Assembly: GCA_017621055.1 (NCBI GenBank)
Contig: JAGATX010000015.1
Coordinates: 37,535-101,534 of the forward strand
Origin: Muribaculaceae bacterium
GTDB taxonomy: Bacteria > Bacteroidota > Bacteroidia > Bacteroidales > Muribaculaceae
DNA: 64,000 bases
Direction: 5' to 3'
Position 1 is the stretch's first letter; every line of letters starts with the position of its first letter. The position numbers and the translations under genes were made by a program. Shown piece by piece: positions 1 through 64,000 of the stretch. A model generated the notes under the pieces. The model was not told where the DNA came from. It ran no database searches and saw only the letters and a list, made by a program, of their open reading frames with translations.

Positions 1-758
1 CCGCGGGTGGCTATCAGCGGCAGCTGCATGGAGTGGCTCTGGCGAGTGAGAGTGGAGGCGAGTTCGCCGGCGAAAGGCTCCAGTCCCGTGCGCAGATGGC
101 GGAATGCCGCCGGCGACAGGCCCGCGGCATCGGCCTGATAGACGGCGAGTGTGGCTGCGTAGCCGTCGTTCCAGCTTATGCTTCCTATCTGCAGAGCGTC
201 GATCATCGCATCATGACGGGCGGAGAACGACGCAAGAGTCTGCTCGCCAACGGTGCCGGGCTGCTGCGACAGATAATCACGCAGATAAGCCGTCAAGGCG
301 GCGTCGGCCTCGCTTGTGCCTGAATTGGAGAAATTGCGTAGCCCGCTGAGCGTGCGCGAGGCACGTTCGTGCTCATAGCTCCGGAAAGTGCTCCACATCG
401 TAGCCACCGAATCCACATCGGCTATGGCCGCGTTGCCTATGGCACGAGCGCAAAGCACATAGTTTACCGTATAAATGGCGGGTACGGCCACATAGGCCAC
501 GACAGCGAAAGCACCGATAAGACTCACAATCCTTACGGTAAGCCAGTTGCGCATATCCGCAACACTTGTTTTGGATCGCACGAGGAAGAACATCGATACC
601 GCTCCTATCAGCGCTGCCAAAGCCGTGCTGACTATAACCAGCAAGGGTGCACAGCCCGCCAGAGTCAGACCCACATAGCAGCAACCCATTATCAGCAGCC
701 ACCCTACGATGGTGATAATCAGTCCTAAAGATATGAATTTGCCACTTTTATGTTGCAT
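1..758 (-). CDS. Membrane protein of unknown function, 3' end beyond the window
   Basis: An open frame begins at ATG 758 (MQHKSGKFISLGLIITIVGW) and stays open to the left edge, giving at least 252 codons, so the C-terminus is not seen. The first 60 residues hold two hydrophobic segments (about 8-25 and 35-60). A third lies at about 75-100 (IVSLIGAFAVVAYVAVPAIY). The rest, from residue 105 on, is soluble and helical, with many Ala, Ser and Arg residues. I do not recognise the family. The gene lies 21 bp after the subtilisin-like gene on the same strand, so it is probably the next gene of the SrfB/SrfC-like operon. Three hydrophobic segments followed by a soluble domain suggest an inner-membrane component of that module. 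The reading frame is secure; the function is unknown. Confidence 0.8.
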   Translation of the reverse strand, partial: MQHKSGKFISLGLIITIVGWLLIMGCCYVGLTLAGCAPLLVIVSTALAALIGAVSMFFLVRSKTSVADMRNWLTVRIVSLIGAFAVVAYVAVPAIYTVNYVLCARAIGNAAIADVDSVATMWSTFRSYEHERASRTLSGLRNFSNSGTSEADAALTAYLRDYLSQQPGTVGEQTLASFSARHDAMIDALQIGSISWNDGYAATLAVYQADAAGLSPAAFRHLRTGLEPFAGELASTLTRQSHSMQLPLIATR

Positions 759-779
759 ATCCGGTAATATCTTGATAAT

Positions 780-2651
780 TTATGAATTAGCCTTGATAAA
801 GAATGGAGTTCCGTGATGAAACCAGTCGGCGTCGACCCCCGAGACGAGCGCTTTGCCGGCATCGTCGGCACTCAGCGTTATGCGGGCGGCTCCGAACGAC
901 ATTTCACCATCGCCGGCAGCAGCCGACACTGTCAGAACTATATCGTTGCCATTGGCAGCGGCGGTATATGCGGCATCGACAGGCGTCAGGTTCTCGCGGT
1001 TTGAGCTGTACAGCAGACGGCCTCTATTGGCCGACGTGGGCTCCAGCTCGACAGTAACAATGGGCGGCAGCGCCGTGCTGTCGGCTATATCGAGGTACCC
1101 GAGCATACAGAACTTATAGCGGTCGCCGCTGCCGCGCGTTATGCTGTTTTTCACCGCCGCGAAGTCCGATACGGTGTTGTACACGGCCTCTACTGCCGGT
1201 CCCGTCTGCACGATCGGCCCTATGGTTGTGCTGCCGGTGACCGGCAGACCCGTATTCTTGAGTATGGATATTATCTCTTCGGTATTGAGGGTGGGATCCA
1301 CACTTTTCATCAGCCCTACCGTGCCGGCGACGATGGGCGACGAGAAACTTGTGCCGTCGACCAGCATATAACCTTCCGTGCCGGGAACGATGCCGGGGAC
1401 CTGGACTCCGGGCGCCGAAACAGTGCTCTCATATATCTGACGGTCAGCGAAATTACCGAAATTGCTGAAATCGGCCTTGTGCATAGTGGCGTCGACCGAC
1501 GATACCTTGATGATATTGTCGCCGCGTTTTGAGGCATCGAGTGCCGTGAACACATCCTCGTTGCCCGCCGCCCATACAAGGGTGACATAATTCCGCTGGG
1601 CCATATCATATACATAGTGCCACACGTTCTCCTGAGCCAGCAACTCAGTGCCGGCGGCAGCTATCTGCTGCTCCACGGGCCAGCCCGCGACCTCCTCGGT
1701 GAAAGCCAGGCCGGCCGATATGTTGATAACCTGCGCACGCTTGTTTATGGCGTAGAGAATGCCCTGCAGCATTGCCAGGCAACCGAAGCGGTGGCCCAGA
1801 CTTACGGGCATGAAACGGCAACGCGGTGCCACACCGGCGCTGGAGCGCCCATTGCCGGTGGCGCCGAGAGCCATGCCGGCCACCATGCTGCCGTGGGCAT
1901 AGACAGGATTGGGCCGCTGCGCGTTATAGTCCGACGGCAGGCTCACGTCGCTGTTGCCGTTGGCCACAGAGTAAGGCTCTACAATCTCTGTCGAGGCAAA
2001 TTCCACATTCTCGAGGTCGAAATAGCTGTCGACGACGGCAACGGTGACATCGTTCGAACCCATGGTTATGTTCCATGCGTCCGGTATCTTCATCATATCG
2101 AAATAATATGCATGCCCGGCATTGCGGAATACCGGATCATTGGGCGTTTCGCCCGTTTCCATCACGCTCTCGTCGAAGACCATGAACGGTATGTCCGGGA
2201 TTTGCCCGGGCAGCGCTTCCATAATCTCCACTCGGCGCTCCGCCGGGACCTCTATCGACATCAGCTTGGTGTTGGGGTCGTAGAACAGAATGCGGTATTC
2301 GTCGCCGGGATAAAGCTCGTGAAAACGGTTGCACCACTGCTCGTACTCGGCCTGACCGGTCTCCGAATCGAAAAGTACATTCAGCCGGTTGGCGACGACC
2401 TGCCGGCCGCCCTCGTCGATGATATCCTCATCGTTGATGGGGGGTATCACCTCGCTGACGGGGCGGTCGGGCAGCGTTGCGTCCACGCTGTCGTCCGTAC
2501 ATTGACGGAACTGACTAAGCAGGAACAGGAAAATCGCCAGCAGAACCATGAAAAGGATACTGCGCCACAGGCATCCTCCGCAACCCCACGGCTGCCAGAA
2601 AAAGTAATGCCATTTGACAGGTCCTTTCGAATCGAAATGTACTCGCTTCAT
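780..2651 (-). CDS. Membrane-anchored subtilisin-like (S8 family) serine peptidase
   Basis: A 623-residue protein with one membrane helix at about residues 31-47, after a short charged and aromatic N-terminus and with no obvious cleavage site, so it is probably anchored. The S8 catalytic set is visible: Asp208 in VAVVDSYFD, His253 in YAHGSMVAG, the oxyanion Asn364 in WAAGNED, and Ser435 in VDGTSFSSPIVAG. Residues 500-623 form a beta-rich tail without a motif I recognise. I place the start at ATG 2651 (MKRVHFDSKG); an in-frame upstream extension would overlap the SrfC-like gene and has an implausible composition. It lies 40 bp after the SrfC-like gene and 21 bp before the next membrane protein gene, all on one strand. 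S8 enzymes usually cleave proteins outside the cytoplasm; a role in processing or quality control for this operon is inference. Confidence 0.88.
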   Translation of the reverse strand: MKRVHFDSKGPVKWHYFFWQPWGCGGCLWRSILFMVLLAIFLFLLSQFRQCTDDSVDATLPDRPVSEVIPPINDEDIIDEGGRQVVANRLNVLFDSETGQAEYEQWCNRFHELYPGDEYRILFYDPNTKLMSIEVPAERRVEIMEALPGQIPDIPFMVFDESVMETGETPNDPVFRNAGHAYYFDMMKIPDAWNITMGSNDVTVAVVDSYFDLENVEFASTEIVEPYSVANGNSDVSLPSDYNAQRPNPVYAHGSMVAGMALGATGNGRSSAGVAPRCRFMPVSLGHRFGCLAMLQGILYAINKRAQVINISAGLAFTEEVAGWPVEQQIAAAGTELLAQENVWHYVYDMAQRNYVTLVWAAGNEDVFTALDASKRGDNIIKVSSVDATMHKADFSNFGNFADRQIYESTVSAPGVQVPGIVPGTEGYMLVDGTSFSSPIVAGTVGLMKSVDPTLNTEEIISILKNTGLPVTGSTTIGPIVQTGPAVEAVYNTVSDFAAVKNSITRGSGDRYKFCMLGYLDIADSTALPPIVTVELEPTSANRGRLLYSSNRENLTPVDAAYTAAANGNDIVLTVSAAAGDGEMSFGAARITLSADDAGKALVSGVDADWFHHGTPFFIKANS

Positions 2652-2691
2652 ATTATATTGATATTGATTGATTTTTCGGAATTTCGGGCAG

Positions 2692-5628
2692 TCAGCAGCT
2701 CGCTTTGAGGCTCTCGAGCAGTTCGCCCAGAGCGTGGTTGGCTTCCGGGCTGAGATCCGACCGCTTGATGTGCACCACATAAGCGATGGTCATATACTCT
2801 TTCCATTCGTTGTAATGGCGATCGAAAGAGTCGGTGAGCGAGCCTCCGCCCTCAAGCATACGGCCGAAGAGTTCCTCGAGTTCGTCGTGGCTGTAGGTGC
2901 TCCGGCGTTCCCGGTTCATGTAGTCGAAAGCGGGCAGGTCGTTTTCCTTGATTACCAGGCGTGCCTTGCTCTTGAGTTCGTCGCTGAGCATGGAGTAGCC
3001 GAAATCATTGACAAAGGTATTGATTATCGACGACATCATGTCGGCCACCAGACTCTCCTTCATCTGCGCCAGGTTGGCGATGGTTACTTCCGAGGTTATC
3101 TTATCGGCTATATAGTCGGCCAGATGCACACGCTCGGCGCATTCTATCAGCGTGTTGACCATATCCTTCATCAGCACGGGGTCCACGCCGTCGTCGCCGG
3201 AGAAGGTGTTGACAATCTCCTCGGAATGCAGTTTCGCGCGCCACAACTCCATGATATGGTCAGCGATGAAGACCTGGTTGGTCTTGGGCCGCAGTTTGTC
3301 GCTGAACAGAAGCTCGGTGTTGATGTTCCGGCGTGCCATGGCCTGCTCGGCCATGGCGCGTGTGCGCCAGTGGTAAGCCTTCATGAGACGTTCCCATTTC
3401 TCGTCGATGGAGCGGCAGTCCTCGAAGTCGTTGCACGAGCGGCGGATGATCTGGTATTCGCGGAAATTGTTGATTGTTTCGTTGAGGTCGGTGCCGTTCA
3501 CGAGTTTATGTACCACCCCGAGGCATTCCACCTCCGTAACCTGCAGTGCCTGGAGAAGGTGCCCGAAGAAGTAGTTGTCGGCATCGCACGCAAGGTCGAG
3601 TTCCCATCGCAGGTTCATGGCGTTGTCGATGTTGCGGAGCAGTTTTTCAGCCTCGTTGTCACTGTCGTATTCTGCGGCGAGGATATCGCGCACCTTGCCC
3701 ATTATGCGGCGGCGTTCACGCGTCATCTGCTCGTCGCGTATCGCTGCCGCCGCGCGCGACACCTTGTTCATGCGGTCGATGATATACAGCGAACCGTCGT
3801 TGTTCACCGTGGCGGCGACGTCCCACGCGAGTTCGGGGTCGAAGAAAAGCTCGCGGACACTCGAATTGGAGATGAACGTGCGCCGCAGAAGACGATAGAA
3901 ATCCTCGCTCATCTTCAGCCCTTTCTCGGGCGACGACGTGGCAACGTCGTAGCCTTCGAACATGCCGTTGCCCTGTGCCGTGCAAGCGCTGAAGGCATAG
4001 GACCGGAGAAGATAGGTATCCTTGAACGAGTGACCGGAAGCGTCCCAGTTGCGGAACCAGTCAACATTCGTCCAGTTGAGCACGGCGTCGAGAAGAACGG
4101 TGCGGAAGCGGTCCTCCCAGCGGTTGTTCACCGCCGGCTCTTCGTTGTGGCTTCGAAGGTCCTTCTCTGTCATGTCGATGTTTATCTTGGTGGCCACAAG
4201 CATCAGCGGCGAGATGCCGCCGGTGCGGCGCAGCGTTTCGGCGCGTTCGGCGGCGTCGGCGCCGACGTTGCGGCGCACCCACTGGTCCAGAAGGATGTGC
4301 AGGTTCTTCACCTCGCTCTGTTTGTGGTGGTGGCAGAACATGAGCACCTTCATCATGTGGCTCTCGCTGTAGTGATTGAACAGATATGCTATCTTTCCGC
4401 GCAGGAAAAGCTTTACCAATACGCTCTGGCCGCTCTTGTCGCGTTCGCCCTCGCGGCAGTTCGCTTCATCCTGCTGTTCGGGTGAGCGTGCGCCGGGGAA
4501 ATCGAGCAGATCAGTATCGTTCATCAGCGATTTATCCACCGTTGGCGTGAGCTTGCGCCAGGCCGCCGAAGGCAACCAGCCGGGCCGGCCGTCGTTGGCG
4601 CCGTCATAGCTGTAACTAAGCTTCTCGTCGATGTACTCGGGGTCGATTTTGAAAATGACCTCGGCGGAAATGGCGCACAAGTCGCACGTGGCGTAGCCGG
4701 TCACCTCGCGCAGCTCGCGGGGCGACGGCGACGGAACATAGACCGACGTCTTTATCGGCCATTCGGCATCGTCGAGGCCGTTGAGACATGCCACCGACAT
4801 GATTGTGCGCTTGTTTTCGCCACCGTGCATCACCGTCTCGAGGGGCACATAGACCTCAGCGGCAAAATCGAGCGCGGAGAGGTCGCCGACAAGACGCTCG
4901 AACAGGCGCGATATTGCGGCATTCTCGTGCCAAAGGTATTTGAGCACCGTCACCCATTCTGCAGGTGGCACGCGCCGTATCACCCTTGCAAGCGTTTCGA
5001 AGAGTTTGCTGCGCCGCATACCTTGTGTGGGCGACGGCAGATAGCTCTCCAGGTAGCTCTTTACATCGAGAATATCGTCCTCGGTGAGATATGCATGTGC
5101 ATTCTCCTCACGCGTGGCATAACTGTGGTATATTCTCTCGGCGATTTCGCGCAGTTCCTCATCGGAGTACTGGCCATAGTCTCGGATATTGGAATAGTAT
5201 CCGGCAACGAGAATGGAAACCAGCTGACCCGGACGCAGCAGCTTGACAATCACCGGATAGTCCTTGTTGTATCGTTCGGGGTTGCGGCTGAAACTTGTCA
5301 GGCGCGTCACCACGCCGGTGGCTTCGCGGTCATCGCCGATGGGATTTATCTGGTCCACGAAGCCCACGCCCTCGGGATATTTGCTCGATTTTATCCTGAA
5401 GGGTTTGTCTGTGCGGTTCAGGAGGGTGTTTATCTGATAGCTCTTGCCGGTCTGGCTCTCGCCGAAGGCCCCGATTGCCGGGTTTTCGTCCATTGCCATC
5501 TTCTGGCGCAGCAGCCGGCGCCGTCCCTGCACGAACTCTATGAAATTGTTCTCGTACTGGTCGGGCTTGTTGGCCTTGAGCCATGCCAGACCGTCGTTGA
5601 GAAGTTTGATATCGTCGTTTATTGTCAT
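2692..5628 (-). CDS. SrfC-like large P-loop GTPase
   Basis: A 978-residue protein with a Walker A/G1 motif GESQTGKS at residues 56-63, a G3-like DLLDFPGAR further on, and a possible G4 LVATKIN. The long helical C-terminal half recalls dynamin-like GTPases. Size, motif layout and position directly after a SrfB-like gene match the putative virulence factor SrfC family, first named in Salmonella srfABC. No membrane segment is evident, so it is probably cytoplasmic or membrane-peripheral. The start ATG 5628 lies 40 bp after the SrfB-like stop. No SrfA-like gene is seen; a subtilisin-like gene follows instead. The biochemical role of SrfC proteins is poorly defined, so GTP hydrolysis coupled to the neighbouring ATPase is inference. 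Family assignment is from motif reading only. Confidence 0.82.
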   Translation of the reverse strand: MTINDDIKLLNDGLAWLKANKPDQYENNFIEFVQGRRRLLRQKMAMDENPAIGAFGESQTGKSYQINTLLNRTDKPFRIKSSKYPEGVGFVDQINPIGDDREATGVVTRLTSFSRNPERYNKDYPVIVKLLRPGQLVSILVAGYYSNIRDYGQYSDEELREIAERIYHSYATREENAHAYLTEDDILDVKSYLESYLPSPTQGMRRSKLFETLARVIRRVPPAEWVTVLKYLWHENAAISRLFERLVGDLSALDFAAEVYVPLETVMHGGENKRTIMSVACLNGLDDAEWPIKTSVYVPSPSPRELREVTGYATCDLCAISAEVIFKIDPEYIDEKLSYSYDGANDGRPGWLPSAAWRKLTPTVDKSLMNDTDLLDFPGARSPEQQDEANCREGERDKSGQSVLVKLFLRGKIAYLFNHYSESHMMKVLMFCHHHKQSEVKNLHILLDQWVRRNVGADAAERAETLRRTGGISPLMLVATKINIDMTEKDLRSHNEEPAVNNRWEDRFRTVLLDAVLNWTNVDWFRNWDASGHSFKDTYLLRSYAFSACTAQGNGMFEGYDVATSSPEKGLKMSEDFYRLLRRTFISNSSVRELFFDPELAWDVAATVNNDGSLYIIDRMNKVSRAAAAIRDEQMTRERRRIMGKVRDILAAEYDSDNEAEKLLRNIDNAMNLRWELDLACDADNYFFGHLLQALQVTEVECLGVVHKLVNGTDLNETINNFREYQIIRRSCNDFEDCRSIDEKWERLMKAYHWRTRAMAEQAMARRNINTELLFSDKLRPKTNQVFIADHIMELWRAKLHSEEIVNTFSGDDGVDPVLMKDMVNTLIECAERVHLADYIADKITSEVTIANLAQMKESLVADMMSSIINTFVNDFGYSMLSDELKSKARLVIKENDLPAFDYMNRERRSTYSHDELEELFGRMLEGGGSLTDSFDRHYNEWKEYMTIAYVVHIKRSDLSPEANHALGELLESLKASC

Positions 5629-5668
5629 AGTAGTCGGAATGTGAGTGATTGGTAATGAAACAAATGCA

Positions 5669-8600
5669 TCAGCGGCTCTCTACGCTGAGTTCGAATTCGC
5701 CTTTGTCGAGCCAGTGCTGGCCATCGTTGATTATGGACTGACCGATGAACTCAACGGCGTCGAGAGGCACGGCGTCGCCGTTGCTGTCGACGATATCCTC
5801 AACAAACAGCTGCTCGGGATCGCTCTGGAAGTCGCGGCTGAGGGTGAGGCTGAGGGTGCGCCGACCGCTGTTGTTGTAGAGGGCATAGATGGGGCGCCCG
5901 TCGTAGTGCGGCTGGTCGAACTGCTTGGTGCCGAAGAACGCCGGGAACACAGACAGTGTGATGTTCTCGCTGTTGTGGCCCGGTGTGAGCAGCGTGGTGC
6001 TCATGCGGTCGCCCTGATAGAGGTTGATATAGTTTGCCGTGCTGCCGAAATGGCGGAGCATATCGTCGAATTTCACCGTCATGCCGTTGAAGCTCTCGGT
6101 GGAGGCCAGATAGCCGACCATGGCGCCGACGGCAACCACGGCCTTCTGATCGCGGAAATAGCCTTCGGGGTCGGCAAGGGGATACCACTGACCCACGCGG
6201 TACTGATTTAGGCGCACAAGGCGGTCGGGTGTTACAGGCACATACTTGACAAACAGCTCGGTGATGGCGTCGATCGATGTGGGGCGGCCTGCAAGGACGA
6301 TGATGTCGCAGTGATGTGCGTAGAGCACAACCGATATCTGCTGCATGAGGCGTTCCATGGTTGATTTCACCATGTCTGCCACTCGTTTGGGCTCGTAGCG
6401 CCATTTGAGGTCTTCGAACCGGAAACCGAAATGGTCGGCGAAATAATCCAGCAGATACGTCGAGGGCTTAAGACCCGAGAATATCTCGCCGTAGGTATAT
6501 ACCTTCGACGGGCGGTTGAGGCGCAGCTGCTCCATGAAGAACTGTGCCATGGGGTGCGAGATCTGAGTATTGAAATCCACGCGGCAACGGCGGTCCTTGT
6601 CGTCCATCATAGTGCTGTCCACGCCGAAGAAATTGCGTATCAGACCCGATGCGAGGCGCTGTTTCAGCTGTTTGAGCTCGGCCGGATTGCCCTCGGCCGA
6701 CCGCAGGTCGCTGACGGCGCCGCGATAGTAGCTGTGACGGCTCATCACGGGTATTTCCGCTATTTCGTCGGTGCTCATCAGCATCAGCCGGTTTGTCAGC
6801 GCCGAGAATATGCTGCCCATTTCGGGGTCGTCGCTGTTATGGTCCTGAATGATGATATTCTGGATGATATTGCGCAGTATATCGTCGCCGGCCACATAGA
6901 AACTGTCCCAGAACAGCGGGCGTGGCGTCAGGGTGCCTGCATCGTTGCCCGAGCACATGTAGGAGCATACCATCACGTCGGTGGTGCCGGCGCCGATATC
7001 CACCGACGCTACTGTGATGGCCTTGTCGGTATATCCTTCAGCGGCAAGTTCGGGACGCACATGCCCCTTGAGGTCGAAAAACTCGCGGGCGCGTCCCTTG
7101 TATCGCTCGGCAATCTCGGCGTAAAGATACACGAGCTGGCAACAGGTGGCCTCGTCGTAGGTCCATGTGCCCTTACTGATGTCGTAATCGGCATCATCGG
7201 GCTTTACTGACAGTTTTTCCACGCTGGGATATACATTTATCTGCGGCAGGCTGTCGGCCGGATATATCTGGGAAAGAGCCTCGAAGGCATCGGCAGCGCA
7301 CTGGCGCAGTTTAATCTGCTCGGCCTTGGGCATTGCCGTGGGGCACGTCAGGATGAGGTTCCGGAGCACACGTTTGCAGTTGATGTCGCCGTGTTTGCGG
7401 AATTCCGGCGAATTTATCTGCATCAATGCCTGTTGAAGCACTTCCACCATGACGAACGTCATCAGCGACGCACGCGAGTAGTGGGTGTGTCCGTCGGTGG
7501 CTTCCAGACAGTTGAAAGGATCGCGGATATATTCGCCGCGGGCGTCGAAGAGGTCGGAAAGTCCGGGAACATAGATGTTTTCGGCCTCACGGATGTACAG
7601 CGGGTCGTTCTCCGTGGTGAGGAACTGCCATTTCTGCTTGAACAGACGGTTATCCCACAGGTATCGCTTGGGGCTGGAATAGTTGGTGGTGCTTGTCCAC
7701 AGGTCATCGCTCTCCACCGAGCGGTATACGAGTTTCTTGGCTTCTTCGCCCACACGCACCATCGACGGATAGCGGAACATATCCTCATCCTCGATAACGA
7801 TATCGTTGGCGAAATCAGCCTGGCGGAACACCAGCCGCATGTCGAAGGGCTGTTCGTAAGTCTCCGCCGGATCGGTAAGGTCGCGCAGAGTCAGCATGGT
7901 AACCTTTGTGAAGTCACCGTTTTCGAACAGCAGTCCGCAGGTGCGCGAGTTGCCGATATCGAGCACGAAATCTACGGGGATCTCGCGGTCCTTTGGGCAA
8001 CGGTGGAGTGTGACCTCCGGAGCGGCGCCGCACAGGCGGATGTAGTTTATCAGATAGATGTACCAGCCGATGTAGCGATAGGAATTATTCAGGGGATCGA
8101 GGCCCAGCAGTTCGGCGATATAGTGGCTGAATACCGTAAATTCGCCAGTGGGTGCCATGAAAGTCAGCAGCGACGATACCTTGTTGCTCACGGCGAACTC
8201 CATGCGGTCGATGCCCTCGACGGGGAACGACGGGCGGTGCATGGCCATGTCGTCGGTACTGATGCCGGTGTCGAAGGCCCATGTAAAGCGGTAGCGGTCC
8301 TTGCCGGGCTCGCTGCCCTGCCCTATGCGGTCGATGCGCAGACGGCACCACGAATAAGGCACATCGCCGCTGACACCGTGCTGCATCTCGAACATGGGCA
8401 TGGGCAGCCATTTGCCCAGCACGAGTTCGAAAGCCGGCACACGCTCGTGGACATTCGACGGATTAGGCGTCTTGAAAGCCGACGGTGAGTTGAAGGTATA
8501 TACTTTTTCGTTGTCGCCGGCATCGAGCTGAGTAAAGAGCGTGGCGGCGACATCGCGGCGCATGATCTCCACACCGCCCTCGTCGAGACGGGCACGGCCG

Positions 8601-8836
8601 TCGGCAAGATACTCTATCGACCGCGAAGTCAGTATCTCGTTGACGGGTATATACTTGCCAACGGTGGTATTGTATGTCAACAGGTCGAACAGTCGTTCGC
8701 CCGTCATTTCGTTCTTTATGTTGCAGAAACTGTAGCGCAGCGGGCGGCCGCCGGGCAGCACAAGCTGCTGTTCGGGGTCGAGCTCAAGCTCTACGGTGTG
8801 GAACTGGATGCCGCTGTCGGCAATGAGGTGTAACAT
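5669..8836 (-). CDS. SrfB-like protein with actin/Hsp70-type ATPase fold
   Basis: About 1055 residues. Three ASKHA nucleotide-binding elements are visible in order: phosphate-1 VLDIGNSRTCGLLFE at about 292-305, phosphate-2 SVDIGAGTTDVMV at about 612-624, and an adenosine-type motif IIVLAGRPTSIDAI near 880. An Hsp70-like connecting motif LILTCPTAMP lies at about 495. This pattern and the size fit the SrfB family. The N-terminal 290 residues are specific to the family. I prefer ATG 8836, 25 bp after the rlmB stop; a TTG at 8875 would add 13 residues and overlap rlmB by 14 bp. SrfB was named as an SsrB-regulated Salmonella gene, but its molecular activity remains unclear. Its pairing with a SrfC-like GTPase is conserved in the family; pairing with a subtilisin-like protein is what stands out here. 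Confidence 0.85.
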   Translation of the reverse strand: MLHLIADSGIQFHTVELELDPEQQLVLPGGRPLRYSFCNIKNEMTGERLFDLLTYNTTVGKYIPVNEILTSRSIEYLADGRARLDEGGVEIMRRDVAATLFTQLDAGDNEKVYTFNSPSAFKTPNPSNVHERVPAFELVLGKWLPMPMFEMQHGVSGDVPYSWCRLRIDRIGQGSEPGKDRYRFTWAFDTGISTDDMAMHRPSFPVEGIDRMEFAVSNKVSSLLTFMAPTGEFTVFSHYIAELLGLDPLNNSYRYIGWYIYLINYIRLCGAAPEVTLHRCPKDREIPVDFVLDIGNSRTCGLLFENGDFTKVTMLTLRDLTDPAETYEQPFDMRLVFRQADFANDIVIEDEDMFRYPSMVRVGEEAKKLVYRSVESDDLWTSTTNYSSPKRYLWDNRLFKQKWQFLTTENDPLYIREAENIYVPGLSDLFDARGEYIRDPFNCLEATDGHTHYSRASLMTFVMVEVLQQALMQINSPEFRKHGDINCKRVLRNLILTCPTAMPKAEQIKLRQCAADAFEALSQIYPADSLPQINVYPSVEKLSVKPDDADYDISKGTWTYDEATCCQLVYLYAEIAERYKGRAREFFDLKGHVRPELAAEGYTDKAITVASVDIGAGTTDVMVCSYMCSGNDAGTLTPRPLFWDSFYVAGDDILRNIIQNIIIQDHNSDDPEMGSIFSALTNRLMLMSTDEIAEIPVMSRHSYYRGAVSDLRSAEGNPAELKQLKQRLASGLIRNFFGVDSTMMDDKDRRCRVDFNTQISHPMAQFFMEQLRLNRPSKVYTYGEIFSGLKPSTYLLDYFADHFGFRFEDLKWRYEPKRVADMVKSTMERLMQQISVVLYAHHCDIIVLAGRPTSIDAITELFVKYVPVTPDRLVRLNQYRVGQWYPLADPEGYFRDQKAVVAVGAMVGYLASTESFNGMTVKFDDMLRHFGSTANYINLYQGDRMSTTLLTPGHNSENITLSVFPAFFGTKQFDQPHYDGRPIYALYNNSGRRTLSLTLSRDFQSDPEQLFVEDIVDSNGDAVPLDAVEFIGQSIINDGQHWLDKGEFELSVESR

Positions 8837-8861
8837 ATCTGTTGTCGGTTTTACTTGGTAA

Positions 8862-9617
8862 TCAGAGAACTTCAAGGTTTGCCGCCAGACGCTGTCTGAC
8901 GACTTCGTACATCATCACGCCGGCGGCGACGCTGACGTTGAGGCTGCCTATGGCGCCGAACATTGGGATGGCGGCGCGACTGTCGGAAAGGGCGAGCACG
9001 TCGGGGCTGATACCGGTGTCCTCGGCGCCCATCACCAGAGCTATGGGTCCGGTGTAGTCTCCCTCGGTGTAGTTGTGGCTCGATTTTTCGGTGACGGCCA
9101 CTACCGAGCAGCCGCTCTCCTTGAGATAACGCACGCCAGCCACGGTGCTGCGCTCGCGGCAAACGGGTATGTGGAGCAACGCGCCCGCCGACGTCTTGAC
9201 GGCATCGGCGCCGACGCCGACGCTGCCGCGCTCAGGAATGACTATGGCGTTCACGCCGCAGCACTCGGCGGTGCGGGCAATGGCGCCGAAGTTGCGCACG
9301 TCGGTAATACCGTCGAGAACAAGGATGAACGGCAATGCACCGTCTTCGAAGAGCGTCGGCACGAGCTGCCCCAGCCGGTGGTACTCTACGGCGGCGGCAA
9401 AGGCCACCACGCCCTGATGGTTCTTGCGGGTATATTTGCCGAGACGCTCGACAGGCACACGCTGAACGGGTATCATATATTCGCGCGCAAGGTGACAGAG
9501 CCGCACGGCGAGTTCGCCGTTGAGGTCTTTCTTGAGAAGTATCTTGTCGATGGTGCGGCCGGCCTCGACAGCCTCGATGACGGGTCGCAACCCGAATATT
9601 ATATCGCTATTTTCCAT
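8862..9617 (-). CDS. rlmB: SpoU/TrmH-family 23S rRNA 2'-O-methyltransferase (RlmB type)
   Basis: A 251-residue SPOUT methyltransferase. An N-terminal substrate-binding domain (FGLRPVIEAVEAGRTIDKIL) is followed by the three SpoU motifs: LDGITDVRNFGAIARTAECC, IALVMGAEDTGISP, and IPMFGAIGSLNVSVAAGVMM, which form the knotted SAM site. RlmB methylates the 2'-O of a conserved guanosine (G2251 in E. coli) in the 23S peptidyl-transferase region; that specificity is inferred from family. The length is typical. The start overlaps the end of recN by 11 bp, so the two are co-transcribed. The SrfB-like gene follows after only 25 bp. Confidence 0.93.
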   Translation of the reverse strand: MENSDIIFGLRPVIEAVEAGRTIDKILLKKDLNGELAVRLCHLAREYMIPVQRVPVERLGKYTRKNHQGVVAFAAAVEYHRLGQLVPTLFEDGALPFILVLDGITDVRNFGAIARTAECCGVNAIVIPERGSVGVGADAVKTSAGALLHIPVCRERSTVAGVRYLKESGCSVVAVTEKSSHNYTEGDYTGPIALVMGAEDTGISPDVLALSDSRAAIPMFGAIGSLNVSVAAGVMMYEVVRQRLAANLEVL

Positions 9618-11322
9618 TGTCGGTGAGTTCTTTAAGTTTATCTGCCGCTTTTGTCAGGAGTGCGTCGGCGGCGCCGAGCGATGCCTCGTCGACTTCGCCG
9701 GCAAGCATGACGGCAAGTTCGCGCCGGCGTCCTTGGGCGTCGAGGAGCGCCACTCGCGTGCTGGTGCTGCTCTCGTCGTCCTGCTTGAACACTTTGAAAT
9801 GGCGTTCGCCCATGGCGGCCACACCCGGCAGGTGGGTTATGGTCAGCACCTGGATGCTGCGGCTTATCTGCGCCATCATGTCGGCCATGCGGTTGGCGAT
9901 ATCGCCCGATACGCCCGTATCCACTTCATCGAAAATTATGGTGGGAAGGGCCATCCGGCTGGCAAGTATGCTCTTCACCGTGAGCATCAGGCGCGAAATC
10001 TCGCCGCCGGATGCCGTGGCGCCCACGGGTGTGAGCGTCTGGTTCTTGTTGAAGGCGAAGAGGAACTGTATCTGGTCGGCACCGGTGGACGATAGCCGCG
10101 TGCGCGTCAGCGTGATTTCGCATCGCAGGTTAGGCATACCCAACGGCGACGCTTTGGCGCGCAGTTCGGCGGCAAAGGCGGCGGCAGCGGCGGCACGACG
10201 TTCCGAGAGTTTCATTGCCAGAGCCACGGCGGCCTTCTTGGCGCGTCGGGCATCGGTTTCCAGGCGCCCGAGGATGGTGTCGGCATCGGCGAGAGCCGCC
10301 AGCTGGGCACCGAGTTTGTCGTAGAGAGCTATCAGACCGTCGGCATTGTCGGCATGATGCTTGCTCTGGAGGCTGTATAGCTGCGACAGCCTCCGTTCAA
10401 TCTCGTCGAGGCGTGCGGGGTCGGCGTCGAGTCCTTCGGCCTTGTCGGCCACGGTGGCGGCAATGTCGGCCACCTCGAGGCGTGCGCTCTCGAGGCGTTC
10501 GGCAAGGTCGTGCCAGCCGGCGTCGGCATTTTCTTCGCCGTAATCGGCGGCGAGGCTCTCAAGAGCGTCGACAGCACGCCGCAAGGCGCCGAGAGCATCG
10601 CCATCGTCGTCGGCAAGAGGTCCGGTGACGGCGTCGAGACGGTCGCGTATTCCTGTGGCATTCACGAGCATATCGCGTTCAGCCTCCAATGCCTCGGTTT
10701 CGCCGGGCACGAGATTCATTTTCTCGAGCTGTCCGAACTGATAGGCTATGAATTCTTCGTCGGCCTTGTTGCGGCGTATCATCTCCCGAGTGGCTGTATA
10801 TTTTTTCAGCGCCGAGCGGTAGGCGCCGAATGCTTCGTCATATTCGCGACGCAAGGCGTCGTTGCCGGCAAGCGTATCGATGATTTCCAGCTGATAGTCG
10901 GTATCGGCAAGCAGCAGGTTCTGATGCTGGGAGTGGATATCCACCAACCGGGTGCCGACACGACGCAACAGCGGCAGTGTCACGGGCGTATCATTAATGA
11001 AAGCGCGCGAGCGGCCACCCGGCAGCAACTCCCGCCGCAGTATCACTGAAGCGGCATCGTCGCCTGTAAGGTCATTCTCGCGAAGAATAGCCTCGATTTC
11101 CGAGGCGGGAGATATATCGAAATGAGCCTCTACCACGCACCGCACATCGGCCGACCGCATGGCGCGCAGGTCGGCGCGTTCGCCCAGCAGGAGACCGAGG
11201 GCGCCGAGCATTATGCTCTTTCCGGCTCCCGTCTCGCCCGTGATGATGTTGAAACCGGGAGCGGGTTCGAGGTCAAGCAAGTCTATCAGCGCATAGTTCG
11301 ATATGTGTAAACTCCGTATCAT
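9607..11322 (-). CDS. recN: DNA repair ATPase RecN
   Basis: A 571-residue SMC-like protein. The N-terminus MIRSLHISNYALIDLLDLEP and Walker A GETGAGKS (29-36) are characteristic. The middle is coiled coil, and the C-terminal half holds the ABC signature ASGGEISRLML and Walker B IIFDEVDTGVSG near residue 465, followed by the H-loop ITHLPGVAAMG. RecN acts early in double-strand-break repair by bringing DNA ends together before RecA-dependent recombination. The start overlaps the preceding DUF4835 gene by 4 bp and the end overlaps rlmB by 11 bp, so translation is probably coupled. The length is normal and no key motif is missing. Confidence 0.97.
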   Translation of the reverse strand: MIRSLHISNYALIDLLDLEPAPGFNIITGETGAGKSIMLGALGLLLGERADLRAMRSADVRCVVEAHFDISPASEIEAILRENDLTGDDAASVILRRELLPGGRSRAFINDTPVTLPLLRRVGTRLVDIHSQHQNLLLADTDYQLEIIDTLAGNDALRREYDEAFGAYRSALKKYTATREMIRRNKADEEFIAYQFGQLEKMNLVPGETEALEAERDMLVNATGIRDRLDAVTGPLADDDGDALGALRRAVDALESLAADYGEENADAGWHDLAERLESARLEVADIAATVADKAEGLDADPARLDEIERRLSQLYSLQSKHHADNADGLIALYDKLGAQLAALADADTILGRLETDARRAKKAAVALAMKLSERRAAAAAAFAAELRAKASPLGMPNLRCEITLTRTRLSSTGADQIQFLFAFNKNQTLTPVGATASGGEISRLMLTVKSILASRMALPTIIFDEVDTGVSGDIANRMADMMAQISRSIQVLTITHLPGVAAMGERHFKVFKQDDESSTSTRVALLDAQGRRRELAVMLAGEVDEASLGAADALLTKAADKLKELTDNGK

Positions 11323-12239
11323 CGGTCCTGACTTCCGTTCTTGATTTTATCGAGGCGCTCGGTCTCGGTGGGATAAATGGGTTGCAATAGATTATAAACG
11401 CGCGTGCGCTCTTCGGCGGGCGCCTTGGAGTAGATGTTCACCAGTTCGTCGAGTTTGGCGTCTTTGAACATCGACAGAGCCACCGACATCGGCGCCGCCG
11501 AGTGAACGGCCGATATTACATCTAGACTCGTGGTCACGGCCTGACGCCCGCGGTCCACACTCGTTGCCATCTGGTCCAGACCCTGGCGGTGATAGTCGTA
11601 GAGCATGCGCCGCAGGCCCGACGTGGCAGGGTCGGTGAATGCGCTCAGCACCGCCGACCGGTTTTTGGTATCCTCAAAGGCTTTCCAGCCGGTCTCTCCG
11701 CTGCTCTGCGCCATCTGCACAATGAGTTTGAGCCGGTCAAACCAGGGCTCGCCGCCCTCCGGCGCGAAGCTGTCGAAATCCACGGCCAGGATGAGATAGG
11801 CATAGAAATTCAATATGGCCGTAAGCTGACTCTCCATGTTGTTGACGGAGAATACCAGCGGCTCGTTCTCGCGGTAGGTGAAATCTATCTTCGTGTCCTT
11901 GAAGTTTATGAGCGTTGTGGTGTAGCTGCTGTTGTAGACCGGCCGAAGCGACTGCACCTGCAGATCGCCCTTCATGACATCGTCGGCATACTCGCCGATG
12001 GTGAAGAACAGCCGACACTGTATCTTTTCGTTAGGCGAGAACTGCGTGTTTGTGAACACCGTGGTGTTCATATACTCGCTTACTGCCTGCTGAAGGGTTT
12101 CGAACACCGATTTATTGGTGCCCGAAATCTGGTCGGCATTTATGGTCACCTCGCAGTCCAGCTCCTGGCCACGGGCGCCAACGGCGGCAAAAAATGCCGT
12201 CATACACATTAATAAATATATACACAGACTTCGGGTCAT
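11319..12239 (-). CDS. porD: DUF4835 family secreted protein (PorD-like)
   Basis: A 306-residue protein with an N-terminal signal peptide (MTRSLCIYLLMCMTAFFAAV, probably cleaved near ARGQ). The mature protein shows DUF4835 features: an ELDCEVTINADQISGTN start, a central FKDTKIDFTY, and a helical C-terminus with IYPTETERLDKI. The family is found in Bacteroidetes and includes PorD, which has been tied to type IX secretion in Porphyromonas; no enzyme activity is known. It overlaps coaBC by 4 bp at its start and recN by 4 bp at its end. The coaBC-DUF4835-recN order is common in Bacteroidales. A T9SS function in this organism cannot be shown from this window, because no other por or gld genes are present. 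Confidence 0.85.
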   Translation of the reverse strand: MTRSLCIYLLMCMTAFFAAVGARGQELDCEVTINADQISGTNKSVFETLQQAVSEYMNTTVFTNTQFSPNEKIQCRLFFTIGEYADDVMKGDLQVQSLRPVYNSSYTTTLINFKDTKIDFTYRENEPLVFSVNNMESQLTAILNFYAYLILAVDFDSFAPEGGEPWFDRLKLIVQMAQSSGETGWKAFEDTKNRSAVLSAFTDPATSGLRRMLYDYHRQGLDQMATSVDRGRQAVTTSLDVISAVHSAAPMSVALSMFKDAKLDELVNIYSKAPAEERTRVYNLLQPIYPTETERLDKIKNGSQDR

Positions 12240-13483
12240 TGGTACTCGGTGGTAATGGCATCGAGAATATCGGCTGCAACCGCGCTCTTTTCCTTAAGTC
12301 CGAAAGTACGGACGTCGGAGGGCTTGCCGGCCGTGATTATCGATATTTTGTTGGTGTCGGTGCCGAAGCCGGCTCCTTTGTCGGCCAGACTGTTGACCAC
12401 TATCATGTCGAGGCCTTTGCGGGTGAGCTTTTCGCGGGCGTTGGCCTCGGCGCTGTCTGTTTCGAGGGCAAAACCGACCATATATTGTCCGGGGCGACGC
12501 CCGGCGGCTATAGTGGCGCTTATATCGGGGTTTTTCACAAGTTCTATGCTGTCGATGCCGGCATGCTCGCGCTTGATTTTGTGCTCCGCCATGTGAGCGG
12601 GTGCGTAATCCGCTACGGCGGCGGCAAATATGGCGATATCGGCCTCCGCCGCATTCTTACGGCAGGCTTCCAGCATCTGGCCGGCGCTCTCCACCGATAT
12701 TCTTTCTATCGACGGATGGACTGGCGTCAAGGCAACCGGACCGCTCACAAGAACCACGCGAGCCCCGCGGGCGGCAGCCTCCTCGGCGAGGGCATAGCCC
12801 ATCTTGCCGGTGGAGAAATTACCGATAAAACGCACGGGGTCAATGCGTTCGTAGGTAGGTCCCGCGGTAATGAGCACCGTTTTGCCGGCCAACGAGTCAC
12901 AAGCCCCGAAATGGCGCTCGAGGGCTGCGACGATATCCTCCGGCTCGGCCATGCGTCCGCGGCCGCTCAGGCCGCTGGCCAGCTCGCCGCTGGCGGGTTC
13001 TATAACCGTCACTCCGTCGCCGCGCAGGGTGGCGAGGTTGCGTGCCGTGGTGGCATGTGCCATCATGTCGAAGTCCATGGCCGGGGCAACAAAGACCGGA
13101 GCACGCATGGACAGATAGGTGGTTACCAGCATATTGTCGGCAACGCCCGTGGCCATCTTCGCCAGAGTGCATGCCGTGGCGGGCGCAATGACCATGGCAT
13201 CGGCCCACATGCCTAACTGCACGTGCGAGTGCCATTCGCCGGTGTTGGCCGTGAAAAACTCGCTCACCACGGGCTTGCGGCTCAGCGCGCTGAGTGTCAC
13301 CGGAGTGATGAACTCCAGAGCCGACGGTGTGGCCACCGGCTGCACCTCGGCGCCGGCACGCACCAGCAGCCGCAGGAGATACACGCTCTTGTAAGCCGCT
13401 ATGCCACCTGTAATTCCGAGCACTATGTGCTTGCCGGCCAGGACATTCTCTTTCTTTTGATTGGCGTTGTCCATATCGGTCAT
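12236..13483 (-). CDS. coaBC: Bifunctional phosphopantothenoylcysteine decarboxylase / phosphopantothenate-cysteine ligase
   Basis: A 415-residue fusion enzyme for two steps of coenzyme A synthesis. The N-terminal flavoprotein half (CoaC) has VLGITGGIAAYKS near residue 27, the segment WADAMVIAPATACTLAKMA and the substrate clamp APAMDFDMM, where the family usually has PAMNxxM, so Asp replaces Asn. The C-terminal half (CoaB) has ITAGPTYERIDPVRFIGNFS and STGKMG, plus the CTP/ligase lysine segment HKIKRE and LVKNPDI. The enzyme is cytosolic. The start overlaps the exonuclease gene by 4 bp and the end overlaps the DUF4835 gene by 4 bp. ATG 13483 (MTDMDN) is used; a second Met lies three residues on. 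Confidence 0.96.
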   Translation of the reverse strand: MTDMDNANQKKENVLAGKHIVLGITGGIAAYKSVYLLRLLVRAGAEVQPVATPSALEFITPVTLSALSRKPVVSEFFTANTGEWHSHVQLGMWADAMVIAPATACTLAKMATGVADNMLVTTYLSMRAPVFVAPAMDFDMMAHATTARNLATLRGDGVTVIEPASGELASGLSGRGRMAEPEDIVAALERHFGACDSLAGKTVLITAGPTYERIDPVRFIGNFSTGKMGYALAEEAAARGARVVLVSGPVALTPVHPSIERISVESAGQMLEACRKNAAEADIAIFAAAVADYAPAHMAEHKIKREHAGIDSIELVKNPDISATIAAGRRPGQYMVGFALETDSAEANAREKLTRKGLDMIVVNSLADKGAGFGTDTNKISIITAGKPSDVRTFGLKEKSAVAADILDAITTEYQ

Positions 13484-14259
13484 TTCTTGCCCAGGCGCAG
13501 GCGCACGCGGGTAAAGGCGTTCTTGGTGTTCTGTGCGAAATCGCCCTGCATTATCCAGCTGTAATATCCGGGATCAGCGGCAAGCACCTCTTCGGCCAGC
13601 CGGCCTTTGTATTTGCCGAAGTTTATCACCTCGCGCTTCTTGTCGTCGTAGATAAGGCGTCCCATAAGGTCCACGTTGTGGTTAGCACATGCATAGTCGG
13701 AGAGGGCGCCCACCTCGTCGGGCAGGTCGTCGTAGCGCTCAAGCTGACTCATAAGCACTTCCATGGTTGCGCGCGTGTCGGCCAGGGCGCTGTGCGCCTC
13801 CTCCAGATTTTTGTCGCAATAGTAGCGGTATGCAGCCGTCAGCGTGCGAGGCTCCTTTTTGTGATATATTGTCTGAACATCGATAAATCTTGCTCGCGAT
13901 ATATCGAAATTCACGCCCGCGCGCTCAAATTCCTGGTCGAGCAGCGGAATGTCGAACCGGTTGGAGTTGAAGCCGGCGATATCGCAACCTTCGAGCTGCG
14001 ACGCCAGCGATGCCGCTACCTGACGGAAAGTAGGCTCGGATGCAACATCAGCATCCGTGATATGATGTATGGCCGTCGCCTCGGCGGGAATGGGTATTCC
14101 GGGGTTGATGCGCCGTGTCTTTTCAAGCACGCGGCCGTCGGGCATGAGCTTGATGAGCGAAATCTCTACGATTCGGTCTCGCGTAATGTTCGTGCCGGTA
14201 GTTTCCAGATCGAAAAACACCAGCGGGCGGCTGAGTTTGAGTTTCATTCCTGCAGCCAT
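13480..14259 (-). CDS. DEDDh 3'-5' exonuclease, DNA polymerase III epsilon type
   Basis: A 259-residue protein with an N-terminal RNase T/DnaQ exonuclease domain: ExoI FFDLETTG (residues 15-22), ExoII around IAGFNSNRFDIPLL, and ExoIII HSALADTRAT, giving the DEDDh catalytic set. The remaining 80 residues include NFGKYKGRLAEEV and DPGYYSWIMQGDF, the small C-terminal module often seen in Bacteroidetes epsilon-like proteins. Its position after dnaN supports proofreading in replication, but repair exonucleases share the same domain, so I give no symbol. ATG 14259 shares one base with the dnaN stop. An alternative Met five residues in (MKLKLSRPLV) is also plausible. Confidence 0.92.
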   Translation of the reverse strand: MAAGMKLKLSRPLVFFDLETTGTNITRDRIVEISLIKLMPDGRVLEKTRRINPGIPIPAEATAIHHITDADVASEPTFRQVAASLASQLEGCDIAGFNSNRFDIPLLDQEFERAGVNFDISRARFIDVQTIYHKKEPRTLTAAYRYYCDKNLEEAHSALADTRATMEVLMSQLERYDDLPDEVGALSDYACANHNVDLMGRLIYDDKKREVINFGKYKGRLAEEVLAADPGYYSWIMQGDFAQNTKNAFTRVRLRLGKK

Positions 14260-15389
14260 CAGAACTCGCTCACAGTCATGGGCATGAGAAGCATCACCAG
14301 CTCGGTGTTGTCGGGTTCCTTACCGGGACGGAAAACGCCGGGCCGCGATGCATCGCCAAGGTTCACTATCACTTCTTCGTCCTTGAGGGTGTTGAGGATC
14401 TCCATAAGGTAAGAGGCGCTGAAACCGATGGTGAGGTCGGTGCCGCTGTATGAGCAGGGCACCTGCTCGCGGGCGCTGGTGCACAGGCTCGGGTCGTTGC
14501 TCTTGAGGAGTATCTTCTCCGAGGTGATGCGGAACTTCTCGAGGCCTCCCTCGACTTCCACGAAAAGACCCACACGACGCACGGCGTTGAGGAGCGCCAG
14601 ACGGTCGACGGTAAGCACGTTGGTGTTGTTGCGCGGAAACACGCGGTTATAGTCGGGGTAATTGCCGTTGAGGAACGTGCACTGGAATGTGAAATTATCG
14701 CTCTCTATCACGGCGCTGCGCGAGTTCATGGTGATATTGAGTGTTTCTTCCTTGGCAAAGACGTTCTTGAGCACGTTGGCCGGCTTGGACGGTATGACAC
14801 AGCTGCCGGTAACGCCGGGTGCCGTCCGCGAATCTATGTACCGCACGAGTTTGCGAGTATCGGTGGCTACAAAGGTGATGTTCTCGGGCTTGACGTCCAT
14901 GAGCACGCCCTGCATGATCTGACGGTATTCGTCGGTGCTCACTGCAAAACCGGCGTTATCGATACCGGCGATGAGCTGCTCGGTGGCTATGGAGAAGCTC
15001 ACAGGCTCCGGGCCCTCGCCGTCTTTTGTGAACTGAGGGTACTGGTCGCCGCTGATGCCCACAAAGGAATAGTGACCTGACGGATAGCTCATCTGCACCT
15101 CGAGAGTGTCCTCCGCGACCACAACCTCCATGCCCTGGTCGGGCAGTTCCTTGAGCAGCTCCACAAGACGGCGGGCGCCCAGGCAGATGGAGCCTTCGCC
15201 TTCCGATGAACTCACTTTTATTCGGGCAGTAAGCGCATTCTCCTGATCGCTGCCCGTTATGGTGAGAGTGTCGCCGCTGAGGGTGATGAGGAAATTGTCG
15301 AGAATCATCAGCGCGTTCTTGCTGTTTATCACTTTGCTGACGGCGCTGGTGGCGTTATAGAGGGTCTTGCTCGATACTGTGAATTTCAT
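14259..15389 (-). CDS. dnaN: DNA polymerase III beta subunit (sliding clamp)
   Basis: A 376-residue clamp with the usual N-terminus MKFTVSSKTLYNATSAVSKV and three repeated clamp domains. The C-terminus LVMLLMPMTVSEF is a typical DnaN end that forms part of the protein-binding pocket. The dimeric ring tethers polymerase III and other clamp-binding proteins to DNA. It is the first gene of the minus-strand run, with a Bacteroidetes -7 element about 43 bp upstream (15432-15439). Here dnaN stands with an epsilon-like exonuclease, coaBC and recN rather than with dnaA, the usual Bacteroidales arrangement. Confidence 0.98.
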   Translation of the reverse strand: MKFTVSSKTLYNATSAVSKVINSKNALMILDNFLITLSGDTLTITGSDQENALTARIKVSSSEGEGSICLGARRLVELLKELPDQGMEVVVAEDTLEVQMSYPSGHYSFVGISGDQYPQFTKDGEGPEPVSFSIATEQLIAGIDNAGFAVSTDEYRQIMQGVLMDVKPENITFVATDTRKLVRYIDSRTAPGVTGSCVIPSKPANVLKNVFAKEETLNITMNSRSAVIESDNFTFQCTFLNGNYPDYNRVFPRNNTNVLTVDRLALLNAVRRVGLFVEVEGGLEKFRITSEKILLKSNDPSLCTSAREQVPCSYSGTDLTIGFSASYLMEILNTLKDEEVIVNLGDASRPGVFRPGKEPDNTELVMLLMPMTVSEF

Positions 15390-15431
15390 TTGTATGCTGT
15401 GTTTATTGTTTACTTAGATTATATAATTGTG

Positions 15432-15439
15432 CAAAGATA
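15432..15439 (-). promoter_or_regulatory. Bacteroidetes -7 promoter element for the dnaN operon
   Basis: The minus strand reads TATCTTTG, an exact TAnnTTTG, 42 bp before the dnaN ATG. No clear TTTG -33 element stands at 19-20 bp spacing. It is the only promoter-like site I see for the whole dnaN-to-rlmB run and perhaps for the SrfB/SrfC module behind it. Confidence 0.65.
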
Positions 15440-15593
15440 CGCAATATTTTTGTTATATTTCACCCGTCTGCGCTCTTTTCCGGCCCTTTTTTATAAAAAA
15501 AGTCGCGCGCCGCTTTTTAGGACGCCAATTTCGGGCATCGGCATACCCTCCCGCGCTTTTCCGGCATCAAAATAAAGGCGTGGCCGCTCTGTT

Positions 15594-15625
15594 TTTGTCT
15601 ATTTCATTTTTTTTCACTACCTTTG
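15594..15625 (+). promoter_or_regulatory. Bacteroidetes promoter for glycogen synthase
   Basis: TTTG at 15594-15597, a 20-bp spacer, then TACCTTTG at 15618-15625, a near-ideal sigma-ABfr promoter. Transcription should start near 15632, which argues for the ATG at 15650 rather than the in-frame codons at 15623 (TTG) or 15635 (ATG). The 210 bp between this and the dnaN promoter are AT-rich and hold no gene. Confidence 0.75.
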
Positions 15626-15649
15626 CGGCTTGAAATGCGTTTTTCATAT

Positions 15650-17308
15650 ATGGACAATTGCCAACAGGAAATTAAACTGCTTTTCGAGACCAGCTGGGAA
15701 GTATGCAACAAGATAGGTGGCATATATACCGTGCTCTCAACAAAAGCCGCTACTCTTAAGGAACAATTCAAGGACAATCTTATATTCATCGGCCCCGATG
15801 TATGGAGCGCCGACAGCCCGTGCCCTTGTTTTACTGAAAACCGCACCCTTCTGCGGCGCTGGGCGCAGAAAGCCCTTCTTCCCGAAGGTGTGGACATACG
15901 CATAGGCCGCTGGGATATTCCCGGGCGCCCTGTGGCCGTGCTCGTCAAGTTCGACGGCATGTATGCCGACAAGGACCGGGCTTACGGACGAATGTGGGAA
16001 CTTTTCGGCGTCGACTCTCTTCACGCCTACGGCGACTACGACGAAGGCTGCGCCTTTGCACGGGCTGCCGCCGCCGTGATTAAAAGCTTTGTGGAGGTCA
16101 GCGGCACCGACCCGCGCGCCGTAGTGGCCCATTTCGACGAATGGACCACCGCCATGGGTCTTCTCACCCTGCGTGCCGACGCACCCGACATCGCCACGGT
16201 ATTCACCACCCACGCCACAAGCATAGGCCGCAGCATATGCGGCAACGGCAAGCCGCTCTACGACCATCTCGCCGACTATGACGGCGATCAGATGGCAGCG
16301 CAGCTCAACATGCAGAGCAAGCACTCCCTCGAAAAGGCCGCTGCCTGGAACGCCGACTGCTTTACTACCGTTAGCGACGTCACCGCCGCCGAGGCCACGC
16401 AGCTGCTGGGCCGCAAACCCGATATCGTGACGCCCAACGGCTTCGACCCGTCGTTTGTGCCGCAAGGCCGCAAATACACCGCCGCCCGAAACAAGGCGCG
16501 CGCCTGTTTGCTCGACGTGGCAAGCGCCCTCACCGGCATCGAATTTGCTCCCGATACCTTCATCGTGGCCACCTCAGGGCGCTGCGAATACCGTAACAAG
16601 GGCCTCGACCTCTTCCTCGACGCCATGGCGGCGCTACGCCGCGAACCCGACGCACGGCGCGTGCTCACCTTCGTGATGGTGCCCGCATGGTGCGGCGCCC
16701 CGCGTCCCGACCTGCAGCACGCCCTCGCCATGAACGAGCACAACCGTCTTGGCGACCCCGTGCTCACCCACCTGCTCAACAACTACGGCGATGACCCCGT
16801 CAACCGCCGTATCCACGAAATCGGATTTACCAACGACGCCGCCTCGCAAGTCACCGTAATATACGTGCCCGACTACCTCAACGGCGCCGACGGCATCTTC
16901 GACATACCTTACTACGGTCTGCTCCCCGGTATGGACGCCACCGTCTTCGCCAGCTATTACGAACCCTGGGGCTACACCCCCCTGGAGAGCATAGCCTTCG
17001 GCGTGCCCACCGTAACTACCTCACTCTCGGGCTTCGGCTGCTGGGTGAAGGAACAGTGGGGCATCCCCGGCTTCCGCAACTGCGGCGTGACAGTGGCAGA
17101 ACGCACAGACAGCAATTATGCCGATGTGGTGGCAGATCTCGTCAAAGCCCTCACCTCCCTCGAGGATATGGACGCCACAGCTGCCGCGCAGGTGCGCGGC
17201 GCCGCCACCGACGCCTCGAAGAAAGCCCTGTGGTCGCAGTTCATAGCCTTCTACGACCAGGCATACTGCGTAGCCCTCAGCCACCGCGACGAGCGGACAC
17301 TCAGATAA
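15650..17308 (+). CDS. Glycogen synthase, GT3 (eukaryote-like) family
   Basis: About 552 residues. The N-terminus ETSWEVCNKIGGIYTVLSTK is the GT3/glycogen synthase donor-site segment, followed by VFTTHATSIGRSICGN. The C-terminal Rossmann domain carries ASYYEPWGYTPLESIAFGVP, where the two Glu residues form the retaining GT E-x7-E motif. The enzyme extends alpha-1,4-glucan from a nucleotide sugar; Bacteroidales enzymes are thought to prefer UDP-glucose, as the yeast and animal GT3 enzymes do, unlike the ADP-glucose GT5 enzymes. I chose ATG 15650 (MDNCQQEIKL) from the promoter position. It lies 48 bp before the glucan phosphorylase gene with no terminator between, so both directions of glycogen metabolism are probably co-transcribed. 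Confidence 0.93.
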   Translation: MDNCQQEIKLLFETSWEVCNKIGGIYTVLSTKAATLKEQFKDNLIFIGPDVWSADSPCPCFTENRTLLRRWAQKALLPEGVDIRIGRWDIPGRPVAVLVKFDGMYADKDRAYGRMWELFGVDSLHAYGDYDEGCAFARAAAAVIKSFVEVSGTDPRAVVAHFDEWTTAMGLLTLRADAPDIATVFTTHATSIGRSICGNGKPLYDHLADYDGDQMAAQLNMQSKHSLEKAAAWNADCFTTVSDVTAAEATQLLGRKPDIVTPNGFDPSFVPQGRKYTAARNKARACLLDVASALTGIEFAPDTFIVATSGRCEYRNKGLDLFLDAMAALRREPDARRVLTFVMVPAWCGAPRPDLQHALAMNEHNRLGDPVLTHLLNNYGDDPVNRRIHEIGFTNDAASQVTVIYVPDYLNGADGIFDIPYYGLLPGMDATVFASYYEPWGYTPLESIAFGVPTVTTSLSGFGCWVKEQWGIPGFRNCGVTVAERTDSNYADVVADLVKALTSLEDMDATAAAQVRGAATDASKKALWSQFIAFYDQAYCVALSHRDERTLR

Positions 17309-17356
17309 AGACACACTCCAGCAAATCATACTTATTGAATACCAACAATTTAAAAT

Positions 17357-19915
17357 ATGAAAATTTCCGTAAGTAACACCAACGCACCCGTCTGGCGCGA
17401 CATTACTGTGAAATCAGAACTTCCCGCCAAGCTCAAACCCCTCGAAGAGCTGGCCAAAAACCTCTGGTGGGTTTGGAACAGCGAGGCCAAGAACCTCTTC
17501 CGCTCCATCAACCCCGACCTGTGGCGGCAGACCGGCGAGAACCCGATAATGCTCATCCAGCGCCTCAGCAGCGACAGAATTCAGCAGATTCTCGACGACG
17601 AAATCATGATGGCTTCCATCAATCACGTCTATGCCGATTTCTGCGAGTATATGAAGCAGCCCATGCGCCGCGATATCCCCTCGATAGCCTACTTCTCGAT
17701 GGAATACGGCCTGTGCAACTGCCTCAAGATCTACTCCGGCGGACTCGGTGTTCTTGCCGGCGACTATATCAAGGAAGCATCGGACAGCCGCGTGGACATG
17801 ACCGCCGTCGGTTTCCTCTACCGGTACGGCTACTTCACACAGTCGCTCAGCGTCGACGGCCAGCAGATTGCCAACTACGAGCCCCAGAACTTCAATCAGC
17901 TGCCCATCGAGCAGGTGCTCGAAAAGGACGGCCGTCCCATGATTCTCGAAGTGCCATATCCCGGACGTATAGTATATAGCCACGTATGGCGCGTGAACGT
18001 GGGCCGCATGAAGCTCTATCTGATGGATACCGACTTCGACATGAACAGCGAGTTCGACCGCGTCATCACCCATCAGCTCTACGGCGGCGACTGGGAGAAC
18101 CGCATCAAGCAGGAATACCTCCTGGGCATCGGCGGCATCATCATGCTCCGTAAACTCGGCGTAAAGGCCGAACTTTACCACTGCAACGAAGGTCACGCCG
18201 CCCTCCTCAACCTGCAGCGTCTGGTGGAATACGTTCAGAACGACGGCCTCAACTTCAACGTAGCCCTCGAACTGGTGCGCGCCTCCGGTCTCTACACCGT
18301 CCACACCCCCGTACCCGCCGGTCACGACTATTTCGACGAGGGTCTCTTCGGCAAATACATGGGCGAATACCCCGCAAAACTCGGCATCACATGGAACGAC
18401 CTCATGAACATGGGTCGCGAGAATCCCGACACCAACGAGCGCTTCTCCATGAGCGTTTTCGCCCTCAACACCTGTCAGGAAGCCAACGGCGTGAGCTGGC
18501 TCCACGGCGAAGTATCCAAGAAGATGTTCGCCGGTATATGGAAAGGATATTCCTGGGAGGAAAGCCATGTGGGCTACGTTACCAACGGCGTGCACATGCC
18601 CACCTGGGCTGCATCCGAATGGAAGGAATTCTACCTTCAGAAACTCGGCCGCCAGGTCTTCGAACACCAGAGCGACCCCATGGCGTGGAAAGCCATTTTC
18701 GACGTTCCCGACAACGAAATATGGGACATGCGCGTCAAACTCAAAAACAAATTCATCAACTTCCTGCGCCGCGACTTCAAGGAGAAATGGCTCGCCAACC
18801 AGGGCGACCCCGGCTCGGTGATGAATATCGTGGACCGCATCAACCCCAATGCCCTGATAATAGGCTTTGCCCGCCGTTTCGCCACATATAAGCGCGCACA
18901 TCTGCTCTTCACCGACCTGGACCGCCTGGCCCGCATCGTCAACAACGAGCAGTTCCCCGTGCAGTTCATCTTCGCCGGCAAGGCACATCCCGCCGACGGC
19001 GCCGGTCAGGGCCTGATAAAACGCATTGTGGAAATCAGCCACATGCCTCAGTTCCTCGGCAAGATAATCTTCCTGGAAGACTACAACATGATAGTGGCCA
19101 AGCGCCTCGTTACCGGCGTGGACATCTGGCTCAACACCCCCACCCGTCCTCTCGAAGCATCCGGCACCTCCGGCGAAAAGGCCGAGATGAACGGCGTGCT
19201 CAACTTCTCGGTGCTCGACGGATGGTGGTATGAAGGCTACCGCTTCAACGAAAAAGCCGGATGGGCTCTCACCGACAAGCGCACATATACCGACCAGGCC
19301 CAGCAGGACAAACTCGACGCCGCAACCATTTACTCCATGCTCGAAAACGAGATCATCCCCCTCTACTTCGAGAAGAATTCCGCCGGCTACTCGCCCAAGT
19401 GGATCCAGTACATCAAAGGCTCCATAGGCGACATCGCTCCCCACTTCACCATGCAGCGCATGATCGAAGACTACATCGACCGCTTCTACAACAAGGAAGC
19501 CGCCCGCACAAAACGCCTCAAGGCCGACAACAACGCCCTGGCCAAGAACATCGTGGCATGGAAGGAGCGCGTGGCAGCAGCATGGGGTGGCATCAAGGTT
19601 GAGAAAGTGGAGCACAGCGGCGAGATTTCGCAGAGCATCACCGGCGAACCCTTCCGTGTGGAAGTCACCGTCGACTGCAACGGCATAGGCCGCGACCTCG
19701 GCCTCGAAATGGTGGTGTTCCGTCAGGAAGACGGCCTCGAAAAGCTCGCATACACCGAGCAGTTCAAGGTTGTGAAGGTCGACGACAACAAAGTGACCTT
19801 CGAACTCGTGTCGAAACTCCGCGATGCCGGCGTGTTCCGCTATGGTTTCCGCCTCTACCCCAAGAACCCCGAACTCCCGCACCGTCAGGACTTCGCATAC
19901 ACCTACTGGTTCTGA
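17357..19915 (+). CDS. glgP: Alpha-glucan (glycogen) phosphorylase, GT35 family with DUF3417 N-terminus
   Basis: An 852-residue protein. The first 110 residues ([20 protein letters not shown]) are the DUF3417 segment of the archaeal/Bacteroidetes-type phosphorylase subgroup. The catalytic region has [18 protein letters not shown] and [15 protein letters not shown]. The pyridoxal-phosphate lysine lies in [15 protein letters not shown] (the Lys before AEMNG). The last 100 residues form an extra beta domain. The enzyme releases glucose-1-phosphate from glycogen with inorganic phosphate in the cytoplasm. Following the GT3 synthase gene, it completes a synthesis-and-breakdown pair. A strong terminator begins 20 bp after the stop. 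Confidence 0.95.
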
Positions 19916-19934
19916 TAACAACCGGCATACCAAT

Positions 19935-19974
19935 CAAAAAAACCGCACGCCCCGTAAGGACGTGCGGTTTTTTT
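19935..19974 (+). terminator. Rho-independent terminator after glgP
   Basis: Stem AACCGCACG (19941-19949) pairs with CGTGCGGTT (19961-19969), loop of 11, followed by a T tract to 19974. An A tract flanks the left arm, so it could also work in reverse. Confidence 0.85.
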
Positions 19975-19975
19975 G

Positions 19976-19983
19976 TATATTTG
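19976..19983 (+). promoter_or_regulatory. -7 promoter element before the glycosyltransferase pseudogene
   Basis: TATATTTG is an exact TAnnTTTG directly after the terminator T tract and 51 bp before the ATG of the decayed glycosyltransferase. No clear -33 element is visible because the terminator occupies that position. It suggests the gene was once expressed independently. Confidence 0.5.
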
Positions 19984-20034
19984 CAGAAAATCGGCGCCCG
20001 TTCCAAAGAACACTCCCACAAAAAACCGCTATTT

Positions 20035-20704
20035 ATGATTATATCGCCCCCGTCGATTTCAATAGTTATGCCGGCGTTCAATGCCGCTCCCTATATAGGC
20101 GCCGCTATTGATTCTGTCCTTGCCCAGACATACCCCGGCTGAAAACTTGTCATCGTCAACGACGGTTCGACCCATGACACCCTTGCGATTGCCGATTCTT
20201 ATTCGCTAAAGGACAACCGCATCAGAGTATTCTCGATGAATGCCCCATCGGGTAGTGTGTACCAGCCCCGGAAACGAGCTATTATCGAGGCTAAAGCGTC
20301 AATCGTCTCGCCGGTCGGCGCAGATGATTTACTCGATGCCGATGTTCTCGGAACATTGTTAAACCGCCGGAATGAAACGGGGGCCGACATCGTCTATCCT
20401 TCAATGTATTCTTTCACCGATGGCAAAGTCAATGAGGCACAACTGTATGTGCCGGCTGAACCTGAAATTGAAAAAGTCGTTTTCGAAGGGAAGGATACCG
20501 TAAAATTCACACTCGACGGATGAAGGATAGGTTGTAATAGACACAGAAGCTATTTCGCCTCGATTATCGACTATCTATTTTAACACCTTCAGAATCTTCA
20601 GGAATAATTTAGCGCTCTTTCGCAAATGGTTGCGCATGGGCGACTTGATTAAGGATACGGCTCAGAGGCTGATGCCCAGAGCGGAGGCAAAGGCGCGGCG
20701 GTAA
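20035..20704 (+). pseudogene. Decayed GT2-family glycosyltransferase
   Basis: The frame from ATG 20035 opens like a GT-A glycosyltransferase (ISIVMPAFNAAPYIGAAIDS, QTYPG) and stops at TGA 20140-20142, exactly where family members have Trp (TYPGW). The same frame then resumes with LVIVNDGSTHDT and SPVGADDLLDADVL, the GT2 donor-site and DxD-like region, and reaches a second TGA at 20521 after TLDG, again probably a lost Trp. From about 20531 the +1 frame reads a plausible GT tail (STIYFNTFRIFRNNLALFRK, WLRMGDLIKD) to a stop at 20702-20704, overlapping the end of the LytTR gene. Two nonsense changes plus a frame change, and a product far shorter than a normal GT2 (about 250-330 residues), point to a pseudogene with an internal deletion. 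Confidence 0.85.
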
Positions 20705-21399
20705 GTGTCGCTCACGGGAATGGCGCGTCCGTGCATATTGATGCAGTTTCGCTCCACTACCCTCACCTTGTCGAGATTGACAATGAACGAGCGATGCACA
20801 CGCATGAAAGCCGGCGTGGGCAGGCTTTCTTCCGCGCTCTTCATGCTCATGAGCGTGAGGATGGGATTGGGAGAGTCGGAAGTATAGATTTTCACGTAGT
20901 CCTTCAGTCCCTCGATGAATTCTATGTCGGCAAGTGGTATTCGCACCAGCCGGTATTCGCTTTTCACCACCAGATAGCCGCCGGCCACAGTGGTGGATGC
21001 CGGCTGCGCGGGAGGCAGCAACGCCGAGACAGCGCGAGCAGCAGCTTCGCTGAACTGGGCGAAGCTCACCGGCTTGAGAAGATAATGGAGGGCCGCTACA
21101 TCAAAGCCTTCGAGGGCATGGTCGGCATAGGCTGTGGTGAAGACCACACGTGTTGCCGGCGGTAAACGTCGGGCAAGTTCCATACCGCCCATGCCGGGCA
21201 TATGGATATCCAGAAATGCGAGGTTCACCTCAGCCCTGGCGCACAGCGAAAGAGCATCTTCGGCACTGTTGAGTTCGCCGAGGAGCCGCAAATAGGGCGT
21301 GCGCCGGACGTAGCCGCCTATGAGCTGCGCGGCAAGGGGTTCGTCGTCGACGACTATGCACGTCAGTGGCCTGTCGGCGGTAAGGTCTTCGTTATTCAT
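20662..21399 (-). CDS. LytTR-family response regulator
   Basis: A 245-residue protein. The receiver domain (about 10-125) has the acidic pair in CIVVDDEPLAA, the phosphoacceptor Asp in LAFLDIHMPGMGG, the conserved Thr region VVFTTAYADHALEGF, and LKPVSFAQF with the conserved Lys. The C-terminal LytTR DNA-binding domain holds FIEGLKDYVKIYTSD and FMRVHRSFIVNLDKV. I start it at ATG 21399 (MNNEDLTADRP); the longer frame upstream lies inside the kinase gene. It overlaps the histidine kinase by 8 bp and is the output half of a LytS/LytTR-type system. Target genes cannot be read from the window. Confidence 0.95.
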   Translation of the reverse strand: MNNEDLTADRPLTCIVVDDEPLAAQLIGGYVRRTPYLRLLGELNSAEDALSLCARAEVNLAFLDIHMPGMGGMELARRLPPATRVVFTTAYADHALEGFDVAALHYLLKPVSFAQFSEAAARAVSALLPPAQPASTTVAGGYLVVKSEYRLVRIPLADIEFIEGLKDYVKIYTSDSPNPILTLMSMKSAEESLPTPAFMRVHRSFIVNLDKVRVVERNCINMHGRAIPVSDTYRRAFASALGISL

Positions 21400-22504
21400 G
21401 GTTCGTTGTATTGCATGGAACAGAGAGCACGGCGCTGTAGTCGTTGCCGGCAACGCGGGTTGAAAGTGAGGCTTTGTCGCCATAGATAAGCATGAGGCGG
21501 CGGCGCAGATTTGCCAGTCCAATGCCGGAGCGGCGTGTCTTGTCGGTGCCGGACGCTGTAGCCGTGAATGAATTCGACGTCCGGCACACAAGCCAGCCGC
21601 CGTCCAGCCCTATGGCGATGGATATCACAGTGCCGCGCGGACCGGTGATGCCGTATTTGAATGCATTCTCCACGAGAGGAATAAGCAGCAGCGGCGGAAC
21701 GCTGACAGAATTGCCTTTCGGCACATCAACGTCGCACTCTATAGGGTGACTGTCCGGAAATATGCGCAGTTTCATGAGCGACACATAGTTCTCGATAAAC
21801 TCAAGCTCGCGGGACAGAGGCACGGTAGGACTGTCGTCATACAGCATATACCGCAGCATTCCCGACAGCTGATGCACGGCCTGGCGCGCATCGTCGGGCC
21901 GCAAATCTATCAGCGCGTAGATAGTGTTGAGCGTATTGAAGACAAAATGGGGGTGCAGCTGGCTGCGCAGGCTCTCAAGCTCGATGGTGCGTTGCTCGGC
22001 AAGCATTTCCTGGCGCTGGCGTTGCATGTCCTTCCATCGCGACGACAGGCGCAGCGCCACCGCAAGGCCTATGGCAAGAACGAGCATCACCACATCGCGC
22101 AGCATGAACGACATGGCCTTGAGGCCTCGCTGCCAGGCTGTAAGCTCGGGGCGCCATGGACTATGGCGATGACGCGCCGGCGGAGTGAACATATCGTTGA
22201 TAAAATAAGTGAGCACCATCACTCCGATAATAACAGCCAGATTGATGAGGATAAACCGCATTATCGCCGGGCGGCTCACCGTCAGCTGCCGGTCGACCAG
22301 AAAATAATAGTTGAAATAGAACACGCCCAGATACAGCGCCGCCTTGATGTAGAAGCCCGGATAGAAGCCCCACGACGGACGGTGCGGAAACGACATGGCC
22401 ATCACCAGCTCCGGCAGAATGAAGAGCATGGCGATGAACAGTGTATGTGTCAGGCCGGTGGACCACCGGCCCGGGTGATTGTTATCGACTGCTGTTTTTG
22501 TCAT
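21392..22504 (-). CDS. LytS/YehU-type sensor histidine kinase
   Basis: About 370 residues. Four hydrophobic segments fill the first 150 residues, so the sensor is membrane-embedded with little extracytoplasmic domain. A coiled linker then leads to the His_kinase domain, with the phosphoacceptor in LRSQLHPHFVFNTLNTIYAL, the N-box LLLIPLVENAFKYGI, and the G-box RRSGIGLANLRRRL. I chose ATG 22504 (MTKTAVDNN) because an earlier in-frame ATG at 22525 lies inside the promoter. The kinase and its LytTR regulator overlap by 8 bp and form one operon. The signal is unknown. Confidence 0.93.
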   Translation of the reverse strand: MTKTAVDNNHPGRWSTGLTHTLFIAMLFILPELVMAMSFPHRPSWGFYPGFYIKAALYLGVFYFNYYFLVDRQLTVSRPAIMRFILINLAVIIGVMVLTYFINDMFTPPARHRHSPWRPELTAWQRGLKAMSFMLRDVVMLVLAIGLAVALRLSSRWKDMQRQRQEMLAEQRTIELESLRSQLHPHFVFNTLNTIYALIDLRPDDARQAVHQLSGMLRYMLYDDSPTVPLSRELEFIENYVSLMKLRIFPDSHPIECDVDVPKGNSVSVPPLLLIPLVENAFKYGITGPRGTVISIAIGLDGGWLVCRTSNSFTATASGTDKTRRSGIGLANLRRRLMLIYGDKASLSTRVAGNDYSAVLSVPCNTTNHE

Positions 22505-22522
22505 GGCAATGATATTAGTGTA

Positions 22523-22554
22523 CAAAGATATGCAGTCGGCGCGCTGCCGTCAAA
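22523..22554 (-). promoter_or_regulatory. Bacteroidetes promoter for the LytS/LytTR operon
   Basis: On the minus strand TTTG (plus coordinates 22551-22554), a 20-bp spacer, then TATCTTTG (22523-22530). This matches the consensus exactly and predicts a start near 22516, leaving a leader of about a dozen bases before ATG 22504. Confidence 0.8.
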
Positions 22555-22589
22555 TCTTTGCCGACGGACGGCACGATAAGTACGACCAA

Positions 22590-23960
22590 TCAGCTCAGAG
22601 CGTCGGCGAGACTGTCGGCGTTCACCTTTGTCTGCTCGCCCGTGCTCATGTTCTTGACGGTCACCGTTCCCTCGGCGAGCTCGCTCTCACCGATAATGGC
22701 AAAATACTCGCATTCGAGAGCGTCGGCATAACCTATCTGCTTTTTCATCTTTGCCGTATCGGGGTAAATTTCTGCCGAAATACCCATTTTGCGTAGCTCT
22801 TTGACGAGTTTCATCGACGCTGCGGCCTCGCGGGCACCGAAATTGGCGAAAAGCACACGTGTGGGTCGCAGTGCGGCTGCCGGGAAGAGGTCGAGAGCCA
22901 TCATGACATCGTATATGCGGTCGGCGCCGAACGATACGCCCACGCCGGACAGGCCCTGCAGCCCGAAAATGCCTGTGAGGTTATCGTAGCGGCCACCGCC
23001 CGATATGCTGCCCATGGCAGTGTCGAGGGCCTTGACTTCAATAATGGTGCCGGTATAGTAGTTGAGTCCGCGCGCCAGCGAGATGTCGAGGTCGAGGGCG
23101 GCACGCAATCCCAATTCGCGTGTTGCGTCGATGACGGTTCGCAGTTCCTCTACGCCGTGCATTCCCGTTACCGAGCCGGCAAGCATAGTGGCGAGGCTGG
23201 ACAGACGTCCGTCGATATCGGCGTCGCTGTCGGCAAGTGCCAGAAAGCCCCCCAGCCGCTCTATAGCCTCGGCGCCGAGGCCGCGGTCGGCGAGTTCCTC
23301 GCGCACCTTCTCCATGCCTATCTTGTCGATTTTGTCGATGGCCGTGGTGATGTCCACAAGCCGCTCCGGCTCGCCTATTATCTCGGCGATACCGGCAAGC
23401 ACCTTGCGGTTGTTGAGCTTGATGGCCACGCGGATTCCCAGCCGGGAGAACACCATGTCTATCATCTGCAGAAGTTCCACTTCATTGAGCAGGGAGTCGG
23501 AGCCTACTACATCGGCGTCGCACTGATAGAATTCGCGGTATCGGCCGCGCTGCGGACGGTCGGCACGCCATACCGGCTGTATCTGGTAGCGTTTGAACGG
23601 CATCTGCAGCTCATCGCGGTGCTGAACCACATAGCGGGCGAAGGGCACCGTCAGGTCATAACGCAGACCTTTGTCGCACAATGCCGGCGCCAATGCCTGG
23701 TAGTTCCCCTCGTCGATGAGGGAACGGTCCACGCCCTTGAGGAAATCACCCGAATTGAGCACCCTGTACAGCAGTTTGTCGCCTTCCTCACCGTATTTGC
23801 CCATGAGAGTACTGAGGTTCTCCATTGCCGGCGTCTCTATCTGGCGGTAACCGAAAAGAGCGAAAACCTCGCGGATGGTATCGAATATATAGTTGCGGCG
23901 AGCCATTTCGGTCGTCGAAAAATCGCGTGTGCCTTTGGGCGTACTCGGTTTCTGTGCCAT
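22590..23960 (-). CDS. hisS: Histidyl-tRNA synthetase
   Basis: A 456-residue class II synthetase. The N-terminus has [20 protein letters not shown] (motif 1 region), then motif 2 [20 protein letters not shown] with [12 protein letters not shown], the HisA motif [15 protein letters not shown], and motif 3 in [15 protein letters not shown]. The C-terminal 100 residues form the anticodon-binding domain ([11 protein letters not shown]). It charges tRNA-His with histidine. It stands alone on the minus strand with its own promoter at 23990-24020. Confidence 0.97.
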
Positions 23961-23978
23961 GTCTGATTGTCCTTTTTG

Positions 23979-24272
23979 CTATTTTGCCGCAAAGTTAAGC
24001 ATAAATCGCGACATTTTCAATCTTTGATGCAGTCTTCGGCCATGCGGTGCAGTTCTTCGTCGTTCACTTCCCGGCTTAGGATGTAAACGGTATAATTTTA
24101 CTTTTGTGTTACCGGTCTCAGAGCCTGTCTGAAGACTGATTTTGTCGCCGAACAATTGCATTTCGGCATAAATCTTTGCAGCGTTGGCGTTCGTAGCCGC
24201 CACCATGCAGATAAATGCCGCCACCAGAAAGCAACACATCCGCTTAGTGGTTGAAATTTTGCTTCTTATCAT
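23979..24272 (-). CDS. Small secreted protein, apparently frameshifted
   Basis: As read, 97 residues: a signal peptide (about 1-32, ending ATNANAAKIY) followed by EMQLFGDKISLQTGSETGNT. After KVKLYRL the composition becomes Arg- and Pro-rich, and the frame runs through the hisS promoter, which is unnatural. Removing one A from the run complementary to 24096-24099 moves the frame to TVYILSREVNDEELHRMAED and CIKD, ending at a TGA (24017-24019) just before the hisS promoter. That gives 84 residues of ordinary composition. I infer a single-base insertion, either a real mutation or a sequencing error in a homopolymer. The gene has its own -7 element at 24307-24314. I do not recognise the family; a small periplasmic protein is likely. 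Confidence 0.6.
   Translation of the reverse strand: MIRSKISTTKRMCCFLVAAFICMVAATNANAAKIYAEMQLFGDKISLQTGSETGNTKVKLYRLHPKPGSERRRTAPHGRRLHQRLKMSRFMLNFAAK
23990..24020 (-). promoter_or_regulatory. Bacteroidetes promoter for hisS
   Basis: On the minus strand ATTG (24018-24021), about 20 bp, then TAACTTTG (23990-23997). The predicted start lies about 20 bases before the hisS ATG at 23960. The site lies inside the read-through 3' end of the small secreted gene, which supports the view that that gene should stop earlier. Confidence 0.7.
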
Positions 24273-24306
24273 ACCGAACGTTTAATCAAGGTGTTGTTCA
24301 GAAGCA

Positions 24307-24314
24307 CAAATATA
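24307..24314 (-). promoter_or_regulatory. -7 promoter element for the small secreted protein
   Basis: The minus strand reads TATATTTG 35 bp before ATG 24272. No good TTTG element stands upstream at the usual spacing. Confidence 0.5.
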
Positions 24315-24347
24315 GTGTTTTTTTTATAACAGATGGTGAAAGCCGCG

Positions 24348-24379
24348 TTTGTTTTTGTTGAATTTTTTTGCTAATTTTG
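24348..24379 (+). promoter_or_regulatory. Bacteroidetes promoter for recJ-recQ
   Basis: TTTG at 24348-24351, 20 bp, then TAATTTTG at 24372-24379. A purine-rich Shine-Dalgarno-like stretch (AGGAAGGAAG, 24391-24400) precedes ATG 24405. Such a strong one is uncommon in Bacteroidetes and supports this start. Confidence 0.75.
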
Positions 24380-24404
24380 CGGATGGAAAAAGGAAGGAAG
24401 CAGC

Positions 24405-26135
24405 ATGACACGCAAATGGAACTACCCCACCCTCTCCAATGAGGACAAGAGACTCGGTGCCGAGCTGGCCCGACGATTTGCCAATTGCCCTCAGGTCAGC
24501 GATTTGCTTGTTCAGCGCGGCATCACCACCATCGACGCTGCCGAGCGTTTCTTCCACCCGTCGGTACGAGACCTTCACGACCCCTTTCTGATGCCGGACA
24601 TGACCAAGGCTGTAGAACGTCTCAACCGTGCCATGGGTGCCAAGGAGAGAATAATGGTCTACGGCGACTATGATGTGGACGGCTGCACGGCCGTGGCGCT
24701 GGTCTACCGCTATCTCCGCAATTTCTACTCAGAGCTCGATTACTACATACCCACGCGCTACGACGAGGGCTACGGCATTACCCGCAAATGCATCGACGAG
24801 TTTGCCGATCAGGGCGTGAAGCTCGTCATAATCCTGGACTGCGGCATCAAAGCCAACGAGGAGATAGCCTACGCCGCCGAGCGAGGCATAGATTTCATTA
24901 TCTGCGACCACCACAAGCCCGACACCGAACTGCCGCGCGCCGCCGCCATCCTCAACCCCAAACTCGAGGGCTCCCCCTACCCATGCCCCCACCTGTCGGG
25001 TTGCGGCGTGGGCTACAAACTCATGCAGGCGTTCTCCATCAGCAACGGCATAGCCACCGCCGAGCTGGAGTGCATGCTTGACCTTGTTGCCGTGAGCATA
25101 GCCGCCGACATTGTACCTATGATCGACGAAAACCGGGTTATGGCATATGTAGGTCTAAAGCGACTGAACACAAACCCGAACATGGGATTGCGTGCCATAA
25201 TCCGCACCTGCGGCCTCGGCGGCAAGGAAATAACCATAAACGACGTTATTTTCAAAATAGGTCCGCGCATCAACGCCAGCGGACGCATGCAGAGCGGCAG
25301 CGAGGCCGTGGAACTGCTGGTGGCACGCGATGCCAAGGAAGCCAACCGCAAGAGCATAGAAATCGACCAGTACAACAAAGACCGCAAAGAGCTCGACAAA
25401 CGGATTACCGAAGAGGCTAACGCCATCCTCGAAGAGCGTGGCGAGGTTCATTCTCCCAAAAAATCCATTGTAATCTACAACAAGCACTGGCACAAGGGAA
25501 TAATAGGCATAGTAGCCTCGCGTCTCACCGAGCTGTACTATAAACCGAGCGTCGTGCTGACCCTATCCAACGGTCTGGCCACGGGCTCGTCGCGCTCGGT
25601 GCAGGGTTTCGACATCTATAAGGCCGTGGAGAGCACGCGCGACCTCCTCGAGAACTTCGGCGGCCACACATATGCTGTCGGCCTCTCGCTCAAGGAAGAG
25701 AATATCCCGGAATTCACCCGCCGGTTCGAGGAATTCGTGGCCACCAACATTCTCCCCGAGCAGACAACACCCCAGATCGACATCGACGCTTTCCTCTCCT
25801 TCTCGGAGATAACGCCTGAATTCGTGGCTACCCTACGGCTATTCAATCCCTTCGGTCCCGGCAACCGAAAGCCCACCTTCTGCACACGCCGCGTAAAAGA
25901 TTTCGGCACGTCGAAACTCGTGGGTAAAAATCTGGAGCACATAAAGCTTGAACTGGTCGACGACACTTCCGGCAAGGTCATAAACGGCATAGCCTTCAAT
26001 ATGGCCTCGTACTTCGAGCACATACACTCGGGCAATCCTTTCAATATCTGCTACACCATCGAGGAGAACAAGCACCCCAACGCCGGCACTGCCCTTCAGC
26101 TTCTGGTAAAACAGATACGTGCCGCCGTAGAATGA
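24405..26135 (+). CDS. recJ: Single-stranded-DNA-specific exonuclease RecJ
   Basis: A 576-residue DHH-family nuclease. Metal-binding motifs include VYGDYDVDG (about 85-93), [11 protein letters not shown] and ICDHHKPD (about 166). The DHHA1 domain follows with the conserved [14 protein letters not shown] and [12 protein letters not shown], then a C-terminal OB-like domain. RecJ degrades single-stranded DNA 5' to 3' in recombination and mismatch repair. It overlaps recQ by 4 bp (ATGA), so nuclease and helicase, which act together at DNA ends and stalled forks, are translated from one message. The length is normal for Bacteroidetes RecJ. Confidence 0.97.
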
Positions 26136-28105
26136 ACGTTCCGGACCCCGATACTTTCAATTTCAGCCTTGACGACGACGAGGACGACTGGCGGCAACCT
26201 GCCGGAGCGCCCGTGTACGACACCCCCGCGGCCGTGCTCTCCACATACTGGGGCTACTCGTCGTTCCGCCCCTTGCAGCGCGATATCATCGACAGCATCC
26301 TCGAGGGCCGCGATACCATAGGCCTGATACCCACCGGTGGCGGCAAGAGCATAACCTTCCAGGTGCCGGCCATGATGCTGCCGGGCGTCACCATTGTCAT
26401 TACCCCTCTGGTGTCGTTGATGAAGGATCAGGTGGACCGCCTGCGTGCCGCCGATTACCCCGCGGCATGCATGCACATGGGCATGACGCGCAGCCAGAAC
26501 GATTATCTGACGCAACGCATCGCCGGCGGTGCCGTAAAACTTCTCTACATCGCCCCCGAACGCCTGCTGGCCGAGTCGTTCGTCGGCGCCATGCGTCGGT
26601 GGCGCATAAGCCTCTTCGTTGTCGACGAGGCTCATTGTATCTCTCAGTGGGGCTATGACTTCCGGCCCTCCTATCTCAAACTCGGCATGCTCCGCGAGAC
26701 CTACCCCGACGTACCCATCCTCGCCCTCACGGCATCTGCGACGCCCGAGGTGGTGAACGACATCGCCGATAAGCTGGCCATGCGCGCCGAGCGGCGTTTT
26801 GCCATCAGTTTCCGCCGCAACAACATATCGTTCGGCGTATGCCACTGCACCGACAGCAAGGCCGGCGAGCTGGTACGCCTGCTGGCGGCCACGCCGGGCA
26901 CCACCATAATATATGTGCGGTCACGGCGACGCACGCGCGAACTCGCCGCCATGCTTGCTGCCGAGGGCTTCAGCGCCCTGCCTTACCACGCCGGCATGGA
27001 GATACGCGACAAGAACGCCAACCAGAAAGCCTGGATGTCCGGAAAAGTCAGAATAATTGTCGCCACCACCGCTTTCGGCATGGGCATCGACAAGGCCGAC
27101 GTCCGTCTCGTGGTTCATTACGACATGCCCGGAACCCTCGAGGAATACTATCAGGAGGCAGGACGCGCCGGCCGTGACGGCCTTCCCGCACGCGCTGTGC
27201 TCCTGGCGACGCCACGCGACCGCAGCATATTCGGACGGCGCCTCGCCGACGCATTCCCCCAAAAGGAATTCATCGCGCGGGTGTACAACGAAGTATGCCG
27301 CTTCCTCGACATATCTATGGGCGAGGGCTATGGCCGCCTGTTCGAGTTCCGCGTGGAGCGCATGTGCACCGAATACAACCTGCCGCCCGTGCGTACCATG
27401 AGCGCTCTCGCAATCCTTGGCCGTGCCGGCTACATGGAGTATATCAGCGAGATGGCCACACCCACGCGTATAATCTTCATAATGCCGCGCAACAAACTCT
27501 ACGGCCTGCGTATATCGGAAGCGCACGACGAACTGCTCGACTATATCCTCCGCCATTATACGGGCATCTTTATAGATTACGTCGGCATCGACGACGACCG
27601 CCTGTGTGCCGCCCTGCGGATTACCGCCGAAGAACTATACCAGATGCTTCTGGCGCTACAACGCATGGATGTTCTGAGATTTATTCCGCGCAACCGCACG
27701 CCGTACATTTCCATGCTCGCCAACCGAGTGGAGGGCAACAGGCTCGTCATTCCCCGCAGCGTCTACGAAGACCGGCGGCTGGCCATGGAACGACGGCTCA
27801 AAGCCATGGAAAACTTTATTTTCGAAGATACGACGTGCCGTGTGCGGCGCATGCTCGCGTATTTCGGCGAAACCGCAACCGAGAATTGCGGAAAATGCGA
27901 TGTCTGCGCCGCCGGCAATCTGCGTAGCGACAGCGACCTCCGCGATGAACTGACGGCTATGCTGACTTCCGCACCCGACGGTAAAATATCTTTTGCCGAA
28001 CTGCGCCGTCACTTCGCCGAATATCTTCCTCAACTGGTGGAAATAGTGCGCGACATGGTGGACGACGGCACCGCCGAGGTCGACGGCATATGGCTCAAGG
28101 CCTGA
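26132..28105 (+). CDS. recQ: ATP-dependent DNA helicase RecQ
   Basis: A 657-residue superfamily 2 helicase. Motif I PTGGGKS (67-73), motif II DEAH in [19 protein letters not shown] (the latter part is the RecQ aromatic loop), motif III LTASATP, and motif [14 protein letters not shown] are visible. The RecQ-C zinc site uses Cys residues in TTCRVRRML and ENCGKCDVC, and a winged-helix domain lies around [15 protein letters not shown]. No HRDC domain follows; the last 55 residues hold a short alpha-helical segment, so it is a shorter RecQ subtype. It follows recJ in the same operon. Its 3' end overlaps the convergent eptA-like gene by 11 bp. Confidence 0.96.
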
Positions 28106-29798
28106 TGCCGAGGCTGTCCATCACCGCGAAGTCCACGCTCCGCAGACCCGACAGTTCGAGCGGTACCGCCTCGTTGTAGTCGTTGAGATACATTCGGCGT
28201 GGCTCGGTATATTCCGCTGAAGCCAGCGAGGCACGGCGGTCCAAATTCGGGGTATTCACACCGGCAAGATCCACTATTGTATTGAACATGCTGCGGCTCG
28301 ACGATATCTGTCGCCCGCGGTTGGCCCGCAAAGCAGCCTCTGTGGCGGGATGACGGGCGGCATATCCCTCGGATGTCCACACAACCATGGGAACATGGAG
28401 CTGCCGCGTGGTGGGCGTCGGCGAAGCATGGAGAAATCGGGTTCGATAGTCATCGAAGATATCCTCGCCGTGGTCGGCGGCATAAATCATTGCCGCAGGG
28501 CGTCCCGTAGCCGTCAACATCGATGCTAGAGAGTCCAGGACGGCGTCGGTGTATACTATCGTATTGTCATAGCTGTCGAGGAGTTGTCGCCGGTATTCGG
28601 GAGCGGCTTCAGGAGCGTTGTCGTCGCTGAATATGCGGTAATCGTCGGTGTAGCGCTCACGGTAATTGAAATGCGAGCCGTAAGTATGCAGGGTGATGAA
28701 TATTTTTTCGCCGGCATGCGACGCGAGAAAGTCTTCCACGAGGCGGCATAGCTCCATGTCGTGATGGTCGGCGTCATCGTCGGTGATGAACACCGCCGTG
28801 TCGGCCTCCTCGCCGAATGCATCGATCAGAGCGCCGTTGCGCCGTTGCGCCGAAAACCATGCTGTGGCATATCCGGCCTCCTCGAAAGCGCCGATGACTC
28901 CTTTCACATCGTTGATTGAGTCGCCGAACTCTGCTGCCGTGAGATGCGACATCATCAGCGGCACACTTTTATGGGTAGTGTTGCTCTCGGACATGACGTA
29001 GGGATAGAAAACCACGCCACGGCGGTGCGAGAGCCGCGGGTTTGTAGGGCGGCAGTAGCCGGCAAGCTCCCAGTTCTCGGCGCGCGCTGTCTCGCCGATG
29101 ACCATAACGTAGATTTCGCCGTCGCCCGAGGCGCCGCGACTGTCGGCGGCATGGAAGGTGAAAGATGCCGAAGTCTGAGCATAGTGCCGCGTCTGCATCG
29201 ACCGCTTGCATGCGCTCCCTATGTTGGATATCACATTGACGGGAAAGAGCCGGTGAGAGGGGTGGTAGCCATCGGGGTCGGAGGCATAGGCCATCCCCAT
29301 GCCGCACAACCCGGCGAACAGCAGAATGCCGCCGACGATGAGTGCGGGGCGCCGCTGAACACGGGTGGTATAGTCTTTCTTGACAGTAAGCCATATCCCG
29401 GCGCCCAACGGCGGCAGATACAGCACGCATACGGCCGCCACCGCCGGCAAGAGGTTGCCTAAAAGTTCGCCTACCTCGCGGCTGTTGGTGGTGAGCACGT
29501 TGAGAAACATGTCGATGGCTATTATCGATTCTCCGTAGAGATATATGAGCACCAGCTGGAAGGCGCAGAGCACCATCAGCAGGAAGAACAAAATAGATGT
29601 GAGACCTATGCGCCGCCACGCGCCCGCGCACAGCAGGTAGAATCCCAGCGGCAGGGCGATGTTGACAAAGCGGTCATAGCCCGTATAGAGATATTCCGTA
29701 TACGCCAGCACGGCGCCCGGCAGAACAAGCAGAAGCGGAAGAATCCACATCAGTGCCGGTGCGGTGCAGCGATGAAATATTTTGGCGATTTTTTTCAT
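28095..29798 (-). CDS. Phosphoethanolamine-transferase-like inner-membrane sulfatase-fold protein
   Basis: A 567-residue protein. Five hydrophobic segments in the first 170 residues precede a periplasmic alkaline-phosphatase/sulfatase domain. Key sites: [16 protein letters not shown] (metal-binding Glu), the Thr nucleophile region [14 protein letters not shown], and [11 protein letters not shown] (metal-binding Asp and His). This is the EptA/Cpt layout; such enzymes move phosphoethanolamine from phosphatidylethanolamine to lipid A or core sugar. The exact acceptor cannot be read. It starts one base after the stop of the Omp85-like gene, so the two are co-transcribed. Its 3' end overlaps recQ convergently by 11 bp. 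Confidence 0.88.
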
Positions 29799-29799
29799 T

Positions 29800-31017
29800 T
29801 CAGAAAGCTTCGTTAATGCCGAAAATAATGCCGGTCTGATGTCTGCCGAAGCCTACGTCGAGACGAACATTGACTTTCTTCTTGAATTCCCAGCGGTAGC
29901 CTATGCCCCAGTTGGGAAGCACTTTGCTCCAGCGCAGGGCCGAGAACTTGGGAAAGACAGTGCCTGCGCCTATCCACGCCACCACGCCGTTGCGGCGCCA
30001 TATGTGCTGGCGCATTTCCAGGCACATGTCGGCTTCGTTCTTGTCGCGGTAGCGGCCCTCGAAGTAGCCGCGCATGTTGTCGCTGCCGCCAAGGGTGCCC
30101 AACAGACCCCATGGCGTATTGCCGTAAGTAAACCGCGCATGGAAATTGTAAGCCAGCACGCCTCCTTTCCACAGCGTATGGTAAGTGCTGAAACTCGCCT
30201 CGGTGAGCGTGAACGCATATTTGTTGAACAGGAACCGCGGGTTGAAGCGCTGGTCGAGACGGAAATAGTAGCCCTGCGAGGCATTGGTCAGAAAATCGCG
30301 GCTGTCGTATTGAAGAGTGAAACCTACACCGAGATTAAACGTTCGGGGGCTTTCGTCCTCCCACAGCCACGGCTTGCCGAAATCGCGGCCATTGACGTAG
30401 TTGAACATTCCGGAGGGACCCAAATAAAGGTTTTTAGCCAGACGCCACGTATAGTAGATGTTTGCCTCGCTGCACAGGTATTTGTAATTGCTCTCGTTGG
30501 CATTGTCAATGTTGTTGTCGTAGCCTATTCCCCAGAATTTGCTCTTGATGGACGCAATGTTGATATCGTAACCGAGACGGGCACTGTCGTGCGGACGTAT
30601 ATGGTTGCCTCTGAGGCCTATCTGGAAGAACATGCTCGTCGTGGCCTTGAGATATAGCGACACATCGGAGGGCGGCAATTCAAGGTCAGTGGTGTCGGTG
30701 CGGTAAAGTCCGGCGGCAATAAGCCCGATGCCGAATTTTGTGTCGGTGGAGTAATACGGCCCCCCGATAAAACTGATGTCGAAGCCTTTTGTCTTTCGGG
30801 GCTTGTTTGTTTCGTTGAAATAATCGATAATTCCGGCAATAATTCCTTTTTTCTTCTCCGCGAGACGGGGAGTGGCCACACTGTCCGGCGGCGCGACAAC
30901 CGCCGGCACCGACACGGTGGCAGGTGGCACACTTATGGCATCGCCATCGGCGGCGAGAACATAATTTACTGCCAATGTGGCGAATAGTAATGTGATGAAT
31001 AAAATGCGGAGTTGCAT
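29800..31017 (-). CDS. Omp85/BamA-type outer-membrane beta-barrel protein without POTRA domains
   Basis: A 405-residue protein with a signal peptide (MQLRILFITLLFATLAVNYV, cleaved near LAADG), a short low-complexity Pro/Val linker, and a beta-barrel. Barrel features of the bacterial surface antigen family are present: FNLGVGFTLQYDSRDFLTNA, LLGTLGGSDNMRGYFEGRYR, and a terminal strand VGFGRHQTGIIFGINEAF ending in Phe, the usual outer-membrane signal. No POTRA repeats precede the barrel, so it is not the essential BamA. It may be a patatin-free or orphan Omp85 relative of unknown cargo. The phosphoethanolamine-transferase-like gene follows after one base. Confidence 0.86.
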   Translation of the reverse strand: MQLRILFITLLFATLAVNYVLAADGDAISVPPATVSVPAVVAPPDSVATPRLAEKKKGIIAGIIDYFNETNKPRKTKGFDISFIGGPYYSTDTKFGIGLIAAGLYRTDTTDLELPPSDVSLYLKATTSMFFQIGLRGNHIRPHDSARLGYDINIASIKSKFWGIGYDNNIDNANESNYKYLCSEANIYYTWRLAKNLYLGPSGMFNYVNGRDFGKPWLWEDESPRTFNLGVGFTLQYDSRDFLTNASQGYYFRLDQRFNPRFLFNKYAFTLTEASFSTYHTLWKGGVLAYNFHARFTYGNTPWGLLGTLGGSDNMRGYFEGRYRDKNEADMCLEMRQHIWRRNGVVAWIGAGTVFPKFSALRWSKVLPNWGIGYRWEFKKKVNVRLDVGFGRHQTGIIFGINEAF

Positions 31018-31030
31018 GTATGAGTTTTTG

Positions 31031-31062
31031 CTTGTAATATTAACGGAAAAATGCTAATTTTG
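31031..31062 (+). promoter_or_regulatory. Bacteroidetes promoter for the menaquinone operon
   Basis: CTTG at 31031-31034 (inside TTTTTGCTTG), 20 bp, then TAATTTTG at 31055-31062. Transcription should start near 31069, 23 bases before the menD GTG. Confidence 0.68.
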
Positions 31063-31091
31063 TTAAGTCAAAAGTAAAAAATGCGAAGATT

Positions 31092-32669
31092 GTGACCAAA
31101 AGGGAGAGAATTTCCAAAATGCCCGTAAGGATGCTTGCCGATATGCTTATGAATTCCGACATCGATCAGTGTGTGGTGTCGCCAGGCTCGCGCAATGCTC
31201 CGATTATCCTGGAATTCAGTCGCAATGGCTTCAGGATGCACACCGTTATCGACGAGCGCACCGCCGGCTTCGTAGCCCTCGGCATGGCTAAGGCCACGTG
31301 TCGACCAGTGGCTGTGGTGTGTACGTCGGGCACGGCGGTCCTCAACCTTGCGCCGGCGCTCGCCGAGGCTTATTATTCACAAATACCGCTGATTGCCATC
31401 ACCGCCGACCGTCCGGAAGCCGACATCGACCAACGGCTGGGCCAGACTATACGGCAAAACGAAGCCCTTGCTGCCGTGGTCCGTTGCAGCGTGAGCCTCT
31501 CGGAGTGTATGTCCGAAAGAGAGGTAGCCGACAAAATCAATAAAGCCCTCATCACATGCAAGACTGATGTACCGGGCCCCGTGCAAATCAACATCCACCT
31601 GTCAATGCCGCTCACGGTCACAGGCGAGTATCCGGGGTATGAGAATTTCAATTACATAGAAGTAGCGAAACAAGACGGACACCCGAGTGTGAATATCGCG
31701 CCGGCAGGCCTGCATGGCCGTGTGCTCATTCTCCTGGGCTCGCAGATGACGACAGATTTCGAAGTTTACAATGTCAATAATATTGTGGAGCGCTTGAAAA
31801 AGCACCGCAATGTTCGCGTGCTTGCCGAAATTCAGGCCAATATACCGTCTGCCGACCGTCTGGCTCCCTATACCGGCGCCGGTGCCGTGCTGCCCGTGCC
31901 CGACCTTGCCGTGGTTCTCGGAGGTACCTTCGTCGACCCGCGGATTTTGACATGGCTTGCAAGACACAAGGTGCCGGTGGCCTCTGCCGGTCTCGACAGC
32001 GTGCCCGTTACCCGTGGCCTGAATGTGACTTATTATTATCGCGGCGCCGACAGCGATCTGCTCGCCATCATCGACGCGCACCTGAGCGTTTTTCCGTCGA
32101 AAAAGAGATACAACATCCGGCCGTCTCAACCCGACGCCATGCGCGGCAGCCTCCGTGATCCCGACGTGGAAAAAATCCTCGCCAAGCTGCCCCCTTATGC
32201 GTGCGTTTTCATCGCCAACGGAATGAGCATACGCCAGGCGCAGTTCACCGGACGTCACGACCTGCGTGTATATGCAAATCGCGGCGTGAGCGGCATCGAT
32301 GGCTGCACATCGACGGCCATCGGCATCGCTAAAATGTTGCGTGACGATTTCTTTCTCATCACCGGCGATATGGGCGCATTCTATGACATCGGCGCCCTCG
32401 CCATCGAACACATTCCCGCCGGCTTCCACATGGTAGTTATCGACAACGGCGGCGGCGGAATCTTCCGCAACGTAGCCACCACGGCATCGCTGCCGCACGA
32501 CGAACTGGAACGTTTCTTTCTGGCACCGCCAAAACAGGTGCTGGCCGACTTTGCCCGCAACTGCGGCTTTGAATATATATCGGTGAGCAGCGATGAACTC
32601 ACCGACGGCGTTCTCGCCGAGTTCATCCTTCATCGTGGTCCCATCGTACTAAACATCAAACAGATATGA
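31092..32669 (+). CDS. menD: SEPHCHC synthase (menaquinone biosynthesis)
   Basis: A 525-residue thiamine-diphosphate enzyme that joins isochorismate and 2-oxoglutarate in the second dedicated step of menaquinone synthesis. The N-terminal Pyr domain has [20 protein letters not shown] and the cofactor Glu in [16 protein letters not shown]. The C-terminal PP domain has [15 protein letters not shown] and [11 protein letters not shown], the TPP/Mg site. The start codon is GTG 31092 (MTKRERIS); an in-frame ATG at 31119 is the alternative. A five-codon frame, ATG 31081 to TGA 31095, overlaps the GTG. The stop overlaps menB by 4 bp. No menF lies in the window directly upstream. Confidence 0.95.
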
Positions 32670-33499
32670 GCACCGTTGCAAAAAGGGAGTGGAAAACCGT
32701 CAAGGAATACTCCGACATACTCTTCGATACCTGGCACGGTATCGCCCGTATAACAATCAACCGTCCAGAAGTATACAACGCCTTCCGCCCGCAGACAAAC
32801 GCCCAGATTCTGGACGCCCTCGCCATCGTGCGCGACACCCCGTCGATGCGCGTGGTTGTCCTCACCGGCGCCGGCGACAAGGCTTTCTGTTCCGGTGGTG
32901 ATCAGAACTACAAAACCTCCGGCGGCTACCGCGATGCCGACGGCACACCGCGTCTCAACGTGCTGGACATCCACAAGGCCATCCGCTCGCTCGTAAAACC
33001 CGTCATCGCCGCCGTGAACGGCTACGCAATCGGCGGCGGCAATGTGTTGCAGGTTGTGTGCGACCTCACCATAGCCTCAGAAAACGCCCGTTTCGGCCAG
33101 ACAGGTCCGAAAGTAGGAAGCTTCGACGCCGGCTTCGGCTCCAGCTACCTCGCCCGCTGCGTGGGTCAGAAAAAAGCACGCGAAATTTGGTTCCTCTGCC
33201 GACAATACACCGCGCGGGAGGCTCTCGAAATGGGTATGGTAAATAAAGTAGTGCCCCTCGAAAGCCTTGAGGACGAGGTGGTGGACTGGTGCGAGACTAT
33301 TATGAAGCGCTCGCCATTCGCCATCCGCATGATCAAGCGTGCGCTCAACGCCGAGCTCGACGGCCAGCATGGTCTCATGGAGTTTGCCGGCGACGCCACG
33401 TTGATGTACTATCTCATGGACGAGGCGCAGGAAGGCAAAAACGCCTTCCTCGAAAAACGCGACCCTGATTTCGACCGTTTCCCCCAGTTTCCCGGCTGA
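32666..33499 (+). CDS. menB: 1,4-dihydroxy-2-naphthoyl-CoA synthase
   Basis: A 277-residue crotonase-fold enzyme that cyclises o-succinylbenzoyl-CoA to the naphthoate ring. Typical MenB segments: [16 protein letters not shown], the oxyanion region [13 protein letters not shown], and [20 protein letters not shown], followed by [19 protein letters not shown], which carries the conserved Asp. The C-terminal [16 protein letters not shown] is a hallmark of the family. It overlaps menD by 4 bp and shares one base with the menC start. Confidence 0.97.
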
Positions 33500-34524
33500 T
33501 GATAGAAGCCCGATACTCGCCATACCGGCTTGATTTCCGTTTCGAGGCCATAACCTCGCGGCAGCACATGCTGCACAAGGACACTTACCTTGTATGCCTC
33601 ACCGATACCGACAGCGGGCGGACAGCGGTTGGCGAATGCGCGCTGTTCAAAGGGCTGTCGGCCGACGATGTGCCCGGCTACGAGCAGCACCTGGCACGAC
33701 TTTGCGCCGCGCCCCTTACATGGCGCGAGTGTACGTTGCCCTCGCTCCGTTTCGGTTTCGAGACCGCCTTCCGCGCTCTTGCCGGCGAGCATCCGACGTC
33801 CTGGAGCAAGGGCTGCGCCGGCATTCCAATCAATGGTCTGGTCTGGATGGGCGACAAAGCGACAATGGCTGAGCGGATAACCGAGAAAATCGACGCCGGT
33901 TTCCGCGTCATTAAGCTGAAAATAGGAGGCATAGCCCTCGATCAGGAGATGGAGCTGCTGGCGGATATGCGGCGGCGCTTCAGTCCTTTCGACCTTGAGA
34001 TACGTCTCGACGCCAACGGCAGTCTCGACCCCGCTACCGCGCTGCGCGACCTGGAGCGCCTCGCCATTTATGACATTCACTCCATCGAGCAACCCGTGCG
34101 CGCCGGCTTGACCGACACAATGGCAGAGTTGTGCCGAAAAAGCCCCATACCGATAGCCCTCGACGAAGAACTGATAGGCTATCGCTCCCGCGAGGACGCC
34201 GCCGCTCTGCTCGACGACATAAATCCGCAGTACATCATCCTCAAACCGGCGCTGATAGGCGGCGTGGAGGTTGCCGACACTTACATAGACCTTGCCGGGA
34301 ACCGGGGCATAGGCTGGTGGGCCACTTCGGCTCTGGAATCGAATGTGGGCCTTTACGCCATCGCATCATGGCTTGCTGCCAAAAACACAACCATGCCGCA
34401 GGGCCTCGGCACAGGTATGCTGTACTCCAACAATTTTACCTCTCCGATGTATATCCACGGCGCCGCCCTGTGGTGCCGCAACAGTGCTTTTCCCTTTCCT
34501 GAAAACATACTATGGCGGAATTGA
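33499..34524 (+). CDS. menC: o-Succinylbenzoate synthase
   Basis: A 341-residue enolase-superfamily enzyme (muconate lactonising subgroup) that dehydrates SHCHC to o-succinylbenzoate. The catalytic Lys pair lies in FRVIKLKIGG (KxK), metal ligands in EIRLDANGSLDP, HSIEQPV and ALDEELIGY, and the second Lys in YIILKPALIGG. The N-terminal capping domain is present from residue 1. The start is ATG 33499, sharing a base with the menB stop. The gene overlaps menE by 13 bp. Confidence 0.94.
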   Translation: MIEARYSPYRLDFRFEAITSRQHMLHKDTYLVCLTDTDSGRTAVGECALFKGLSADDVPGYEQHLARLCAAPLTWRECTLPSLRFGFETAFRALAGEHPTSWSKGCAGIPINGLVWMGDKATMAERITEKIDAGFRVIKLKIGGIALDQEMELLADMRRRFSPFDLEIRLDANGSLDPATALRDLERLAIYDIHSIEQPVRAGLTDTMAELCRKSPIPIALDEELIGYRSREDAAALLDDINPQYIILKPALIGGVEVADTYIDLAGNRGIGWWATSALESNVGLYAIASWLAAKNTTMPQGLGTGMLYSNNFTSPMYIHGAALWCRNSAFPFPENILWRN

Positions 34525-35471
34525 GACAGTTTATGGACGAGTTTCTCGACGCTTCGGACGTCGTGACAGCCCACACATCGGGAAGTACGGGCACGCCAAA
34601 GCAAATATTGCTCAAAAAAAGCGATATGAGGGCTTCCGCACGGGCTACCAACGCCTTTTTCGGCATCGGAACCGACTCGCTGCTGTGCTCGGCGCTGTCG
34701 GTGGATTATATTGCCGGAAAGATGATGGCCGTGCGCGCACTTGAAGCCAATTGCCGTCTGGTTTGCCTCACCCCGTCCAATACTCCCGACATATCGGCCA
34801 TCGACAATGTGATAGACCTCATGGCTGTGACACCAAGCCAGATACCGGCTTTGCTGCAGTTCTCCGATTTATCGGAGCGCGTGCGCAATCTCCTCATAGG
34901 AGGTGCCCCGTTGCCGCCGATGACAGGACGAATGCTGCTCGACTGCGGTGTGAAGGCATGGCTCAGCTACGGAATGACGGAAACATGCAGCCACGTGGCA
35001 CTGGCGCCGCTGACCGCCGAGACGCCCCTTTACCGCGCGATGCCCGGCATAACGTTCGCAGCCGATGCCGACGGTCGTCTGCGCATCATGGCGCCCGCTT
35101 ACTCCTTCGGCGAACTCGCCACCAACGATGTTGTGGAACTTATCGACTGCCACACTTTCCGCTGGATAGGCCGCGCCGACAATGCCATCAATTCCGGCGG
35201 CATAAAACTGCACCCCGAGGTGCTGGAGCGGCAGTTCGGTGAACTTCTGCCCACTGTGGCTTTCTACCTCACATCGGAACCTCACCCGCTGTGGGGCAGC
35301 GCGCTGGTGATGGTAATAGAAGGCAGCGAGACCGATGCCGACGCCGCACGCGCCGTACTCGATGATGCCATTGCCGACCGTCGGACCCTCCCAAAGCGCT
35401 ATATCGCCGTGGCGAAACTGCCACGGACCGCATCGATGAAAATTCTCAGACTCAACCCCTCACAACTCTGA
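34512..35471 (+). CDS. menE: o-Succinylbenzoate-CoA ligase, short form
   Basis: A 319-residue ANL-superfamily adenylating enzyme. The phosphate-binding loop VTAHTSGSTGTPKQILLKKS lies almost at the N-terminus (residue 17), followed by LLIGGAPLPPMTGR, the acyl-adenylate motif WLSYGMTETCSHVAL, and the hinge GRADNAINSGGIKLHPEVLE. The C-terminal Lys is in PKRYIAVAKLPRTASMKILR. E. coli MenE is about 450 residues; the roughly 100-residue N-terminal part is absent here, as in many Bacteroidetes forms. The catalytic elements are intact, so it is probably functional. It closes the men cluster; rluA-like follows 2 bp later. Confidence 0.9.
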   Translation: MAELRQFMDEFLDASDVVTAHTSGSTGTPKQILLKKSDMRASARATNAFFGIGTDSLLCSALSVDYIAGKMMAVRALEANCRLVCLTPSNTPDISAIDNVIDLMAVTPSQIPALLQFSDLSERVRNLLIGGAPLPPMTGRMLLDCGVKAWLSYGMTETCSHVALAPLTAETPLYRAMPGITFAADADGRLRIMAPAYSFGELATNDVVELIDCHTFRWIGRADNAINSGGIKLHPEVLERQFGELLPTVAFYLTSEPHPLWGSALVMVIEGSETDADAARAVLDDAIADRRTLPKRYIAVAKLPRTASMKILRLNPSQL

Positions 35472-35473
35472 CT

Positions 35474-36181
35474 ATGGATATCCTCTACGAAGACAATCAC
35501 ATAATAATAGTGAACAAGCGCGCCGGCGAGATTGTGCAGGGCGACAAGACCGGCGACGAGCCCCTGGTCGACACCCTGCGCAAGTTCATCAAGGAGCGCG
35601 ATGCCAAGCCCGGCAACGTATTCATGGGCGTGGCTCACCGGCTCGACCGTCCCGTATCGGGAGTGGTGGTCTTTGCCAAGACTTCAAAAGCGCTCGCCCG
35701 ACTCAACGCCATGTTCGCCGCCGGCGACATCCACAAAACATACTGGGCGATTACCCGCAACCGCCCCGTGCCCGAGAGCGCCATGCTCCGACACTTCATC
35801 ACCACCACCGAGCGCAACAACAAGAGCTATGCCCACACTCAGGAAGTGAAGGGAGCCAAGGAGGCGAGGCTACAATACACCCTCATCGGCGCCACCGACC
35901 GCTACAATCTGCTGGAAGTGCAACTCTTCACCGGCCGCAAGCACCAGATAAGAGTGCAGCTGGCGGCCAACGGCACTCCTGTCCGCGGCGACCTCAAGTA
36001 TGGCGACCGCCGCTCCAACCCGGACGGCAGCATTTCGCTTCATGCCCGACGCATATGCTTTGTCCACCCCGTCTCCGGCAAGGAAATCGACATCACGGCA
36101 CCCGTGCCCGACGACAATCTGTGGCACGCTCTCGAACAATCAACCCCAACAGCAACGGACAATGGAAAATCGCAAGCTTAA
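35474..36181 (+). CDS. RluA-family pseudouridine synthase
   Basis: A 235-residue enzyme that converts uridine to pseudouridine in RNA. The catalytic Asp lies in VAHRLDRPVSGVVVFAKTSK (RLD motif), preceded by ILYEDNHIIIVNKRAGEIVQ. Binding segments KTYWAIT and LFTGRKHQIRVQLAANGTP also match. There is no N-terminal S4 domain, so it belongs to the short RluA/RluC-like group; the target RNA position cannot be read from sequence. It lies 2 bp after menE and overlaps fmt by 20 bp, so it is probably in the same transcript. Confidence 0.9.
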   Translation: MDILYEDNHIIIVNKRAGEIVQGDKTGDEPLVDTLRKFIKERDAKPGNVFMGVAHRLDRPVSGVVVFAKTSKALARLNAMFAAGDIHKTYWAITRNRPVPESAMLRHFITTTERNNKSYAHTQEVKGAKEARLQYTLIGATDRYNLLEVQLFTGRKHQIRVQLAANGTPVRGDLKYGDRRSNPDGSISLHARRICFVHPVSGKEIDITAPVPDDNLWHALEQSTPTATDNGKSQA

Positions 36182-37121
36182 AATAGTATTTTTCGGCACT
36201 CCCGAATTCGCCGTGGCCAGCCTCGACGCACTGCGCGCTGCCGGCCACGATATCGCCGCCGTGGTGACAATGCCCGACAAGACGGGAGGCCGCGGCAAGC
36301 ACATAATCATTTCAGATGTCAAGAAATATGCGCTGGAGCACGGCCTTCCGCTCCTCCAGCCCGAAAAACTCAAGGATGAGGCATTTGTCGAGGCACTGCG
36401 CGCAATCGGCGCCGACCTTTTCGTGGTCATAGCCTTCCGTATGCTGCCGCAGGTGGTTTGGGACATGCCGCCCATGGGGACCGTAAACCTCCACGGCTCG
36501 CTACTGCCCCGCTACCGCGGCGCCGCGCCCATAAACCGCGCCGTCATGGCCGGCGACAGCCGCACAGGCGTGAGCACTTTCCTGCTCAAACACGAAATCG
36601 ATACGGGCGACGTGCTTATGCGCCGATCCATAGAGGTAGGACCCGACGAAAATGCCGGCTCGGTGCACGACCGCCTCATGCTCCTTGGTGCCCAGACCAT
36701 TACCGACACCGTGGCCGCTCTCGCCGACGGCACGGCATCGCCCGTGCCGCAGTCGGAGCTGGATGCCGAGCCGTGCCCGGCACCAAAGATATTCCGCGAG
36801 GACTGCCGCATCGACTGGAACACCCCTTCGGCAAAGATCCACAACCATGTGCGCGGGTTGGCGCCCTACCCCGCCGCCTGGTCGGAGTTTACTCATGGCA
36901 GCAAGACCGACAGCATAAAAATCCTTGCAACGCGTCGCGGCAATTACGGCCATCTCACCCCCGGCACCGTGGCTCCTGCCGGTAACAGAGTGATTGTCGG
37001 CACCGGCGACTGTGCCATCGAAATCGTTGACGTCCAACCCGCCGGCAAGAAGGCCATGGCTGCCGCCGACTGGTACCGCGGGCTCCATATCACCGCCGGC
37101 GAACACCTAATCCTTGGCTGA
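36162..37121 (+). CDS. fmt: Methionyl-tRNA formyltransferase
   Basis: A 319-residue enzyme that formylates initiator Met-tRNA from 10-formyl-THF. The N-terminal Rossmann domain has KIVFFGTPEFAVASLDALRA and VVTMPDKTGGRGK. The catalytic/folate segment is TVNLHGSLLPRYRGAAPINR, with HEIDTGDVLMR. The C-terminal OB-like domain carries KIHNHVRGLAPYPAAW. I place the start at ATG 36162 (MENRKLKIV); a longer frame upstream is the shadow of the rluA-like gene. It overlaps that gene by 20 bp and is the last gene of the men-rluA-fmt run. Confidence 0.96.
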   Translation: MENRKLKIVFFGTPEFAVASLDALRAAGHDIAAVVTMPDKTGGRGKHIIISDVKKYALEHGLPLLQPEKLKDEAFVEALRAIGADLFVVIAFRMLPQVVWDMPPMGTVNLHGSLLPRYRGAAPINRAVMAGDSRTGVSTFLLKHEIDTGDVLMRRSIEVGPDENAGSVHDRLMLLGAQTITDTVAALADGTASPVPQSELDAEPCPAPKIFREDCRIDWNTPSAKIHNHVRGLAPYPAAWSEFTHGSKTDSIKILATRRGNYGHLTPGTVAPAGNRVIVGTGDCAIEIVDVQPAGKKAMAAADWYRGLHITAGEHLILG

Positions 37122-37257
37122 TTTTCGCTTTTTACGAATATTTAGCATAGCGCCCCGCGTTTTATTCACATTTATTTCTTAATTTTACGGCTGATTTTAA
37201 GTATCTGTCCTTTATAAGGTGAACATATACGCGGCTGACGTGTTGATTTTTCAAGAA

Positions 37258-37275
37258 GCGGTTTTAACAAACCGC
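37258..37275 (+). repeat. Perfect short hairpin in the leader before 37317
   Basis: GCGGTTT (37258-37264), loop TAAC, AAACCGC (37269-37275). It lies 42 bp before the next ATG in the 195-bp gap after fmt. A weak -7-like TAATTTTA stands at 37180-37187. It could be a leader hairpin or an operator. Confidence 0.45.
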
Positions 37276-37316
37276 ATCCGAAAATCATCGACATTTAACC
37301 GTAACATCCTGTCAAA

Positions 37317-37592
37317 ATGGAAAATAGCGAAAACAAAACCCTCGAGGATATTCGCCGCGAGCGTAAAGAGCAGCAGGACGCCAAAATGCGCCCCAACAAT
37401 GTGATGCGTACCATCTTCGGTATCATCATGATAATAGTGTATGTAGGCATGGGCGTGCTTTTCCTCATCGACTTCTTCAACTGGGCCCAGTTCTCATGGG
37501 GTTGGACACGCTATATCGTCGGCATCGTCCTGATAATCTACGGCGGCTGGAGAGCTTACCGACAGTTCAAAGGCATCGACTCCTCAATGTGA
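37317..37592 (+). CDS. Small two-helix inner-membrane protein
   Basis: A 91-residue protein. A charged N-terminal tail of about 27 residues (KTLEDIRRERKEQQDAK) is followed by two hydrophobic segments, about 32-51 (FGIIMIIVYVGMGVLFLIDF) and 63-82 (TRYIVGIVLIIYGGWRAYRQ), separated by WAQFSWGW. I do not recognise the family by name. It lies 7 bp before the PstS-like lipoprotein gene on the same strand, so it probably belongs to the same operon. In other Bacteroidales such genes often lie near ExbB/ExbD/TonB, PstS-like and TPR genes; that comparison is from memory and unchecked. Confidence 0.75.
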   Translation: MENSENKTLEDIRRERKEQQDAKMRPNNVMRTIFGIIMIIVYVGMGVLFLIDFFNWAQFSWGWTRYIVGIVLIIYGGWRAYRQFKGIDSSM

Positions 37593-37599
37593 ACAGCTT

Positions 37600-38601
37600 A
37601 TGAAACTTAAAGCACTGATGGGCGCCGCTCTGTGCATGGCCATGGCAGCCTGCAACATCGGCCCCCGCGAAACCGGCAACAACGCCACCCGGGGCACCGC
37701 CACGATAATGTGCGACGGCACCTTCGAAAATATCTTCGAGCAGGAAGTCGAGGTCTTCGAGTACCAGTACCCGGAGGCTCACCTCCTTGTGCGCTATGTC
37801 ACCCAGACCGAGGCCTTCGACTCGCTGTTCAGCCTCAACACGCGCACCATAGTAGCCGCCCGCGACCTCACCGCTCAGGAAAAGAGCGCATTGCGCGCCC
37901 GCTATCGCAACGAGCGCGACATCACCGTCAACGTGCGTTCGTCCATGATTGCCGTCGACGCTGTGGCGTTCATTGTCAACCCCGCCAACACCTGCGAGAA
38001 ACTCTCCATCCCCGAACTCGGCGACATTCTGAGCGGACGCACCACCCGCTGGGACGAACTCGAACCCAGCGACCTCGGCAATATCCGCGTGGTCATCGAC
38101 AACAGCGGCTCGTCGCTCGCCACCTTCCTGCGCGACAGCGTGCTCCACGGTGAACTTCTCGGCCCGACGGTAGTTTCGGCCGGCAGCATCCCCGAAGTAT
38201 TCAATATTGTTGAGAACGACCGCAACGCTATCGGTGTGCTCGGTGTCAGCTGGATAACCTCCGACATGGACTGCGCCGACATCAGCAGCGAAGACTTGGC
38301 ACGCAGCGTGCTCTCCGACGACCCCGTCGTGGGCGCAACGCTCACACAGCGCGTCAAAGTGCTGCGCGTTTACCGCGCCGAAGATGCCGTGGCATACAAA
38401 CCCTACCAGCAGTATATCTTCGACGGCTCTTATCCCCTCTTCCGCCAGATATATATGATTACTGCGGCGTCGACCCACAATGTGGCCGGCGGGTTCTATT
38501 CCTTTGTCACCGGCCCCATCGGGCAGAAGATAATCATGAAGACCGGCATCCTGCCCGCCAGAGTCAACATCCAGCGGGTGGAGCTTCCCGAAAGGGACTG
38601 A
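37600..38601 (+). CDS. PstS-like substrate-binding lipoprotein
   Basis: A 333-residue protein with a lipoprotein signal (lipobox MAMAACNIG, acyl Cys at residue 18). The mature part is a type II periplasmic-binding fold of the PstS-like group: GTATIMCDGTFENIFEQEVE, then AVDAVAFIVNPANTCEKLSI, LSGRTTRWDEL, and VVIDNSGSSLATFLRD. The gene has no PstC/PstA/PstB neighbours here, so classical phosphate ABC uptake is not supported. The related orphan group in Bacteroidetes is usually next to TPR and TonB-system genes. Ligand unknown. The TPR gene follows 66 bp later. Confidence 0.85.
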   Translation: MKLKALMGAALCMAMAACNIGPRETGNNATRGTATIMCDGTFENIFEQEVEVFEYQYPEAHLLVRYVTQTEAFDSLFSLNTRTIVAARDLTAQEKSALRARYRNERDITVNVRSSMIAVDAVAFIVNPANTCEKLSIPELGDILSGRTTRWDELEPSDLGNIRVVIDNSGSSLATFLRDSVLHGELLGPTVVSAGSIPEVFNIVENDRNAIGVLGVSWITSDMDCADISSEDLARSVLSDDPVVGATLTQRVKVLRVYRAEDAVAYKPYQQYIFDGSYPLFRQIYMITAASTHNVAGGFYSFVTGPIGQKIIMKTGILPARVNIQRVELPERD

Positions 38602-38667
38602 CAGCCGCTTTCGCAATGGAAAAATCAAAAACAAATCGTAAAATATAAAACCAAGAACCACTGCTAA

Positions 38668-40305
38668 ATGAAAATCAAGTTACTATTGGCTCTGATGCTT
38701 GCATTCGCCTTCTCGGCAGCCGCTCAGACACAAGGTTACAAAGATGGTATCGAGTACTATAAAGCGGGACAGTATGCCAACGCGCGCACCATCCTGGAAC
38801 GTACACTCAACGATGCCGGCACCGACAAAGCCCTCGCAAACTACTATCTGGGTATGATAGCCCTCAGCGAGGACAACGCCTCCGCCGCCCGCAACTATTT
38901 CACCACCGGTCTGCAGCTTGACCCCCAGAGCGCTTTCAACCACGTGGGCATGGGTGCCCTCGACCTCCTCAACGGCGATGCCAACGCTGCTAAGGATCAG
39001 TTCAAGACCGCCCAGAACCTCGACAAGAAAAATGCCGAGATCAGCGTGGCAATAGCTCGCGCATACTACAACACCAATCCCGTGACATATGCCACCGAGA
39101 TTGAGAAAGCCATGCAGAAGGCCCGCAAGGACTCCAAGAACAAATGCCCGGACATCTACGTGCTCGAAGGCGACATGCTTTCCGCCGAGGGCCGCTACGG
39201 CGATGCCGCCGCCCGCTACGAGACGGCCATCACCTACGACCCCGCCAATCCCGAGGGCTACGTGAAGTTCGCCAACGCTTATGCCAATGTGAACAAAGCT
39301 TTCGCAATCTCTAAACTAGAGGAATACCTGCAGCAGCACCCCGAGAGTGCCATGGTTCAGCGTGAACTCGCCATGAAGTACTTCGACGCCGACCGCTGGC
39401 GTGCCGCCTCGGACCTCTACGCCCGATATATCCAGAATCCCAACCACTTCCCCGAGGACAAGGCCCAGTATGCCGTGCTCCTCTACTGGTCGGAAGACTA
39501 TCCCCAGTCGCTGGCCGTGGCTCAGGAAATTCTGGCTAACGACCCCTCCAACTTCCTGATGCAGCGCATACAGTTCCTTGACCAGACGGCCATGGAGCAG
39601 TACCAGATCGCCGCCGACAATGCCGCCCGCTTCTTCGCCAGCAATCCCGGCGCAAACTTCACCATCAAGGACTACACCACCTATGCCGACGCTCTCAGCG
39701 GTCTCGGACAGGACTCCCTCGCAGTAATCCAGTATGAGCTCGCCGCCGAAAAATATCCCGAAAACGGCGACCTGCTCAAGAACCTCAGCACCGTATACTC
39801 CCGCAACCGCCAGTACGGCAAGAGCGCCGAGGCCTACGACGCATACCTGCGCCTGCAGGAGAACCCCTCGCTCACCGATAAGTTCGGTATGTCCGGCCGC
39901 TACCTCAACGCCGCCGTATATGCCGAAGACAGCGTGCAGGCTCAGGAGCTCGCCGGCCGTGGCATTGAATACGTCAATCAGGTAATCGCCGGCACCGCCG
40001 AGGTTACACCGCTGATGTACCAGCGCCTTGCCCGCCTCTATGTCGCCGCCAACGGCAAGCGCCCGGATGCCGATGCCATCGCCGCTTACGACCGCATGCT
40101 CGAGCTTCTCGACGCCAACCCCGAGAACCTCAACCCGGCGAACCCCAACAACGCCCTGCAGCTCTACTCCGAGGCATATGCCTTCGAGCAGGCCTTCGCC
40201 TCCATCTCCGGAAACCGCGAGGGTGTTACCCACTGGGGCGAGAAGTACCAGCAGATCCGCGACCTTATGAACCAGGCCGGCGGCGCTGCTCCCGCTCAGG
40301 AATAA
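38668..40305 (+). CDS. Secreted tetratricopeptide-repeat protein
   Basis: A 545-residue protein with a signal peptide (MKIKLLLALMLAFAFSAAAQ, cleaved about residue 19). Helix-turn-helix TPR units run over most of the length, for example GIEYYKAGQYANARTILERT, NYYLGMIALSEDNASAARNY, and GRYGDAAARYETAITYDPAN. The last 20 residues are Gly/Ala-rich. TPR arrays serve as protein-binding scaffolds; the location is periplasmic and the partner is unknown. Its place after the PstS-like lipoprotein suggests one complex, but that is inference. A GC-rich hairpin follows the stop. Confidence 0.88.
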   Translation: MKIKLLLALMLAFAFSAAAQTQGYKDGIEYYKAGQYANARTILERTLNDAGTDKALANYYLGMIALSEDNASAARNYFTTGLQLDPQSAFNHVGMGALDLLNGDANAAKDQFKTAQNLDKKNAEISVAIARAYYNTNPVTYATEIEKAMQKARKDSKNKCPDIYVLEGDMLSAEGRYGDAAARYETAITYDPANPEGYVKFANAYANVNKAFAISKLEEYLQQHPESAMVQRELAMKYFDADRWRAASDLYARYIQNPNHFPEDKAQYAVLLYWSEDYPQSLAVAQEILANDPSNFLMQRIQFLDQTAMEQYQIAADNAARFFASNPGANFTIKDYTTYADALSGLGQDSLAVIQYELAAEKYPENGDLLKNLSTVYSRNRQYGKSAEAYDAYLRLQENPSLTDKFGMSGRYLNAAVYAEDSVQAQELAGRGIEYVNQVIAGTAEVTPLMYQRLARLYVAANGKRPDADAIAAYDRMLELLDANPENLNPANPNNALQLYSEAYAFEQAFASISGNREGVTHWGEKYQQIRDLMNQAGGAAPAQE

Positions 40306-40331
40306 TAGTCTGAAATCTCGCACAAACATAC

Positions 40332-40367
40332 GCGGGGTCGCTGCCACAGGGCCGCGGCCCCGCTTTC
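40332..40367 (+). terminator. Probable terminator after the TPR gene
   Basis: GCGGGGTCGC (40332-40341) pairs with GCGGCCCCGC (40354-40363) with one G-T pair, followed by TTTCT. The T tract is short, so strength is uncertain. Confidence 0.6.
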
Positions 40368-40384
40368 TCTAAACTGAGGTAATT

Positions 40385-41659
40385 ATGGCATTCGAACCCC
40401 TTGCGGAGCGCATGCGCCCGCGAACACTCGACCAATACATAGGGCAAAAGCACCTTGTGGGTCCCGACGGAGTCATCCGCCGCATGATCGACACCGGCAA
40501 CGTATCGTCCTTCATCCTGTGGGGGCCTCCCGGCGTGGGAAAGACCACACTGGCCCGCATCATCGCCAACACCACCCAAGCGGCATTTTTCACACTGTCG
40601 GCGGTGACATCGGGCGTAAAGGAAGTGCGCGAAGTCCTCGAGCGCGCAAAAGCCGAAGCCGCCGGCATGTTCTCCAAAGGGCGCCCGATCCTCTTTATCG
40701 ATGAAATCCACCGGTTCAGCAAGAGCCAGCATGACAGCCTGCTGGGCGCTGTTGAGAACGGCACTGTCACACTCATAGGCGCCACCACCGAGAACCCGTC
40801 GTTCGAGGTCATCCGGCCGCTGTTGTCGCGCGCTCAGGTCTATACCTTGCGTCCTCTCGAAGCCGACGACCTTCAGCAGCTTCTGGAGCGTGTGCTCACC
40901 GCCGACGAGGTGTTCAAAAGCCGCAAAGTGCGCGTCGAAGGTACAGACGCTCTGTTCCGCTATGCCGGCGGCGACGCCCGCAAGCTCCTCAACATCCTCG
41001 AACTCCTCGAACAAAGCACTTCTCACGGTAAGCACATCATAATCAATGATAAAACCGTGAGCGACAGCCTGCAGACAAACCCTCAGGCCTACGACAAAAA
41101 CGGCGAGATGCATTACGACATCATCTCGGCTTTCATAAAGAGCATACGCGGCTCCGACCCCGATGCCGCCGTCTACTGGCTGGCGCGCATGATAGCCGGC
41201 GGCGAGGATCCCGAGTTCATAGCACGCCGCATGGTCATCCTCTCGTGCGAGGACATAGGTCTGGCAAACCCCAACGCCATGCTCATTGCCAACGCCACAT
41301 TCGACATCATTCAGAAAATCGGCATGCCCGAAGGCCGCATACCCCTGAGCGAATGCGCCGTCTACCTCGCGAACAGCGCCAAGAGCAATTCTGCTTATAT
41401 GGCTATCGACGCCGCCTTGGCCGAAGTTGAGCGCAGCGGCAATCTGCCGGTTCCCCTTCACCTGCGCAACGCGCCCACATCATTGATGAAAAAACTCGGC
41501 TACGGCGAAAACTACAAGTACGCCCACGATTATCCCGGCAATTTCGTGCAGCAGCAGTTCCGGCCCGACGCCGTGCGCGACGTCCGCTTCTGGCACGCAT
41601 GCTCAAACCCCGCCGAGGACGCCATGCTCGCCCGATGGCAGGCCCGATGGGGCAAATAA
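40385..41659 (+). CDS. rarA: Replication-associated recombination ATPase RarA (MgsA)
   Basis: A 424-residue AAA+ clamp-loader-like protein. Walker A LWGPPGVGKTTLAR lies at about 46-59 and Walker B in ILFIDEIHRFSKSQHD. Sensor 1 is IGATTENPSFEV, and DARKLLNILELLE is the sensor 2 region. The C-terminal MgsA domain has IRGSDPDAAVYWLARMIAGG and SCEDIGLANPNA. RarA acts at stalled replication forks, interacting with SSB. The gene stands between two terminators and is probably transcribed alone. Confidence 0.96.
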   Translation: MAFEPLAERMRPRTLDQYIGQKHLVGPDGVIRRMIDTGNVSSFILWGPPGVGKTTLARIIANTTQAAFFTLSAVTSGVKEVREVLERAKAEAAGMFSKGRPILFIDEIHRFSKSQHDSLLGAVENGTVTLIGATTENPSFEVIRPLLSRAQVYTLRPLEADDLQQLLERVLTADEVFKSRKVRVEGTDALFRYAGGDARKLLNILELLEQSTSHGKHIIINDKTVSDSLQTNPQAYDKNGEMHYDIISAFIKSIRGSDPDAAVYWLARMIAGGEDPEFIARRMVILSCEDIGLANPNAMLIANATFDIIQKIGMPEGRIPLSECAVYLANSAKSNSAYMAIDAALAEVERSGNLPVPLHLRNAPTSLMKKLGYGENYKYAHDYPGNFVQQQFRPDAVRDVRFWHACSNPAEDAMLARWQARWGK

Positions 41660-41666
41660 TAGCATT

Positions 41667-41719
41667 CCTATAACAAAAGCGGCGGTTCTTCGTATGAAGG
41701 CCGCCGCTTTTGTTATAGG
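41667..41719. terminator. Strong bidirectional terminator between rarA and the efflux operon
   Basis: A perfect 19-bp stem: CCTATAACAAAAGCGGCGG (41667-41685) pairs with 41701-41719, loop of 15. A-rich and T-rich segments in the arms suit both directions. It separates convergent rarA and the PII-like gene. Confidence 0.9.
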
Positions 41720-41731
41720 AGCGTTTCAGAG

Positions 41732-42025
41732 TCAGATTGCGTTCTCCACATTCCAGACAAAGGCCCGCAGGCCCAGTTTGGGGCGCTCTTTATCGATGTC
41801 GGCGAGACGAGCAAGGACGGTATCGACGCGGCTGTCATCTACCACGGTTAAAATTGCCGAGGCCATCGACGGCCACGCATGGCTACCGTAGTGGGGCTCG
41901 CCGGTGCGGGTGCCGCGGCCTGTTACCTGCTCCCACGCCGTGAAACCGCGGCAGTTGTTGCGCTCCAATAAATCGATAATTCTCTCGTAGTGTGCCTGAT
42001 CAAAGGCTATGAATATGCTTTTCAT
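41732..42025 (-). CDS. Small PII-like protein linked to RND efflux
   Basis: A 97-residue protein: MKSIFIAFDQAHYERIIDLL, GFTAWEQVTGRGTRTGEPHY, GSHAWPSMASAILTVVDD, and LGLRAFVWNVENAI. Size and the alternating strand-helix layout with a long central loop fit the PII-like superfamily (ferredoxin-like trimers). The classical uridylylated Tyr loop of GlnB is not evident. The start overlaps the RND transporter gene by 4 bp (ATGA), so its translation is coupled to the pump. A regulator or sensor for the pump is a reasonable inference. Family assignment is from pattern only. Confidence 0.68.
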   Translation of the reverse strand: MKSIFIAFDQAHYERIIDLLERNNCRGFTAWEQVTGRGTRTGEPHYGSHAWPSMASAILTVVDDSRVDTVLARLADIDKERPKLGLRAFVWNVENAI

Positions 42026-45000
42026 TGTTTTTGTGCTTGTTTACGCAGTTTCTTGCGACGGTTCTTGATGCCTCTGCCGGCGAACACGCAGTAAAGTACG
42101 GGCACGAACAGAAGGGTGAGGATGGTGGAGAAGGTAAGACCGCCTATGACGGCCACGCCCATCGGGCGCCACATCTCGGCACCCTGACCGGTACCCACAG
42201 CCATGGGCACCATGCCCAGAATGGTGGTGAGCGTGGTCATCACCACGGGGCGCAGACGGCTCTCGCCGCCGAGAATGACGGCACGCCGCACACTGAGTCC
42301 GCGCTCGCGGTTGAGCGATATATAGTCGATGAGCACAATGCCGTTCTTCACCACGATGCCGATGAGCATAATGGCGCCGATCATGCTCATGACGTTGAGC
42401 GAGTGGCCGGTGAGCCAGAGGATTATGAAGACGCCCGAGAACGCGAACATCAGCGAGGTCATGATGATGCCCGGATAGGTGTAGCTCTCGAACTGTGCGG
42501 CCATGACGATGTAGACAAGTATGATGATGAGCACGGCCAGTGTGAGAAGGTCGCGGAACGAGTCCTGCTGATCCTCGTAGCTGCCGGAGAGCTCGATGTT
42601 CACTCCTTGCGGGATGTCCATATGTTCCAGTGCCGCCCGCGAAGCCTCGACAATCTGACTCATGGGCACATCCTGCACCGTGGTGCTCACGGTGACAATG
42701 CGCTCGCGGTCCTTGCGCTCGATGGTTGGCGGTGAAAAGCGCTCCACCACCGTGCCGACGTCGCGCACACGTACTGCCTGGCCGGCATTGTTGTATATCA
42801 ATATGTTCTCGATGTCTTCAAGAGAGGTGCGGAACTCGGGAGCATACATAACCTTGATGTCGTACTCCTCGCCGTCCTCGCGGAACTGCGAGGCGAGCTG
42901 GCCGTTGACGCGGTTGCGGAGATATGTTGCCGCCGTCGAGAGGTTAAGTCCGTAGAGTGCCAGTTTCTCGCGGTCGAAATCCACCTGATATTCAGGCTGA
43001 TAGTCCGAACGCGATATCATCACGTCGGCGGTGCCGGGAATTTGCCGGAGTGCGGCCTGAAGCATGCGCGCCACCGAGTCTGTCTCGGCGAAATCATAAC
43101 CGTATATTTCGTAGTCAATAGTGGCCTGGCCACCCATTGAGCCGCCCATACCGCCAACCATAACCTGCGCCTTCTTGAATTCGGGATACATGCGCAGGTC
43201 GCCGCGCATGAGCTCGGCAATTTCCGTCACCCCGCGGCTGCGCTCGCCGGGGTCGCTGAGCCTTATGTTCATCGACACGATGTGCGGGCCATTGTCGCTG
43301 AGCGATGCGAAAGTATTGTCGCTCGAGGCGGTGCCGACCGTGTAGTTGATCATTTCAATCTCCGGGTATTCGTCACGCCACTGGTCGACGAGCCGGGCAG
43401 TGGCCTCCTGCGTGATTTCCACACGCGTGCCTATGGGCATTTCAAGACTCACCCTCATACGGGCATCGTCGGCCGTGGGGAAGAATTCCGTGCCGACAAA
43501 GCGCAGCAGGAAGAGCGACCCGACGAATATGCCCATACATACCACGAAAGTCACGGCCTTGTGGCCTACCACCCAGCCCAGCAGGCGCCCGTAGCCGCGA
43601 TCGAAAGCGTCGAGGCCGCGGTTCACCGGCGTGAACAGCAGGTTGTAGAGCTTGCCGTGGTGGTTCACACGCCGCAGCAGCTGACTGCACAGCATGGGCG
43701 TGAGCGACAGCGCGCAGATGGTGGATATTATCATCATGATGGTCACCATCCAGCCCAACTGGCGGAAGAGCACGCCGGTCATGCCCGTCACCAGAGTGAG
43801 GGGGAAGAATACGGCGATAAGAGTAAGCGTCGAGGCCACTACCGACACCGCCACTTCGTTAGTGCCGTGCACGGCAGCCTGTTTGGGGTCGGAACCACGT
43901 TCAATGTGCGTGGTGACATTCTCGAGCACCACAATTGCATCGTCCACAACCATGCCTATCGATATCGACAGCGCCGACAACGACACTATGTTGAGCGTGT
44001 TTCCCGTGGCGTACAGATATATGAACGAGGCTATGAGCGATATGGGGATGGTGATGGTGATGATCAGGGTGGCACGCCAGCGCCCCAGGAAGAAGAACAC
44101 CACGATAACCACAAAGAGAAGGGCATAGAGCACGGTCTCCACCAGCGACGATATGGTGTTGCGGATATTGTCCGATGTATCGACGATGATGTCGAGTTTC
44201 ACGTCCGAGGGTAGGCGGCGCGCCAGTTGCGGCAGCATTTTCAGCACTTTATCGGAGATTTCCACACTGTTGGCACCGCTCTGCTTCTGAATGACAATCA
44301 TGGCGCCCTGCTCGCCGTTGTTGTAGGTCTGCTGGGTGCGTTCCTCCAGCGAGTCGTCGATACGGGCCACATCGCGGAGATAAACAGTACGACCCCCGAC
44401 ATTGCCGACAACTATGTTTGCCATCTCGTCGCTGCTGCCGAACTCGCCCTGCACACGCAGCGCGTAGGTATCAGAGCCGATATCGAACGAGCCGCCGGGG
44501 ATGTTGCGGTTTTCGGCACCGATAATGCTGCCTATCTGCTCGATGGTGAGGTTATAGGCCTCCAGACGCGACGGATCGACATATACGTGGATCTCGCGTT
44601 TGGGGGCGCCAGAAATGGAAACGGAACCTACTCCGTTGACGCGCGCCAGTGGGTTTGCCACGGCATCGTCAAGTATCTTGTAGAGGCCGGGCATGCTCTC
44701 GTCGGCCTTGACCGACAGCAGGATAATGGGTATCATGTCGGTCGAGAACTTGAAGATGATGGGGTTCTCGGCGTTGTCGGGGAGCATGGACGACACCATG
44801 TCGAGTTTGTCGCGCACGTCGTTGGTAAGCACATCGATATCCTCTCCGTATTCGAACTCGAGGGTTATCACCGATATGTTTTCGCGCGATTTGGAACTTA
44901 TGTGCTTGAGGTTGCTCACCGAATTGAGCACATTCTCGAGCGGGCGTGTAACGTTCTGCTCAATATCCTGGGCGCTCGCTCCCGAATATGTTGTCATAAC

Positions 45001-45138
45001 CATGAGCGTGTTGGTCTCTATGTCGGGATAGAGATCTATAGGCAACTTCATCAACGAGAAGATGCCTAATATGACCACTGCGACAAAGCACAGCACGGTC
45101 ATGATAGGGCGTTTGACGGCACTGCCGTAAAGACTCAT
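42022..45138 (-). CDS. RND-family multidrug efflux transporter, AcrB-like
   Basis: A 1038-residue inner-membrane pump. The N-terminal MSLYGSAVKRPIMTVLCFVA and first TM are followed by a porter domain (LPIDLYPDIETNTLMVMTTY). TM helices 2-6 include ISIGMVVDDAIVVLENVTTH, where the adjacent Asp pair is the proton relay. A second porter domain and TM 8-12 follow, with the matching GIVVKNGIVLIDYI. The protein exports drugs or lipophilic compounds using proton entry, together with the adaptor and TolC-like proteins encoded upstream. It lies 27 bp after the adaptor gene. The substrate range cannot be read from sequence. Confidence 0.96.
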   Translation of the reverse strand: MSLYGSAVKRPIMTVLCFVAVVILGIFSLMKLPIDLYPDIETNTLMVMTTYSGASAQDIEQNVTRPLENVLNSVSNLKHISSKSRENISVITLEFEYGEDIDVLTNDVRDKLDMVSSMLPDNAENPIIFKFSTDMIPIILLSVKADESMPGLYKILDDAVANPLARVNGVGSVSISGAPKREIHVYVDPSRLEAYNLTIEQIGSIIGAENRNIPGGSFDIGSDTYALRVQGEFGSSDEMANIVVGNVGGRTVYLRDVARIDDSLEERTQQTYNNGEQGAMIVIQKQSGANSVEISDKVLKMLPQLARRLPSDVKLDIIVDTSDNIRNTISSLVETVLYALLFVVIVVFFFLGRWRATLIITITIPISLIASFIYLYATGNTLNIVSLSALSISIGMVVDDAIVVLENVTTHIERGSDPKQAAVHGTNEVAVSVVASTLTLIAVFFPLTLVTGMTGVLFRQLGWMVTIMMIISTICALSLTPMLCSQLLRRVNHHGKLYNLLFTPVNRGLDAFDRGYGRLLGWVVGHKAVTFVVCMGIFVGSLFLLRFVGTEFFPTADDARMRVSLEMPIGTRVEITQEATARLVDQWRDEYPEIEMINYTVGTASSDNTFASLSDNGPHIVSMNIRLSDPGERSRGVTEIAELMRGDLRMYPEFKKAQVMVGGMGGSMGGQATIDYEIYGYDFAETDSVARMLQAALRQIPGTADVMISRSDYQPEYQVDFDREKLALYGLNLSTAATYLRNRVNGQLASQFREDGEEYDIKVMYAPEFRTSLEDIENILIYNNAGQAVRVRDVGTVVERFSPPTIERKDRERIVTVSTTVQDVPMSQIVEASRAALEHMDIPQGVNIELSGSYEDQQDSFRDLLTLAVLIIILVYIVMAAQFESYTYPGIIMTSLMFAFSGVFIILWLTGHSLNVMSMIGAIMLIGIVVKNGIVLIDYISLNRERGLSVRRAVILGGESRLRPVVMTTLTTILGMVPMAVGTGQGAEMWRPMGVAVIGGLTFSTILTLLFVPVLYCVFAGRGIKNRRKKLRKQAQKQ

Positions 45139-45165
45139 ATCTGTATGGTTTAATTATTTACAAAA

Positions 45166-46191
45166 TCAGTTGCGTGGAGCCATAAGTTCGACGTCCACGC
45201 CGTCGGCCAGACGGCTCTGTCCGGTTATCACCACAGTATCGCCATCGGCAATGCCGTCGAGAAGCTCGTAGCTGCCTTCGAGGCGTTCACCCAGCTGCAC
45301 ACGGCGGAATTCCACCTTGCCGTCGCGGTAGACATAGACATATTTGTTGCCGGAGCCGGTCTGTTTCACCACCGCGCGGTCGGGTACCACGACATTGGGG
45401 CGTGTGCCCAAGTCGAGGCTCACGCGGGCGAACATGCCGGGACGCAGTCGCTCGGCGCCGTTGGCTATCTGCACCTCTACGGTGAATGTGCGCGTGGCGG
45501 GGTCTACCGACGGGTGAACTCTCTTCACCGTTCCGCTGAAAGTCTCGCCGTTGTAGGCGTCGAAAGTAACGTTCACGGGCAGACCCGGGCGCACAAGCGA
45601 CATATCGTTCTCGCTGACATTGAGAAGAACTTTCACAGTGGGCGTGAGCTGGCCGACGGTGAGCACGGGCTGGCCGCCGGTAAGATCGCCGGGGTCGAAA
45701 TTGCGGGCGGTGACAACGCCGTTGATCGGCGAGCGCAGCTCGGTGTTCTCGAGCACATTGTTGTACTGCGACAGAGCGGCTTCGTACTGCGCGCGTATCT
45801 GGTCGACCTGCTGGCGTGTCCCCGAGCCTATTTCCAGGAGCTGGGTCGCACGCTCGTACTCGCGGCGAAGCTGCTCCATGTTAATCCGCAGCTGGTCCGC
45901 TGTGCTGCTGTCGAGGGTGACGAGCACCTGACCGCGGCGCACATGGTCGCCGACCTCCACATTGATGGTCTTTATTCTGTTAGGGCTTGCCGGGGCTATG
46001 TTGTTGATATTTTCGGCTTCCACCGACGCCGTATAGGTCTTGACATGAGGTACGTCGATACGGCGGGCCACATCGACGGTGACCATGGGCAGTTCGGGAG
46101 CGTCGGCCGTGGCATTGCCGGCCTCTTCCTTGCCGGTGCAGGCGCCCAATGCCAGAGTGGCGGCGAGGGCTATGAAATATTTAGCGTTCAT
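45166..46191 (-). CDS. Membrane-fusion (periplasmic adaptor) protein of RND efflux
   Basis: About 341 residues, starting at ATG 46191 (MNAKYFIALAATLALGACTG) with a lipobox LGAC at Cys18. Adaptor domains in order: a barrel-sandwich hybrid (IKTINVEVGDHVRRGQVLVT), a short alpha-hairpin (LRREYERATQLLEIGSGTRQ), the lipoyl half ELRSPINGVVTARNFDPGD, the beta-barrel (VRPGLPVNVTFDAYNGETFS), and a membrane-proximal domain. It joins the inner-membrane pump to the outer-membrane channel. The start overlaps the end of the TolC-like gene by 11 bp. Confidence 0.94.
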   Translation of the reverse strand: MNAKYFIALAATLALGACTGKEEAGNATADAPELPMVTVDVARRIDVPHVKTYTASVEAENINNIAPASPNRIKTINVEVGDHVRRGQVLVTLDSSTADQLRINMEQLRREYERATQLLEIGSGTRQQVDQIRAQYEAALSQYNNVLENTELRSPINGVVTARNFDPGDLTGGQPVLTVGQLTPTVKVLLNVSENDMSLVRPGLPVNVTFDAYNGETFSGTVKRVHPSVDPATRTFTVEVQIANGAERLRPGMFARVSLDLGTRPNVVVPDRAVVKQTGSGNKYVYVYRDGKVEFRRVQLGERLEGSYELLDGIADGDTVVITGQSRLADGVDVELMAPRN

Positions 46192-47635
46192 CAGTATTTG
46201 TAGTGGGTATGTTCTGTATATAACTTTCGATGGGAGCGTTGCCCAGCAGCAGTTCCAGATCGCTGTTGGCCACGAGATAGTTGTAGATAGCCTGCAGGTA
46301 AGCCAGGCGCGAGCGTGTGAGAGCAAGCTCGCTGTCGCGGATGTCGAGGTAGCTTGCCGCTCCTACCTCGCGGCTACGCTCCATGATGTTGTGAGCCGTC
46401 TCTGCCTGACGCACGCTCTCGGCGCACGACTCTATCTGCCGGACGTTGACGCCTATATTGTCGATAGCGAGTTCCACCTGCATGGCTATGCTGCGCTCAA
46501 GGTCGAGACGTTGCCATGTGAGTTCTTCGGCCTGTATTGTGGCCTGCCGGATGCGGTTTATCCGCTGACCGCCCCGCAGTATGGGCACCGACAGCGTGAG
46601 ACCTATGGTCGAATAAGGGTTCCAACGGAAATTCTTGAACGGCGAGCCGTCGGACATCGACGTCCAGTTATAGTTTGCCGTCAGGGCGAGTGTGGGCGAG
46701 AAGGCGAGCTTCTCGATGGTTACGTTTCGCCGCAGCATGTCGGCATCCATATCGAGCAGTCGCAGCTGGGCGTTGCGGCTGTAGTCGCGGTCGAGCCGGA
46801 GTGCCGTGGCGTACATATCGCTCTCGTAGCTGCCGAGGGTCGTTGCCGGCAGGAACTTGAATTCGGAGTCTATGCCCATTAGTATCTGCAGCTGGAGGGT
46901 GGCCTGACGAATTGCGACATCGGCCTGCATAAGTTCCGGCTCTATGTTGCGCATGGCCACCGACGTGCGCAGAACATCGTAATCGGAAGCGGCGCCGGCG
47001 GCATGCTGGCGCACGTATGTATCGTGTGTCAAAGCCGCCATGTCGTAGCTCTCGCGGATAACCTTGCGCGAATCTTCGGCGAGAAGAAGGGCATAGTAGG
47101 CGTTCTTCACCCTGTTCACCAGATCCTGCCGGCTCTGGCGGGCAGCTTCCACACTGCGGGCTATCTGCACGTCGCTCAGCCCTATGCTCTTCCACAGTTG
47201 CGGCGCTATCAGCGGCAACGATGCCGAGAAACCCAGCGAGAAAGAGTTGTCCAGGCCCATCTTGATACCCTCGTCGCGCCCCGAGGCACGGCCGGCCGCG
47301 GGCTCGGCGCCTTCTTCGCCGCCGGTATTCCCGCCGCCGAGGGAGCCGAAGTCCATGTTCATATACATCACCTGCTTTTCAAGCATGCGGCTGTAGGTGC
47401 CTCCGAAATCCACGGTGGGGAGAAGTGCTCCTATGGTCTCGCGTCTGCTGTAGTCAAGGCGGCGTACCTCCATGTCGGCCACGCGCACCGTCGGGCTCTC
47501 GGTGAGCGCTATGCCTATGCACTCCTCGAGGGTGAGACGCGGCAACGTATCAGCCGCCATTTCGGCACCCCGGGACACAAAGCCGACAAATCCGGCAGCA
47601 GCAACCGCCAGTATTGTTTGTTTAAATCCTTTCAT
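46181..47635 (-). CDS. TolC-like outer-membrane efflux channel
   Basis: A 484-residue outer-membrane factor with a signal peptide (MKGFKQTILAVAAAGFVGFV). Two related halves carry coiled helices and the conserved openings LTLEECIGIALTESPTVRVA and RDYSRNAQLRLLDMD. A Gly/Glu-rich low-complexity insert at about residues 98-123 (GSLGGGNTGGEEGAEPAAGR) interrupts the first half. It forms the exit duct for the RND pump. It is the first gene of the operon, with a consensus promoter 22-53 bp upstream. Adaptor and pump genes follow. Confidence 0.92.
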   Translation of the reverse strand: MKGFKQTILAVAAAGFVGFVSRGAEMAADTLPRLTLEECIGIALTESPTVRVADMEVRRLDYSRRETIGALLPTVDFGGTYSRMLEKQVMYMNMDFGSLGGGNTGGEEGAEPAAGRASGRDEGIKMGLDNSFSLGFSASLPLIAPQLWKSIGLSDVQIARSVEAARQSRQDLVNRVKNAYYALLLAEDSRKVIRESYDMAALTHDTYVRQHAAGAASDYDVLRTSVAMRNIEPELMQADVAIRQATLQLQILMGIDSEFKFLPATTLGSYESDMYATALRLDRDYSRNAQLRLLDMDADMLRRNVTIEKLAFSPTLALTANYNWTSMSDGSPFKNFRWNPYSTIGLTLSVPILRGGQRINRIRQATIQAEELTWQRLDLERSIAMQVELAIDNIGVNVRQIESCAESVRQAETAHNIMERSREVGAASYLDIRDSELALTRSRLAYLQAIYNYLVANSDLELLLGNAPIESYIQNIPTTNTDER

Positions 47636-47656
47636 TGTTTTCGTTTTTTTCCGGCT

Positions 47657-47688
47657 GCAAAGTTAATCACTATTGGAAAAATATGCAA
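47657..47688 (-). promoter_or_regulatory. Bacteroidetes promoter for the RND efflux operon
   Basis: Minus strand TTTG (47685-47688), 20 bp, then TAACTTTG (47657-47664), an exact match. The predicted start is near 47650, 15 bases before the TolC-like ATG. No repressor gene is adjacent. Confidence 0.8.
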
Positions 47689-47803
47689 ATCCGGCGACTC
47701 GCAACCGCATAATTTTGGACAATTGCACCAATTTTCTCGACCAATCAGCGAAAAAAACATCGATATGTAATTTTTCGGCATATTCTTCGTCATATATATA
47801 CAT

Positions 47804-48742
47804 ATGGAAGACATCATACTCAATATCGACGACGTAAGCAAGGCTTACACTGGACATCAGGCTCTCGATGGCATATCGCTGGCCGTGCCGCGCGGTTCGG
47901 TCTACGGACTGCTGGGACCCAACGGCGCCGGCAAGACAACTCTGATACGAATTATCAACCACATAACGGCACCCGACTCGGGAACGGTTACTTTCGACGG
48001 CCACACCCTCTGCCAGAACGACATTGCCAATATCGGCTATCTTCCCGAAGAACGCGGACTGTACAAGAAGATGAAGGTCGGCGATCAGGCCGTGTTCTTC
48101 GCCCGGCTCAAAGGCCTCGATAAGAAAACAGCCACCGAACGCCTGAAGGAATGGTTCGCCAAACTCGAAATCGAGGATTGGTGGGACCGCAAGGTGGAGG
48201 AACTTTCAAAGGGCATGGCGCAGAAAGTGCAGTTCATAGTCACAGTCCTTCACCGACCCGAACTGCTTATCTTCGACGAACCTTTTTCGGGGTTTGACCC
48301 CATCAACGCCGGCATACTCAAACGCGAAATCCTGGAGCTGCGCGACGCCGGCGCGACGATTATCTTCTCCACTCACAACATGGGCAGTGTCGAGGAGCTG
48401 TGCGACAATATAACGCTCATAAACCGGTCGCGCAACATCCTTACAGGCAATGTGCGCCAGATCCGCGAACGCCATAGCGGCAACCGCTATGAGCTGACGT
48501 TCATAGGCGATCCGGGCACTCTCGTCGGCGCCGTCGAGCCAATGTGCACTTCATTCACCCTCGGACAGATAGACCGCGACGGCAACGCCACGGCGACAGC
48601 GCGTCTGCGCGAGACCTCCGACATCCGCAATTTCATCGCCGCCGCCAACAGCGCCGTCGAGCTCCGCGGCTTCCGCCGCTGTCTGCCCTCGATGGACGAT
48701 ATATTTGTGGCAGCCGTAGAAGAATATAACTCCAAAAACTAA
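47804..48742 (+). CDS. ABC-2 type exporter ATP-binding protein (NatA-like)
   Basis: A 312-residue ATPase. Walker A LLGPNGAGKTT lies at about residue 37-47, the Q-loop in IANIGYLPEERGLYKKM, signature VEELSKGMAQKVQF, Walker B LLIFDEPFSGFDP, and the H-loop IIFSTHNM. The final 85 residues are the DUF4162-type regulatory tail. It powers the ABC-2 permease encoded 8 bp downstream. NatAB-type systems export sodium or small peptides; the substrate here is unknown. The signature starts LSKGM rather than LSGGQ, as is frequent in this subgroup. Confidence 0.93.
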   Translation: MEDIILNIDDVSKAYTGHQALDGISLAVPRGSVYGLLGPNGAGKTTLIRIINHITAPDSGTVTFDGHTLCQNDIANIGYLPEERGLYKKMKVGDQAVFFARLKGLDKKTATERLKEWFAKLEIEDWWDRKVEELSKGMAQKVQFIVTVLHRPELLIFDEPFSGFDPINAGILKREILELRDAGATIIFSTHNMGSVEELCDNITLINRSRNILTGNVRQIRERHSGNRYELTFIGDPGTLVGAVEPMCTSFTLGQIDRDGNATATARLRETSDIRNFIAAANSAVELRGFRRCLPSMDDIFVAAVEEYNSKN

Positions 48743-48750
48743 AGTCCGTA

Positions 48751-50007
48751 ATGCAACTTCAAATCATCATAGCACGCGAATACCTCGAAAGGGTAAAGCG
48801 TAAAAGCTTTATCATCACCACCCTGCTCGTGCCCATCCTGATGCTGGGCCTCATGGCCGCCCCGGCCTTGATGATGATACTCAGCGAACCCGAGAAAACC
48901 GACGTAATGGTGTGCGACGCCACCGGCCGCATAGCCCCGCTGCTGAGCGGTAACGGCGAGGTGACATTCACCACCACGGACCTCACACCCGACGCCCTGC
49001 GCAGCGACGAGGACATCCAGGCCTACATAATTATAGGTGCCGACGCGGTGAGCCGCCCCGAACGCGATATCACCGTATATACCCGCGGCTCGCTAAGCAT
49101 GATAACCGACTCATATATAACCTCGCAGCTCAACCGCGCTGTCGAGGATGTAAGACTCGAGGCTTATAATGTTGGCGACATACGCCGTATCCTCGACGAG
49201 GTGCAGGTGGACTGCACCTACCATACCGTCAATATCGAAGGGGAGGCCGAGACATCCACGTCCAGCACCCTGTCGTATATCATCGCCCTCACCACCGACA
49301 TGCTCCTGTACATGTTCATCCTCATCTACGGTCAGATGGTTATGACCTCAATCATAGAGGAGAAAACCAACCGCGTGCTCGAACTGGTGGTGTCGTCGGT
49401 GAAACCCCGCATGCTCATGCTCGGCAAAATCCTCGGCATCGGTCTGGTGGCCGTGACTCAGATACTGATATGGGGCGTGCTGTTGGGCGCTGCCTCGGCA
49501 TGGCTCATGCCCTCGCTGGGCGCCGCCGGCGACGTCGCCGCCAACGAACCCGAACTGGCGTCGGCCATAGCCCTGCTGGCCGACCCCGCATATGTATTCG
49601 GCATTTTCGGCTGGATGTTGCTCTTCTTCATCGGCGGTTATCTGTTCTATTCGGCCATCTTCGCCGCCATAGGCTCCGCTGTGGATAATATTCAGGATGC
49701 CGGACAACTGTCGTCAGTGGCTACCGTGCCAGTAATCCTCGGTATCATAGCCTCCATGTCAGTGATCAACAATCCCGGGAGCACCCTCGCCTTCTGGCTC
49801 GGCATCATACCCCTCACCTCGCCCATGTGCATGATGGCGCGGCTGCCCTTCGGCGTCCCCCTCTGGGAAATCCTGCTGTCACTGGCCGTTCTCTATGCCT
49901 CTTTCATGTTCATGATCTGGCTGTGTGCCAAAATCTACCGCGTGGGCATTTTCATGTACGGCAAGAAGCCTACCCTACTGGAAATTATCCGCTGGAGCAG
50001 ATATTAA
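48751..50007 (+). CDS. ABC-2 type exporter permease (NatB-like)
   Basis: A 418-residue membrane protein. An N-terminal helix (about 20-42, IITTLLVPILMLGLMAAPAL) leads to an extracytoplasmic domain of about 140 residues. Five or six more helices follow from residue 175, including IALTTDMLLYMFILIYGQMV and EEKTNRVLELVVSSVKPRML, the conserved ABC-2 coupling region. It lies 8 bp after its ATPase, so the two form a simple exporter. The domain order matches NatB/ABC2_membrane_3. Function beyond export is not evident. Confidence 0.9.
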   Translation: MQLQIIIAREYLERVKRKSFIITTLLVPILMLGLMAAPALMMILSEPEKTDVMVCDATGRIAPLLSGNGEVTFTTTDLTPDALRSDEDIQAYIIIGADAVSRPERDITVYTRGSLSMITDSYITSQLNRAVEDVRLEAYNVGDIRRILDEVQVDCTYHTVNIEGEAETSTSSTLSYIIALTTDMLLYMFILIYGQMVMTSIIEEKTNRVLELVVSSVKPRMLMLGKILGIGLVAVTQILIWGVLLGAASAWLMPSLGAAGDVAANEPELASAIALLADPAYVFGIFGWMLLFFIGGYLFYSAIFAAIGSAVDNIQDAGQLSSVATVPVILGIIASMSVINNPGSTLAFWLGIIPLTSPMCMMARLPFGVPLWEILLSLAVLYASFMFMIWLCAKIYRVGIFMYGKKPTLLEIIRWSRY

Positions 50008-50020
50008 AACATTCGGGACT

Positions 50021-50112
50021 GTGCCGCCGTTATACGTTTGTGGTTTGAAAAACGCGCAACGGCGGCACCGTTTTGGCCGCTTTCGCCCCAATTTAAAGTT
50101 TTTTAAGCGGCC
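50021..50112 (+). repeat. Two inverted repeats in the gap before the sigma factor gene
   Basis: GTGCCGCCGTT (50021-50031) pairs with 50058-50068 (11 bp, loop 26) and may end the ABC exporter transcript. GGCCGCTT (50075-50082) pairs with AAGCGGCC (50105-50112). Both stand upstream of the -7 element at 50141. Confidence 0.5.
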
Positions 50113-50140
50113 GGCATGCATTCTTTTCGCAAAAAAGCGC

Positions 50141-50148
50141 TAACTTTG
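50141..50148 (+). promoter_or_regulatory. -7 promoter element for the primary sigma factor gene
   Basis: TAACTTTG, an exact match, 38 bp before the ATG. The expected -33 position does not show a TTTG. Confidence 0.65.
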
Positions 50149-50186
50149 CGGGCTTAAGCATAAATACATACTGTTAACAACAACAT

Positions 50187-51047
50187 ATGAGACAACTAAA
50201 GATTACAAAATCGATTACCAACCGCGAAAGCGCCTCGCTCGACAAATACCTTCAGGAAATTGGCCGCGAGGAACTTATCTCGGTCGAAGAGGAAGTTGAG
50301 CTGGCACAGCGCATACGTCAGGGCGACGAGGCCGCACTCGACAAGCTCACCCGCGCCAACCTCCGTTTCGTGGTTTCTGTTGCAAAGCAATATCAGAACC
50401 AGGGTTTGTCTCTCCCCGATCTTATCAACGAGGGTAACCTCGGCCTCATAAAGGCCGCCCGCAAATTCGACGAGACCCGCGGCTTCAAGTTCATATCGTA
50501 TGCCGTGTGGTGGATACGCCAGAGCATTCTTCAGGCCCTCGCCGAGCAGAGCCGAATTGTGCGTCTCCCTCTCAACCAGGTAGGCTCCCTCAATAAAATA
50601 GGCAAGGCCCTCAGCAAATTCGAGCAGGAAAACGAACGCCGGCCCTCCCCCGAGGAACTCGCCGAAACCCTCGATGTCCCCGTAGAAAAAATTGCCGACA
50701 CCCTCAAGGTCTCCGGCCGGCATATCTCCGTCGACGCTCCCTTTGTGGAGGGCGAGGACAACAGCCTCCTCGACGTCCTCACTAATGACGACAGCCCCAT
50801 GGCCGACGCCTCGCTCAATCAGGAGTCGCTTTCCAACGAAGTGGAGCGAGCCCTCCGGCAACTCCATGAACGCGAGCGCGACATTCTCAAGATGTTCTTC
50901 GGCATCGGGTGTCAGGAAATGACCCTTGAGGAAATAGGCGCCAAATTCGACCTCACGCGCGAACGCGTGCGCCAGATCAAGGAGAAGGCCATTCGCCGAC
51001 TCAAAGGTCAGCGTAGCCGTCTGCTTAAAGGTTACCTCGGCCAATAA
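50187..51047 (+). CDS. rpoD: Primary RNA polymerase sigma factor (RpoD, sigma-ABfr)
   Basis: A 286-residue sigma-70 protein. Region 1.2 is [16 protein letters not shown], region 2 has [20 protein letters not shown] and [20 protein letters not shown] (promoter melting and -10 contact), and region 4 has the helix-turn-helix [20 protein letters not shown]. Region 1.1 and the long non-conserved insert of proteobacterial RpoD are absent, as is standard in Bacteroidetes. This factor recognises the TTTG/TAnnTTTG promoters seen across the window. The C-terminus [10 protein letters not shown] is complete. A terminator follows 20 bp after the stop. Confidence 0.97.
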
Positions 51048-51066
51048 TTTCAGCCGTCCTCATATC

Positions 51067-51096
51067 AACTCCCGCCCATCCCGGCGGGAGTTTTTT
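51067..51096 (+). terminator. Rho-independent terminator after rpoD
   Basis: ACTCCCGCC (51068-51076), loop of 6, GGCGGGAGT (51083-51091), then a T tract to 51096. The end of the T tract also forms the -33 element of the next promoter. Confidence 0.9.
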
Positions 51097-51124
51097 GTCC
51101 CTTCCACAAAAAACGCTATCTTTG
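51094..51124 (+). promoter_or_regulatory. Bacteroidetes promoter for the phosphoribosyltransferase-HAD pair
   Basis: TTTG at 51094-51097, 19 bp, then TATCTTTG at 51117-51124. The predicted start, near 51131, lies after ATG 51129, so translation must begin at ATG 51147. Confidence 0.75.
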
Positions 51125-51146
51125 CATCATGACCGGCATATTGAAC

Positions 51147-51740
51147 ATGAACGTTGTTACACTATCTGCCCCCAGCCTCGACTGGCTGACAAAGGAACTG
51201 GCTGAAAAGATTGAAAAAGATCATCCGCAGCCTTTCGATATCGTTATTGCCATCAGAAGAGGCGGCAGCTATGTGGCGCGCTCGTTTCTCAAAAGTTTTC
51301 CGGAAGATAAGGCGCTTTTTTTCGCCGAAGTTCAGGTGCAGCGCCCCACGACAAAGAGAAAAAAAGGATGGGTCACAAAAGGTCTGCGTCGACTGCCGCT
51401 TTGGTATCTTGATTTCTTGCGTTGCATCGAAGCTTCATTGCTAAGCATTAAGCACAGTTTGTCAAAATCTGCCATACCTGCAATTTCTCTGGGCGATGAT
51501 TTGGCTTCGAAAGTCAGATCTGGCAAGCCGGAAGTTCTTGTCATCGATGATGCCGTCGACAGCGGCGTGACCGTCAAAGCTGTGATTGATTCCATCAAGC
51601 GCCTAAACCCCGAAGCCCGCATAACAACGGCGGTCATCACCCAGACAACAAGTAATCCGCTTGTAAAAGCTGATTATTTTATTTATAATAACCGGACTTT
51701 GGTGAGGTTCCCCTGGTCCGCCGATTACCTCGAATCATGA
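51147..51740 (+). CDS. Phosphoribosyltransferase-fold protein
   Basis: About 197 residues with a PRTase type I fold. The PRPP loop is VLVIDDAVDSGVTVKAVIDS, the hallmark DD-x-V-x-SG-x-T form, and the phosphate loop lies around IAIRRGGSYVAR. The hood region (RPTTKRKKGWVTKGLRRLPL) is basic. The specific base is not readable; purine salvage, regulatory or biosynthetic PRTases all share the motif. I prefer ATG 51147 because the promoter's start lies past ATG 51129. It overlaps the HAD gene by 4 bp. The pair looks more AT-rich than its neighbours, which hints at later acquisition. Confidence 0.82.
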   Translation: MNVVTLSAPSLDWLTKELAEKIEKDHPQPFDIVIAIRRGGSYVARSFLKSFPEDKALFFAEVQVQRPTTKRKKGWVTKGLRRLPLWYLDFLRCIEASLLSIKHSLSKSAIPAISLGDDLASKVRSGKPEVLVIDDAVDSGVTVKAVIDSIKRLNPEARITTAVITQTTSNPLVKADYFIYNNRTLVRFPWSADYLES

Positions 51741-52336
51741 TTGTCGTTGATCTGGACGGCACGCTCCTGACATGCAATTCCTTCAGACTCTTTGCATCGT
51801 ATCTTTTTCGCAATGCATTGAAAAAGGGAAAGGTCGGCACGGCCTTAAAGTTTTCTTGCTGGACAGCTGCCCGCAAATTAAATATAATTGACCATCGACG
51901 GCTGAAATGGCAACTTATGAAGCTCGCCGATATATCGATGACTGAAAACGACTACCTACTGCTCGCCGAAAATCTCGTCAAATGCTTAAATCCTTCAGTC
52001 GTTCAGTTTTTGCGCGGGAAAGAATGGATACTTGCCACGGCAGCTTCCTATGAATATGTTTTGTTCCTCTCCCGGCTCATTGGTTGTAAATCTTTCATCG
52101 CTACCCAGCGGCCGGCATCGGGCCTTTTCAAAGACTATCGTGAGAACAAAGGCGAAAGGAAACTCGAGGCTATCGGCAGTACGTTCCCTGGTTCAGAAAT
52201 TGACACTGCCATCACTGACCATCTCGACGATTTGCCGCTACTCTCGGCTGCACATCGCCGAATTCTGGTAAATCCCTCCAAATCTACTCTCAATAACGTT
52301 CAAATACAGCGTCTCAACCCCACTATATGGAACTGA
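51737..52336 (+). CDS. HAD-superfamily hydrolase
   Basis: A 199-residue HAD phosphatase. Motif I is VVDLDGTLLTCNSF at the very N-terminus (nucleophile Asp and acid/base Asp), motif II ILATAAS, and motif IV HLDDLPLL. A helical cap (residues 20-90) sits between motifs I and II, in the manner of HAD-IB/SerB-like enzymes. It starts inside the end of the phosphoribosyltransferase gene (ATGA overlap), so the two proteins are made together. A PRTase plus phosphatase could form and then dephosphorylate a ribosyl product, but that is inference. No terminator follows clearly. Confidence 0.84.
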   Translation: MIVVDLDGTLLTCNSFRLFASYLFRNALKKGKVGTALKFSCWTAARKLNIIDHRRLKWQLMKLADISMTENDYLLLAENLVKCLNPSVVQFLRGKEWILATAASYEYVLFLSRLIGCKSFIATQRPASGLFKDYRENKGERKLEAIGSTFPGSEIDTAITDHLDDLPLLSAAHRRILVNPSKSTLNNVQIQRLNPTIWN

Positions 52337-52455
52337 GGGACATTGTTTTTTAACATTCTTAACAGTTAGGCGGCGCGTTGACGGCGAAATAATTCGTAAC
52401 TTCGCAATGAATTGACAGAAGTCCGCCAATTTGTTGTTTCATATATCCAAACCGC

Positions 52456-54015
52456 ATGAAAAACAGCCTGCTGAGCCTTGTTATGGGCGCCATAGCCCTG
52501 CCATTCATAGCCGGTGGTTGCCACAAAGCACCCGCCGAGCCTAATAATCTGGTAATAATCCATACCAACGACACCCATTCGCAAATCGACCCCGACAGCC
52601 ACGACCGCGGAGGCGTTGTCCGACGCCTGGCCGTTATCGACAGCATACGCCGCGCAAATCCCAACACCATGCTCGTCGATGCCGGCGATGTGGTGCAAGG
52701 CACCCTCTATTTCTATCTCTACGGCGGCCAGGTGGAGCAGGAAGTGCTCAACATGATGGGCCTCGACCTCGGCATCCTCGGCAACCACGAATTCGACAAT
52801 GGCATCGACTCTCTGGCAACCATCCTGAACCTGCGGCACTCGCCCATGCTCGCCACCAACTACACTACCGCCGGAACACCCCTCGACGGACGTTTCATAC
52901 CCTATGAGATGCGCGAGGTCGGCGGCAAGAAAATAGCGTTCATCGGCCTCAACCTCAATCCAGAAGGAATGATTTCACCCGAGAACTGCCAAGGGCTCGG
53001 ATACCTCGATGTCATAGCCACCGCCAACATCATGGCCGACAGCCTAAAGAACCATATGGGTGCCGACGCCGTCGTGGCCCTGTCGCACATAGGTTACAAC
53101 CCCGCCGGGCTGCCGGGCGACAGTCTGCTGGCCGTAAGCACCCGCAACATCGACGTCATTATCGGCGGTCACAGCCACGACACCATCGACCCCGCCACTG
53201 CCGAGGGCTCCCGGCGCAGCCGTCTGCGCAACATCGACGGCAAGGAAGTGCTGGTGGTGCAGACCGGAAAAGCCGGCCGCAACCTGGGAGTGATTACCAT
53301 TAATCTGGACAGCCTCGGACTTGGAGGCCACCCCGATTACTCGCTCATACCCATCGACGCACGCCACGACGCCCTGCCCGCAAATCGTGACCTCGAGGCG
53401 CTGATTGCCCGCTACCGTGTGGGCGTCGACTCGTTGATGACCGACTGGATCGGCACTGCCACACGCCCGCTACCCGCCGACGGCAACGAACTCCTCAACT
53501 TTTTTGCAGACTATGTGTACTCGCGCGGTGCCGCAATAGCTCCCCGCGTGGACCTCTCCATTGTCAACAAAGGCGGACTGCGCACCGACATCCCCGCCGG
53601 CCGTTTTTCCAAAGGTCAGATAATCAACCTGCTGCCCTTCCGCAACAAGATAGTGGTTGTCGATGTGCCGGGAACAGACCTTAAGAGCATATTCGAGGTC
53701 ATGGCCAGCACCGAAGGCAATGGCGTGAGCGACAACGTGCGCGCCACCTACGTGCCAGGCACCGACCATCCCGCCCTCGGTACCGTGACCATCAACGGCA
53801 AGCCCATCGAACCGGCGAAAACATACCGGGTGGCAACGATTGATTACCTTGCCAATGGCGGCGATTATATGCGCGGTTTCCTCAACGGGCGCCGCGTGGC
53901 ATCCAGCGACAATGTAATATACGACGACCTCATCAGCTATTTCGACGGTGGCGCCGGCACAGCCCGACCCCTCGAAGGCGACACCATCGCCCGCTGGCAG
54001 CAAACAGCCCGCTAA
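52456..54015 (+). CDS. 5'-nucleotidase/UshA-family lipoprotein
   Basis: A 519-residue protein. A lipoprotein signal (AGGCHK, Cys22) is followed by a calcineurin-like metallophosphatase domain with metal motifs VIIHTNDTHSQID, VDAGDVVQGT, LGNHEFDNG, and IIGGHSHDTID. The C-terminal 5'-nucleotidase domain has VDLSIVNKGGLRTDI (substrate-binding NxGG) and KTYRVATIDYLANGGD. UshA-type enzymes hydrolyse extracellular nucleotides. Several Bacteroidales split these domains into two genes; here they are fused. The gene lies 119 bp after the HAD gene, with a near-consensus TAACTTCG in between, and 13 bp before the GH3 gene. Confidence 0.92.
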   Translation: MKNSLLSLVMGAIALPFIAGGCHKAPAEPNNLVIIHTNDTHSQIDPDSHDRGGVVRRLAVIDSIRRANPNTMLVDAGDVVQGTLYFYLYGGQVEQEVLNMMGLDLGILGNHEFDNGIDSLATILNLRHSPMLATNYTTAGTPLDGRFIPYEMREVGGKKIAFIGLNLNPEGMISPENCQGLGYLDVIATANIMADSLKNHMGADAVVALSHIGYNPAGLPGDSLLAVSTRNIDVIIGGHSHDTIDPATAEGSRRSRLRNIDGKEVLVVQTGKAGRNLGVITINLDSLGLGGHPDYSLIPIDARHDALPANRDLEALIARYRVGVDSLMTDWIGTATRPLPADGNELLNFFADYVYSRGAAIAPRVDLSIVNKGGLRTDIPAGRFSKGQIINLLPFRNKIVVVDVPGTDLKSIFEVMASTEGNGVSDNVRATYVPGTDHPALGTVTINGKPIEPAKTYRVATIDYLANGGDYMRGFLNGRRVASSDNVIYDDLISYFDGGAGTARPLEGDTIARWQQTAR

Positions 54016-54028
54016 ACAACTTCTTGCC

Positions 54029-57016
54029 ATGAATATACGCAATTATCTCACAATCCTGCTGCTCGCTCTTGCCGGCAGCATGGCCGCCGGCGACTCTCCC
54101 ATCCTCGCCGCCGGCCACGAAGCCGACGCCACCCGTTGGGCAGACTCCGTCTACAACACTCTGAACACCCGCCAGCGCCTCGCGCAACTCATCTTCCCCA
54201 AAGTGTCGCCCCGCGCCGACGGCGCACGCGCCACCCTCCTTAAATATTTCCGCGACAACGGCATGGGCGGCCTCCTCTTCAGTGAGGGACCGCTCGACAA
54301 ATATGCACAATATAACAATCTTGTTCAGGAAAACAGCCGCGTGCCCGTGCTCATGACCTTCGACGGCGAATGGGGCCTGTCGATGCGTATCCAGGACACA
54401 CCGCGCTTTCCGCACAACATGGCGTTAGGTGCCGTGCGCAATCCCCGCCTGCTCTACCGCTACGGTCAGGAGATGGCCCGCGAATGCCGTCTTGTCGGGC
54501 TGCAGGTGAATTTCGCGCCGGATGCCGACGTAAATTCCAATCCGGCAAACCCGGTGATCGGGTATCGGGCCTTCGGGTCGGTTCCTTCGCGGGTTGCCAC
54601 GGCGTCTGTGGCATATTCACTTGGTATGGAAGATGCCGGTGTGCAGTCTGTAGCCAAGCATTTCCCGGGTCACGGCGATACCAACGTTGACTCCCACAAG
54701 GCAAAGCCGACGGTGAACCATTCACGCGCCACCCTCGACACCACCGACCTGGTGCCCTTCCGCGAATACATCAACGCCGGTTTGTCTGGCATAATGGTAG
54801 GACATATTGCCGTGCCGGCACTTGACAACAGCAACACTCCCGCCTCGCTGTCGCCGGCGATAACAACATCGCTGCTCCGCGACGCCATGAATTTCAACGG
54901 ATTGATCTACACCGACGCTCTGGGAATGCGCGGTGCCGTCGACCCCGCCGGCCGCGACGCCTCGCTGGCCGCGCTCCTCGCCGGCGCCGACGTTCTTCTG
55001 TGCCCGTCGCAACCCGTGCATACCCTCGACATCCTGGTGGAAGCCGTCAATAACGGAACAATTCCCCTCTCGGTGGTGGAAGACCGCTGCAAACGTGTGC
55101 TCCGATATAAATATTACCTCGGGCTGGGCCGCGCCGGCGCCGGCAGGGTGAACACCGACATCGCCGCCCTTCGGCGCGAAATCAATTCTCCCGAAGCCGC
55201 CGCCCTGATCGACGAACTGTGCGACGCCGCCATCACAGTACTGCGCAACGACCATTCCACACTGCCCTTCGGCGGTCTGGATTCCACCAAAACGGTGATT
55301 GTCACCATCGGCGCCGGCAACGGCGAAGAGTTTGTCAACACCTGCCTGCACTATGCCGATGCCGAAGTATTCCATATGCATACCGCCGGACCCGGACAGG
55401 CGGCGCGTGCTGCCATCAGGCGTGCCGACCGAGTTATTCTCGCCGTTTATTCCGACAGCGCCGCACAACGCGAAGTTTTTTCGCGTGTCAGCGCCGAAGC
55501 GCAGGGCAAATGCACCGCCGTGTTCTTCGTCAACCCCTACAAGATGAAGAAATTCAGTGCATCGCTGCCTAATGTCAATGCCCTCATGCTCGCCTATGAC
55601 AATATCAAGCCAATGGAACGCGCCGCCGCCCAGGCTCTTTATGGAGGCATTGACGTCGACGGCACACTGCCCGTCGACCTGCGGGGCGTAGCGCCTGCCG
55701 GCACCGGCATAAGACTGCAAAAGACCCGGCTCGGCTTCAGCTCGCCCGTGGCCGAGGGCTTTCAGCCCTGGCTAACCGACAGTATCGATGCCATTGTCGG
55801 AAAAGTTATCGCCGACGGCGGCATGCCCGGCTGTCAGGTTCTGGTGGCCCGTCATGGCAACATAGTGCTCAGCAAAGCCTACGGGCGGCTGGCGACAGCA
55901 ACAAGCCCGAAAGTAGACCGCCGCACAGTCTACGACCTTGCTTCGGTCTCGAAAGCCACCGGCACACTCCCCGGCATCATGAAAACCTACGACATGGGGC
56001 TGTTCAGCCTCGCCGACACTCTCGGTCATCTCATCCCCGAAATCACTGACAGCGCCAAGCGAGCCATCACCGTGCGCGAACTCCTTTACCACGAGAGCGG
56101 CATGCCGGCAGCACTGCCCATGTACGACATAATGGTAGACAGTAATTCCTACACGGGACGCCTGATAGCACCACGACGCGACGCCGTGCACACCCTCAAA
56201 GTGGGACGCAACGCCTTTGCGCACCGTCGCGCGCGCCTGCGCTCCGATATAGTATCGCCGCGACGCACCGACCGCTTTCCAATCGAAGCTGCCGCGGGCG
56301 TCTTTACAGGCCGCGGGACCTACGACACCCTTATGCACCGCATCTACGACATCCCCCTGCGGTCGACAAAAAACTACAACTACTCGTGTCTTAATTTCTG
56401 TCTGCTCATGGACATCGAACAGCGGCTCACCGGCCGCCCCCACGATGAATTTGTCAGAACCGAGGTTTTCGGACCCATAGGCGCCTACAACACCGGCTAC
56501 CGCGCCGCCGACCGTCTGCCGGCCGACCGCATAGCTCCCACCGAGAACGACCCCTTGCTGCGACGCCAGATTCTGCGGGGATACGTGCACGATGAACTTG
56601 CAAACTTCTCGGGCGGTGTGCAAGGCAATGCCGGCCTCTTCGCCAATGCCGAAGACCTGGCAAAATTGTGCCAGATGCTCCTCAACGGCGGTACTTACGG
56701 CGACCGACGCATAATCTCCGAGGAAACGGCAAGACTTTTCACGACCGACAAAAGCGCCACCTGCCGCCGCGGCCTCGGTTTCGACAAACCCGACACCGAA
56801 AATCCTGAGAGCTCTCCCACTTGCGACGAAGCCGACCCCTCCGTCTTCGGCCACCTCGGTTTCACAGGTACCGTCTTCTGGGTCGACCCGGCCAACGACA
56901 TGATTTTTGTGTTTCTCACCAACAGAGTGTACCCCACGCGCGACACTCCCGTGTTCAACCGCTCGGCAATACGTCCGCATCTTTTCAGCATGCTATATAA
57001 AGCTATAGAAAATTGA
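54029..57016 (+). CDS. GH3 beta-N-acetylglucosaminidase fused to a serine beta-lactamase-like domain
   Basis: A 995-residue protein with a signal peptide (MNIRNYLTILLLALAGSMAA). Residues about 35-370 are a NagZ-like GH3 domain: KHFPGHGDTNVDSHKAKPTV holds the catalytic Asp/His dyad and LIYTDALGMRGA the nucleophile Asp. A flavodoxin-like link region follows, then a beta-lactamase-fold domain from about 600: SxxK motif LASVSKATGTL, YSC at YNYSCLNF where Tyr-x-Asn is typical, and HLGFTGT in place of KTG. Such fusions are common in Bacteroidetes and are thought to trim peptidoglycan. I start it at ATG 54029, inside the gap after the nucleotidase. The Cys in YSC is a possible catalytic change. Confidence 0.9.
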   Translation: MNIRNYLTILLLALAGSMAAGDSPILAAGHEADATRWADSVYNTLNTRQRLAQLIFPKVSPRADGARATLLKYFRDNGMGGLLFSEGPLDKYAQYNNLVQENSRVPVLMTFDGEWGLSMRIQDTPRFPHNMALGAVRNPRLLYRYGQEMARECRLVGLQVNFAPDADVNSNPANPVIGYRAFGSVPSRVATASVAYSLGMEDAGVQSVAKHFPGHGDTNVDSHKAKPTVNHSRATLDTTDLVPFREYINAGLSGIMVGHIAVPALDNSNTPASLSPAITTSLLRDAMNFNGLIYTDALGMRGAVDPAGRDASLAALLAGADVLLCPSQPVHTLDILVEAVNNGTIPLSVVEDRCKRVLRYKYYLGLGRAGAGRVNTDIAALRREINSPEAAALIDELCDAAITVLRNDHSTLPFGGLDSTKTVIVTIGAGNGEEFVNTCLHYADAEVFHMHTAGPGQAARAAIRRADRVILAVYSDSAAQREVFSRVSAEAQGKCTAVFFVNPYKMKKFSASLPNVNALMLAYDNIKPMERAAAQALYGGIDVDGTLPVDLRGVAPAGTGIRLQKTRLGFSSPVAEGFQPWLTDSIDAIVGKVIADGGMPGCQVLVARHGNIVLSKAYGRLATATSPKVDRRTVYDLASVSKATGTLPGIMKTYDMGLFSLADTLGHLIPEITDSAKRAITVRELLYHESGMPAALPMYDIMVDSNSYTGRLIAPRRDAVHTLKVGRNAFAHRRARLRSDIVSPRRTDRFPIEAAAGVFTGRGTYDTLMHRIYDIPLRSTKNYNYSCLNFCLLMDIEQRLTGRPHDEFVRTEVFGPIGAYNTGYRAADRLPADRIAPTENDPLLRRQILRGYVHDELANFSGGVQGNAGLFANAEDLAKLCQMLLNGGTYGDRRIISEETARLFTTDKSATCRRGLGFDKPDTENPESSPTCDEADPSVFGHLGFTGTVFWVDPANDMIFVFLTNRVYPTRDTPVFNRSAIRPHLFSMLYKAIEN

Positions 57017-57918
57017 AAGTCAAACTCATAATCATCCTCCTATGCCTGTCGTCAGGGGCGCGTGCGCATACTCAGCCGTGCGACAGCGTGGTCGCGCCAT
57101 CGGTCGGACAGCGCGTTGTCAGCATCGCCATGTCATTGGCCGTCAACGCCTCGCTCACGGAGTTGCTCAAGCACACCGTGCATGAACAGCGCCCCGACCT
57201 CAGCGGCAATAACTCGTTTCCGTCGCGCCACACCTCGTGGGCGTTCACTGCATCCACGGTGCTGAGCAGCGAGTTCTACCGCACCGCTCCGTGGGTGAGC
57301 GCGGGCGCTCATGCCATGGCATCGGGCATAGGGTTGCAACGTGTTGTCGCCGGCAAGCATTATGGCGGCGATATCGCCGCCGGCGCCGCACTCGGCATCC
57401 TGTCCACCGAAGGAGCCTATGCCCTCAGCCGTCTGTTTTTCGGCAACCATTTTGCCGGCGCCTGCGGCGACAGCGACCTCCGCCCCGCCCTGTATGTTAC
57501 TTCCGAAGTCGTTGTACCCTTATCGCGACGCTACGACAGCGGTTTTGCCGGAACGCTGGCTGGCGTAATCCCCGTTGCCGAACGCTGGGGACTATGCGCG
57601 AACCTTACGGCGGCGTCCGCGCCCCTCCATAATGGTCGAGGCGCCGTGGCGGCTTACGGCTGGGCAACTCTCGGCGCCGTATACAGCGCCGCGCTTTCCT
57701 CGACGTGGGAAATGCAGGCATCGGTGTCGGTCGGAGGTGGCGCGCGGCGTCTGTGCCGCACGCCCGGAGGCTACTCCGCCATCTTCGCCGGCCGGCCCGA
57801 TCTCCGTTTTATCTGGCATCTCACACCGCACTTCGGCGCCGGTATTTCAGCCGGTTATGTTGTTGCCGGGGACCTCTCGGCAGTCACCGCCGCCGTCAGC
57901 TCACACATCCTTTTTTGA
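57013..57918 (+). CDS. PAP2-family phosphatase with C-terminal outer-membrane barrel-like region
   Basis: A 301-residue protein from TTG 57013, which overlaps the previous stop by 4 bp and starts a signal peptide (MKVKLIIILLCLSSGARAHT). The three PAP2 motifs are KHTVHEQRP, PSRHTSW and LQRVVAGKHYGGD, giving an acid phosphatase or lipid phosphatase site. From residue 160 the protein is strand-rich (LYVTSEVVVPLSRRYDSGFA) and ends in Phe, as in outer-membrane barrels. It may dephosphorylate undecaprenyl diphosphate, lipid A or a lipid head group; the fusion to a barrel suggests an envelope location. TTG start chosen because no ATG gives the signal peptide. Confidence 0.84.
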   Translation: MKVKLIIILLCLSSGARAHTQPCDSVVAPSVGQRVVSIAMSLAVNASLTELLKHTVHEQRPDLSGNNSFPSRHTSWAFTASTVLSSEFYRTAPWVSAGAHAMASGIGLQRVVAGKHYGGDIAAGAALGILSTEGAYALSRLFFGNHFAGACGDSDLRPALYVTSEVVVPLSRRYDSGFAGTLAGVIPVAERWGLCANLTAASAPLHNGRGAVAAYGWATLGAVYSAALSSTWEMQASVSVGGGARRLCRTPGGYSAIFAGRPDLRFIWHLTPHFGAGISAGYVVAGDLSAVTAAVSSHILF

Positions 57919-57944
57919 CAACCCGAGGAAATTTGCTAATTTTG
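57914..57944 (+). promoter_or_regulatory. Bacteroidetes promoter for the lipocalin-like lipoprotein gene
   Basis: TTTG at 57914-57917 (inside the end of the PAP2 gene), 19 bp, then TAATTTTG at 57937-57944. It leads to ATG 57971 and perhaps the nonulosonate genes after it. Confidence 0.72.
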
Positions 57945-57970
57945 CACCATAGTCTCAACCCGACGCGATT

Positions 57971-58429
57971 ATGAAAACAAGAATATTGCTGCTATTTATC
58001 GCCATATCGGCCTTATTGACCGGATGCACACACAACGGCGGAGACATAGGGCCGCTCTTCGGCGCATGGCGCCTCGACAGCGCCTCACGCGACAACGCAA
58101 CCATTACCCTCCCCGTCGGAAAGTACACCACATGGGCATTTCAGAACAGTCTGCTCACCGTGCAACTAATAGATGCCGCCCATTATGCAGAAACGCGCAT
58201 AGGTTCATTCAGCCGGACCGCCGAAAACAAGCTGCGGCTCGACTTCGACAACAGTGCCGACGGCATTGAGGCCGGAACCGGAGCCTATGCCGCACCGCAA
58301 TGGATGGGGTTCCCCGACAAAGGAGTTTTCGACCTCGATATAGCGCAGCTCGACGGTAAGAAGATGGTTCTTGTCTGGCAGTCGCCGGACGGCAGCGTCT
58401 ACGAATATAAATTTACAAAAACATGGTAA
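57971..58429 (+). CDS. Lipocalin-like lipoprotein
   Basis: A 152-residue protein with a lipobox LLTGC (Cys19). The mature part begins IGPLFGAWRLDSASRDNATI and continues as alternating beta strands (TTWAFQNSLLTVQLID, ENKLRLDFDNSAD, MVLVWQSPDGSVYEYKF), the pattern of the Bacteroidetes lipocalin-like family. It is probably outer-membrane anchored and binds a small molecule or acts as an envelope scaffold. It has its own promoter and overlaps the LegB-like gene by 7 bp. Ligand unknown. Confidence 0.82.
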   Translation: MKTRILLLFIAISALLTGCTHNGGDIGPLFGAWRLDSASRDNATITLPVGKYTTWAFQNSLLTVQLIDAAHYAETRIGSFSRTAENKLRLDFDNSADGIEAGTGAYAAPQWMGFPDKGVFDLDIAQLDGKKMVLVWQSPDGSVYEYKFTKTW

Positions 58430-59412
58430 CCAGTCCACTTGCAGCAGTAACCGGTGCCGACGGTTTCATAGGCTCACACCTCGTCGAGGCCCTGCTCGAC
58501 AGGGGGTACCGAGTACGCGCCCTCTCACAGTACAACTCGTTCAACAACTGGGGATGGCTCGAGAACGTGGCGCGGCGACCCGAACTCGAAATAGTGTGCG
58601 GCGACGTGCGCGACGCATCCTTCTGCCGCACATTCGTCGAGGACGCCGACACTGTATTCCATCTTGCGGCTCTCATCGCCATACCGTACAGCTACATAGC
58701 CCCCGACAGCTATGTGCAGACCAACATCGGCGGAACTCTCAACATTCTGGAGGCCTGCCGCAGCCACGCCACCCGCCGTCTGCTGGTGACATCCACTTCC
58801 GAGGTATACGGCACAGCCATCACAGTGCCCATCGCCGAGAGTCACCCACGCCAGCCTCAAAGCCCGTACAGCGCCACAAAAATCGGTGCCGACGCCCTGG
58901 CGCTAAGCTATTTCAACGCCTTCGGTCTACCGGTGACTCTCGTCCGCCCGTTCAACACCTACGGACCGCGACAGAGCGCACGTGCATTCATCCCGACGGT
59001 CATCAGCCAGATAGCTGCCGGCAAACGCTCAATCCGACTGGGAGACCTCCGGCCCACGCGCGATTTCAACTACGTGACCGACACCGCCGCCGGATTCATA
59101 GCCATCGCCGAAGCCCAGGGGCTGGAAGGACGAGAAATCAACATAGCCACCGGCACGGAAATCTCCATGGGCGACACTGCCGCCCTCATTGCGCGCACCA
59201 TGGGAGCCGACATCGAGATTGTAACCGACAGCGAGCGCCTGCGCCCCGCCAACAGCGAAGTCCTGCGCCTGTGCGGCGACAACAAATTGATCACCACCCT
59301 CACACCATGGCGGCCCAAAGTGAACTTCGCCGAGGGGATTGCCCGCACCGTCGAGTGGTTCTCAGATCCCGAAAATCTGGCCATGTACAAGCCCGATATC
59401 TACAATCGATGA
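58423..59412 (+). CDS. legB: NAD-dependent sugar-nucleotide 4,6-dehydratase, LegB-like
   Basis: A 329-residue extended SDR enzyme. NAD binding is VTGADGFIGSHLVEALLDRG, the active site carries TSTSEVYGTA and the YxxxK pair in SPYSATKIGADALAL, and FNTYGPRQSARAFIPTVISQ is typical of the UDP-sugar dehydratase group. Similarity in these segments is closest to LegB, which dehydrates a UDP- or GDP-activated GlcNAc in legionaminic-acid synthesis. It overlaps the ATP-grasp gene by 4 bp and the lipocalin-like gene by 7 bp. The assignment to legionaminate rather than another 4,6-dehydratase rests mainly on the adjacent NeuB-like gene. Confidence 0.82.
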   Translation: MVTSPLAAVTGADGFIGSHLVEALLDRGYRVRALSQYNSFNNWGWLENVARRPELEIVCGDVRDASFCRTFVEDADTVFHLAALIAIPYSYIAPDSYVQTNIGGTLNILEACRSHATRRLLVTSTSEVYGTAITVPIAESHPRQPQSPYSATKIGADALALSYFNAFGLPVTLVRPFNTYGPRQSARAFIPTVISQIAAGKRSIRLGDLRPTRDFNYVTDTAAGFIAIAEAQGLEGREINIATGTEISMGDTAALIARTMGADIEIVTDSERLRPANSEVLRLCGDNKLITTLTPWRPKVNFAEGIARTVEWFSDPENLAMYKPDIYNR

Positions 59413-60359
59413 GCGCTTCCACCCTCACTTTTCTCTTTCTCGGCGGTGCAAAGCGCGTGGCAATAGGCCGAATGTTTCTGCAGGCCTGCGAGGCTCGCGG
59501 AATCGGCGGCCGGATTGTGGCCTATGAGCTGGACTCACACTCCGCCATAGCGTCGATAGGCACCGTCGTAGAGGGACTTTCGTGGCGCGATGCCGGTATA
59601 TATGCCGATATCGATGCCGTTGTGGACCGCTATGGCGTCGACGTCATCATACCCTTCGTCGACCCCGCCGTGGCAATTGCCGCCGAATACCGGCGGCGTG
59701 TTGGAGGCGCCGTCTTTGTCCCCGTCGGCGACGCGGCAGTGGCCGCATCGATGTTCGATAAGATAGCCTCGGCCCAACTCTTTGAGCGCAAAGGTATTGC
59801 CACGCCCGCCACTTATCGTCCCGGCGATGCGTGTGCGCGCCTGATAGCGAAACCACGCTTCGGCTCCGCTTCAAAAGGCATAATAGCTATAGACACCCTC
59901 CAGGACCTCTACCAGGTTCAGGCGGCCGGCGACAAATACCTCATTCAGGAGCGAATAGACAACAAAGAGGAAATATCAGTAGACTGCTACGCATCGGTCT
60001 CAGACGGCGCGGTCACTGCCGTCAGCCCCCGTCTGCGCGGCGAGGTCTGCGGCGGCGAGGCCGTAAGGACAGAGACCGTCGACGACGCCGACGCCGTGGC
60101 GCTCGCACGCGAGGTAATCGGGCGCATAGGGCTGCGCGGAGCGGTCACCGTGCAGCTGCTGCGCGACCTCGACAGCGGGCGCCTGATGGTGATGGAAGTA
60201 AATCCGCGTCTCGGCGGCGCCGTGGTCGCGTCGGTCCATGCAGGCGTGGACATTCCCGGCATGATTGTCGACGAAGCCCTCGGCAAAAAGCCCGTACCGG
60301 CAGTGCCTGTGCCAGGCGTAGAAACGGTGCGCTACCTCGAAGATGTAGTTTTCAAATGA
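59409..60359 (+). CDS. ATP-grasp carboxylate-amine ligase-like protein
   Basis: A 316-residue enzyme. The N-terminal preATP-grasp region is LTFLFLGGAKRVAIGRMFLQ. The ATP-grasp fold has binding Lys in RLIAKPRFGSASKGI, the acidic loop in YLIQERIDNKEEISVDCY, and metal ligands in VMEVNPRLGG. Such proteins join a carboxylate to an amine or thiol using ATP. ATP-grasp genes often sit in nonulosonate or sugar-modifying clusters of Bacteroidetes and may add an amino acid to a sugar; which one is unknown. It overlaps the dehydratase by 4 bp and the NeuB-like gene by 4 bp, so the three are co-translated. Confidence 0.8.
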   Translation: MSASTLTFLFLGGAKRVAIGRMFLQACEARGIGGRIVAYELDSHSAIASIGTVVEGLSWRDAGIYADIDAVVDRYGVDVIIPFVDPAVAIAAEYRRRVGGAVFVPVGDAAVAASMFDKIASAQLFERKGIATPATYRPGDACARLIAKPRFGSASKGIIAIDTLQDLYQVQAAGDKYLIQERIDNKEEISVDCYASVSDGAVTAVSPRLRGEVCGGEAVRTETVDDADAVALAREVIGRIGLRGAVTVQLLRDLDSGRLMVMEVNPRLGGAVVASVHAGVDIPGMIVDEALGKKPVPAVPVPGVETVRYLEDVVFK

Positions 60360-61360
60360 ACCCCAACCACATAACAATCATTGCCGAAGCAGGCGTGAAC
60401 CATAACGGTGACTACGACATGGCCTGCCGGATGGTGCTCGCCGCCAAAGCCGCCGGTGCCGATTATATCAAGTTTCAGACCGCCGTGCCCGAACTGGTGA
60501 TCTCCACCTTCGCCCCCAAGGCCGAATATCAGAAAGAAACCACCGGCTCCGACGAAAGCCAGCTCGACATGTGCCGAAAAATCCATCTGCCACTCTCGGC
60601 ATACGCCACGCTGAGCGAATTGTGCCGAACACAAGGCATCGGCTTCGTCAGCACCCCTTTCGACCTCGCACCCATCGACTGCCTCGCACCCCTGGGCATG
60701 GATTTCTGGAAGATACCCTCCGGCGAAATCACCAACCTGCCCTACCTCCGCAAAATCGGCGCACGCGCCGAGAAAATAGTGATGAGCACAGGCATGGCCA
60801 CCCTCGACGAGGTGGCCGCCGCCATCGACGTACTCGAAACCGCCGGCACGCCGCGTGCCAACATCACCCTGCTGCACTGCACCACCCAATACCCTACCCC
60901 GATCGACGCCGTAAACCTGCGCGCCATGGACAGCCTCGCCGCTTTGGGCTGCGGTGCCGTGGGGTACAGCGACCATACTGTGGGAATCGGCGTCAGCGTA
61001 GCCGCGGCAGCGCGTGGCGCCCGTGTCATCGAAAAACACTTCACCCTCGACAGGACCCTGCCCGGACCCGATCATAAAGCATCGCTCGAACCCGACGAAC
61101 TCAAAGCCCTTGTCGATGCCGTGCGACGTACAGAAATTATCCTCGGCTCGCCCGACAAACACGCCGCCGACGCAGAACGACCAAACATCGACATCGCCCG
61201 CAAGAGCATAGTCGCTGCCCGTCCCATCGCAAAAGGCGAACTCCTCACCGCCGAGAACATCACCGTAAAACGCCCCGGCAACGGCATATCGCCCATGAAA
61301 TGGGACGAAATAATAGGCACCCGCGCCGTCCGCGACTACGCCACCGACGAGCTGATTTAG
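60356..61360 (+). CDS. Nonulosonate synthase, NeuB/LegI family
   Basis: A 334-residue enzyme. The N-terminal TIM barrel has TIIAEAGVNHNGDYDMA, DYIKFQTA, and VIEKHFTLDRTLPGPDHKAS; the C-terminal antifreeze-like SAF domain begins KSIVAARPIAKGELLTAENI with VKRPGNGISP. NeuB-family enzymes condense phosphoenolpyruvate with a 6-carbon amino sugar to give sialic, legionaminic or related acids. The LegB-like neighbour favours the legionaminate (LegI) type, but sequence alone cannot separate LegI from NeuB. ATG 60356 overlaps the ATP-grasp stop by 4 bp. The CMP-transferase, aminotransferase and acetyltransferase partners are not in the window. Confidence 0.9.
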   Translation: MNPNHITIIAEAGVNHNGDYDMACRMVLAAKAAGADYIKFQTAVPELVISTFAPKAEYQKETTGSDESQLDMCRKIHLPLSAYATLSELCRTQGIGFVSTPFDLAPIDCLAPLGMDFWKIPSGEITNLPYLRKIGARAEKIVMSTGMATLDEVAAAIDVLETAGTPRANITLLHCTTQYPTPIDAVNLRAMDSLAALGCGAVGYSDHTVGIGVSVAAAARGARVIEKHFTLDRTLPGPDHKASLEPDELKALVDAVRRTEIILGSPDKHAADAERPNIDIARKSIVAARPIAKGELLTAENITVKRPGNGISPMKWDEIIGTRAVRDYATDELI

Positions 61361-61375
61361 CATCGTGTCGGTCAG

Positions 61376-61428
61376 AAAAAGCTAAAAGCCTCTGAAATCA
61401 CCTGGATTTCAGAGGCTTTTAGCTTTTT
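61376..61428. terminator. Very strong bidirectional terminator
   Basis: A perfect 24-bp stem: the left arm is 61376-61399 and the right arm 61405-61428, with loop ACCTG. Both ends carry five A/T residues, so it can stop transcription from either side. It ends the nonulosonate genes on the plus strand and could end the leftward transcript below. Confidence 0.92.
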
Positions 61429-61602
61429 GCCATTTAGGTTCTTCGCTCAGCGAAGCGTCCTTCGGACGATATGTGACCCCGGAGGTTTCGGGGTTATAAC
61501 TTTCAATGCACTGATTTACAAAGATTTAGAGAAGTAGTAGAGAGCCGACTCACTAATGACTCATTCTGCTATTTCAATGTTCTTCTCCGAAATAATATTT
61601 CG
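61376..61602 (-). ncRNA. Candidate small RNA or untranslated transcript
   Basis: A leftward promoter (61609-61639) and the 24-bp terminator frame about 227 bases with no convincing ORF. The predicted RNA contains, from its 5' end, CCGAAATA-A-TATTTCGG (61587-61603, at the start), then ACCCCG/CGGGGT (61476-61481 with 61489-61494), CGTCC-TTC-GGACG (61456-61468), CTTCGCT-C-AGCGAAG (61441-61455), and the terminator. I do not recognise an Rfam-type family. The alternative is a leader of a lost gene or the edge of a mobile element. Confidence 0.38.
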
Positions 61603-61608
61603 GTATTG

Positions 61609-61639
61609 CAAAGTTAATACTTTATCTCCAATTATCAAT
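61609..61639 (-). promoter_or_regulatory. Leftward promoter for the candidate small RNA
   Basis: Minus strand ATTG (61636-61639), 19 bp, then TAACTTTG (61609-61616). Transcription would start near 61602. From 61617 to 61793 I see no gene: AT-rich sequence only. Confidence 0.5.
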
Positions 61640-61793
61640 GAGCCAAAGCGTTAAAAATACCTTTTACTCACGATAAGATAATTTTTCAGGCTCACGGTTC
61701 AAAATGCCATATTGCCCCAATAACCCCTATCAGCCGCGTTTGTCCGACTCACGGATGATTTGAGGATGAAATCAACGGATTTTTCGGTCTGTT

Positions 61794-62336
61794 TCAAATA
61801 CGGATTATCTCCTTTGTCAACAGATGAACGGTCGAGGACGGGTTGGCATAAACCTCTTTATCTTTGGCGCGTGCCGCAGCATCACTTATGTTCTCAATCA
61901 GTATTCTTTTCATCGCCGTTGAAAATTCTCCTTTGGAATAAGCCGGGTCTTTGCTTCTCAAAAGAGCCAGACACTCTGACGACGATATTTCACGGTTGAC
62001 ATCAGCATAGTGCAGCAGAAACCAATATTCTATACAAGGATTGGAAAGCAGAAGTATGGCATCCTTTATCTTTGACAGATGAGAGAGCATACCGGGCACA
62101 TCAAGGTCGAACATCAGAAATGTCTTGTCGGCTGATGTTGTAAACCTCTCCCTTTTGCATCTGTCGATATACGGCTGGGATATATTGGAATCGCTCACTC
62201 TTGCAATGATTTCAACCGGCACACGAAAACTGCGGCGCAGCAAATCAACGTATGCCGCCTCTGTTTTCCCTTCGCAGAAAACGAAGAATGTCGGATTCAT
62301 TTTCTTGCCTCTCGGCTGTTTCGCTTTTCGTGCCAT
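61794..62336 (-). CDS. rloB: RloB-like TOPRIM-fold protein
   Basis: A 180-residue protein. The TOPRIM-type residues are in TFFVFCEGKTEAAYVDLL (Glu motif) and FLMFDLDVPG (DxD), followed by the RloB segment NPCIEYWFLLHY. RloB is the partner of an AAA ATPase in RloAB and AbiL-type phage-defence or restriction-linked loci; the TOPRIM part is a likely nuclease. It lies 2 bp after the ATPase gene. The gene looks more AT-rich than the chromosomal average here, which suits horizontal gain. Confidence 0.84.
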   Translation of the reverse strand: MARKAKQPRGKKMNPTFFVFCEGKTEAAYVDLLRRSFRVPVEIIARVSDSNISQPYIDRCKRERFTTSADKTFLMFDLDVPGMLSHLSKIKDAILLLSNPCIEYWFLLHYADVNREISSSECLALLRSKDPAYSKGEFSTAMKRILIENISDAAARAKDKEVYANPSSTVHLLTKEIIRI

Positions 62337-62338
62337 AG

Positions 62339-63493
62339 TCAGATATTTTCAAATTCGTTGACATAAGGCACGGCGTCGAAACGACCCTGGAGATATGCTT
62401 TCTCCAGATCCATCTTCTCGCGGAAGTCCTTGTAATCAAAAAGTGAATAAAGGTCACTGGAGCCGTCATCGCGCTTGTTCACAAAGAAAATCTGGTCTTT
62501 GCGGAAGCGTGTCATGTCGAGCAGATGGGTGTTGTGCGTCGTAAATATGAGCTGCGCCGACCTGCTGTTGTGGAACAGGTTGATGAGATACTCAACAAGC
62601 CGGGTGTGCAGGCTCGTTTCCACTTCGTCAAGAAACATTGTCTTATTATTGCGGACAACATCCATTACCGTGAGCATTATCCTGAACAATATTTTTGTAC
62701 CTTCGGATTCTTCCGTATTGAAGTCAAACGGAAGTGAAGGATTGCGGCGATGGAATGTCGTCAGTTCGCCGTCTTTGTATGAAAACTCCACAATGTCGCT
62801 GTCGGCGGCTTTAAGGACACGAAGGACCGCATCCTTGTTATCTCCGAGAAATCTGTCTGTCACCGCTGATGTATTGCCGCGATAACTGAATACAAGCTGT
62901 TCGTTGAACCATCGGTATATCTCCTTTGCTTTGTCACGATCCATCTGGCTTGCACGCGACAGGAAAAGCGTTTTGCGTGAGGTGTTCGACGCCACATCCA
63001 TCGGACGGCGTATTACGGTCGTAAACTCATATTTCTCCTTCTTCCCTCCGGATTTACGTTCATCACGGGAGAATATCAGAGCCTTCCTCCCTTTGGGATA
63101 ATAGTAAAGGCTTTCGGTAATGATTTCCTCACGTGTGCAGGAAAAAGAATATTCATGTTCTATCTCATTGACGATAAAACGTATGTAGAACTCACTCGGA
63201 GCATCATCTCCGCCAAATTTGAAAGGTTTGAAACCGAAACTGTCACCCTCATTATAGTTGTGAGAATCCAGAATCATATCCACCGCAGCCTTGACAGCCT
63301 TGATTATGTTGCTTTTGCCTGATGCGTTTGCTCCGTATATCGCAATAGTCTTCAAAAGCCGTTCTCCGCCGACGCTGAATGTGTTTTCGGCAAGGGCGCG
63401 GGCTTCCTTTGTCTGTATATTGGCAGCCTGTAAGTCAAGCGTTATTTTCTCGTTAATCGAGAAAAAGTTGGTGAGAGCGATTTCTAATACCAT
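62339..63493 (-). CDS. rloA: RloA-like AAA (ABC-type) ATPase
   Basis: A 384-residue ATPase of the AAA_15/AAA_21 group. The N-terminus has LTNFFSINEKITLDLQA, Walker A IYGANASGKSNIIKA (about 53-61), an insert region of about 200 residues, Walker B TMFLDEVETSLHTRLVEYLI, and the His switch FTTHNTHLLD. The ABC-like signature lies around NTEESEGTKILFRI. With the RloB protein encoded 2 bp downstream it forms a RloAB/AbiL-like pair; PARIS and OLD systems share the ATPase-TOPRIM plan. It is expected to sense phage activity and trigger the nuclease. It has its own -7 element upstream. Confidence 0.88.
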   Translation of the reverse strand: MVLEIALTNFFSINEKITLDLQAANIQTKEARALAENTFSVGGERLLKTIAIYGANASGKSNIIKAVKAAVDMILDSHNYNEGDSFGFKPFKFGGDDAPSEFYIRFIVNEIEHEYSFSCTREEIITESLYYYPKGRKALIFSRDERKSGGKKEKYEFTTVIRRPMDVASNTSRKTLFLSRASQMDRDKAKEIYRWFNEQLVFSYRGNTSAVTDRFLGDNKDAVLRVLKAADSDIVEFSYKDGELTTFHRRNPSLPFDFNTEESEGTKILFRIMLTVMDVVRNNKTMFLDEVETSLHTRLVEYLINLFHNSRSAQLIFTTHNTHLLDMTRFRKDQIFFVNKRDDGSSDLYSLFDYKDFREKMDLEKAYLQGRFDAVPYVNEFENI

Positions 63494-63521
63494 TTCAAAT
63501 GCTGTATTTGTAATTATTTTG

Positions 63522-63529
63522 CAAATATA
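63522..63529 (-). promoter_or_regulatory. -7 promoter element for rloA-rloB
   Basis: The minus strand reads TATATTTG 29 bp before ATG 63493. No clear -33 element is seen at the usual spacing. Confidence 0.55.
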
Positions 63530-63551
63530 ACACTTTAATTCGGATTATAGA

Positions 63552-63767
63552 CTATTCAGCCAAGAAAAAATCAATGTTGTTTGTCCGACTCTGCGAAAAC
63601 TGCGAGAGGCGTGGCTGCTCACGGTATTGTCGTCGGCTATGCCGTCGGAGTGTGACGGCGAAGCAGGCTTCACTGACACCCTCCGACCGCACACCGACTA
63701 TGGGAGCCGGCTGAACACCGGCTGCCTCATACGCCTTGTGAGATTGCGACAGGGATGTCGCACACAC
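63552..63767 (-). other. Hairpin-rich stretch with an open frame of doubtful coding status
   Basis: Three inverted repeats lie close together: GCCGTC/GACGGC (63641-63646 with 63654-63659), AGCCGG/CCGGCT (63705-63710 with 63718-63723), and TGCGACA/TGTCGCA (63745-63751 with 63756-63762). A 71-residue frame crosses them (MCATSLSQSHKAYEAAGVQP ... NIDFFLAE) but is Arg/Ser-rich without a recognisable domain. A repeat element or structured RNA seems likelier than a gene. Confidence 0.35.
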
Positions 63768-63773
63768 AAGACT

Positions 63774-63945
63774 TCTAATCGACAGCCCGTGTTCTTAACG
63801 CCTGCTCATTGATAAGGAATTTGAGCCGCCTCGCCACTCTCCGTTTGTTACGGCCCACGGCGGCAAAGAATGTTTCGGTGCCGATCCCTCCATAAATTCC
63901 GGGGTCGTCCCCGACACATACATTGCCTTATACCGGGGCTGTCAT
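63774..63945 (-). pseudogene. Broken small ORF near the right edge
   Basis: From ATG 63945 the frame reads MTAPV, then TAA (63928-63930), then continues open as NVCVGDDPGIYGGIGTETFF and AAVGRNKRRVARRLKFLINE to a stop at 63774-63776. The second part has a natural protein-like composition with a basic C-terminus. I do not recognise the family. It may be a remnant of a small gene, or chance frame in a repeat. From 63946 to the edge I see nothing. Confidence 0.35.
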
Positions 63946-64000
63946 AGCGGTTTCTAATGAAAGTATAGACATTATCATCGGTGAGAGAGTATGACATACA

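What the first reader, a model, noticed from the sequence alone, without database searches (positions are those of the whole stretch)
1..8836. SrfB-SrfC module with a subtilisin-like protein and a membrane protein
Four same-strand genes lie 21-41 bp apart: a large ASKHA ATPase (SrfB-like), a large P-loop GTPase with G1 GESQTGKS and DFPG (SrfC-like), an anchored S8 protein with a complete triad, and a three-helix membrane protein. Salmonella srfABC has SrfA in place of the last two. Two nucleotide-driven cytoplasmic machines plus a membrane protease and a membrane protein look like a stress, secretion or defence complex. I know of no described system with this set.
Basis: partly seen in the sequence, partly recalled or inferred. 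Interest (0 to 1): 0.8.

Follow-up and report, generated by a model that had tools for sequence, protein, structure and literature searches.

The report
SrfABC platform carrying a membrane subtilisin
A gut bacterium carries a large conserved operon in which two nucleotide-powered proteins of the little-understood SrfABC group are encoded with a membrane-anchored protein-cutting enzyme; comparing relatives suggests that SrfABC is a platform onto which different output domains can be swapped.

Summary
Window 1-8836 (- strand) encodes SrfB, SrfC, an N-anchored S8 protease with its triad and a membrane protein, 21-40 bp apart. But the window cuts the operon: it runs on as eight tightly packed genes, adding a second GTPase and three membrane-associated proteins, then three jelly-roll-like proteins, up to lon. 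A catalytic S8 domain follows srfC in 70 of 72 testable relatives (of 80 fetched), the second GTPase in 63 of 65. It is a real multi-gene system, patchy and apparently transferred among Bacteroidota and Fibrobacterota.

SrfA is not simply replaced. In 31 of 62 related S8 proteins a SrfA-type domain precedes the anchor (helix predicted in 30). In Proteobacteria the same domain carries trypsin, jelly-roll, vWA or plain SrfA outputs. In the window's lineage it is gone from S8 and sits, diverged, on another protein of the operon.

Best model: an NTP-driven cytoplasmic platform (SrfB, SrfC, DO-GTPase-like protein) that gates a periplasmic subtilisin across the inner membrane. Use in defence or conflict is plausible, not shown: defence genes flank it only sometimes. 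New variant of a known kind; the paper searches made showed no description.

The parts
5669..8836 (-). srfB: large ASKHA-type (actin/Hsp70-like) ATPase, 1055 aa
   Evidence: PF07520 1.3e-156; invariant nucleotide-site motifs in 9 sequences
2692..5628 (-). srfC: large P-loop GTPase, 978 aa
   Evidence: PF10139 1.3e-96; G1 and DFPG conserved in 82 rows
780..2651 (-). S8 subtilisin anchored by one N-terminal helix (residues 27-45), catalytic domain predicted periplasmic; related to SrfA-type output proteins through its relatives, but itself without the SrfA N-domain
   Evidence: PF00082 2.6e-31; triad; helix; relation to SrfA through relatives only
1..758 (-). multi-helix membrane protein, cut by the window edge; the full gene is 328 aa, window -228 to 758
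   Evidence: family found in 60 of 65 loci with at least 5.5 kb after srfC

Best explanation
An extended SrfABC system that works as a nucleotide-gated, inner-membrane protease platform. Shown by sequence: SrfB (ASKHA ATPase), SrfC (large GTPase) and a second, TPR-bearing DO-GTPase-like protein are encoded with an N-anchored subtilisin, a multi-helix membrane protein and a one-helix protein, as one conserved operon. Shown by comparison: a SrfA-type cytoplasmic domain is fused, through a membrane helix, to interchangeable output domains (subtilisin in Bacteroidota; trypsin, jelly-roll, vWA or SrfA-C in Proteobacteria). Inferred: the SrfA-type domain docks on SrfB-SrfC, and the NTPase cycle on the cytoplasmic side switches the periplasmic protease, with jelly-roll and macroglobulin-like partners selecting or restraining substrates. 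Most likely use, inferred and uncertain: an accessory conflict or envelope-guard system against invaders or envelope damage (about 0.45 for that use alone).
For: Linkage: S8 catalytic domain in 70 of 72 loci, second GTPase in 63 of 65, membrane protein in 60 of 65. Catalytic residues kept in S8 and GTPases in nearly all rows. Fusion: SrfA-N in 31 of 62 S8 proteins, helix predicted after it in 30; NCBIfam SrfA model; profile comparisons with controls. S8 and jelly-roll are fused in 7 of those 62 and separate in the window; the jelly-roll's best PDB matches are subtilase C-terminal domains. SrfA, SrfB and SrfC of Xenorhabdus co-immunoprecipitate (PMC6950479, abstract and passages seen). GTPase family: at E up to 0.1, 7 of 28 members hit DO-GTPase2 (best 7e-6) and 5 of 28 DO-GTPase1 (best 8e-8), the switch of published conflict systems (PMC7159879, passages seen). 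Patchy presence: 11 of 118 genomes and 2 of 395 in a phylum-wide draw, G000 counted in both. The SrfB tree mixes Flavobacteriia, Bacteroidales and Fibrobacterota (SH-aLRT 97-100, quick method). BREX lies 1.3 kb away in Runella; type I restriction R and M genes about 7 and 12 kb away in G095.
Against: No functional data for any Bacteroidota member were found. No model of the complex: structure prediction was off. The window's own GTPase hits no Pfam model, its own S8 has only a short tail before the helix and no SrfA N-domain, and its S8 C-domain links to SrfA-C only through relatives (direct 0.3%). Two of 72 loci have no recognisable S8 catalytic domain. PADLOC matches among 290 flanking proteins were scattered, one or two proteins per listed family (the first 25 of 119 and of 40 families are shown), so defence-island enrichment is not shown. 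In the window's genus the operon sits after rlmB in all five members where the junction could be read (one extra gene between in G041), which suggests inheritance rather than recent transfer there. Topology rests on hydropathy only.
Confidence: 0.6

Rival explanations
1. Envelope maintenance or surface-protein processing: the platform controls proteolytic maturation or quality control of periplasmic or exported proteins, as mycosin does for type VII secretion, with no invader involved.
For: S8 is closest among NCBIfam models to mycosin, below its cut-off. Four of eight proteobacterial loci add vWA, ABC ATPase and FtsX-like permease genes after srfC (functions from annotation and BLAST). Salmonella srfC and srfABC mutants swarm poorly (PMC4219756, passages seen).
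Against: Patchy presence and apparent transfer between phyla are unusual for a maintenance function; no secretion channel was recognised among the operon's proteins.
Confidence: 0.3
2. A host- or rival-directed cytotoxin or virulence device, as the annotation 'virulence factor' and the Xenorhabdus report suggest.
For: Purified SrfA, SrfB and SrfC of Xenorhabdus were reported cytotoxic to HeLa cells (PMC6950479).
Against: SrfB and SrfC have no predicted membrane helix and carry intact nucleotide sites; the operon or its srfBC core is found in environmental and gut Bacteroidota, Fibrobacterota and plant symbionts; the protease is membrane-anchored.
Confidence: 0.1
3. Chance packing or hitch-hiking: srfBC and the protease share a promoter but do not work together.
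For: Some relatives lack single parts after S8: L040 and L112 both the membrane protein and the GTPase, L041, L046 and L107 the membrane protein (gene calls are mechanical, so some may be misses). L087 and L101 lack a recognisable catalytic domain.
Against: Order kept in 72 loci down to about 30% SrfB identity; S8 fused to the SrfA-type domain; trypsin takes the same place in 3 of 8 proteobacterial loci.
Confidence: 0.04

Closest known systems
srfABC operon (Salmonella, Xenorhabdus, Rahnella)
   Same: SrfB and SrfC by Pfam; the SrfA-type N-domain is found in relatives' S8 proteins and, diverged, in the family of the 598-aa protein
   Different: A subtilisin on the SrfA-like protein; a second GTPase and several membrane or periplasmic partners are added; no full-length SrfA
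DO-GTPase/GAP1 and Hsp70 conflict systems (Kaur et al. 2020, PMC7159879)
   Same: GTPase switch related to DO-GTPases, an ASKHA ATPase, membrane partners, a peptidase; the paper predicts GTPase-switched effectors, often near the membrane (passages)
   Different: No GAP1 domain found; the words SrfB and SrfC do not occur in that paper's main text; the peptidase here is S8 predicted to face the periplasm
Type VII secretion mycosin
   Same: Membrane-anchored S8 protease; best NCBIfam match
   Different: Below the model's cut-off (80.8 against 278.75 bits); anchor N-terminal; mycosin's C-terminal anchor is recalled, not tested
FtsEX/MacB-type ABC systems
   Same: Idea (recalled) of cytoplasmic NTP use driving periplasmic enzymes; an FtsX-like permease gene lies beside srfABC in Enterobacter sp. 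638, with permease genes or relatives of it in three other loci
   Different: No ABC ATPase or FtsX-like match among the operon proteins scanned

Membership tests
SrfABC | SrfB (PF07520) | tested here: met
   1.3e-156, 523.7 bits against cut-off 27.1
SrfABC | SrfC (PF10139) | tested here: met
   1.3e-96, 325.2 bits against cut-off 28.1
SrfABC | SrfA (NF040486) at full length | tested here: not met
   None of 10 of the 11 operon proteins reaches the 150-bit cut-off; only the N-domain is shared, in relatives' S8 and in diverged form in the 598-aa family
Peptidase S8 | S8 domain with Asp-His-Ser triad | tested here: met
   PF00082 2.6e-31; motifs in the window protein and in an 81-row alignment
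DO-GTPase/GAP1 systems | DO-GTPase | tested here: inconclusive
   At E up to 0.1, 7 and 5 of 28 family members hit DO-GTPase2 and DO-GTPase1; the window genome's own copy hits none
DO-GTPase/GAP1 systems | GAP1 protein next to the GTPase | tested here: not met
   None of 28 members of the 671-aa family hits a GAP1 model at E 0.1; GAP1-N2 absent from G000
Known anti-phage systems in PADLOC 2.0 | specific system models | tested here: not met
   10 of 11 operon proteins scanned: one generic subtilase hit (9e-9) and one weak hit on a low-complexity stretch (0.082)
Type VII secretion mycosin | TIGR03921 above cut-off | tested here: not met
   80.8 bits against 278.75; 117-130 bits in five relatives
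Anti-phage defence by function | protection against phage | not testable with these tools
   needs experiment

The most novel reading that the evidence does not exclude
SrfB-SrfC is a general NTP-driven, membrane-bound switchboard. A SrfA-N adaptor domain plugs interchangeable periplasmic outputs (subtilisin, trypsin, jelly-roll, vWA, perhaps macroglobulin/transglutaminase-like) onto it. The Bacteroidota form, with its DO-GTPase-like protein, is an uncatalogued conflict system that executes by proteolysis on the outer side of the inner membrane.
Probability: 0.35. Interest if true: 0.87.

Novelty: new variant of a known kind. Interest (0 to 1): 0.72.

Why it matters
SrfABC has long been annotated as a virulence factor without an agreed mechanism (recalled, and in line with the papers listed). 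The comparison gives a testable one: SrfA is a membrane adaptor whose output end is exchangeable and is a protease in many bacteria. It links SrfABC to the DO-GTPase conflict systems and suggests an inside-to-outside proteolytic switch that could be read out biochemically in harmless bacteria.

Tried and rejected
Structure prediction of SrfC was tried and is switched off; profile-profile comparison was used instead, and no fold search was made. PDB searches by sequence found no clear relative for SrfB (one match at 0.21) and for SrfC designed helical proteins (best 2.1e-7) and nanobodies, taken as chance or composition; the GTPase profile matched TPR-type lipoproteins weakly (0.0022) and the 671-aa family nothing meaningful. 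My first jelly-roll profile drifted into S8 because the domain is fused there; its labels were discarded and rebuilt from five sequences. GAP1 identity for the 671-aa protein was considered because it follows the GTPase; no model supports it. Phage origin: no SrfB match in 50,697 phage records; in viral contigs 7 stretches matched a pattern and none was a relative. Defence-island enrichment: 290 of 302 selected flanking proteins were scanned (12 left out), without a control set; not claimed. Homology of the proteobacterial genes after srfC to the TM or 671-aa proteins was tested and not found (best 5.5%). A first count took any S8-profile protein as S8 (72 of 72); a recheck with a catalytic-domain profile gave 70 of 72. 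An overlap check of L002 against the window was off by one base and is not used.
Full report
WHAT IS THERE. The four genes are as described. SrfB (5669-8836) matches PF07520 at 1.3e-156, SrfC (2692-5628) PF10139 at 1.3e-96 and the S8 protein PF00082 at 2.6e-31. Gaps are 40, 40 and 21 bp, and srfB starts 25 bp after rlmB. The S8 start is 2651, judged from relatives that align from residue 44 of the longer frame. The fourth gene runs off the window. In the assembly (window = G000:C23:37535-101534) it is 328 aa with three hydrophobic regions, the first long enough for two helices.

THE OPERON IS LARGER. Beyond the window edge follow a 657-aa P-loop GTPase, a 671-aa protein with one helix at 528-546, a 309-aa N-anchored protein and a 598-aa protein with macroglobulin-like repeats (PF17789 8e-11) and a hydrophobic C-terminus. 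After 306 bp come three N-anchored DUF2135/P-domain-like proteins (below Pfam cut-offs) that overlap by 4 bp, then lon.

CONSERVATION. A scan of named genomes with a SrfB alignment found at least 534 relatives; the best 80 were kept. Of these, 72 have at least 1.2 kb after srfC; all 72 have an S8-profile protein within two genes, and 70 have a recognisable catalytic domain. L087 and L101 do not; they keep only the non-catalytic parts. Of 65 loci with at least 5.5 kb, 63 have the second GTPase and 60 the membrane protein. The eight dropped are cut by contig ends. The sample leans to close relatives: a six-frame search found no S8 catalytic domain in any of the eight proteobacterial stretches read. 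Where aligned, the S8 triad, SrfC G1 and DFPG are kept, and the GTPase G1, [ED]xxGE and [TS]KxD motifs are kept in nearly all of 74 rows. Members are Bacteroidota plus two Fibrobacterota MAGs; one 'Clostridiales' MAG is near-identical to a Prevotella locus and probably a binning error.

SPREAD. SrfB is in 11 of 118 genomes around the window's and in 2 of 395 of a phylum-wide draw, G000 counted in both. The SrfB tree places Fibrobacterota among Flavobacteriia, Cyclobacteriaceae and Bacteroidales (SH-aLRT 97-100, quick method, no bootstrap), which suggests transfer; MAG errors cannot be excluded. Among the 80 loci, many with short upstream flanks, an integrase-like gene lies upstream in 6 and a NusG/UpxY-like gene in 7 (both labels recalled from the sequence; integrase models matched 5 of 148 flanking proteins of one batch). 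No phage or viral contig gave a SrfB. In the window's genus the operon lies after rlmB in the five members whose junction could be read, with one gene between in G041, so there it looks inherited and often lost; G027, without SrfB, keeps a lone relative of the 671-aa gene at that site.

SrfA IS NOT SIMPLY MISSING. Long S8 relatives begin with about 150 residues that match SrfA. NCBIfam's SrfA model hits Runella S8 at 2.5e-24 and Fibrimonas S8 at 9.3e-7, both under its 150-bit full-length cut-off; it scores 0.084 on Flavobacterium enshiense and nothing on Gelidibacter or G095. Profile-profile comparison of SrfA-type N-domains from Proteobacteria with S8 N-domains gives probability 99.0, and with the N-terminus of the 598-aa family 95.8; five unrelated alignments give 0.3 or less. 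With the 598-aa protein alone the match is weak (0.0049 and 0.069). After the protease, S8 proteins carry a domain like SrfA's C-domain: 96.9-97.7 against seven controls of 0.4 or less. For the window's own close group the direct comparison is negative (0.3); it links only through other S8 proteins (95.3). Of 62 S8 proteins with the Ser motif, 31 have the SrfA N-domain, 30 of those with a predicted helix after it; the other 31, among them the window's closest relatives, have a helix but no detected N-domain.

OUTPUTS ARE EXCHANGED. In eight proteobacterial plasmid loci the SrfA-type N-domain precedes a trypsin-like protease in 3 (Mesorhizobium, Methylobacterium, Cereibacter), the DUF2135-like domain in 5, a vWA-annotated protein or its relative in 2, and SrfA-type C-domains in others. 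The DUF2135-like domain is also fused to the S8 C-terminus in 7 of the 62, and its nearest solved relatives are C-terminal parts of subtilases (2.4e-7 to 9.4e-6). Four of the eight loci continue with vWA, ABC ATPase and FtsX-like permease genes, by annotation or by BLAST to annotated ones.

THE SECOND GTPase. At E up to 0.1, 7 of 28 members hit DO-GTPase2 (best 7.1e-6) and 5 of 28 DO-GTPase1 (best 7.6e-8); 5 hit the TPR-like YfiO model; the window genome's own copy hits nothing. DO-GTPases were described as switches of conflict systems, with Hsp70 and peptidases among the partners (PMC7159879, passages only). That paper's GAP1 was not found here.

HOW IT PROBABLY WORKS. SrfA, SrfB and SrfC of Xenorhabdus bind one another (PMC6950479, abstract and passages). 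By homology the SrfA-type domain should dock on SrfB-SrfC. With the anchor helix after it, the protease lies on the far side of the inner membrane. The simplest machine is therefore a cytoplasmic NTPase platform that switches a periplasmic protease, with jelly-roll and macroglobulin-like proteins handling substrates. Docking, gating and trigger are inferences. In the window's lineage docking would fall to the 598-aa protein, or be direct through the membrane partners; this is the weakest link.

WHAT IT IS FOR. A conflict or envelope-guard role is favoured by patchiness, apparent transfer, DO-GTPase kinship, BREX next door in Runella, type I restriction R and M genes about 7 and 12 kb away in G095 and an E1 gene with weakly matching ubiquitin-like and E2-like genes beside a variant in G086. 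Against it, flanking genes of about 55 loci showed only scattered PADLOC matches, one or two proteins per listed family, and no control was run. Envelope processing is a serious rival; swarming defects of Salmonella srf mutants (PMC4219756, passages) fit it at least as well.

NOVELTY. Searches for SrfB with SrfC (28 papers), SrfB with Hsp70, GTPase or DUF2135 (20 of 5,239 listed), srfABC (40 of 44 listed), SrfB with subtilisin and Bacteroid* (none), DO-GTPase (3), Pfam names (8), conflict systems (7) and SrfB with trypsin (5) showed no description of the protease-bearing operon or of the shared SrfA domain. Listings were seen for all; only three papers were opened, for passages. The library lacks most subscription journals, so absence there is not proof.

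Noticed in passing
L031:1548-4046, L032:3181-6884 (G086:C685): A srfB-srfC-S8 variant with a ~325-aa gene between srfB and srfC lies beside a ThiF/E1 gene (7.7e-51) and ubiquitin-like and E2-like genes that match below cut-off.
   Followed up: partly
L148 (Runella plasmid), 170-14724: A BREX system, as annotated, lies directly upstream of the srf operon.
   Followed up: partly
L047 and L108: One Alloprevotella MAG (CALUNU01) holds two strongly diverged copies of the system.
   Followed up: no
L153:2073-3794 (G027): A genus member without SrfB keeps a lone relative of the 671-aa gene right after rlmB: remnant or independent use.
   Followed up: partly
upstream of srfB in L043, L049, L063, L064, L067, L068, L070: A NusG/UpxY-like gene (label recalled) lies just upstream, which suggests antitermination of a long operon.
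   Followed up: no
L157, L158, L159, L160 after srfC: Proteobacterial srf operons continue with vWA, ABC ATPase and FtsX-like permease genes.
   Followed up: partly
L087 and L101, genes after srfC: SrfA/S8-type proteins without a recognisable S8 catalytic domain: possibly another output swap or a lost protease.
   Followed up: no
L100 against L101: A 'Clostridiales' MAG locus is almost identical to a Prevotella one: probably a binning error.
   Followed up: no
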